A DNA stretch of 29,772 bases from the IMG/VR virus record IMGVR_UViG_3300042560_002700, positions 1 through 29,772 of that record. One strand, written 5' to 3'. Made by a program: the position numbers and the translations under genes. The notes under the pieces were generated by a model. That model was not told the origin of the DNA, searched no databases, and worked only from the letters and a program-made list of their open reading frames with translations. This document shows positions 1 to 29,772 of the stretch, piece by piece. The DNA is from a virus. How positions within the stretch are numbered: the first letter of the stretch is position 1; each line of letters starts with the position of its first letter.

Positions 1-1
1 G

Positions 2-529
2 CAGGAGGCGGCAAGCCAAATGGCGGACCTCCTGGGAATGAGCCAGGACAGTCGGTACGTGATGGACGCGTTCGGGATCGAAGCTCCGGCAGTGCTGAAC
101 AACTACGCTCTAAACCTGGAGCAAATGTTGGACAGCGCCGTCGCGTGGGGAAACCGCGCCGCTGATACCATCAAGGGTTACGCTAATTTCGCTGTTAACG
201 AGCACCAAGAGAATCTTGCCTACAACGAGATCCTTACCAATCCCGATGTCCTGAGCGATTACACGCTTAAGTTCTTTGGTCCTGAAGGTCCGTACCCTGT
301 GTACGAAAACGAGCAGGAACTTGAGACACGCGGTTATCCGACTCAGTCGATTGGTCAGTTCCAAGCTGGCAACTTCCCTGCTCCCCCGACAGCTGCTGCT
401 CCGCAAGCACCTGAGAATTTCTGGGGCACTTTTGGCGAGATGATGAATCGCGATCCCCAGAACGCCTGGCGCGTCCTGAACCAAGCTCAGCCTCAAACTG
501 TTGCAAACAAACTGTTTGTAATGGAGTGA
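2..529 (+). CDS. 3' part of a possible capsid-assembly gene (5' end outside window)
   Basis: The frame is open to the left edge of the window and runs through an internal ATG at 20, so this is probably the C-terminal part of a longer protein; ATG 20 has no convincing ribosome-binding site of its own. The visible 170 or so residues are acidic and helical at first, then pass through a Pro/Ala/Gln-rich linker (about residues 110-130 from ATG 20) to a short C-terminal segment ending in FVME. I recognise no catalytic motif. The position directly before the major capsid gene is where many tailed phages keep a scaffold or head-assembly protein, so that role is inferred from position only. Confidence 0.6.
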   Translation, partial: QEAASQMADLLGMSQDSRYVMDAFGIEAPAVLNNYALNLEQMLDSAVAWGNRAADTIKGYANFAVNEHQENLAYNEILTNPDVLSDYTLKFFGPEGPYPVYENEQELETRGYPTQSIGQFQAGNFPAPPTAAAPQAPENFWGTFGEMMNRDPQNAWRVLNQAQPQTVANKLFVME

Positions 530-539
530 TTTAATGCGG

Positions 540-566
540 CCAGCAGTTGCATTTGAAAATTGCTGG
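540..566 (+). terminator. hairpin after the first gene
   Basis: CCAGCAGTT (540-548) faces AATTGCTGG (558-566) across a 9-base loop, with one G-U pair. It starts 10 bases after the stop codon at 529. No clear T run follows, so it may be a weak terminator or an mRNA-processing or stability hairpin rather than a canonical rho-independent terminator. Confidence 0.35.
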
Positions 567-583
567 CTGCTAAAATTTGTGTT

Positions 584-622
584 AGATAAGACACATGTGT
601 CTTTATCTTTCACCCGATAAAA
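584..622. repeat. palindrome plus words shared with the 28.6 kb inverted repeat
   Basis: AGATAAGACACA (584-595) and TGTGTCTTTATCT (596-608) form an almost perfect palindrome with one bulged base. It overlaps TATCTTT (604-610) and is followed by CCGATAAAA (614-622). The 7-mer and the 9-mer both recur in the inverted repeat at 28593-28808, again beside a GACAC/GTGTC palindrome. The location, in the leader region of the capsid gene, suggests a regulatory element; that function is inferred. Confidence 0.4.
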
Positions 623-633
623 ACACTAACACT

Positions 634-638
634 GGAGG
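634..638 (+). promoter_or_regulatory. strong Shine-Dalgarno site cut off from the capsid start
   Basis: GGAGG at 634-638 is one of the best ribosome-binding sequences in the window, yet the only start near it is a GTG at 649 that opens a 5-codon frame. The probable capsid ATG is about 600 bases further on, beyond an antisense HNH gene. The simplest reading is that the HNH gene was inserted between the SD and the start codon of the capsid gene. Confidence 0.4.
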
Positions 639-662
639 ATAAACCAAGGTGTTTATTGATAG

Positions 663-1217
663 CTAGTTCAGATCCTGGTAGGTATTTCCTTTCAAGATTT
701 GGTAAATAGCTCCGTGATTACAATCAAACTTTTCGGCAATCTTCCGATAAGAAAGACCAGCCTCTTTTAAAGATTTGATTTTAAGCACGTCGTCCGAAGA
801 AAACTTTCTCAAAGAGTTTTTCGGCCTTCCTTTACTGGCAAAACCATTGTTTTTGTAACAACCGTTTTTCCAAGCCCTTGTTAGATTTTCTTGTTTGGTA
901 ACGATCTCAAGATTGTCAAGTCGATTATTCCTCTTGTCATTATCTTTGTGATCGACTTGAAGGGAGAAGTTACTGGTTCCATGGGAACGCAGATCCAATC
1001 CCAAAAAAGCCACAGCCATCAAGACATGAAGATGAAAACGTTTCCTCTTCCCATCTACAAGAATTGAAACTCGGTTATAAACACTGGTTGTACTGATGGA
1101 CAGCTCTCGAAAATATTCTTGATTATCGGGATCAAGACGTTTCTCAAAAGCCTTACCTTCCTCAGTTAAGTAAAGATTACCAAATCCGGGAACAAGCTTT
1201 GGTTCCATGTTGTTCAT
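663..1217 (-). CDS. HNH homing endonuclease with C-terminal HTH, antisense beside the intron
   Basis: The protein has about 184 residues from the ATG at 1217, chosen because GGAAA lies at SD distance upstream; a longer start at 1241 is possible. The HNH core is visible as HLHVLMAVAF followed by VDHKDNDKRNNRLDNLE, a typical phage homing-endonuclease arrangement. The C-terminal 50 residues (SLKEAGLSYRKIAEKF) look like a resolvase-type helix-turn-helix that would add DNA specificity. The gene points away from the capsid gene and ends just after the stranded SD. Because it lies next to, but not inside, the group I intron at 1265-1490, it resembles the free-standing endonuclease/intron pairs described in cyanophage S-PM2 psbA. 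Family assignment is secure; partnership with the intron is inferred. Confidence 0.88.
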   Translation of the reverse strand: MNNMEPKLVPGFGNLYLTEEGKAFEKRLDPDNQEYFRELSISTTSVYNRVSILVDGKRKRFHLHVLMAVAFLGLDLRSHGTSNFSLQVDHKDNDKRNNRLDNLEIVTKQENLTRAWKNGCYKNNGFASKGRPKNSLRKFSSDDVLKIKSLKEAGLSYRKIAEKFDCNHGAIYQILKGNTYQDLN

Positions 1218-1239
1218 AAACAAGTTTCCAAAGCATAGC

Positions 1240-2638
1240 ATGCCTCAACTGAACGCTCAACGTTGTCACCTCACCGAGTAATCGATGAGTGCAAACTGGA
1301 TGAATTCAGGGAAGCCCTAACGTCAAGCCGAGGGTAATCCTGAGCCAAGCCAATCAAGAACGTGATTGGAAGGTGCAGAGACTACTGGGTGTAACACGAT
1401 CTTGTTACGTAATACCAGAATTAGCGTCCGGCATCCCACAGGGATGAAGAGATAGTCCACCCCTCTAAGAAACTAGAGACCAGGAGAACGACTTTCCAAA
1501 GATTTTAGGTGCGGAACTTTATCGTCCCCACCCTGCGTACATCGCTGAGATGGCTGTGGAGCCCGTGGTTGTCCACGACTTCACACGTCAGCCTGGTCAA
1601 ACCGTTCAGTTAGACCGCTACAAGTTCTGGGGTACCCCTGGTACTAAGGACAGCCGTGAGCGTATTGCTGACCAAACGATCGGTACCGCTAACAGCCGTA
1701 ACATCACCAAAGAGAAAGTTCTGGTGGTGCTTAAGGAGTACACCGGTCCTGCGGATCCGGGCGACCCGACTCAGCCCAGCACATTCAAGATTGCTCGCGA
1801 AACACTGGTTACCGCTCAGCGCATGCTGCTGGATACCGGCAACCTGAATATGTTCCACCAGTCGATCGGTAGCCTGACGCTGCTTGACGACTATCGCCGG
1901 TGGCGTGACCGCGTTTTCATTGATGAACTGTCCAAAGCTGAAGCCAACGGTGCTGCTTCCACAACTCAAGGCGGTTACTACTTCGCTGGTAATAAGGTTA
2001 AGGATTCTTCCGGTCGTATTTCCTACACTGGTACTGAATACACCGCTGACCTGCAGCAGTTCCAGGTGCGTACCGACCTGCTGACCGTTGTTAAGGACCT
2101 GCGCAAGCGCAACGTTCCGACCTATGCCGATGGTCTGTATCGTTGTATTTGCGATCCCACGTTCATGATGCACCTGCGTCGTGACCCTGACTTCCGTGAG
2201 ATCGCTCGTTACGCTGGTAATCCTGGTCAAGGCATGTACATGGGCAACCCCATGCTGCCTAACAACGCCAGCTTCTACCAAGGCCCCCAGGCCGGTCAAG
2301 CCTACTTCCTGGCTGGCGAACCTGTTATGCCGACTGGTGTGCAGTTTGAAGGCGTTAAGTTCTTCGAATCCACCAACTTCCCGATCAAGAGCATCAACAC
2401 TTCCTTTGACGGTGGTTCTAACTATGCCGTGAAAGAAGCCGCTCAAGGTTACTTCTTCGGTCCTCAAGCGATTGGCGTTGGTATTGGCGGCCCGAACGCC
2501 CAGGTGCTTATCAACAACAACGACGATTTCAGCCGTTTCATCATTCTTATTTGGCAACTGTACGCCGGTTTCGAAATCCTGAACAAGGACTTTGTGACCA
2601 CCGCGTTCAGCTTCGTGCAAGATGACGGTAACATCTGA
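1240..2638 (+). CDS. major capsid protein, split by a group I intron
   Basis: Exon 1 starts at ATG 1240 (MPQLNAQR...) and is only 8-14 codons long; exon 2 runs from about 1491 to the stop at 2638. An uninterrupted frame exists from 1469, and its residues before the internal ATG at 1550 (ILGAELYRPHPAYIAEM) read as real capsid sequence, so 1550 is not the start. Joining after T1264 to A1491 keeps frame and gives about 390 residues (AQR-Y-FPK junction). Highly biased codons (CTG, CGT, GGT) suit the most abundant virion protein. I recognise it as a capsid protein by position, size and codon use; the exact fold family is not assigned. The next gene is a likely decoration or structural protein. Confidence 0.8.
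1265..1490 (+). ncRNA. group I self-splicing intron in the capsid gene
   Basis: The conserved core is legible. P3 pairs CTGGATG 1296-1302 with CGTCCGG 1425-1431. P4 joins the TCAGG around 1306-1310 with CCTGA 1339-1343, inside the classic Q-like string AATCCTGAGCCAAG. P6 pairs CCAATCA 1350-1356 with TGATTGG 1363-1369. P7 pairs GACTA 1380-1384 with TAGTC 1453-1457 inside GAAGAGATAGTCC. A P7.1-like hairpin spans 1385-1418. P8 is CATCCC/GGGATG (1432-1446) and P9 is CTCTA/TAGAG (1463-1478). The intron is about 225 nt with no ORF. The 3' end is probably G1490. The 5' site is uncertain (T1264, T1266 or T1279); T1264 and T1279 keep frame with A1491. Confidence 0.88.
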
Positions 2639-2673
2639 TCAATAACGTAAACAACTAACAAAAGGAAAAATAA

Positions 2674-3483
2674 ATGACCTATTTGTCCGCTAAAAAAATC
2701 TTCCCAGGCAACTGGGCAGAACCCCTGAACGGCTGGTACAAGAACATTGACTCTGTTGTCGAAGGCGGTAGCTCTCTCGACAGCTCCCTTGGTGGCCCCA
2801 CCTCGGTCCTTGCTCTGCCTGGTTACCGTTATTTCCAGCAGCGTGGCTATGTCGCAGTGACAACCACCTCTGGTGCTGGTAGCGTTAGCTCCGCTGCTGT
2901 AATCGTTCCCTCGCCCTATCGCCAGGATGACACTCGTCCTGACATCACGGGCATGGTGATCTCTGGTAGCAGCACACTGCCTGCTTACGTGTACCGCACC
3001 GCAATTTCGGTTGCCTCTGGTTGGGGTGATGGCCGTGTTGCCTCTGGTGTGTATGCCGCTACCGGTAACGTCATTTCGTTCGGTCGCAGCAACGGCGGTT
3101 CACCTGTTGCCGCTTCTGGCGTGGGTGAGGGCGTGATTCAAGCCAACCTGACTTCCACTGTTTCCGGCCTCCAAGCTGGCGAAATCTACTTCGCTGGCGG
3201 CACTGCCGGTTATGGTACCAACGCCTTCCTGACCGCTACTGGTGCTGCTGGTGTCTCTGGTTCTGTGGTGAACTACCCGGTTACTGCCTCGACCACGTTG
3301 CGTGTGTTTGCTAAAGAAACTGCAAACTCCACCACGACTTCCGGTGGTTTCTACATCTCCAGCGGTGACTCTGCCGCCGGTCGTGTTGGTTACCTGGTTG
3401 TGGAAACCTGCTACGTCCAGCCTGACATTGCCCCTGGCTACGAAGACATCGAAGCTTACCTGCTTGGCCGCACTGTCAGCTGA
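2674..3483 (+). CDS. virion structural protein, possibly capsid decoration
   Basis: A 269-residue Gly/Ser/Thr/Val-rich protein, consistent with an all-beta virion component. It starts at ATG 2674 behind AAAGGA, 35 bases after the capsid stop, and has the same highly biased codon use as the capsid gene, suggesting very high expression. No transmembrane segment and no catalytic motif are visible. Decoration (head-stabilising) or tail-tube proteins often follow the capsid gene, and either would fit; the sequence alone does not decide. Confidence 0.7.
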   Translation: MTYLSAKKIFPGNWAEPLNGWYKNIDSVVEGGSSLDSSLGGPTSVLALPGYRYFQQRGYVAVTTTSGAGSVSSAAVIVPSPYRQDDTRPDITGMVISGSSTLPAYVYRTAISVASGWGDGRVASGVYAATGNVISFGRSNGGSPVAASGVGEGVIQANLTSTVSGLQAGEIYFAGGTAGYGTNAFLTATGAAGVSGSVVNYPVTASTTLRVFAKETANSTTTSGGFYISSGDSAAGRVGYLVVETCYVQPDIAPGYEDIEAYLLGRTVS

Positions 3484-3495
3484 ATAAGCTAAACT

Positions 3496-3520
3496 AGGAC
3501 CAGAATTAACATCTGGTCCT
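3496..3520 (+). promoter_or_regulatory. perfect hairpin abutting a start codon
   Basis: AGGACCAGA (3496-3504) and TCTGGTCCT (3512-3520) pair perfectly across a 7-base loop, and the next gene's ATG begins at 3522. The only SD-like sequence (AGGA) is in the 5' arm. The hairpin may terminate the preceding structural transcript, or control access of ribosomes to the following gene. A similar arrangement occurs at 15062-15081. Confidence 0.55.
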
Positions 3521-3521
3521 T

Positions 3522-3932
3522 ATGCTTTACCAGCACAAAAAAACTGGCGCTCGCGTCAAAGTTGTCAGTGAGTTTGATAATGGCGATTGGTTCATGGTCG
3601 AAGATCAGGACGGTCGCCTTTACACCGCTTACAACTCTGAACTTATCCCAGATGAAGAGGCTACCAAAAAGGTAAAAACTCTTCAAGTCAAAGATAAAGC
3701 AGCCAAAGAGGACCCACGGGATTTTCCCCCCGATCACCGTTTAAATGTCAATTCCGCTACCGCACAAATGCTTGCGGATCACATTAAGGGAATTGGCCTT
3801 AAAACAGCACGCGAGATTAAAGACCTTCAGATGTCTCTGTCGGGTGAAAGATTCAATAATCTTGAACAGCTGAAGCAAATCAAGCGTGTTGATTGGGAGT
3901 CCGTACTTGCTGCTGATTTAATTCGCGTATAA
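3522..3932 (+). CDS. helix-hairpin-helix protein with N-terminal SH3-like segment
   Basis: A 136-residue protein. Residues 1-42 (TGARVKVV...WFMVEDQDGRLYTAY) look like a small SH3-like barrel. Residues 73-130 contain LNVNSATAQMLADHIKGIG followed by ...AREIKDL, the ComEA-type helix-hairpin-helix signature with the GIG turn at 90-92, usually a non-specific DNA-binding unit. A linker of charged residues joins the two parts. The gene lies between structural genes and is closed by a strong terminator at 3947-3970. A DNA-contacting virion or packaging role is a reasonable inference. Confidence 0.75.
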   Translation: MLYQHKKTGARVKVVSEFDNGDWFMVEDQDGRLYTAYNSELIPDEEATKKVKTLQVKDKAAKEDPRDFPPDHRLNVNSATAQMLADHIKGIGLKTAREIKDLQMSLSGERFNNLEQLKQIKRVDWESVLAADLIRV

Positions 3933-3946
3933 CTATCTCCACCAAG

Positions 3947-3970
3947 CCCCTGGGAAACCAGGGGTTTTTT
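3947..3970 (+). terminator. rho-independent terminator
   Basis: CCCCTGG (3947-3953), GAAA loop, CCAGGGG (3958-3964), then six T (3965-3970). It is a textbook terminator 15 bases after the stop of the HhH gene. The leftward terminator at 28852-28875 has nearly the same stem and the same GAAA loop. Confidence 0.93.
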
Positions 3971-3975
3971 AATCT

Positions 3976-3981
3976 TACAAT
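3976..3981 (+). promoter_or_regulatory. -10-like TACAAT before the M15 gene
   Basis: TACAAT ends 18 bases before ATG 4000 and directly follows a strong terminator, so a fresh promoter is needed here. No consensus -35 element is apparent, and no SD is present between the hexamer and the ATG. Confidence 0.4.
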
Positions 3982-3999
3982 GAAGAATAAAACGAAATA

Positions 4000-4701
4000 A
4001 TGGCCGAACGTTCTATTCTTGATGTTGCTAGGGCGTTGAAAAAATACGCCCCAGGGGGACAAGGTTTAAATATTGGAGAACATCCCGAACTTGGCGGCGT
4101 AGGTCCTGGTCATTCACCAACGGGGTATCATTACACTGGCGAAGCAGTTGATGTCCGCGATTGGCGTCCAGATGTAGCCCCTGCTTATGTGGGAGGTAAG
4201 CCTATTCCTTGGAAACAACGGACAGGCGAGTTGTCGTGGCGTGCAAAACAGCTTGGCCTTTTCAATGAAGCCTTGGGACCTGGTGATAAAGGACATGATA
4301 CACATGTGCATTTAGCACTGAAAGGAAAAAAATTTATTACTGATCAGCAGCTAGAGTGGCTTGCGACCGGACGTTACAAAAACCCAGAAGGTAAATTAAC
4401 AGATGTGATGCCTGGTGCTACGCAACAACCGCAAGTGGCAGCGGCACAGCCACAAGTGGGTACAGATTCTCGAGCTGACGACATCATTAAAGCATTCATG
4501 TACGGCGCTCAGTTGCAGGGTAAAGAACCAGAAAAACCCAAGAAAACAATACAAGACACACTTAAAGAACAGTTGGTTGGCGGTTTAATTTCACAAGCAC
4601 TCAACCCCATGGGATTCCTGGATTCTTACAGAACAAACGATCCGTTACTTATGGGTCAATCCAGCGCCACATCAGATTACCTCAATGGCCTGTTTGGTTG
4701 A
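4000..4701 (+). CDS. M15-type zinc D,D-peptidase-like virion protein
   Basis: A 233-residue protein. Residues 42-51 (GYHYTGEAVD) match the HxxGxAxD metal-binding motif of the peptidase M15/hedgehog-like fold, with H44 and D51 as ligands; HDTHVHLAL at 99-107 supplies the remaining histidine. Such enzymes cleave peptidoglycan cross-link peptides. The C-terminal third (about 140-233) is a linker plus a helical tail containing QLVGGLISQALNPMGFL, which resembles the C terminus of the GH104 enzyme at 6915. Its place among virion genes suggests cell-wall opening during DNA entry rather than lysis. Starts at ATG 4000; no SD is seen. Confidence 0.78.
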   Translation: MAERSILDVARALKKYAPGGQGLNIGEHPELGGVGPGHSPTGYHYTGEAVDVRDWRPDVAPAYVGGKPIPWKQRTGELSWRAKQLGLFNEALGPGDKGHDTHVHLALKGKKFITDQQLEWLATGRYKNPEGKLTDVMPGATQQPQVAAAQPQVGTDSRADDIIKAFMYGAQLQGKEPEKPKKTIQDTLKEQLVGGLISQALNPMGFLDSYRTNDPLLMGQSSATSDYLNGLFG

Positions 4702-4712
4702 TTACTTGCTTT

Positions 4713-4718
4713 TATAAT
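4713..4718 (+). promoter_or_regulatory. -10-like TATAAT before the 4741 gene
   Basis: A consensus TATAAT lies 22 bases before GTG 4741, in the 39-base gap after the M15 gene. No SD precedes the start. No convincing -35 element is visible at the right distance. Confidence 0.45.
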
Positions 4719-4740
4719 TGAAAGACAACGACACGTAGAA

Positions 4741-5202
4741 GTGCAGTTAAGCGACTACGACAAAAGTAGAGTTCGTTACCACCTCGGTTACTTTACTGTT
4801 TCTGTTCCGGCTGGCGATTACGCCCGCCTGGAAGAAGCAATGAACACCGTGCCGGATTCGTACTTCTACGACAAGCTCGCTATTCAGTTGGGTCGTTGTG
4901 ACACAGCTGAAAAGAAAACTGAAGTTGCTACTTCTCCTTCCACGCGCCTTGAAAGTATTGCTGGTGACGTTGATCGTACCATTAGATCCAGCAATGCTAA
5001 AGAAGCTTTAAAGGTTTGGGATGAGATTTATCTCTACGAAACAAACCGTTTAGCCGGCATCCTTTACGTTCCAAACTACAAGGATCCGTTCCAGGCTAGA
5101 TACCGTTACGAACGCTCTGGTGCTGAATTCATCCAAAGCCTCCCAGGTCCGGCAGACGTTTCGGTTGGTACCAGGCTTTACCTCAACCTCCATTGGCGTT
5201 AG
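4741..5202 (+). CDS. connector-like virion protein with a replaced C terminus
   Basis: A 153-residue protein starting at GTG 4741 (MQLSDYDKSRVRYHLGY). I recognise no enzyme motif; its size, position and RVRYHLGY opening fit small head-tail connector or completion proteins of cyanophages, but that is tentative. The last 17 codons (5149-5199, PADVSVGTRLYLNLHWR) have a homologous, equally long counterpart at 5761-5811 (PADTAVGSRIYLHEVWR) on the far side of the HNH gene that follows. The present C terminus therefore seems to have arrived with the HNH gene, making this a functional hybrid. All codons remain open, so the gene is probably intact. Confidence 0.75.
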   Translation: MQLSDYDKSRVRYHLGYFTVSVPAGDYARLEEAMNTVPDSYFYDKLAIQLGRCDTAEKKTEVATSPSTRLESIAGDVDRTIRSSNAKEALKVWDEIYLYETNRLAGILYVPNYKDPFQARYRYERSGAEFIQSLPGPADVSVGTRLYLNLHWR

Positions 5203-5227
5203 CATAGCGTTTTCTTGTACTGACGCG

Positions 5228-5740
5228 ATGCCTCGCCCCTGGGAGCCTTTGCCTTCTTTTCAAGAACTCAACACATTTTATTCATACGCCCCTGATACAG
5301 GGCAAGTTTATTTGAAAAAGAAACGATGCAACTCTGATGTTAAGCGCATTGGTAAGCCGGTAGGAAATTTAAGAAGACGTGGAAAACGTTTGGTTTGGAC
5401 TTTGACGCATAAAGGAGCAAATCTTTATCTCAGTAGAGTCATCTGGGTCTTAATGACAAAAGTAGATCCAGGCCCTCTTCACGTTGAACATAAAAACAGA
5501 GATTCAACCGATAACAGCTGGGTTAATTTACGGCTTGCTACTCCTGCGCAAAATGGTTGGAATCAAGTTTCTCTTGGGTTTAGTAAAAGATCTGATTCCG
5601 GTAAGTACAGGGCAAGGATTACCGTCGAGAATATACGTATTAACCTTGGTTGTTTTGATACAAAAGAAGAAGCAAGAAATGCTGTGAATGAGGCCCGCAA
5701 GAAGTATCATCAAGAGTATGCGTGCCTTGAGGTAGAATAG
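5228..5740 (+). CDS. HNH homing endonuclease with AP2-like C terminus
   Basis: About 170 residues from ATG 5228 (MPRPWEPLPSF); the frame is open further upstream, but that part overlaps the preceding gene and is a shadow. The HNH region is visible as LHVEHKNRDSTDNSWVNLRLAT, with the usual asparagine-rich helix. Residues about 120-165 (GKYRARITVENIRINLGCFDTKEEA) match the AP2-type DNA-binding fold found in many phage homing endonucleases. No SD is seen. It sits between the 4741 gene and a remnant of that gene's former 3' end, so the inserted unit is probably new 3' end plus endonuclease. Confidence 0.9.
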   Translation: MPRPWEPLPSFQELNTFYSYAPDTGQVYLKKKRCNSDVKRIGKPVGNLRRRGKRLVWTLTHKGANLYLSRVIWVLMTKVDPGPLHVEHKNRDSTDNSWVNLRLATPAQNGWNQVSLGFSKRSDSGKYRARITVENIRINLGCFDTKEEARNAVNEARKKYHQEYACLEVE

Positions 5741-5760
5741 CCTTAGCAATTCTGAATAGA

Positions 5761-5814
5761 CCTGCCGACACCGCAGTTGGTTCCCGTATTTATTTACATG
5801 AAGTTTGGAGGTAA
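5761..5814 (+). pseudogene. displaced original 3' end of the 4741 gene
   Basis: Read in frame from 5761, the sequence encodes 17 residues plus stop that align without gaps to the last 17 residues plus stop of the 4741 gene: 10 of 17 residues identical, about 29 of 54 bases identical. It has no start of its own and begins 20 bases after the HNH stop. Its last codons (tgg agg taa) form the GGAGGT ribosome-binding site of the gene at 5817, which explains why the remnant has been kept. Confidence 0.75.
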
Positions 5815-5816
5815 TC

Positions 5817-6698
5817 ATGCCCATCGGATTTGTTGGACCTGCTCTACAAGGAGCCTCTTTAATTTCTAAGTTTGGTATTCCTTTGCTTCAACAAGCAGGA
5901 ATTGGAGCTAGTCTTGCAGGTATTGGTGTACTTGCCGATGCCGCCTCTAAAACACGTTCCAATGTCCCAGGTCGAAACAGGCGTGCCAACGTAGGCAGTA
6001 ATAAATACAGCGGCATAATTGGATCCATTCCTCCTAGTGCTAACGGTGAATCTTATCGTGATGCTGAGTTACGATTAGGAAATCGTGGTGGCAGCGGTGG
6101 TAACGCAGGTTATTCAACATCTACTGGCGCTCCGCAGGGGACTTTTTCTCCCGCAGCAGAACGTGATTATCAACAGAAAGTTTCTCGTGTTGCCCAACTA
6201 ACCGCGCAAGACCCTGAACTTCAGCGTTACGAATACGCTCGCCAAAAGGCAAAACTTGCAGGCCCTGGTTCTGCTGCCGAACAATCTGCAGAAGATCTTG
6301 GGATGCAGATTTGGGCACAAAAGTATGGCAAAACTCTTGCACCTAAAGTCAAGCCTGGCCAAGCCGGTTACGACGTCATTCAAAATACGTTGGCCGGAAA
6401 CGCAGCGCGTGCTGGAGCTGGCTTTAAACTTCCCGATCAACTAGTGCCAACTCCCGCTGGTTTCCCTACCGCTGTACCAGCCTTTACACAAACTGCTCCT
6501 GGTGGTTACGACCGTGGGTTTGGCATCACAACCAATTTAGCCCCTGGAGCTACTTTGCAACCGTTTCAGCCTACACCTACTGCCATGCCTGCAGCATCGC
6601 CTACATTTAATTTGGGTGCCGCTTTTGGTCAGCCTGGAGTTTTGGACGAAGAAACACTTAAGCGTTTTTCCGATATTCTTTTACAATCCGCTAAATAG
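5817..6698 (+). CDS. possible internal virion protein, hydrophobic N terminus
   Basis: A 293-residue protein from ATG 5817, chosen because GGAGGT (5806-5811) is ideally placed; an earlier in-frame ATG at 5805 overlaps that SD. Residues 1-45 are small, hydrophobic and Gly/Ala-rich (GFVGPALQGASLISKFGIP...), resembling an amphipathic or membrane-active segment. The centre is Gln/Ala-rich and helical, and the last 100 residues are Pro/Ala/Thr-rich before a short terminal helix (EETLKRFSDILLQSAK). No enzyme motif is visible. The composition and its place between two wall-degrading virion enzymes fit an internal or ejection protein, by inference. Confidence 0.7.
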   Translation: MPIGFVGPALQGASLISKFGIPLLQQAGIGASLAGIGVLADAASKTRSNVPGRNRRANVGSNKYSGIIGSIPPSANGESYRDAELRLGNRGGSGGNAGYSTSTGAPQGTFSPAAERDYQQKVSRVAQLTAQDPELQRYEYARQKAKLAGPGSAAEQSAEDLGMQIWAQKYGKTLAPKVKPGQAGYDVIQNTLAGNAARAGAGFKLPDQLVPTPAGFPTAVPAFTQTAPGGYDRGFGITTNLAPGATLQPFQPTPTAMPAASPTFNLGAAFGQPGVLDEETLKRFSDILLQSAK

Positions 6699-6765
6699 TT
6701 AAAACTTGGCATTGCCTTGGCATGTAAGCCCAACCAACTGGACACAGATCTTTGATCTACGGGGG

Positions 6766-6845
6766 CCAGTGTTGTTGCTTTAAAAGCATGATTCTCTGCC
6801 CGAAATTTGTTAAACGAACCCTGACCTACCTGGCATCAACACTGG
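6766..6845 (+). repeat. 9-bp inverted repeat enclosing a short ORF start
   Basis: CCAGTGTTG (6766-6774) and CAACACTGG (6837-6845) are perfect complements 62 bases apart, in the 216-base gap between two virion genes. Just upstream lies a smaller hairpin, AGATC-TTT-GATCT (about 6747-6759), itself inside CTGG/CCAG. This gap looks like structured RNA; it does not fold as a tRNA and lacks group I core motifs. Confidence 0.4.
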
Positions 6846-6910
6846 TTCTTCAAACAGTATTTATCCCTGGTCTCAGAGCAAGTTCAAATTGGGTAGGAGC
6901 CGAAAGCTAA
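6788..6910 (+). CDS. possible 40-aa membrane peptide
   Basis: ATG 6788 opens a 40-codon frame that ends four bases before the ATG of the GH104 gene. The peptide has a basic start (KFVKR) and a hydrophobic stretch (LTYLASTLVLQTVFIPGL) that could cross a membrane once. No SD is present and I recognise no family. It may be a real small membrane protein coupled to the downstream enzyme, or chance coding in a structured leader. Confidence 0.3.
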   Translation: MILCPKFVKRTLTYLASTLVLQTVFIPGLRASSNWVGAES

Positions 6911-6914
6911 TAGT

Positions 6915-7598
6915 ATGTCATCTACACGCGAACTAATTGATCAATGGATGCGGTCTAATCCTCAGCAGTTTGCTGGCTTAAAAAATGCCATTAAACGAGC
7001 AGAGGGTTCAGATTATAACGTCATGTTTGGCGGTGGGCGTTTTAATGACTACAGTAAACATCCGGATAAAGTCATTCGTTCAGGTGGATACTCAAGTGCG
7101 GCTGCAGGAATTGGTCAATTCATGCCAGACACTTGGGCAGGCGCACAAAAAGCTTTGGGACTAAGTGACTTTTCTCCCCAAAATCAGGATCGTGCCCTTG
7201 CTTATTTGGCAAGAAACCGTCTGATGCCTGTTGGCGGTTTAGCCGCCCTTTCAAAACAAGGCATGAGTCCGCAAATTCAAGCAAGATTGGCCCCAGAGTG
7301 GGCGTCTTTCCCCACGATGGGAGGCGCTAGTTACTACGGGCAGCCGGTCAAAAAACAAACAGACATTCAGAAGTTTTATGAAGAAGGAATGAAACAAGTT
7401 CCTTCTACTCCTTCGATTGCCCCGGCAACCACCGGAGCAAGTAATAAGTTGTCTGTTGAAAGCATCTTAGGGTCTGCATTTTCTGGAATGCAAAAACCAG
7501 TATTAGAACAGAGGAAAGCTACTGCCAATCAATTGGTAGCAGAAGTACTTGGTTCGATGCTTCCTAATTTGCTTAATCCTTTTGGCTTCCTTGGGTAA
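6915..7598 (+). CDS. GH104-type muramidase, virion-associated
   Basis: A 227-residue protein. Residues 22-110 show the lambda-R-like glycoside hydrolase 104 pattern: a predicted catalytic glutamate E30 in KRAEG, then YNVMFGGG, DYSKHP, and SSAAAGIGQFMPDTW. This family cleaves the glycan strand of peptidoglycan as a lytic transglycosylase. From about 130 onward the protein is a Pro/Thr/Ser linker and a helical tail ending QLVAEVLGSMLPNLLNPFGFLG, similar to the end of the M15 protein at 4000. The shared tail suggests a common virion-docking signal. No SD is obvious at ATG 6915. Confidence 0.85.
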   Translation: MSSTRELIDQWMRSNPQQFAGLKNAIKRAEGSDYNVMFGGGRFNDYSKHPDKVIRSGGYSSAAAGIGQFMPDTWAGAQKALGLSDFSPQNQDRALAYLARNRLMPVGGLAALSKQGMSPQIQARLAPEWASFPTMGGASYYGQPVKKQTDIQKFYEEGMKQVPSTPSIAPATTGASNKLSVESILGSAFSGMQKPVLEQRKATANQLVAEVLGSMLPNLLNPFGFLG

Positions 7599-7603
7599 TC
7601 GCA

Positions 7604-7870
7604 ATGTCTCGTTTTTACAAATACTCTGACTATGATTACCTTCCAAGCGAAGCCTTGAAAGTTGGGATTGGCGATAGTTTCCTCTCAGAACCACAAGCCG
7701 AAACAGATTACCTAGCTGCTAAGAAATTTAAATTCCAACCAGCGGAAGACGGTAATCTGTTCGGTCGCTTCCTTGCATTGCAAAACAATCCCAATGCCCT
7801 GGTTGAATCCAAGATGAAATTGCCCGCAAATTTCCAAGCTTTTATGGCGATGTCAGGCATGGGTGGTTGA
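7604..7870 (+). CDS. small virion-module protein, unknown function
   Basis: An 88-residue protein (MSRFYKYSDYDYLPS...) beginning 5 bases after the GH104 stop, so it is likely cotranscribed. It is rich in aromatic residues at the N terminus and ends in FMAMSGMGG. I do not recognise the family. It converges on the HNH gene at 7873 with a two-base gap. Confidence 0.65.
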   Translation: MSRFYKYSDYDYLPSEALKVGIGDSFLSEPQAETDYLAAKKFKFQPAEDGNLFGRFLALQNNPNALVESKMKLPANFQAFMAMSGMGG

Positions 7871-7872
7871 CG

Positions 7873-8472
7873 TTAGGTATTCTGCCTTGGCTTTACTTGT
7901 GGTTTGCCTTTTGCGTCGTGCCTTTCTTTGGAAAACGCTTTTTCCAAAGGCCAATTATTGTTGAGCCGTTTTTGCATTGATTGCGGGCTGATGCCAACTT
8001 CTTTTGCCCAATCGGCAATGCACTGAGTTTTCCCGTTAAACGTGTAAAGACGTGTCGCACGTTTTCCGCCACGGTTGCGAGTCTGTTCTTTATGCGTGGC
8101 CCAACGGCAATTCTCCTTACAATAGTTTTTATCATTGTCTATCCTTTCTAATTCCATTTTAGGGTTTGGTTTTAACCCCATGTCAGCAAGAAAATTTGTA
8201 TAAATTTCCCATGATGGATCATACGTAATGCCACGGCCTCCATAGCGGGCATAAGAGCCATGGTTTAAATTATTGCAACGAGACTTCATTGCGTTCCACG
8301 AGCAATATTCCGAGTCTTGATTTTTGTACCCACCGTGCTTGTAGCTGCCACAGCCTTTAGAACAAAAAACATAACCACGTTGCCTTACCCGAGCCCGGCA
8401 CGTAGCCCCAGCCATGCCATAACGTTCAAAAATTTTGCCACAATTCTTGCAAGTAAAAACAGTTTGGACCAT
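7873..8472 (-). CDS. HNH endonuclease with N-terminal zinc finger
   Basis: A 199-residue protein. Residues 8-45 contain CKNC...C...CSKGC, a zinc-ribbon-like cluster. The centre has the frequent phage HNH block WNAMKSRCNN, YGGRGI, and MELERIDNDKNYCKENCRWAT with its conserved cysteines. The C terminus (ADWAKEVGISPQSMQKRL) is a helix-turn-helix. This is a known type of stand-alone homing endonuclease. It is antisense to the virion genes and separates the 7604 and 8536 genes; no displaced gene fragment is evident, so it is likely a clean intergenic insertion. Confidence 0.9.
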   Translation of the reverse strand: MVQTVFTCKNCGKIFERYGMAGATCRARVRQRGYVFCSKGCGSYKHGGYKNQDSEYCSWNAMKSRCNNLNHGSYARYGGRGITYDPSWEIYTNFLADMGLKPNPKMELERIDNDKNYCKENCRWATHKEQTRNRGGKRATRLYTFNGKTQCIADWAKEVGISPQSMQKRLNNNWPLEKAFSKERHDAKGKPQVKPRQNT

Positions 8473-8497
8473 TAGAATAAAGGGAGTTTCTCGAGGA

Positions 8498-8522
8498 CCC
8501 TATCAATATAACAGAGATAGGG
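8498..8522 (+). promoter_or_regulatory. hairpin upstream of a TTG start
   Basis: CCCTATC (8498-8504) and GATAGGG (8516-8522) are perfect complements around an 11-base loop, 13 bases before the TTG start at 8536. ATTAGAATAA (8471-8480), a motif also found before other genes here, lies upstream and may hold a -10 element. A regulatory or mRNA-stabilising role is inferred. Confidence 0.4.
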
Positions 8523-8535
8523 TGTTAGGTCTACT

Positions 8536-9321
8536 TTGAGCTCGACATCTACAAACAAGCAGCCACTGTTGGTTGATAGGCCCTTATTTGATTCGGTGCG
8601 TGTTACAACGCAAACCGTTGGTAGTGCAGCAAGTAATACTTTGTTTGTACAAGGTGGCCAAGCGCCTTCCATCCTGGTGGACATGGATGCGTCACTGAGC
8701 GAAGACAATAACAGTGGCGGTGTCATTGATTCCATCACGATCACGCGCAACGATTTTTATCGCGGCCCCGACTACACGGTAAATTCCACAACGTCAGGAA
8801 CACCAGTCTCCCTGGTTAGCGGACAGATTGTTTTTGTATCCGCCACAGGTTCCCTCACTGGTGCTGGCGCACCATACAGTGGTTACGGCTATTACACATA
8901 CACCGGTTCTGGCACGCTGACAGGCGTCAACAGTGCATTGAATTATTCGGGCGGCACTACGTCTGGCTTCTTGTACAACGGTATTGCATACGGCAATCAA
9001 CCCGCTGCTACCTTTGTGTTTTACCAGACACGTGGCACAACCACGCCAATCCCTGGCTCTGGTGACTACAAAGTTTTATTCGCCAAAACAATCCCCGCAA
9101 ACAGCGGTGTAGTTGACTGTTCGGATGTGATGCCGCAACTGGCAGTTCCCAGTGTGAGTGCAGGTAATACCAATGGCCTTGGTACTACAGCTCCACTACG
9201 TAACAAAGGAATTTACCTTGAGCGTGGCGACCGCGTTTACGTTGGCGTGTTCCCGGATGGTCCTAATAGTTCTGGTTATATTCCAGGTGTACATGTTGCT
9301 GCGCAAGGCGGTTTCTTCTAA
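8536..9321 (+). CDS. beta-rich virion protein, unknown function
   Basis: A 261-residue protein from TTG 8536, with a modest AGG seven bases upstream; I see no better ATG start. The sequence is Gly/Ser/Thr/Tyr-rich, lacks charged clusters and has a repetitive middle (GAGAPYSGYGYYTYTGSGTLTG), consistent with a beta-structured surface component. Near the C terminus, YLERGDRVYVGVFPDG looks like a beta-sandwich edge. No known domain is recognised. It sits four bases before the 520-aa gene, so the two are likely made together, perhaps as parts of the tail or head-tail interface. Confidence 0.65.
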   Translation: MSSTSTNKQPLLVDRPLFDSVRVTTQTVGSAASNTLFVQGGQAPSILVDMDASLSEDNNSGGVIDSITITRNDFYRGPDYTVNSTTSGTPVSLVSGQIVFVSATGSLTGAGAPYSGYGYYTYTGSGTLTGVNSALNYSGGTTSGFLYNGIAYGNQPAATFVFYQTRGTTTPIPGSGDYKVLFAKTIPANSGVVDCSDVMPQLAVPSVSAGNTNGLGTTAPLRNKGIYLERGDRVYVGVFPDGPNSSGYIPGVHVAAQGGFF

Positions 9322-9324
9322 GCC

Positions 9325-10887
9325 ATGGCCCCGAAAGGTGGGGACAAATTTGGGTCTTTTGTCAAGTCTTATGACAAGGATCCTTTTCGTTTAAAACCTA
9401 TTACAACTGAATTCTCTTCCGGTTCTGTTCCAAACTCTTTAAGCGCCATAAACAGAGAGTCAGCGTGGTCTCGTTGGCGCAGGGGATATGAAATTGCAAC
9501 CGCATGTTTTTATGACAACGCCTATGAATATCCGTTTAGCTATGTAATTCCAGTTCCAGCCGGAACACCTGCTTCTATTGCGGCAGTGCAACCAACAATC
9601 CCTGGAACTTTTGTTGGGTTTCCCACTACAAACAAAGAGTTTGGCATGCACTGGGCCGGTGCCAGATTGGCGGGCTCTTTACGGTGTGACAACTTGGTTG
9701 ATAAAACGACGGGCACCAGGCTTTACATTGAAATGGTGACGGAAGATGCTGCGTACTGGTACGTTAAGCTAGCTGGAAACTGGAGTACCAGCAATCCACT
9801 ACCCCCACCGTTTTACGTAGCCCTTCCTGGCGTTCCTAATGGCCTTAGGGCAATCAATGGTGAGATCCTGGAGGACCGTGTTATTACTGTTGGGGCGCCG
9901 CCTATTACAAGAGAAACACTTGATCCAACAACGCAAAAGCGATATGGCTACATTCAAGCAGTAATTGTAGAAACATATCCATTCACTGGAATTTTAAAGC
10001 TCCGCAAGTCGGGTTCTGTTGAAGCGACACCAGACGCAACATTGGTTACACCCGCAACCAAGGGTCCCAGTCCTAATAGATACCTTATAACCGGCGCAAG
10101 ATACTGCTGTTCTTGTCAAGATTTTACTCATCGAGATTATGCATTTATGAATACTCTTGGTGAAGGAACAAAAAGAATATTCCCAAGAACAAGCATTGCC
10201 TCTATCAAGCCTGGGCGATATGAAAAAACAAGATTAAACGGAAAACTAAATAACAATGCAATGACAAGTGCAACGGTTGATCGCAAGATGGATATTATTG
10301 CGCCCACATCTCAATACACGGTTCCCCCTGAAGTAAATACAATTTCAACAGTAGATCCAGATGCTACTAGAGATTTCGCTGGAGTGTTTCGTGAGTTTGG
10401 CGCCACCTACTTAAGAAGTACAGCGGACTCCTCTATACCTGGTTCCAGGGCAGAAGGTATGCCCTCCTATAAGGATTACACTGCAACAAATGGACAAATC
10501 ACGTCCATCACAGATTTCTGGACTCCTTTACTGGATGAGATGCGTTATTGTAAACACATTTATGCCATGAAGTTTGCGGAAGGCAATTTCCCACCAGAGC
10601 CATCTGATTTCCCCGTGGAAGAAGGAAGCATGGTTGCTTGGGAGCAAAAGCTAGTCGACGAAAATGAAAATGATCAACAGGAGTTGACTGCAGCAAATTT
10701 ATCAAGAAGATCTTTGTCAATGATGGATGTGCCCCCATACAACTGTCAATCGCCAATGATGATGCCAATGATGCAAAAGTTGTTCAATATTCCCGCCAAC
10801 TTTGTGATGATGAGAGGTTTTACAATGTATGACAAAGATGGCACCGCTTATAAACCATCTTTAGGTCAAAATCCTTCTTCGTCATGA
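9325..10887 (+). CDS. 520-aa virion protein with a split SWIM-like zinc motif
   Basis: The N-terminal half is mixed beta-rich sequence with no motif I recognise. Residues 260-267 read YCCSCQDF and residues 408-414 read YCKHIYA. Together these match the two halves of the SWIM zinc-binding motif (CxC ... CxH), normally only some 6-25 residues apart but here separated by 144. Predicted ligands are C262, C264, C409 and H411. The C-terminal 90 residues are Met- and Pro-rich (MMMPMMQKLF). It starts four bases after the preceding gene and its stop overlaps the next start. Being in the virion module, it is probably structural; zinc binding is inferred from the motif. Confidence 0.7.
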   Translation: MAPKGGDKFGSFVKSYDKDPFRLKPITTEFSSGSVPNSLSAINRESAWSRWRRGYEIATACFYDNAYEYPFSYVIPVPAGTPASIAAVQPTIPGTFVGFPTTNKEFGMHWAGARLAGSLRCDNLVDKTTGTRLYIEMVTEDAAYWYVKLAGNWSTSNPLPPPFYVALPGVPNGLRAINGEILEDRVITVGAPPITRETLDPTTQKRYGYIQAVIVETYPFTGILKLRKSGSVEATPDATLVTPATKGPSPNRYLITGARYCCSCQDFTHRDYAFMNTLGEGTKRIFPRTSIASIKPGRYEKTRLNGKLNNNAMTSATVDRKMDIIAPTSQYTVPPEVNTISTVDPDATRDFAGVFREFGATYLRSTADSSIPGSRAEGMPSYKDYTATNGQITSITDFWTPLLDEMRYCKHIYAMKFAEGNFPPEPSDFPVEEGSMVAWEQKLVDENENDQQELTAANLSRRSLSMMDVPPYNCQSPMMMPMMQKLFNIPANFVMMRGFTMYDKDGTAYKPSLGQNPSSS

Positions 10888-11114
10888 CGACACCAAATTT
10901 TGGGGACATCGTAGATACAAACTTTATTTACTCGCAAGAACAAGACGATGTTCGCAAGTATGGCTTCAGTGAATTCCAAATAAGCGGACGACCTACTATC
11001 TATCACGCCGGGGATGTTGTCCACCTACCTTTTGCATCTGGCGAGCTATCAACCATTGAAGCCGTGGGACTTGCTTGGTCTGGTTATGTAAACGGCATTC
11101 CACCAGAAGAGTAG
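10884..11114 (+). CDS. 76-aa hypothetical virion-module protein
   Basis: ATG 10884 overlaps the preceding stop (ATGA), a sign of translational coupling. The protein is 76 residues, acidic, with no motif I recognise (MTTPNFGDIVDTNF...). It is the last gene of this rightward run and meets a leftward gene across a shared terminator region. The coupling suggests it works with the 520-aa protein. Confidence 0.65.
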   Translation: MTTPNFGDIVDTNFIYSQEQDDVRKYGFSEFQISGRPTIYHAGDVVHLPFASGELSTIEAVGLAWSGYVNGIPPEE

Positions 11115-11161
11115 ACAAAAAAGCCCCGTACAAGACGGGGCACTTGATCAGTGTTTGTCTA
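11112..11161 (-). terminator. leftward terminator nested in a longer inverted repeat
   Basis: GCCCCGT (11123-11129), loop ACAAG, ACGGGGC (11135-11141); on the minus strand this is followed by six T (11122-11117), so it terminates the leftward HTH gene. Around it, TAGACAAA (11112-11119) and TTTGTCTA (11154-11161) form an outer 8-bp inverted repeat, and the outer left arm begins with the stop codon of the rightward gene. It may also slow rightward transcripts. Confidence 0.85.
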
Positions 11162-11164
11162 ACT

Positions 11165-11383
11165 TCAGGCAGCAGCTGTTTGCATTTCAATTTTTTTCAA
11201 ATGCTTGCGTACTGCTGCTACGTTCCAACGATAGGTGTCGCGTGAACGTGTATCAGAAAAAGCGGCGTAGTGGGGGCCAAGCTTCAGTGTGCCGTCATCG
11301 CGGTACTTGAAGAGAGTTTTTTTATCAATGCCGAGAAGTTCTTCGGCTTGTTGGACCGTGACCCAACCTGGATGCTTAGCCAT
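11165..11383 (-). CDS. small helix-turn-helix protein, excisionase/MerR-like
   Basis: A 72-residue protein. Residues 7-40 (WVTVQQAEELLGIDKKTLFKYRDDG) match the winged helix-turn-helix of excisionase and MerR-type small DNA-binding proteins; the rest (DTYRWNVAAVRKHLKKI) fits the second wing and helix. It stands alone on the minus strand between rightward virion genes and has its own terminator. A transcriptional regulator is the simplest role; nothing else here suggests an integrase partner. Confidence 0.78.
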   Translation of the reverse strand: MAKHPGWVTVQQAEELLGIDKKTLFKYRDDGTLKLGPHYAAFSDTRSRDTYRWNVAAVRKHLKKIEMQTAAA

Positions 11384-11490
11384 AAAAAGGCATGTGCTTG
11401 CCTCTGTACGTTATGGGTCTCAAGCAGATCGTCAATGGATTTAAGCAAGATTTCATCTCTTTGTTTACATTGGTCTACATGTCCTGAAAT

Positions 11491-11496
11491 TAGAAT
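11491..11496 (+). promoter_or_regulatory. -10-like TAGAAT within ATTAGAATAA
   Basis: TAGAAT ends 22 bases before ATG 11519. The 10-mer ATTAGAATAA containing it also occurs at 8471 and 15744, with a close copy (TTTAGAATAA) on the minus strand before the holin-like gene. The 135-base gap upstream (11384-11518) otherwise holds nothing convincing. Confidence 0.45.
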
Positions 11497-11518
11497 AAGT
11501 TAACGGCAACCGAAGAGC

Positions 11519-11890
11519 ATGTTCAACTGTGAGCAGGAACCCCTTTCCCTTCTCCTTGAATTAACTCCTAAATTGGCCAAGAAACGTTACCGTCAATCCA
11601 TATACGATGCGTGGGACCACAAGTGTGGTTATTGCGAGGACCAAGCTACATCCCTGGATCACATTGTCCCAAGGTTTCGTTCTGGTTCTAGTAATCGGAA
11701 TAACCTTCTGCCTTGCTGCAAAAGATGTAATGCAAACAAGGCTAGTTCAAAAATGGAAGAATGGTATCCACAGCAGACGTACTACACCGAAGCAAGGATG
11801 AACAGGATTGAGGCCTGGATACACCAAGAAATTATCGACCTGTTTACTTATAATATTGAGACGGTACCAGATACATTTGCTGCTGGATAA
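11519..11890 (+). CDS. CxxC-type HNH nuclease
   Basis: A 123-residue protein with a complete zinc-HNH module: CGYC (about 36-39), SLDHIVPRFRSGSSNRNNL (45-63) and CCKRCNANK (66-74). Predicted catalytic residue is the histidine in LDHIVPR, and the two cysteine pairs bind structural zinc. Unlike the other HNH genes here it is on the coding strand, in line with virion genes, and its stop overlaps the next start (TAATG), so it looks like a resident gene. Phage HNH proteins of this type sometimes act in DNA packaging; whether this one does is unknown. Confidence 0.85.
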   Translation: MFNCEQEPLSLLLELTPKLAKKRYRQSIYDAWDHKCGYCEDQATSLDHIVPRFRSGSSNRNNLLPCCKRCNANKASSKMEEWYPQQTYYTEARMNRIEAWIHQEIIDLFTYNIETVPDTFAAG

Positions 11891-14604
11891 TGGCATTAAC
11901 TTACGATCCAACAAATAAAAAGTGGAATCTGGTACAGGAACAAACAGAATTCCCTACCTATGATACCAATTTATTCGCACCAAACACGTTAAAAGTTTGG
12001 ACTAAATACAAGACTGTACAAGCAGGCTCATTTAAAGGCCAAGCGCAATTTAGAACGGTTCTTGATGGTGTAGTAGTAAGCCCAACAAACCCTGGGGGCG
12101 GTTGGGGGGAAGCCGGCGATCTACCTGTTAACTACACTGCTGACGACCTTCAAAAATTTGCACGAAACGGAAATTTGCTATCTGATCCAACAAATAATTC
12201 CCAACCAGTTGCCGAGTTAAGAACTGCAGTTGAAAGCGCCGCAACTACATATAAAAATAACGCGCAAACCAACAGTATAAACACACAAAAAAACCAAGAC
12301 AACGCAGCTTTAAAGGCGGAGAACACAAACAAAAACAACGCCTACAATACCGTCCTTGCAACTGCTAATTCAACTCAAGGGGGAGACTATGTTACACAAA
12401 GGGAGCAAATCAGAAAGCTCCAGGGTATTAGTGATGTAACTAAATCACGGTTAGAAGATTATTTCAAAGCTTTCTACTCAACTGAAAAGTTGCAAACCTG
12501 GAATGCAAACCTGGGGGCAAAACCGCAGTACGGCGACTTTGATCCAAAGTACTACAAATCAATCAATCCAGATGTAGAACAAAAGTGGAAAGCTGCAATT
12601 GCTAATGATGATATTGACATTACCCAAAGGTATTCTGAAAACTCGTATTACCTTCAACACTACACATCCCAAGGGAAGGCAGCTGGGATGCGTGGCAATG
12701 CCGCAGAACAAACAACAGCAGCAAACCAATACCTGGAACGCAAGCCAACCGATGCCGACATTCAGGCTGCCCGTAGCCTCCAGCTAGGCCTTAATACTGA
12801 CACACAAACTGAACGCCTCTTGGCAGTACCTGAGGTTTCTGCTGAATGGGATAAAGCAAAGGCGGGTGATCAATACTGGAAAACACTGGGCAAAGAGAAG
12901 TTTTTAAACCCAGAGAAACCTGATGAATTCGCTGCACTGTTCCGTTTGTCCCAACGACCAGAAGACAAACAAGTAAGTTTTGCTTACAACTTGAATGCTG
13001 GGTATGGCGTCACGGAATTAGAAGATGCAGTAAACCAAGCCGTTGGTGAAAAAGCAACAGTAGACGCAAAGAAATTCGGTGCTTTAACTCAAAATGTGTT
13101 AAAGGACACCATTGAGCAAATGAAGAAGGCCAAGGGAAAAGAACAAATGCTTGGCCTTATGCAAGGTTTCTCCGGCTTTGGAGAAATCATGGACATCAAC
13201 AAAGAACTCAGTAACAGTATCCTTGGCGATTCTGGGGTTGGTGGTATTCTTTCTTTCACGTCCGGCAAGGCGTCCCAAGATTCCCTGGAGAAAAGCCTTC
13301 AAAACATAACAGGTGTCAACAACAGCACCACCTACAACTGGCAACAATGGTTTGATACGGAGCTGAAGAAAAAGTACGAACAAGAAGTTGAACTTGGTTA
13401 CAGCACCGAGGCAGCAAAAGACACCATTAAAGTTGAAGCACAGTTTGCAAGGGATTTTATGGACAAGTATTTGATCCCACGTTTTAACACCTCTCGTTCA
13501 ATCAGTGAATTCACGGAGTACCTTGATGTTCGGCAACAAGAGCAAAACCCGTTCCAAACGCAGGACATGCTGAACGCTGTTAGTCAGGTTGCCAACTTGC
13601 GTGCCGATCAGTTTTTAGCTCAAGTTCAAAATACTCCCGACCGTTACTTTAATGCCGACTTTTATTTCAATCCCACTGGAGACAAAGCCAGGACTGATGC
13701 TTACTCTCAACAGGCCCAGGCAGTAGCAGATGATTGGGAAAGGGCAAAGGCCGGTGATGAATACTGGGCAAGTCAAGCGTATCGCTTTGGTATTGATCTA
13801 GATAACAAAGAACAATTTGCTCGCATGCATTTCCAGGTAAAAGGAAAAGGCTTGGGCTACGACCCGGCGGAAGACGTATTAAACGCAGGGAAAGTACAAG
13901 ATGAAATTTACAATAAAATCTTGCCTTCTCTTAAAGAAGAAGCATTAAAACAGGGATCAATCTTTGGTCAATTTATTACGCCAGAAGAGTTTGCTGACGA
14001 GATGTTGCAGGGCCTGGACCCAACGGATAAAGCTACTTGGCAAAAAGCGCTAGATGCCGTTGGTCTTAAAGATTTTCAAGGGGACCTGGGTGAATTTAAA
14101 GACTTAGTTGCAGAGACATTACGCACGGGGTCCGCACAACAAATCAGAGAGCAGATCAAATACCTGAATGAAAAAGGCAAGAAGCCCACTCAAAAAGTTT
14201 TAGGTGTTGATTACATTGAAAGGCCCGAAGATTACAAGACAGACTCGATTAAATCGGAAACAGAAATGTACAGAGTCTTTCAACAAGCTGGTTACAAGGG
14301 CACGGAAGATGAGTTTTACACTGATCTGTTCCCCGATACGGACCGAAGTGAGCAGCAGCTTCTCACCAAGGCGGGCGCAGGCAGCGCCCTTCAGTTAAAA
14401 GGACTTGACTTAAGTGATCCATTCGCATCCCTTGGTACTATCCAAAGTTTCTTTGGTGATGAGGACACCGATACAACAGATGAAACAACCACCAAAGAAA
14501 AAAATATCTTTAACTTAGGATTGGATGATGAAGAAACAAGCTACAAATCAAAGACAGGTAGCCAAATCTTGGGTGAATTTACATCAATGTTTAAAGGATT
14601 CTGA
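11890..14604 (+). CDS. 904-aa internal virion or ejection-type protein
   Basis: A large, hydrophilic, mostly helical protein, rich in Gln/Asn/Lys, coupled to the preceding HNH gene. Residues about 110-160 are a low-complexity Asn/Lys/Ala coiled-coil-like stretch. FDPKYYKSINPDV (about 218-230) with HYTSQGKAAGMRGN matches a short repeat (FDxxYYxxxNPDV...HYxxxG) seen in large surface and secreted proteins. AKAGDQYW (323-330) and AKAGDEYW (619-626) mark an internal duplication 296 residues apart. The C terminus is acidic and Thr-rich before a final amphipathic helix. No transmembrane helix is obvious, so a tape measure is less likely than an internal core or ejection protein; function remains inferred. 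Confidence 0.65.
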   Translation: MALTYDPTNKKWNLVQEQTEFPTYDTNLFAPNTLKVWTKYKTVQAGSFKGQAQFRTVLDGVVVSPTNPGGGWGEAGDLPVNYTADDLQKFARNGNLLSDPTNNSQPVAELRTAVESAATTYKNNAQTNSINTQKNQDNAALKAENTNKNNAYNTVLATANSTQGGDYVTQREQIRKLQGISDVTKSRLEDYFKAFYSTEKLQTWNANLGAKPQYGDFDPKYYKSINPDVEQKWKAAIANDDIDITQRYSENSYYLQHYTSQGKAAGMRGNAAEQTTAANQYLERKPTDADIQAARSLQLGLNTDTQTERLLAVPEVSAEWDKAKAGDQYWKTLGKEKFLNPEKPDEFAALFRLSQRPEDKQVSFAYNLNAGYGVTELEDAVNQAVGEKATVDAKKFGALTQNVLKDTIEQMKKAKGKEQMLGLMQGFSGFGEIMDINKELSNSILGDSGVGGILSFTSGKASQDSLEKSLQNITGVNNSTTYNWQQWFDTELKKKYEQEVELGYSTEAAKDTIKVEAQFARDFMDKYLIPRFNTSRSISEFTEYLDVRQQEQNPFQTQDMLNAVSQVANLRADQFLAQVQNTPDRYFNADFYFNPTGDKARTDAYSQQAQAVADDWERAKAGDEYWASQAYRFGIDLDNKEQFARMHFQVKGKGLGYDPAEDVLNAGKVQDEIYNKILPSLKEEALKQGSIFGQFITPEEFADEMLQGLDPTDKATWQKALDAVGLKDFQGDLGEFKDLVAETLRTGSAQQIREQIKYLNEKGKKPTQKVLGVDYIERPEDYKTDSIKSETEMYRVFQQAGYKGTEDEFYTDLFPDTDRSEQQLLTKAGAGSALQLKGLDLSDPFASLGTIQSFFGDEDTDTTDETTTKEKNIFNLGLDDEETSYKSKTGSQILGEFTSMFKGF

Positions 14605-14903
14605 TGTCTGACAAACGCAAAAAAGCCGCTGGTGCTGCCAAGTTGGCAAAAGATAAGATGGCTTGCGACAAACCGCAGCGCACTCCAGGTCACGCCACAA
14701 AGTCTCATGTTGTAAAAGCATGTGAAGACGGTGAAGAAAAAATTCTCAGGTTTGGACAGCAAGGAGTTGAAGGCGCAGGTAAAAACCCAACTTCAGAAAA
14801 GGACAAGGTACGTCGCAAGTCTTATTACGCACGTCACAATGCACAAGATTCAAGTCCCGACAAAATGTCAGCACGCTACTGGAGCCACCGTGTAAAATGG
14901 TGA
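14604..14903 (+). CDS. small basic protein, unknown function
   Basis: A 99-residue, lysine/arginine-rich protein overlapping the previous stop (TGATG), hence translationally coupled. Residues 68-99 (VRRKSYYARH ... SPDKMSARYWSHRVKW) form a conserved-looking C-terminal block I associate with small cyanophage and other viral proteins, family not named here. The basic charge suggests nucleic-acid contact, possibly within the virion. Confidence 0.65.
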   Translation: MSDKRKKAAGAAKLAKDKMACDKPQRTPGHATKSHVVKACEDGEEKILRFGQQGVEGAGKNPTSEKDKVRRKSYYARHNAQDSSPDKMSARYWSHRVKW

Positions 14904-14921
14904 GCACCACATTGGTTTCCC

Positions 14922-15047
14922 ATGGCCAAACCCAAGTCCAGCTCAGTCGTCAAGATTGAATCCCGCCCTAAAAAGACTCGTCAAGGACGGTCAAAAAGCA
15001 CTAAACTAAAGCCAGGTCAAAAAAAATACCGTGGCCAAGGTAAATAA
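14922..15047 (+). CDS. 41-aa very basic protein, cyanophage type
   Basis: ATG 14922 opens a 41-codon frame: MAKPKSSSVVKIESRPKKTR, then QGRSKSTKL and the ending KKYRGQGK. The ESRPKKTRQG core and the terminal YRGQG are familiar from tiny basic proteins in cyanophage genomes. It starts 18 bases after the previous stop and continues the same run of basic genes. A DNA-binding or structural role is likely from charge alone. Confidence 0.7.
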   Translation: MAKPKSSSVVKIESRPKKTRQGRSKSTKLKPGQKKYRGQGK

Positions 15048-15053
15048 ATTGTG

Positions 15054-15081
15054 TATGATTGGGAGTAACTAATGTTACTCC
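15054..15081 (+). promoter_or_regulatory. TATGAT -10 plus hairpin abutting the lysozyme start
   Basis: TATGAT (15054-15059) is followed at once by a perfect hairpin: GGAGTAAC (15062-15069), loop TAAT, GTTACTCC (15074-15081). The ATG is at 15083. The only SD (GGAG) is in the 5' arm, so folding would hide it. A comparable hairpin controls early translation of T4 lysozyme e; a timing role here is inferred. Confidence 0.6.
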
Positions 15082-15082
15082 T

Positions 15083-15742
15083 ATGTCGGATCTTTCCGCT
15101 GCGCTTAATCTGATCAGGAAATACGAAGGTTTTAACGAACAAGCTTTCGCAGATCCTCACACAGGGAAAGATCCGTACACAATTGGTTACGGCACACAGT
15201 TTTACCCTGACGGCTCTCCTGTCAAACGTGGTCAACGCTGCAGTCCACAAAAAGCACTAGAGCTGTTATTCCACGAAACAAATATCATTGACACCCAGCT
15301 GCTAAAGCAAAACCTAGGTCTTGATGACGGCATGCGTCAAGCCTTGATTTCTTTCATTCACTCCATCGGCTGGGAACCCTTTCTTTACAGCGCCATTATC
15401 GATTGCATTGAACACGAAGATTACTGCGGTGCCACGCGAGAAATGGGCCGGTGGATCTTCAATGCTGATCATCAAGTCGTTGGTAATCTCCTGGATCGAC
15501 GCCGAGAAGAAATCAACCTGTTTCTCCAAGGGGTTGATGCAAATCCCTGGGCCTCTACCGAGGTATTGTTGACGGCATTCCGCAATTACACCGCAGCACC
15601 TCATCAGGTGAAAGCAGTGCGACGCTTGGAAGAACTCATGAGTCCATACATCCTGGCAGAGTTTGGAAACAACTTTCGGATTGATGAAAACCCTTGGTTT
15701 GATTTTAACGACCAAGAAGCAGATCTTCTGTCCGCCAGCTAG
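15083..15742 (+). CDS. GH24 lysozyme (T4-lysozyme-type muramidase)
   Basis: A 219-residue protein from ATG 15083, chosen over the in-frame start at 15059 because the latter lies inside the promoter/hairpin. The catalytic pattern of GH24 is present: E15 in KYEGF, D24 in FADPHTG, T33 in YTIGYGT, matching the E/D/T set of T4 lysozyme with the same E-to-D spacing. The family usually has about 150-180 residues; this one carries about 40 extra at the C terminus. No signal peptide is seen. It could act in lysis or as a virion enzyme; another endolysin with a holin-like neighbour is at 24665. Confidence 0.87.
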   Translation: MSDLSAALNLIRKYEGFNEQAFADPHTGKDPYTIGYGTQFYPDGSPVKRGQRCSPQKALELLFHETNIIDTQLLKQNLGLDDGMRQALISFIHSIGWEPFLYSAIIDCIEHEDYCGATREMGRWIFNADHQVVGNLLDRRREEINLFLQGVDANPWASTEVLLTAFRNYTAAPHQVKAVRRLEELMSPYILAEFGNNFRIDENPWFDFNDQEADLLSAS

Positions 15743-15745
15743 CAT

Positions 15746-15751
15746 TAGAAT
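15746..15751 (+). promoter_or_regulatory. -10-like TAGAAT before the NblA-like gene
   Basis: TAGAAT within ATTAGAATAA (15744-15753), 15 bases before ATG 15767 or 27 before the alternative ATG 15779. The same 10-mer lies before 11519 and 8536. Confidence 0.45.
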
Positions 15752-15766
15752 AATTGCAACACGCAA

Positions 15767-16072
15767 ATGAAGGCTGGAATGGAGAGATCAGTCGAGCCCA
15801 GGGAATTTGAACTCCCGTTGGAATTGCAGTTCTCCATGCGCAAGGCGGAACTTGCAGCGCAAGAGATGACATGGGACGAATTGCTGTACGCACTTCTGAA
15901 CCTCTACCACCAGCGGTTGATGGAGTGGTATGCCATCAAAGATATCCTCGCAGCAGAAAACATCTCGATTGACTTCGACATTCCCACCGACTTGGAATTA
16001 GCAGAACTCGCCGCCGCTTGTATTGGCGACGACGAGGATGACGAAGACGAAGATGAGCTTCAACCGTTTTGA
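15767..16072 (+). CDS. NblA-like protein with acidic C-terminal extension
   Basis: A 101-residue protein; ATG 15779 is an alternative start with a slightly better SD. Residues 14-61 (FELPLELQFSMRKAELAAQ ... LLNLYHQRLMEWYAIKDIL) follow the NblA pattern: F-x-L-x-x-E-x-Q-F-S followed by two amphipathic helices. NblA is about 60 residues and directs phycobilisome degradation with the Clp protease in starved cyanobacteria; several cyanophages encode copies. Here the domain is followed by IDFDIPTDLELAELAA and a run of Asp/Glu, absent from classic NblA. It could be a true NblA effector or a diverged family member. It converges with the next gene with a 13-base overlap. Confidence 0.55.
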   Translation: MKAGMERSVEPREFELPLELQFSMRKAELAAQEMTWDELLYALLNLYHQRLMEWYAIKDILAAENISIDFDIPTDLELAELAAACIGDDEDDEDEDELQPF

Positions 16073-16551
16073 GCTTCGTCCAAATCAATAAGGCGGTTGA
16101 GGTACCACTGTGCCTTCTTCAGTGATTCTGTCCCGCCTTTATGCCTCTCACGCCAGATATACTTCATGCAGTTGGCCTTGCAGTAACCACGGAATTCTTC
16201 GGTGGTTAAAGCTGCCTCAATGGCTTCAATTGTTTCAATGCCCCCATCGGTGTAGTGAGAAGGATGATTAACCACATCCTCCTGGAGCATGGGAGCCTGT
16301 TTTTTCGTTAACCAGGGCACAGGACAAATGCCGTCCTTGCAGCCAGAATCGTCTGTTACCGGCTCAAACCACGACGTTTGCGTGACTGCTCCAGCATCTC
16401 CTCGCTGGGCCCCTCCAGGTCCAGCACTAACGCCCTGGGCTTGGGTGATGCGCCCATCTGCAGGCCCTCCTCCATTGACGGAATATACCCCGTCGTTCCA
16501 GGCCGTTGCCCCTCGAGATTCAGTGGATTCCTTTCCCGCCCCTGTTGACAT
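16060..16551 (-). CDS. DUF3310 protein
   Basis: The last 70 residues (VNHPSHYTDGGIETIEAIEA ... KYIWRERHKGG ... KKAQWYLNRLI) are a clear DUF3310 domain, common in phages and of unresolved role (sometimes called nucleotide-kinase-like). Just before it, SGCKDGICPVPW adds two cysteines and looks like genuine coding. The 163-residue start at 16551 would put 64 codons in the same DNA as the next upstream gene in another frame, and that part is low-complexity, so the true start is uncertain; a GTG near 16304 or ATG near 16289 is possible. Confidence 0.8.
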   Translation of the reverse strand: MSTGAGKESTESRGATAWNDGVYSVNGGGPADGRITQAQGVSAGPGGAQRGDAGAVTQTSWFEPVTDDSGCKDGICPVPWLTKKQAPMLQEDVVNHPSHYTDGGIETIEAIEAALTTEEFRGYCKANCMKYIWRERHKGGTESLKKAQWYLNRLIDLDEAQNG

Positions 16552-16697
16552 GCGACCAAGCCTCGGTTGTACATATCCATTAATGGTACATCATTCACTT
16601 CATTGTCGAGCGGTGCACCAAAATCTTCTTCGCTGAGGCAGCGGGACTTCACTTCGTCTTGAATGAAGCTATCTAAGAAACCTGCGGCGCCATGCAT
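16356..16697 (-). CDS. hypothetical protein overlapping the DUF3310 frame
   Basis: A 113-residue frame from ATG 16697 with balanced composition (FLDSFIQDEVKSRCLSEEDF ... MDMYNRGLVACQQGRERNP) that looks more like protein than the overlapping frame. It is the first gene of this leftward pair, divergent from the gene at 16739. Its 3' 196 bases overlap the long version of the DUF3310 gene. No known domain is recognised. Confidence 0.55.
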   Translation of the reverse strand: MHGAAGFLDSFIQDEVKSRCLSEEDFGAPLDNEVNDVPLMDMYNRGLVACQQGRERNPLNLEGQRPGTTGYIPSMEEGLQMGASPKPRALVLDLEGPSEEMLEQSRKRRGLSR

Positions 16698-16726
16698 GGC
16701 GAATACCCTGGTTGATTTATTGCTTC

Positions 16727-16732
16727 TACAAT
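16727..16732 (+). promoter_or_regulatory. TACAAT very close to an ATG
   Basis: TACAAT ends only 6 bases before ATG 16739 and no SD is present. If this is the -10 element, the transcript would be essentially leaderless. The 41-base divergent gap (16698-16738) leaves little room for another promoter. Confidence 0.35.
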
Positions 16733-16738
16733 GATACT

Positions 16739-17110
16739 ATGGCAAAATTCTTTGACCTTAATTACGATCCAACGGCTGACGCTGGTACGTCAGGGGCTGA
16801 GGTTACTGACCTTAATCCTGAACAGGCGTACGATACAGATTTACGTCGTTTCCCGTCAGAAGAAAGACAAGCTGTTGAATCGTTAAACGATAATCAAGAC
16901 CGCGTTGGTAAGTTCTTCAGGGCAGCTAAAACCGCTGGAGCATACCGACAAAGAGCAGGTATTGCTGAACCGACCATCCGAGGTAAAACCCCAAGAACAG
17001 AAGCAACAATGGACGGTGTTACACTGCCAAGTATGGGGGATACAGTAGGACGAGCCGGAAGTACCGGCTACGCCCGTAAACCTGGATCAAGCTTTAGTAA
17101 GCAATACTAA
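16739..17110 (+). CDS. 123-aa hypothetical protein
   Basis: Starts at ATG 16739 (MAKFFDLNYDPTADAG); an in-frame TTG at 16712 is less likely. The protein is hydrophilic, with a helical centre (AVESLNDNQDRVGKFFRAA) and a Gly/Arg-rich tail ending SSFSKQY. No domain is recognised. It is a single rightward gene between leftward ones and ends four bases into the dCTP-deaminase-like gene on the other strand, so it may be an acquired accessory gene or a stranded virion gene. Confidence 0.65.
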   Translation: MAKFFDLNYDPTADAGTSGAEVTDLNPEQAYDTDLRRFPSEERQAVESLNDNQDRVGKFFRAAKTAGAYRQRAGIAEPTIRGKTPRTEATMDGVTLPSMGDTVGRAGSTGYARKPGSSFSKQY

Positions 17111-17694
17111 ACCTGGGAGAACACAACGTTCTTTGGTTGGTCTTGATACTTACCTTTCCGGTCCTGGTAAGTAACTTCACAACGGCTGCCAGTGTGGAAC
17201 AACAGCTGAGTAATTCCCTCATTCGCATAAATGCGATTGAATAAACCGGTGCAGTTACTGATTTCAAGCGTAAGGTAACCCTCCCATCCCGCTTCGGCAG
17301 GCGTGATGTTCACCATGATCCCCGACCGTGCATACGTCGATTTACCAACAGCTACAACACTGATGTTGTCAGGGAGCTTCAAACGTTCGTGCGCTACCCC
17401 AAGACAGTAACCGTACGGCGGCAGCAAAAAGTATTGACCACGTTCGTCTTCCCGCAGATCTGCTGGCTTCAAAATGTCGGGATCAAAATTTTTGGGGTCA
17501 CAATCCCCTGCTTGTATACGGCCAAAAATCAGGCACTGACTAGGTGACAGGCGAATGTCATATCCGTACGAGCTGAGACCGTAACTGAGAAGCTTCCGTC
17601 CATTCTCCTTGCTTACCAAATGATCCACAAATGGATCAATCATCCCATGTTCAAGGGCCTGCTCACGAATTTCCCAGTCGGCAAGGATGCTCAT
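17107..17694 (-). CDS. dcd: dCTP deaminase-like nucleotide enzyme
   Basis: A 195-residue protein of the dCTP deaminase/dUTPase trimeric fold. VGKSTYARSG (116-125) holds the phosphate-binding Ser/Arg pair (S119, R123), and EGYLTLEISN (138-147) holds the catalytic glutamate (E144 by analogy with E. coli Dcd E138). Length and order match Dcd (about 190). The reaction would be dCTP to dUTP plus ammonia, feeding dTTP synthesis; a bifunctional deaminase/dUTPase is possible. It is the last gene of a leftward set that includes a DNA-methylase-like protein. Confidence 0.88.
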   Translation of the reverse strand: MSILADWEIREQALEHGMIDPFVDHLVSKENGRKLLSYGLSSYGYDIRLSPSQCLIFGRIQAGDCDPKNFDPDILKPADLREDERGQYFLLPPYGYCLGVAHERLKLPDNISVVAVGKSTYARSGIMVNITPAEAGWEGYLTLEISNCTGLFNRIYANEGITQLLFHTGSRCEVTYQDRKGKYQDQPKNVVFSQV

Positions 17695-17726
17695 AATTCC
17701 TTTTAATCCTTTTCACTCTAAAGAAA

Positions 17727-18314
17727 TTAACAGAGAATGTGCCCCCTTGGTTCGTAAATATCCTTAAAACGTTCGATCGCTTGCCCCGTATCTTCCATGG
17801 GGGGCAGGTACACCAATAGTGAGGTACACGTTTTATGCACGCCAACGCCTGTGCTCTTGCGAACTGTTAACGTCGGTGGCGTCCGCAAGATGCAGATGGG
17901 AAAATCAAAGATCTTAAACTCGTAACGAATCATGTCCGGGCAGTTGGTAAAGTACAAGCCCTGACTTACTTCTCTCGCTAACCAGCTGCGGTAAAGCTTT
18001 CGGAACCACACCGCATGTGACGATGTCAAAGTTGGAGAAGAAGACCGTGTCATTTTCCAACGTTCATTCTTCTTGTCCCAGAAGTATGCACCACTGGGAG
18101 GAAAGACATAAACCTTGCCGTACCACGTTTGGCAATTCAGCCCATCGTCAGATGGAGTGAAATACTTCTTAGCATCGACGTACTCATTTGCAAAATCTGA
18201 GCTGGCAACATCAAGATCAATACCCTCCATCAGGGCGTGCGCTGCTGAAACCAAGTCAGAACTTGTGATTAACTCACGATCTTCTGCGTGAGCCTTGATG
18301 TTTTCAATTGCCAT
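17727..18314 (-). CDS. Dam-like adenine methylase homologue with altered catalytic motif
   Basis: A 195-residue protein resembling the phage DNA N-6-adenine methyltransferase (Dam-type) family: GIDLDVASSDFANEYVDAKK (31-50), YFTPSDDGL, WYGKVYVFPPSGAYFW. In active relatives the last segment carries an NPPY-type catalytic tetrapeptide; here it is FPPS (71-74), losing both the Asn/Asp and the Tyr. Either it is catalytically inactive and perhaps DNA-binding only, or chemistry has been rerouted. The start overlaps the preceding stop (TGATG). Confidence 0.65.
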   Translation of the reverse strand: MAIENIKAHAEDRELITSSDLVSAAHALMEGIDLDVASSDFANEYVDAKKYFTPSDDGLNCQTWYGKVYVFPPSGAYFWDKKNERWKMTRSSSPTLTSSHAVWFRKLYRSWLAREVSQGLYFTNCPDMIRYEFKIFDFPICILRTPPTLTVRKSTGVGVHKTCTSLLVYLPPMEDTGQAIERFKDIYEPRGHILC

Positions 18315-18700
18315 CAGTCTTCTGACACTTTGTTGTAGTCGATCTCCAAATAGCGCATGCCCGCTGCATCACTGATGATGTAACCAGCTTTTTCCTTTGG
18401 ATCAATCTTCTGTGCAGCATTGAGAATACGCCTGAATGTCTCAGCTAAATCACCATCATTACCGCGTTCACACTCCTCTTGCGCTGAGTGCATCTCTTTT
18501 AGCGTCATGAAGAACATCGAACGGTCGGAGTTGTCGGGCTGAAACACCATCACCCCTGGACCTTCATGCCCCCACATTTTGCAATAATGCTGCCCCATGT
18601 CACCAAGGATCAACTTGATAGTGGCATCAAGCATCTTGGCTTTCGTTTGATCAAGCTCAGGACCGATCACCGATGCGATCAACTTTTCACGACGGCTCAT
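18314..18700 (-). CDS. 128-aa hypothetical protein
   Basis: A hydrophilic 128-residue protein (MSRREKLIASVIGPELDQTK) with helical N terminus and a Cys/Met-rich middle (HYCKMWGHEGPGVMVFQPD). No family recognised. Its start lies inside the end of the preceding gene and its stop overlaps the next start, so it is expressed as part of the leftward operon 19579-17107. Confidence 0.65.
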   Translation of the reverse strand: MSRREKLIASVIGPELDQTKAKMLDATIKLILGDMGQHYCKMWGHEGPGVMVFQPDNSDRSMFFMTLKEMHSAQEECERGNDGDLAETFRRILNAAQKIDPKEKAGYIISDAAGMRYLEIDYNKVSED

Positions 18701-19154
18701 TTTTGATCAACCCCTGCTTGATTAGTGCTTCCAGTAGTTTATTGGTTGGTTTGTACAAGACAACCATCTTGCCCAGGATACCGCGTTTTTTTACGAGGCG
18801 TCCAGTATCGTCCTTCAGTTTTTCAAATTCTCCTGAACGGATCAGATATTCTGCCACACAACGTAGCCGTCGTTTAAGTGGCAATTCAGCTTGCGGGAAT
18901 TTGCCGCAGATCGTATCAGGTGTTAAGTCCTGGAACGCAAGACGCAAACGATTGGCAAGTGTCATACCAAAGTTCGCATCCTCTTCTTCATAATTTTTTA
19001 AGTTTTCCAGGTATCTTTGCAGGCACCCGTCATCGAAAGATCCTTCGGGTGGCAAGAACATTTCCACTTGATCTGCAAGTGACGCTGGCAATACTTCCCT
19101 GTAATTGACCAGGGTTACAACCTCAGTTTCAATCCCGTGAAATCTGTGCGGCAT
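18687..19154 (-). CDS. 155-aa hypothetical protein
   Basis: A helical 155-residue protein (MPHRFHGIETEVVTLVNYRE). The C-terminal half (LKRRLRCVAEYLIRSGEFEKL ... GRLVKKRGILGKMVV) has the look of a winged-helix region with basic residues, but I cannot assign a family. It overlaps both neighbours (TAATG at 19154, 14 bases at 18687), indicating tight translational coupling. Confidence 0.65.
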   Translation of the reverse strand: MPHRFHGIETEVVTLVNYREVLPASLADQVEMFLPPEGSFDDGCLQRYLENLKNYEEEDANFGMTLANRLRLAFQDLTPDTICGKFPQAELPLKRRLRCVAEYLIRSGEFEKLKDDTGRLVKKRGILGKMVVLYKPTNKLLEALIKQGLIKNEPS

Positions 19155-19579
19155 TATACGAGACGATCGGGGTTGGTTGTTTTATATTTGGTCGACCGTG
19201 CACCGGTGTTGCCAATAAAATCCCAGAGATCACTTTGGCGATTCTTGCAGAATGCGTGGATCATCTGGTTCCATGGGATGCGAATAACCGCTTTACGATT
19301 GGGATCTGGCGAAATATTGACGTAGTGAACACCTTCTACCCAACCCTTATCAGGAGTCTTACGTCCGATAGAAATCCAATTTCTGATCGTTTGATCGGAT
19401 ACGTTCAACCGCTTGGCACACTCCTCAGTTGATACGTATTCATCTGCGTAAATCTGGGGATTCAAGATATTTGTTTCATCTTCTCCGTAACGACTGTGCC
19501 ACATTGACGAAAGGATGTTGCGAATACCCTTGAGTTCGGTGGCAATATCCTCCAAACCTTTTCGTAAGCCGTAGTTCAT
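19154..19579 (-). CDS. helix-turn-helix DNA-binding protein
   Basis: A 141-residue protein. Residues 48-75 (EYVSTEECAKRLNVSDQTIRNW) are an excisionase/MerR-type helix-turn-helix, followed by a wing-like segment (WVEGVHYVNISPDPNRKAVI). The N-terminal 40 residues form a helix (GLEDIATELKGIRNIL), possibly for oligomerisation. As the first gene of the leftward operon it is a candidate regulator of that operon and of the divergent membrane-protein gene at 19631. Confidence 0.75.
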   Translation of the reverse strand: MNYGLRKGLEDIATELKGIRNILSSMWHSRYGEDETNILNPQIYADEYVSTEECAKRLNVSDQTIRNWISIGRKTPDKGWVEGVHYVNISPDPNRKAVIRIPWNQMIHAFCKNRQSDLWDFIGNTGARSTKYKTTNPDRLV

Positions 19580-19630
19580 GGCGACAAATCCTCTCTATAG
19601 ATGCTAGTGTGTGTGAAAAGGTTTTGCATC

Positions 19631-19942
19631 ATGGAAGAACAAATTCCCCCCAGTCAGTTTCCGGGTCAGCCCACTGGTCAGGACTATTTCATGAATGAGA
19701 TCAGCCCTGAAAATCTTGCAGCAATGAAAGCAAGGGCAAAAGAACTAGCCATCCAACAAGCCTTGGCCCAGCAAGCAAGCTTTCAACAGCAACCGCCGCA
19801 GGTGATGTATGTTCGGCGCAACCTTACCGTTGCAGAACTACTGGTTGTATTCCTCATTTCTTGTGGAATTGTAACAGGAATCCAATTTGTTTGGCACGGT
19901 GTTTCCAACCTGCTGCCCAGGATTGAGGTAAGGGTTAAGTGA
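19631..19942 (+). CDS. 103-aa single-pass membrane protein
   Basis: Starts at ATG 19631 (MEEQIPPSQFPGQPTG). The first 65 residues are soluble, Pro/Gln/Ala-rich and helical; residues about 73-95 (TVAELLVVFLISCGIVTGIQF) form one transmembrane helix, followed by a short basic tail. The N-in or N-out topology is not evident. It lies just before the tail-fibre gene, in a position where some phages carry a holin or lysis-accessory protein; function is not assigned. Confidence 0.7.
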   Translation: MEEQIPPSQFPGQPTGQDYFMNEISPENLAAMKARAKELAIQQALAQQASFQQQPPQVMYVRRNLTVAELLVVFLISCGIVTGIQFVWHGVSNLLPRIEVRVK

Positions 19943-19953
19943 GCAAAGAGAAC

Positions 19954-19981
19954 TATAATTAGGTATAATACTGCGCAGTAT
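19954..19981 (+). promoter_or_regulatory. two TATAAT boxes and a perfect palindrome before the fibre gene
   Basis: TATAAT occurs at 19954-19959 and again at 19964-19969. The second overlaps ATACTGCGCAGTAT (19968-19981), a 14-bp perfect palindrome placed where the transcript would start, seven bases before GTG 19988. This is the arrangement of an operator; the protein that would bind is unknown. Confidence 0.5.
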
Positions 19982-19987
19982 AAGTAG

Positions 19988-22264
19988 GTGGCCACCAATA
20001 GAAGGATCAGCGAGTTTCCGTCGATTGACGGCACCGCGATTGTTGATGAAGACCTCATGACGCTGGTCCACGTTTTTGAAGTGGACCCGGTACTGCGCAA
20101 CAAAAAAATTACCTTCAGTCAGTTCCGTACCTATTTAGATCAATACTATGCAAATGTCACTGGCGAAACAATCAGTGGCAATGTTGTAATTCAAGGTGGT
20201 TTAACTGTTAGTGGTGCGACAAGCCTGAGCACTGTCACAAGTTCAGGCCTTGGAACATTCAGCGGTGTTATCGTCCAAAACAATTTAAATGTCAGCGGTA
20301 CTACCAGTGGAACAACTTTCACTGGCTCCATGGCAAACTTTGTGTCCGGACAATTTACGGACAGAGTATCTGGCGCCACGATCACCGGCAATAACATCCA
20401 AGCAGCCACAGGTAACTATCAGTCCCTTACTGGTGTAACCGGTGTTTTTACAACCAGTCTCTCTGGTGCAACAATTACCGGCAACGTTGGTCAATTTACC
20501 ACGGTCTCAGGTCAATCAATTTCTGGTGCAAACATCACCGGTGTTTCTGGCGTATTCACCACCCAGTTATCCGGTGCCACAATCACAGGCAATACCATTC
20601 AAGCGACAACCGTCACCGGTATTACCGCTAACGTCACCACAGGTAACTTCCAGACGCTGACGGCTGCCACTGGAATTATCCAGTCGACACTTACGGTCAC
20701 TGGCGTCAGTACGTTTGTCAGCTCAGGTCTTTTCCAGGGCAACGTCAATGTCACTGGTACGCTCAGCGGCAACACAATTACTGGTGCAACGGGCGTCTTT
20801 ACATCTGTAACAGGTGTATCCGGTGTTTATACGACACAGTTATCGGGTGCCACGATTACTGGCAACGTTGGGCAATATACGTCTCTTACTGGTGTTACTG
20901 GTGTATTCACAACATCTGTTTCTGGTGCCACCGTTACAGGTAATACGGGACAATTTACGACCGCAAATGCTGTCACAGGAAACTTTACGTCACTTACTGG
21001 TGTAACCACAACAGGTACCCTGGCTCGATTTACAACTGTCACTGGCATCAGCGGTGCATTTACATCGTTAACAGGACAAACAATCACAGGTGTTAGTGGT
21101 GCATTTACATCACTGACCGGAGTAACAGGCGTCTTTACTACATCGTTATCAGGCGCAACCGTAACCGGTACCACGGCTCAATTCACGACCGTCACTGGCG
21201 TCAGTGGAGCATTTACTGTTCTTACGGGTGTGACCATAACCGGCACAACGGCCAACTTTGCGTCAGGCGTATTTACAACTCAGCTTTCAGGTACGACCGT
21301 CACCGGTACAACGGCTAACTTCACAACTGGTGTTTTCCAGAACTTAACGGCAACCAACCAGACGTTTGGCGGCAACCTTACATTCTCTGGTAATACAACA
21401 ACACTTGGATCCGGCTTTATTGCTTCTGGTCTTAGTGTTACTGGAACAATTAGTGGCATCACTGTTACCGGCACTGCAGGTCAATTCACAACTGCAACTG
21501 CTGTCACGGGTACGTTCACGTCATTAACCGGTACAACAACGACCGGTACTACTGCCAACTTTGCATCTGGCGTATTCACAACCGTAGTCTCTGGTGCGAC
21601 GGTTACCGGTAATACCGTTAACGCAACCACTGGTAACTTCCAATCAATTACTGGTGTCACTGGCGTATTCACTACGTTACTGTCTGGCGCCACCGTAACC
21701 GGCACAACAATTCAAGGTACAACAATCACTGGCGTAAGCGGTGCATTCACTGTTGTTACTGGTGTAACTGTCACAGGTACAACCGCTAATTTTGAAAGTG
21801 GCGTATTCACGACACGAGTCTCTGGCACAACGGTAACCGGTAATACGGGTCAATTTACAACTGTCACGGGTATCAGCGGTGCATTTACTGTTGTAACAGG
21901 CGTAACCGTTACCGGCACTACGGCTAACTTTGCGTCTGGTGTATTTACTACCGTCGTTTCAGGTACAACCGTTACTGGCACAACGGCTAATTTCACAACT
22001 GCAAATGCTGTCAGCGGTAACTTCACATCACTAACTGGTACGACAACCACTGGCACTACCGCTAATTTTGTCAACGGTAACTTCAGTACACAAGTCTCTG
22101 GCGCCACAGTGACCGGTGCTACGGGTGCATTCACCAATATCACCGGTAGTATTCTTCGGGTAACAACTCCTTCTGGGGGAACACCAGCCATTGTTTGCTC
22201 TGGTGTTGTTTCTGGTAGTACATCTGGTTTTGTAATTCAAGGACCATTAATCATCCTTCCTTAA
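19988..22264 (+). CDS. 758-aa repetitive tail fibre
   Basis: Starts at GTG 19988 (MATNRRISEFPSIDGTAIVD); the first 55 residues are non-repetitive and probably the attachment end. From about residue 56 to 740 the protein is almost entirely short Gly/Thr/Ser/Val repeats such as SGATITGN, GVSGAFT and VTGTTANFASGVFTT, with a period of roughly 10-20 residues, consistent with an elongated beta-helix or fibre shaft. The last 40 residues lose the repeat and may form the tip. Role: host-surface contact. The repeats at DNA level make length changes by recombination likely. The next gene shares one repeat unit. Confidence 0.85.
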   Translation: MATNRRISEFPSIDGTAIVDEDLMTLVHVFEVDPVLRNKKITFSQFRTYLDQYYANVTGETISGNVVIQGGLTVSGATSLSTVTSSGLGTFSGVIVQNNLNVSGTTSGTTFTGSMANFVSGQFTDRVSGATITGNNIQAATGNYQSLTGVTGVFTTSLSGATITGNVGQFTTVSGQSISGANITGVSGVFTTQLSGATITGNTIQATTVTGITANVTTGNFQTLTAATGIIQSTLTVTGVSTFVSSGLFQGNVNVTGTLSGNTITGATGVFTSVTGVSGVYTTQLSGATITGNVGQYTSLTGVTGVFTTSVSGATVTGNTGQFTTANAVTGNFTSLTGVTTTGTLARFTTVTGISGAFTSLTGQTITGVSGAFTSLTGVTGVFTTSLSGATVTGTTAQFTTVTGVSGAFTVLTGVTITGTTANFASGVFTTQLSGTTVTGTTANFTTGVFQNLTATNQTFGGNLTFSGNTTTLGSGFIASGLSVTGTISGITVTGTAGQFTTATAVTGTFTSLTGTTTTGTTANFASGVFTTVVSGATVTGNTVNATTGNFQSITGVTGVFTTLLSGATVTGTTIQGTTITGVSGAFTVVTGVTVTGTTANFESGVFTTRVSGTTVTGNTGQFTTVTGISGAFTVVTGVTVTGTTANFASGVFTTVVSGTTVTGTTANFTTANAVSGNFTSLTGTTTTGTTANFVNGNFSTQVSGATVTGATGAFTNITGSILRVTTPSGGTPAIVCSGVVSGSTSGFVIQGPLIILP
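20160..22190 (+). repeat. degenerate in-gene repeat array of the fibre shaft
   Basis: About 2 kb of diverged repeats encode variants of (V/I)SGATxTGN and TGVSGxFTTxLSGA. The third codon positions vary widely while the protein pattern is kept, so this is an old, selected array rather than a recent expansion. The reverse strand also stays open for long stretches as a by-product. Confidence 0.85.
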
Positions 22265-22302
22265 TTTTTTGGCTTAAAATAAGTAAAAACAGGTAAGCAA
22301 CA

Positions 22303-24027
22303 ATGCCGTACGGAATTATTAAGATTGATACGATTACGTTTACGGATGCGGGCGTAGATAAGAGTGTCGCAATTTCGGGCTTAGTTCAAAACCCTACCTT
22401 TACTGGTAACGTAACAGCAACAGGTACCATCTCTGGTTTAATTGTTCAGGCCCCAACGGTAACTGGTACGACTGCCAACTTTGCATCTGGTGTTTACACC
22501 ACACAAATTTCTGGTGCAATTGTTAAAGTTCCAGCAGGAAGCGCTGGTGCCCCAAGTATTCAAGTAGGTGTTGGCGCAAGTGTGGCACCTGGTTTATATG
22601 GTGCTGGCATTGATCTTTTAGGTATTAGCACTGGTGGTGCAGGAAGAATTTTTATTGATTCAACGGGGCAGCTGGGGATTGGGACAAGTAGCCCAAGTCA
22701 AGCGCTTGAAGTGGCAGGGAACATTTCCGTTACTGCTAACGCAGCTTCCGCACGCATATTTGGACCCCCTCTTAGCAGCGATACAACACTTGTGCTGAGG
22801 GGTGGCAGTTCTACCGGCGAAGGTGCAAACATTGAGCTTGGGCGAGATGAAATTGTTTACATCGATGCAACGCAGCATCTATTCCGCTCGCTTGCTGGCA
22901 CCGAACGCGCCCGCATCGACAACTCCGGCAGGCTGCTGGTGGGGACGAGTAGTAACAGGCCCTCGCGCATTGGCACCAGTAGTTTTAATTCACTTTTGCA
23001 AATTGAATCAGATACAGAAGCTGCCCAGTCAATTACGAGATGGGCGGCGGACAGTAATAGCTCTAGACTCCACCTTCAAAAGGGACGTGGGACCGGCGCA
23101 TCCCCCACCATTGTCGCTGCCGACGACAACCTAGGAGATTTTACTTTTAGCGGCTACGACGGCGCAAACATGACAAACGGCGCCCGCATCACCGCCGCCG
23201 TAGACGGCACTCCCGGCACCAACGACATGCCAGGCCGCTTGGTGTTCAGTACCACAGCAGATGGTGCTGCAAGTCCTACGGAGCGGATGAGGATTACAAG
23301 CGGTGGGTATTTTAAGGCAAGTAATGATGGTAATTATTTTGGATTAACAGGCGCCTATCACGAAACGTATCAAACTGCTGACGAGCCAACGCTTGTAGCG
23401 AGAGCTACTAACGCAACACTAACAAACGCACTTCACTACGCAGTCGCCAGCCGTGCTGCTAATTCTGCATACTTCTTTTTTGTAGGCACCAGTGGGTATG
23501 GAGGTACTGCAGATGATGAGTTTAAACTTTACGGAGATGGTAACGGCAAATGCGATGGAGCTTGGACCGGAGGCGGCGCTGACTACGCTGAATATTTTGA
23601 GTGGAGCGACGGTAACTTTAGCGCAGAAGACAGGCGTGGTATCAGCGTTGTTCTTAATGGAGGCAAAATACAGCCTGCTCTTGTTGGAGAAGATCCTATC
23701 GGGGTGATCTCCGGTAATCCTTCCGTGGTGGGTGACGCTGCCTGGAACAAGTGGAGTGGCAAGTATTTACGCGATGAGTACGGCACTTACATCCAGGAAG
23801 ACTACGAAGTTGAGGATGAAGACGGTAATGCTGTCATTCAACAACGTCGCAAGCTCAACCCTGCTTACGATCCTAACCAAGAGTATGTTTCCCGCGAAGA
23901 ACGCCCTGAGTGGGATTGCGTCGGTCTGATGGGCAAACTCCGCATCCGCAAGGGGCAACCTACCGGCAGCCGTTGGATTAAGATGCGCGATATCAGTAAC
24001 TCTGTTGAAGAGTGGCTTGTGCGTTAA
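22303..24027 (+). CDS. tail fibre with Peptidase_G2 autoproteolytic C terminus
   Basis: A 574-residue protein. Residues 1-75 hold fibre-shaft repeats, one nearly identical to the preceding gene (VTGTTANFASGVYTTQISGA). The middle contains beta-strand modules typical of trimeric fibres (GQLGIGTSSPSQALEVAG; ARIDNSGRLLVGTSS). From about residue 425 (GADYAEYFEWSDG ... DPIGVISGNPSVVGDAAWN ... GKYLRDEYG) it matches Peptidase_G2, an intramolecular chaperone that trims itself off after the fibre folds. So this is likely a host-recognition fibre or spike. Starts at ATG 22303, with no strong SD. Confidence 0.85.
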   Translation: MPYGIIKIDTITFTDAGVDKSVAISGLVQNPTFTGNVTATGTISGLIVQAPTVTGTTANFASGVYTTQISGAIVKVPAGSAGAPSIQVGVGASVAPGLYGAGIDLLGISTGGAGRIFIDSTGQLGIGTSSPSQALEVAGNISVTANAASARIFGPPLSSDTTLVLRGGSSTGEGANIELGRDEIVYIDATQHLFRSLAGTERARIDNSGRLLVGTSSNRPSRIGTSSFNSLLQIESDTEAAQSITRWAADSNSSRLHLQKGRGTGASPTIVAADDNLGDFTFSGYDGANMTNGARITAAVDGTPGTNDMPGRLVFSTTADGAASPTERMRITSGGYFKASNDGNYFGLTGAYHETYQTADEPTLVARATNATLTNALHYAVASRAANSAYFFFVGTSGYGGTADDEFKLYGDGNGKCDGAWTGGGADYAEYFEWSDGNFSAEDRRGISVVLNGGKIQPALVGEDPIGVISGNPSVVGDAAWNKWSGKYLRDEYGTYIQEDYEVEDEDGNAVIQQRRKLNPAYDPNQEYVSREERPEWDCVGLMGKLRIRKGQPTGSRWIKMRDISNSVEEWLVR

Positions 24028-24071
24028 TTGTTTGCGCTAATCATCTGGTAAACTAAAAGAAAACATTTGTT

Positions 24072-24395
24072 ATGGCTAACACCACTTGGGATATTGCACA
24101 GCTTGAACGTCATCTTCCCGATGGCGATACTTGTCCTGATGGCGCTATCTACACTGTTCACTGGACTGCTTCCCTGGAAGAAGACGGCGAAACTGCAGGT
24201 GCATATGGCAGCATTGGCCTTGGCGCCCCCAACCCTTCCTCCTTTGTTCCTTTCAATCAACTGACCAAAGAAGAAGTTGTTGGTTGGGTACTGTCTGCCC
24301 TTGGCGTCGATCAAGTTGTTTCTATTGAAGAAGGTTTGAACAACCAGATTCAACAAAAGCTCAACCCGACATCAGCAGCTGGCATCCCCTGGTGA
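24072..24395 (+). CDS. 107-aa conserved cyanophage-type protein
   Basis: A small protein beginning MANTTWDIAQLERHLPDGD, with WTASLEEDGETAGAYGSIGL and a C-terminal helical part (EEVVGWVLSALGVDQVVSIE). The WDIxxLER...VHW pattern is familiar from proteins next to tail-fibre genes in cyanophages; the function is unknown to me. A TAAACT hexamer lies 17 bases upstream and there is no SD. It may belong to tail-fibre assembly by position. Confidence 0.7.
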   Translation: MANTTWDIAQLERHLPDGDTCPDGAIYTVHWTASLEEDGETAGAYGSIGLGAPNPSSFVPFNQLTKEEVVGWVLSALGVDQVVSIEEGLNNQIQQKLNPTSAAGIPW

Positions 24396-24404
24396 TTATT
24401 TGCT

Positions 24405-24410
24405 ATACTT
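24405..24410 (+). promoter_or_regulatory. -10-like TATACT before the 63-aa gene
   Basis: TATACT lies 21 bases before ATG 24432, within the 36-base gap. No SD follows it. No consensus -35 element is visible. Confidence 0.4.
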
Positions 24411-24431
24411 TACGCAAGCTAACTGACTGAC

Positions 24432-24623
24432 ATGGCTTGCAAAAAGTCTCAACTGATCTCTGCCATCAATTCCTTTGGTTCTGCACGTGCCACAGGTGAC
24501 GGCAACCTTATTGCGTTTGCCGCTGAACTCATTGGCAAACTGGTTGATACTCTGGAGTTTGAACCGGAATCCGAAGAAGAAGCCATTACTCCCGAAGTTG
24601 TGGCAGAAGAAACTGCTGAGTAA
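24432..24623 (+). CDS. 63-aa acidic hypothetical protein
   Basis: MACKKSQLISAINSFGSARA followed by a helix (LIAFAAELIGKLVDTLEF) and a Glu-rich tail. The design (basic start, one amphipathic helix, acidic end) is seen in small cyanophage proteins of unknown role. It has its own -10-like element and no SD. Confidence 0.65.
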   Translation: MACKKSQLISAINSFGSARATGDGNLIAFAAELIGKLVDTLEFEPESEEEAITPEVVAEETAE

Positions 24624-24650
24624 TTGACACACCTGATCTAAAGTTAGTAA
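24624..24650 (+). promoter_or_regulatory. sigma-70-like promoter before the endolysin
   Basis: TTGACA (24624-24629), a perfect -35 consensus, is followed after 15 bases by TAGTAA (24645-24650); an alternative -10 is TAAAGT (24639-24644). The endolysin ATG is at 24665. This is the best -35 element in the window. Confidence 0.5.
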
Positions 24651-24664
24651 AAAGCTTTAGGTCG

Positions 24665-25672
24665 ATGTCAATAAAACTTGTTGAGGCAGCCGAGTTTTTC
24701 AAAGGACTGCCACATCAAATTGACGCATTTAACTGGCTCCAGGATCAGGTTTCCTCCTCGGTCCTGGAGACTTTTGCGTCAAAGTATCGAAAAAAACCAA
24801 CACCGCCCCAAAGTTTTGACAATACCTGGGACGGTGTATTTGCCGCAGCAAAAGCAGCGGGCAGTAAATACCCTGAAGTTGTTGCGGCTCAGTGGGCACT
24901 GGAATCAGGCTGGGGCAAACACACATCAGGTACTCACAACTACTTTGGATTAAAAGGAAGTGGATCCAACGTCAACACCCAAGAATTTCTTAACGGTAAA
25001 TGGGTCACAATTAAAGCCGGATTTATTGATTTCCCCGACCTTTACACCTGTGTTTGTTACCTAGTCGAGCGCTGGTACAAAGACTTTGGTCGTTACAAAG
25101 GCGTCAATCGTGCCAAAAGTGCTGAAGAGTGCGCCAGGCTTTTGGTTACCGAAGGATATGCCACTGACCCCAACTACGCAACAAAACTGATTGGCATCTT
25201 ATCCAAACAAGACAAACCCTCAACGCCAGCAGTAAAACCTGAAACGTCAGCTAAATTTCAACCCTGGAGCCCATTCACAACCAAAGTCACGGAACACATC
25301 ACCTACGGTGAATTGACTTTGAATCAAGAAGCCCGTCGTTTCACCAAGCAGTATCAGTGTGAGACAGCCTTGGAACTGTGTAAGTTTTTAGAAAAAGCAC
25401 GTGCTGAATTTGGAAACAAGCCGTTAATAATCACCAGTGGTTCACGACCGGAACCAATTAATTCACAAGTTGGTGGCGCAAGAAACAGTGAGCACACCTA
25501 CGACGCACCCTCCAAGGGTGCTGTTGACTTTTACATTGATGGTGTCAGTGTTTACACATTGCAAGACTGGTGTGACAAAAACTGGCCGTACTCAGTTGGT
25601 TTTGGTGCTAAAAAAGGATTTACACATCTTGGGATGAGAGAAAGTAAAACGCGAATTCGCTGGGACTACTGA
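24665..25672 (+). CDS. two-domain endolysin: GH73 glucosaminidase plus M15 peptidase
   Basis: A 335-residue protein. Residues 55-180 match GH73 (FlgJ-like): VVAAQWALESGWGKH with the catalytic E80, NYFGLKG, and FIDFPDLYTCVCYLVERWY. Residues 200-335 match a zinc D-Ala-D-Ala-type peptidase: SGSRPEPINSQVGGARNSEH with H277, AVDFYI with D288, and FTHLGM with H321. One enzyme would thus cut glycan and peptide bonds of the wall. No signal peptide is seen, so export would need a holin; a holin-like gene lies just downstream on the opposite strand. It is overlapped by the 55-aa gene at 25672. Confidence 0.88.
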   Translation: MSIKLVEAAEFFKGLPHQIDAFNWLQDQVSSSVLETFASKYRKKPTPPQSFDNTWDGVFAAAKAAGSKYPEVVAAQWALESGWGKHTSGTHNYFGLKGSGSNVNTQEFLNGKWVTIKAGFIDFPDLYTCVCYLVERWYKDFGRYKGVNRAKSAEECARLLVTEGYATDPNYATKLIGILSKQDKPSTPAVKPETSAKFQPWSPFTTKVTEHITYGELTLNQEARRFTKQYQCETALELCKFLEKARAEFGNKPLIITSGSRPEPINSQVGGARNSEHTYDAPSKGAVDFYIDGVSVYTLQDWCDKNWPYSVGFGAKKGFTHLGMRESKTRIRWDY

Positions 25673-25839
25673 TGGCTAAAGTAAAAAACAAAGATCCACA
25701 CATACGTGTCAATATGTGTTGGCAAGTTGGGGATGAAAAAAAATGCGCCACACTCTCAAAAGAGGCGGCGTATGCAACACGAGATTGGGTAGAGCAACAG
25801 GGCGGATGCACTTGGTGGTTTCAAGCGTTACCCGATTGA
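25672..25839 (+). CDS. 55-aa Trp/Cys-rich protein coupled to the endolysin
   Basis: ATG 25672 overlaps the endolysin stop (TGATG). The 55 residues (MAKVKNKDPHIRVNMCWQVG ... DWVEQQGGCTWWFQALPD) are rich in Trp and Cys with a helix in the middle. No family is recognised. The frame ends at the base before the stop of the convergent holin-like gene. The coupling suggests a lysis-accessory or endolysin-control role, by inference. Confidence 0.6.
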   Translation: MAKVKNKDPHIRVNMCWQVGDEKKCATLSKEAAYATRDWVEQQGGCTWWFQALPD

Positions 25840-26004
25840 TCAGCGATCTTTGGCGCGACCAACCAACAGAGCACCAGCTTCAAGGAAACGATAGAGATAA
25901 CCAATAAATGTGTCGTCTTTGCGCGTCGGAGTCAGCGCACAAACTAACGAGCAAAAAGCGTGGAAAGCAAACAAAATTTCCAGGTAACGCTGAAATTGGG
26001 ACAT
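25840..26004 (-). CDS. 54-aa holin-like membrane protein
   Basis: MSQFQRYLEILFAFHAFCSL begins a 54-residue protein with one hydrophobic helix (residues 7-26) followed by TPTRKDDTFIGYLYRFLEAG and a basic tail. The NLTPTPKDD-helix-basic-end layout is that of small phage holins. A clear SD (AAAAAGG) precedes the start, and TAGAAT lies 19 bases upstream on the minus strand. It is tail-to-tail with the endolysin pair with no gap. Holin function, letting the endolysin reach the wall, is likely but rests on layout. Confidence 0.6.
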   Translation of the reverse strand: MSQFQRYLEILFAFHAFCSLVCALTPTRKDDTFIGYLYRFLEAGALLVGRAKDR

Positions 26005-26021
26005 AATCAATACCTTTTTCC

Positions 26022-26468
26022 TTATTCTAAATTGCTAGGCTTATAAATATAGAAAGATTTAAGATCTGGATTTATTCTCCACCTTGGATCTTCATGTGTT
26101 TCAAACCAACGTCGCCACACCTTGAATTGCTTATTTGGTACTGCAGACTCACACCTTAAACACAAAGAATCACCAGGCGGTAAATCAGTTACCCAATGAC
26201 GAACTTGACGGATAGCCAAAGCTTGTATCTTGTTTCCTTCTTGCCCCGTCAAAGATGTTGACAAGGAACGCACCGACTTTTTGTTGCGTCTATTGAGCCA
26301 GTCATTGAGTTGACGTTTTGATTTACCGACTGCCAAGCTGGCCAGCCAAATGTAACCAGCATCCGTCCTTAGCCATGGCATCAGGCGCATCTTAAAGATG
26401 TACCCGTTTTTTAGTTGATACGTTGTTGTTTTTTTGCGGCGTCTAAAGCGTTTAGCTTCATACGTCAT
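26022..26468 (-). CDS. 148-aa basic hypothetical protein
   Basis: Very basic N terminus (KRFRRRKKTT), Trp-rich body (PWLRTDAGYIWLASL; FKVWRRWFETHEDPRW) and a Cys pair (SLCLRCES). No family is recognised. The start overlaps the stop of the upstream 45-aa gene, and the whole leftward run from 27536 is coupled by such overlaps. Confidence 0.6.
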   Translation of the reverse strand: MTYEAKRFRRRKKTTTYQLKNGYIFKMRLMPWLRTDAGYIWLASLAVGKSKRQLNDWLNRRNKKSVRSLSTSLTGQEGNKIQALAIRQVRHWVTDLPPGDSLCLRCESAVPNKQFKVWRRWFETHEDPRWRINPDLKSFYIYKPSNLE

Positions 26469-26595
26469 ACATCTTGCAGCAACTAGCGTGTGGATTTTCC
26501 TGGCAGTACTGATACCAACGATGTTCCTGAGTTTTTGTTTTGGTTGGCCCTTGTTTTGTAAGACGAGACCAAAACGAAAGCAATCGGTAAATCAT
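26458..26595 (-). CDS. 45-aa small protein between two coupled genes
   Basis: A 45-codon frame whose start overlaps the stop of the 314-aa gene (ATGA) and whose stop lies within the next start region. The sequence MIYRLLSFWSRLTKQGPTKT continues to HRWYQYCQENPHASCCKMYD, an ending (W-x-x-YC-x-x-NP ... C-x-x-YD) seen in small cyanophage proteins. No function is known to me. Confidence 0.6.
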   Translation of the reverse strand: MIYRLLSFWSRLTKQGPTKTKTQEHRWYQYCQENPHASCCKMYDV

Positions 26596-27536
26596 GGTCT
26601 GTTGGTGAGAGGGATAAAGATATCAGGGAACTTGTCCGTGTCCTGGTGCTCAGACTCCCATGCTTGCTGCCATTCTGACAGAGAGTGATCGTGAATGGCA
26701 AGAAAATATTCTTGATCATCTGCAGTGTCAACGTTTACCCAATATTGATCACCTTGTTCAGATGGAATTTGGTCACCAATAAACCAAGTGGAACCATCGA
26801 GCACGGTAACGGTAATGCCTGAGTTAATAGCGCAGAGTAGTTCGGTAAATCCATTCGGCTGTTCTACGCTGCTGGAAATGACAGTGTTAACAGAAACAGG
26901 AGAAATGACATTGATTGTACGGCTGAAATCAATTGAGGTTTCCTGGAGCAGGTAAGCAATATCACCCTCATCCTCTAGGGCGATAAACATTTCGGTTGGA
27001 GGAAACTCAACAACAAGGCCAAGCTCGTAATCAAGTGGTTCATTGCGAGTAGTCGAAACACAAATCAGGTATGCGCCAGCTTCCAGGGCGTAGTATCGAT
27101 CGTCGCCACGGTCAACGCGAAACCTTGAGAAGAAGTTGTATAAATTTGATTGTGCGCCCATAACCGTACCAAGGTACGGATGTGAGATTTCGTTGTCACT
27201 AATGATGGACACAGAGTCATCATCAAAAACTCCACGTCCTTGGATCGGAATTGAATCTAAGTCGTACGCAGAAACTTGAATGTAGTTTGGACGCGGTGGC
27301 CCTTTGGTAACAACAATCCAACCAGGAATTACAAGATTAATTTGAAACCAATGGTTGTAGGTGCCGCCGCCGAAGCCACCGTTTGACGTTTGGTTGGTAT
27401 CTTTGTAACCAATGACTTTATTTTGCGGACCCAGCTTACCCTTTAGATAGCGCAGTGAAGTTGTACTAAAGGTACCAAGTACCAATGGATTTGATTTACT
27501 GCGATTGGCTTGGGCGATAGCCGGGTTGCGCGACAT
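26592..27536 (-). CDS. 314-aa probable structural protein
   Basis: A beta-rich 314-residue protein (ANRSKSNPLVLGTFSTTSLR), with strand-forming segments throughout (YNHWFQINLVIPGWIVVTK; YALEAGAYLICVSTTRN) and no transmembrane helix. The C-terminal 60 residues are acidic and Trp/Gln-rich. It begins after a TATAAT and an SD (AAGGAAAAGGAAT) on the minus strand. I do not recognise the family; composition and size suit a virion or host-contact protein. Confidence 0.6.
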   Translation of the reverse strand: MSRNPAIAQANRSKSNPLVLGTFSTTSLRYLKGKLGPQNKVIGYKDTNQTSNGGFGGGTYNHWFQINLVIPGWIVVTKGPPRPNYIQVSAYDLDSIPIQGRGVFDDDSVSIISDNEISHPYLGTVMGAQSNLYNFFSRFRVDRGDDRYYALEAGAYLICVSTTRNEPLDYELGLVVEFPPTEMFIALEDEGDIAYLLQETSIDFSRTINVISPVSVNTVISSSVEQPNGFTELLCAINSGITVTVLDGSTWFIGDQIPSEQGDQYWVNVDTADDQEYFLAIHDHSLSEWQQAWESEHQDTDKFPDIFIPLTNRP

Positions 27537-27578
27537 TATTTGATATAATTCCTTTTCCTTATTGTAAGTGCGCTCAAT

Positions 27579-28250
27579 TCAACCCTCATCGTATTCAGGT
27601 GGCGGTCCCGCTTCCCGTGGATTGGTAATCGTTTGTTTGTACTGCGTGGCAGCCAGAGCGTCAGCCTGTACTTTCTTTCGTGCCCTGGCATAGCACATCA
27701 ATTTACTTGGCTCAAATTCCAAAACGAGTGGGTGAATGCGGCCAGGGGGATAGTCCCTGTTCCAGCTGGAAAGCATGTGGACAGGATTAAAACATTCCGG
27801 ATTGCCACACACGCGAGTCACAAAAAACTTACCAACATCTCCCCATGCGCACTGGTAGACAGCTTTATGGAGCGAGACGTATTCAGATGATTGCTTGGCG
27901 TAGTGAGAACGGTAAGAAGGAAGGCACGCACGTTTGGAATTGCCACGTATGTGCCAGCACTCATCCATGGTTGTGACATTGATTCGGTTCCAGATCGCAG
28001 CGTATTTATGCTTGTAGTTGGGATCCAGGTAGTTGATGTCAAAACCACAGACGTTCTTCCAAATTTTCTGGACACAGTAGTAACACCAGTGGTTTTCCTG
28101 GTCACGTATGTCGTGGTTGTGCGGACACACGTAGCCCCTGTAATAACCGTGCTCATCAAGGGTTTTGTCGTCACATTGATTTGCATTTCGCAAATAGCGA
28201 ATGTTGAGCCGAGCGTTGAGTTCGGAAACCTGAGCAATCAAATTTGCCAT
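27579..28250 (-). CDS. 223-aa zinc-binding HNH-like protein
   Basis: The N-terminal half has YVCPHNHDIRDQENHWCYYC (residues 40-59), a probable zinc finger, and GFDINYLDPNYKHKYAAIW. The C-terminal half has SLHKAVYQCAWGD and RVCGNPECFNPVHM, the His-Me finger (HNH) signature CxNPxCxNPxH. Proteins of this build recur in cyanophages as conserved genes rather than mobile ones. It could be a nuclease or a zinc-stabilised DNA-binding protein. Confidence 0.7.
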   Translation of the reverse strand: MANLIAQVSELNARLNIRYLRNANQCDDKTLDEHGYYRGYVCPHNHDIRDQENHWCYYCVQKIWKNVCGFDINYLDPNYKHKYAAIWNRINVTTMDECWHIRGNSKRACLPSYRSHYAKQSSEYVSLHKAVYQCAWGDVGKFFVTRVCGNPECFNPVHMLSSWNRDYPPGRIHPLVLEFEPSKLMCYARARKKVQADALAATQYKQTITNPREAGPPPEYDEG

Positions 28251-28251
28251 G

Positions 28252-28587
28252 TCAGTTTGAGTCCAATATGAGATTGGTGGTAGGGGATCTGGAGCGAAGG
28301 ATCAGTTCCTTGCGATTGTCATGATCAGATGCGACGTGAATGACAGAGGCCTCCAGGGGGTCCTGGCCGGTGCGTAGGAAGTAAACAAGCCTGTGGGCCT
28401 GGTACTGCCCTCCCCCCAGCCTCACCACGTAGTAGCGGGTGGATGGGACGTATTTCCCGGCCATGTCTCCTTCAGCGTGCCAGCCCGTTGTACAGGCCCA
28501 CTCCAGGCCCGATGGGTACTGAGTCGACAACCGAAGCTGGGACTCCAAGTACCAGAGAGGTGGCAGTGGTGCGCCTGGTCTAGCCAT
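28252..28587 (-). CDS. 111-aa HNH-related protein, probably degenerate
   Basis: Start chosen at ATG 28587 (MARPGAPLPPLWYLESQLRL) because the longer frame would run through the inverted repeat at 28593-28808. STRYYVVRLGGGQYQAHRLV and SDHDNRKELIL follow the outline of HNH proteins, but the central Asn/His pattern is weak (VIHVASDHDN), so activity is doubtful. It is the first gene of the leftward run and lies directly behind the left arm of the inverted repeat, which carries its presumed leader. Confidence 0.6.
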   Translation of the reverse strand: MARPGAPLPPLWYLESQLRLSTQYPSGLEWACTTGWHAEGDMAGKYVPSTRYYVVRLGGGQYQAHRLVYFLRTGQDPLEASVIHVASDHDNRKELILRSRSPTTNLILDSN

Positions 28588-28592
28588 AGAAC

Positions 28593-28808
28593 CCGATAAA
28601 ACCCCCTGTTTATCTTTATTAGATCCAAATGACACTTTGCCGAAAGTGTCATTATTTGTCAAGGAATCTCAAGTGAGATTGTACTTGAGACACTAAGCAC
28701 AACCCACCAATCCCACCGTCTCACTCCTGTCTCACCATGACTCAAATAATGACACTTTACTGAAAGTGTCATGTGCGTCACGTAAAGATAGGAAGGGGGT
28801 TTTATCGG
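28593..28808. repeat. 216-bp near-symmetric inverted repeat with nested palindromes
   Basis: Left arm 28593-28658 and right arm 28743-28808 are inverted copies of equal length. Shared blocks, in order: CCGATAAAACCCCC (14), TATCTTTA (8), ATGACACTTT (10) and AAAGTGTCATTATTTG (16). Between blocks the spacers differ in sequence but not in length (4, 10 and 4 bases). Each arm contains its own palindrome, ATGACACTTT-N4-AAAGTGTCAT. The 84-base centre holds another palindrome, AATCTCAAGTGAGATT (28665-28680), and two GTCTCAC. This fills most of the gene-free 28588-28926 stretch. It may be an operator pair, a replication or packaging site, or a terminal-inverted-repeat element. Confidence 0.8.
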
Positions 28809-28851
28809 ATTTCACCCGTACTCCACCCCCTCAATGCGTACACCTTGCTAC

Positions 28852-28875
28852 AAAAAATCCCCTGTTTCCAGGGGA
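28852..28875 (-). terminator. rho-independent terminator of the glycosyltransferase gene
   Basis: Read leftward: TCCCCTG, GAAA, CAGGGGA, then six T (28857-28852). It is 51 bases after the stop of the glycosyltransferase gene. Between that stop and the hairpin lies TCTCAAATGAGA (28909-28920), related to the palindrome in the centre of the nearby inverted repeat. Confidence 0.9.
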
Positions 28876-28926
28876 CCCATCATCTTGGTACCAATTAAGC
28901 CTCAGTCATCTCAAATGAGACCAGTC

Positions 28927-29772
28927 TCACGCCGCCGCCCCAACCGTGCGTTTTTCCTTCTTCTCCTTCTTTTTCTTCTTTGGCTTCTCTTCCACTTCCG
29001 GCTCACCACCCTCCATCACCTCCTGGAACACCCCGCCAAACTGAGACGCAACTGAGTCCCAACTGAATTGAGGATCCGTCACCCGCTGGTAGCAGGTATC
29101 GGCAACACGCTTGAGCTTGTCACGATCGTCGTAAAGGTCGGCAAGGATGTCTGCCAGGTGTTCGTCAGACGGGCAGGGCATCTCCCGCGCCATGTTGGTG
29201 TCCACATCTACGTGGTCGCAGCGAATGAGGCAGCCATAGCCCTCAAAAATCTCTTTGGTACTGGTATGATCCGGCACCACCTGCGCCACACGACAGGCAG
29301 CATTCTCAAAGTTGACCAGCTCCCAGCCACCCCCCTTGGTGGTATTGATCCCAATATCAGCCGCGTTGTAGATGCAATTCAGGAATTCCACCGAAACGTT
29401 CGGCGGCCCCTGGTTGTTATTGGTCATGATGATGCGACCGTTTGGATCAAGTCCGTTCTTACTCATCTCCCGCCCGAAGAGCGGCATGATATCCCACCCC
29501 TGATCCTTGGTACCGCAGTGCATATAAAGTTGTGCATCCTCACGACCGACTGCAAACTTGGCAAAGGCTGCAATCGTAATGTCCATCCGTTTGCGGAACT
29601 GATTCCTGTTGGCATTCAGGCAGATGAAGATGTCCTCCGACAGCCCCAGCTTTTTGCGTGCCTCTTTCTTATCCATGGGATAAAAGAGATCTGTATCCAA
29701 GCCATGTGGAATTACAGTGACCGGCTTGGTGATACCCGCCTTAAAGAATTCGTATGCACCAAATTCCGTAAA
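28927..29772 (-). CDS. glycosyltransferase, GT-B type (5' end outside window)
   Basis: The frame is open to the right edge of the window. Its first visible residues (YEFFKAGITKPVTVIPHGLD) and IFICLNANRNQFRKRMDITI are typical of the hinge region of retaining GT-B (family 4-like) enzymes, followed by GINTTKGGGWELVNFENAAC, where the conserved EGFGLPxxEA-type acceptor loop is replaced by GGGWELVNFE. The last 30 residues are a Lys/Glu tail (EEKPKKKKKEKKEKR). Such phage enzymes may glycosylate phage DNA, virion proteins or host surface sugars; which one is not clear. Only about 280 residues are present. Confidence 0.82.
   Translation of the reverse strand, partial: FTEFGAYEFFKAGITKPVTVIPHGLDTDLFYPMDKKEARKKLGLSEDIFICLNANRNQFRKRMDITIAAFAKFAVGREDAQLYMHCGTKDQGWDIMPLFGREMSKNGLDPNGRIIMTNNNQGPPNVSVEFLNCIYNAADIGINTTKGGGWELVNFENAACRVAQVVPDHTSTKEIFEGYGCLIRCDHVDVDTNMAREMPCPSDEHLADILADLYDDRDKLKRVADTCYQRVTDPQFSWDSVASQFGGVFQEVMEGGEPEVEEKPKKKKKEKKEKRTVGAAA

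Follow-up and report, generated by a model that had tools for sequence, protein, structure and literature searches.

The described systems closest to the locus studied here are the lambdoid immunity region, in which a repressor is paired with the operators OL and OR, the origins used by SF3 initiators (P4 ori and crr; SV40 and E1), the replicon of the PLE satellites, and the homing endonucleases I-HmuI and I-PpoI. In PLE satellites, the origin is modular and covaries with its initiator or DNA-binding domain (PMC8263062, PMC7145576), and PLE origins are engaged in an arms race with the nuclease Odn of phage ICP1 (PMC8263062). We found no literature on the element described below, a single 216-bp inverted repeat in each arm of which an outer block (A) is followed by an AT-rich block (B) and a palindrome (C).

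The locus shares features with all of these systems and departs from each. As in the lambdoid immunity region, palindromic sub-sites are repeated (the C palindromes of both arms), and near-identical phages differ at the site and in the neighbouring gene at once, which gives a divergent island between conserved flanks; unlike in that region, no HTH repressor was identified adjacent to the site, there is no sign of lysogeny, and the neighbours are putative DNA binders with a homing-endonuclease fold. The dyad, the AT-rich blocks, the nearby P4-like primase-helicase and, in some relatives, iteron-like repeats recall P4-type and SF3 origins, whereas the site studied here changes without a change in the primase, has no skew signature and is tied to the downstream operon. 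The variable semi-palindromic modules, exchanged with a DNA-binding partner, and the involvement of a nuclease-fold protein resemble the PLE replicon and ICP1 Odn (PMC8263062), but no RepA_N protein was found here, and the nuclease-fold proteins are encoded beside the site and look inactive. Finally, one neighbour resembles I-HmuI and the HNH_3 family in fold and sequence and another shares a zinc motif with I-PpoI, each departing from its counterpart at the active site.

Anatomy of the element

The sequence analysed (the window), a record of 29.8 kb, comes from an uncultured virus. Reading it directly, we found the 216-bp inverted repeat exactly where the first-pass annotation had placed it, at 28593-28808, and far above chance: in a scan of the whole window it scored 83, compared with 31 for the runner-up site, and its fold z-score was -9.3 as RNA and -10.4 as DNA, with 0 of 200 shuffles equalling it. 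The left arm reads CCGATAAAACCCCC-TGTT-TATCTTTA-TTAGATCCAA-ATGACACTTT-GCCG-AAAGTGTCATTATTTG, and the reverse complement of the right arm contains the same four blocks, separated by the spacers TTCC, CGTGACGCAC and CAGT. The description of four exact blocks with unlike spacers therefore holds, but two lengths had to be corrected: block 1 is 15 nt long (CCGATAAAACCCCCT) rather than 14, so that the first spacer is 3 nt rather than 4.

Block A occupies 28593-28607 (+ strand) in arm 1 and, inverted, 28794-28808 (- strand) in arm 2, and the two copies covary; block B (TATCTTTA) lies at 28611-28618 (+ strand) and 28783-28790 (- strand). Each arm also has, as annotated, a 10-bp palindrome of its own with a 4-base loop. 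In arm 1, palindrome C is found at 28629-28652 (ATGACACTTT GCCG AAAGTGTCAT), with a stem that is invariant among close relatives; in arm 2 it is found at 28749-28772, with a loop that flips between ACTG and CAGT among relatives. The centre of the element (28659-28742) holds the palindrome TCTCAAGTGAGA at 28667-28678, and a TCTCA..TGAGA-like centre was found again in the elements of many relatives.

The element is situated, in agreement with the annotation, between a terminator and the first gene of a leftward run. On one side lies the intrinsic terminator of a glycosyltransferase gene (28852-28875, - strand), which was read by eye and is absent from the list that a consensus scanner produced for the window; the annotated glycosyltransferase gene itself (28927-29772, - strand) extends past the window end. 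On the other side, the leftward run starts at the ATG at 28587 with the gene of a 111-aa HNH-like protein (28252-28587, - strand), directly downstream of the element, and continues with the gene of an endonuclease-like protein of the zinc-binding His-Me type (phrog_1872; 27579-28250, - strand).

Conservation and spacing in S-EIV1-like phages

Judged by its major head protein and glycosyltransferase, which are 86% and 74% identical to those of Synechococcus phage S-EIV1, the window belongs among uncultured relatives of this cyanophage. It also contains a group I intron (1236-1479, + strand; Rfam RF00028, 88 bits) immediately upstream of the gene for the major head protein, a tail fibre-like protein whose C-terminal domain is of the autoproteolytic Peptidase_G2 type (22303-24027, + strand) and a two-domain endolysin with glucosaminidase and peptidase M15 domains (24665-25672, + strand).

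The inner block was found in nine IMG/VR contigs, exact in both arms in eight of them and with an altered sequence in the second arm of the ninth. The span was 216 bp in every close relative in which both arms matched exactly, and all spacer lengths were constant across the close relatives, so that a search for the element and its spacing in related phages, proposed with the annotation, turned out in its favour. The outer stem occurs in these relatives in three spellings (CCGATAAAAC, CCGAGAATGC and CGACAAATGC), each matched by the opposite arm; by pair counting, both partners had changed in six pairs and no pair had a change in a single partner, and sliding the pairing abolished this compensatory signal. 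The loop of one inner hairpin alternates between CAGT and ACTG out of step with the outer-stem type, which indicates occasional inversion through a DNA hairpin and makes a transient DNA hairpin possible. S-EIV1 itself carries an equivalent element in the same place with a different spelling, and a third copy of its inner motif ATCTTACATATCC is found at a TATAAT promoter shortly before the next gene (L093:9127-9139, L093:8934-8979).

Across the wider family, most of the relatives bearing the glycosyltransferase have a strong inverted repeat at the same locus (controls mostly score 18-32). In the loci fetched with alignments of phrog_1872 and the primase, whose contigs partly overlap, we counted 121 strong repeats, while all sets together comprise 90 non-redundant elements. 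All 121 directly precede the 5' end of either the HNH-like gene (100) or the phrog_1872 gene (21), at a distance of up to about 100 bp, the HNH-like gene being missing in 21 of the 121 loci, and their other flank is the glycosyltransferase, an S-adenosylmethionine decarboxylase or the contig end. Even where the glycosyltransferase has moved downstream of phrog_1872 (L059/L239, L070/L252, L243 and L244), the element is still found 5' of the endonuclease-like genes; the exceptions, in which the repeat is weak, are for the most part relatives that carry an additional cupin-like gene (L066, L069, L074, L076, L085 and L088). Each of the long genomes examined has one strong copy of the element, which ranks first among the inverted repeats there, except that no strong inverted repeat was detected in G012 and G014. 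Elsewhere in the long genomes the blocks of the element are absent, except close to the start of the following gene in S-EIV1, and some relatives have extra copies of A or C close to where the following gene starts. The inner half-site is present in tandem, iteron-like copies in L141 (10461-10738) and L022 (5846-6097). Ends of a MITE or transposon were considered and rejected, given the single copy per genome at one syntenic position. As a separate observation on this region, third-position GC skew switches sign at the element (about 60-95 loci), with exo, primase, SAMdc and GT on one side and HNH-like, phrog_1872 and p314 on the other, all of these genes sharing one strand; it is positive again in p148.

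The first-pass annotation had proposed that selection acts on both block sequence and spacing, and that this suits paired protein-binding sites or a folded DNA or RNA structure better than a recent duplication. Next to the constant span and spacer lengths, the distance from A to C (outer to inner), measured in non-redundant GAAT-type elements and families, is 31-32 nt in 26 of the 34 listed distances despite unrelated spacers. This corresponds to three turns of B-DNA and would fit proteins bound along a single face of the helix. The spacing thus supports the first part of the proposal as well as paired protein sites over duplication, and of the folded structures a DNA hairpin is possible given the flipping loop, but RNA is disfavoured. 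In a functional RNA stem, an excess of wobble pairs is expected on one strand. Among 31 diverged elements, arm mismatches comprised 107 sense-wobble, 151 antisense-wobble and 357 transversion changes, and isolated mismatches 7, 10 and 30, respectively; neither strand showed a G-U excess in the arm mismatches, a result that speaks against RNA, and the element had no match in Rfam.

Nuclease-like neighbours and covariation

Of the proteins that could bind the element, the two encoded beside it appear to be better candidates than the HTH proteins at 11165 and 19154 that had been suggested for gel shifts. The HNH-like protein, which matches HNH_3 in 9 of 18 family members, was modelled from an alignment with a pLDDT of 87.5 (the single-sequence model was poor), and the closest structure to this model was I-HmuI, a weak match (probability 0.69, E 0.32). 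Its motif keeps the His in 65 of 66 proteins, while the preceding Asp, which together with that His and a final Asn marks active HNH homing endonucleases, is present in 2 of 65 and the final Asn in 0 of 65, its position being Leu in 64; the protein is thus probably nuclease-deficient. The phrog_1872 protein has an I-PpoI-like C-x4-C-x-N-P-x-H zinc motif (weak alignment to I-PpoI, E about 0.6-0.7), and at the position of the general-base His98, two residues ahead of the motif's first Cys, 66 of 70 members have Arg, 1 has Lys and 3 have His, so that most lack the His of an active His-Me homing endonuclease. As far as these weak alignments allow, the degenerate active sites make it likely that both proteins bind DNA with reduced or no nuclease activity.

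Comparison of near-identical phages indicates what the element varies with. Between L045 and L046, the proteins are nearly identical (identity 0.99 for the primase, 0.98 for the glycosyltransferase and 0.98 for phrog_1872) except for the HNH-like protein (0.75), with an identity of 0.66 for the element. Likewise, L046, L037 and L045 are about 90-100% identical over the primase and glycosyltransferase regions, their worst windows (64-76% identity) fall at the element and the HNH-like gene, and identity recovers beyond. Apart from the element, divergence in such phages affects only the HNH-like gene and part of phrog_1872. Over 54 close pairs, similarity of the element correlated best with that of the HNH-like protein (rho 0.80), followed by phrog_1872 (0.64), the glycosyltransferase (0.55), the primase (0.53) and p314 (0.19), whereas over all 50 loci the primase (0.56) and phrog_1872 (0.53) ranked highest, above the HNH-like protein. 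The short-range and long-range correlations therefore disagree, and we gave more weight to the short-range result because the primase is constant at that range. The element and the HNH-like gene co-segregate, which plain linkage between adjacent sequences can also explain. The close pairs hinted at a division of labour in which A is read by the HNH-like protein and C by phrog_1872, but this failed across all loci. A correlation peak with the element at about residues 101-130 of phrog_1872 is only suggestive, considering that many windows were scanned and that clade structure can cause such a peak.

Operator, origin and other explanations

The sequence of the element evolves rapidly, yet its two halves do so in concert, a pattern that suggests a docking site for DNA-binding proteins of the virus itself. 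Our preferred explanation, held tentatively and with somewhat less than even confidence, is a multi-site double-stranded DNA control locus, acting as operator/promoter of the operon that follows and bound by one or more of that operon's degenerate homing-endonuclease-fold proteins. Each arm would present the outer A, the AT-rich B and the self-palindromic C as sub-sites in fixed helical phase and dyad layout, one or both of the proteins encoded after the element would be the binders, and site and binder would be exchanged together as a matched cassette, as in the lambdoid immunity region. We infer the binding by operon proteins and the output in transcription control from the features above, and the element may have a role in replication as well. 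Several points weigh against an operator: no sigma-70 promoter was found inside the window's element, the HNH-like gene is not present at every locus, and at long range the similarity of the element is tied less closely to the HNH-like protein than to the primase and phrog_1872. A search of 15 genomes for a phage RNA polymerase (PF00940), made with a phage polymerase promoter in mind, gave no match, but its control likewise matched nowhere, so that the result carries no weight.

The main rival, which we consider rather unlikely, is that the element is a replication origin, at which an initiator, perhaps the Prim-Pol/PriCT/D5/SF3 (P4-family-like) primase-helicase, loads on the arms and melts the AT-rich B. 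This protein is encoded 1.5-3 kb upstream in relatives and matches P4 alpha with an E value of 4e-22; it has Prim-Pol/PriCT_2/D5_N/SF3 domains and falls a little short of the cut-off curated for the P4-family model of NCBIfam. One element per genome, the tandem half-sites and the long-range correlation with the primase would also suit an origin, yet that correlation may reflect only that the primase is the longest and best phylogenetic marker, and A and C blocks change while the primase stays 98-99% identical. Moreover, the position of the element is fixed relative to the downstream genes, and the GC-skew check proposed with the annotation revealed no origin signature: the element does not consistently coincide with an extreme of genome-wide skew, and a bidirectional origin would require a local step of the opposite sign.

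It is improbable that the element is instead the target of a site-specific nuclease, with the neighbours as free-standing homing endonucleases and the variation as escape from cutting by related phages. The HNH_3-like and I-PpoI-like genes next to it and the narrow divergence between near-identical phages are what such a target predicts, but most members lack catalytic residues, an intact site lies beside its own gene in each phage, and no allele of the locus lacking the element was encountered. Still less probable is a transcribed, structured RNA leader of the HNH-like gene formed by the outer stem and two hairpins: the strong RNA fold and the compensatory pairs of the outer stem fit it, while the missing wobble excess and Rfam match, the absence of one-sided changes in close elements, and the palindromic C blocks with their three-turn spacing point to double-stranded DNA. 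We give hardly any credence to a functionless quasi-palindrome kept symmetric by template-switch gene conversion, since, although the recurrent loop inversion indicates that hairpin-type rearrangement does occur there, the blocks stay alike while the spacers between them stay unlike, and position and architecture persist across lineages with 55-75% primase identity.

A broader version of the preferred operator explanation, which we regard as doubtful, is that two former homing endonucleases have lost cutting and become specificity factors for a hypervariable dyad site before their own genes, and form with it an exchangeable cassette, for control or for initiating replication, by which S-EIV1-like cyanophages fall into compatibility groups. 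If the nuclease-fold neighbours do bind the element, homing endonucleases would have taken on the role of sequence-specificity factors, and interference between phages could be predictable from the element type. S-EIV1-like phages are common in aquatic metagenomes, with several hundred contigs matched here, and a single-copy, position-fixed and fast-changing cis element with likely cognate binders offers a handle on their gene control or replication.
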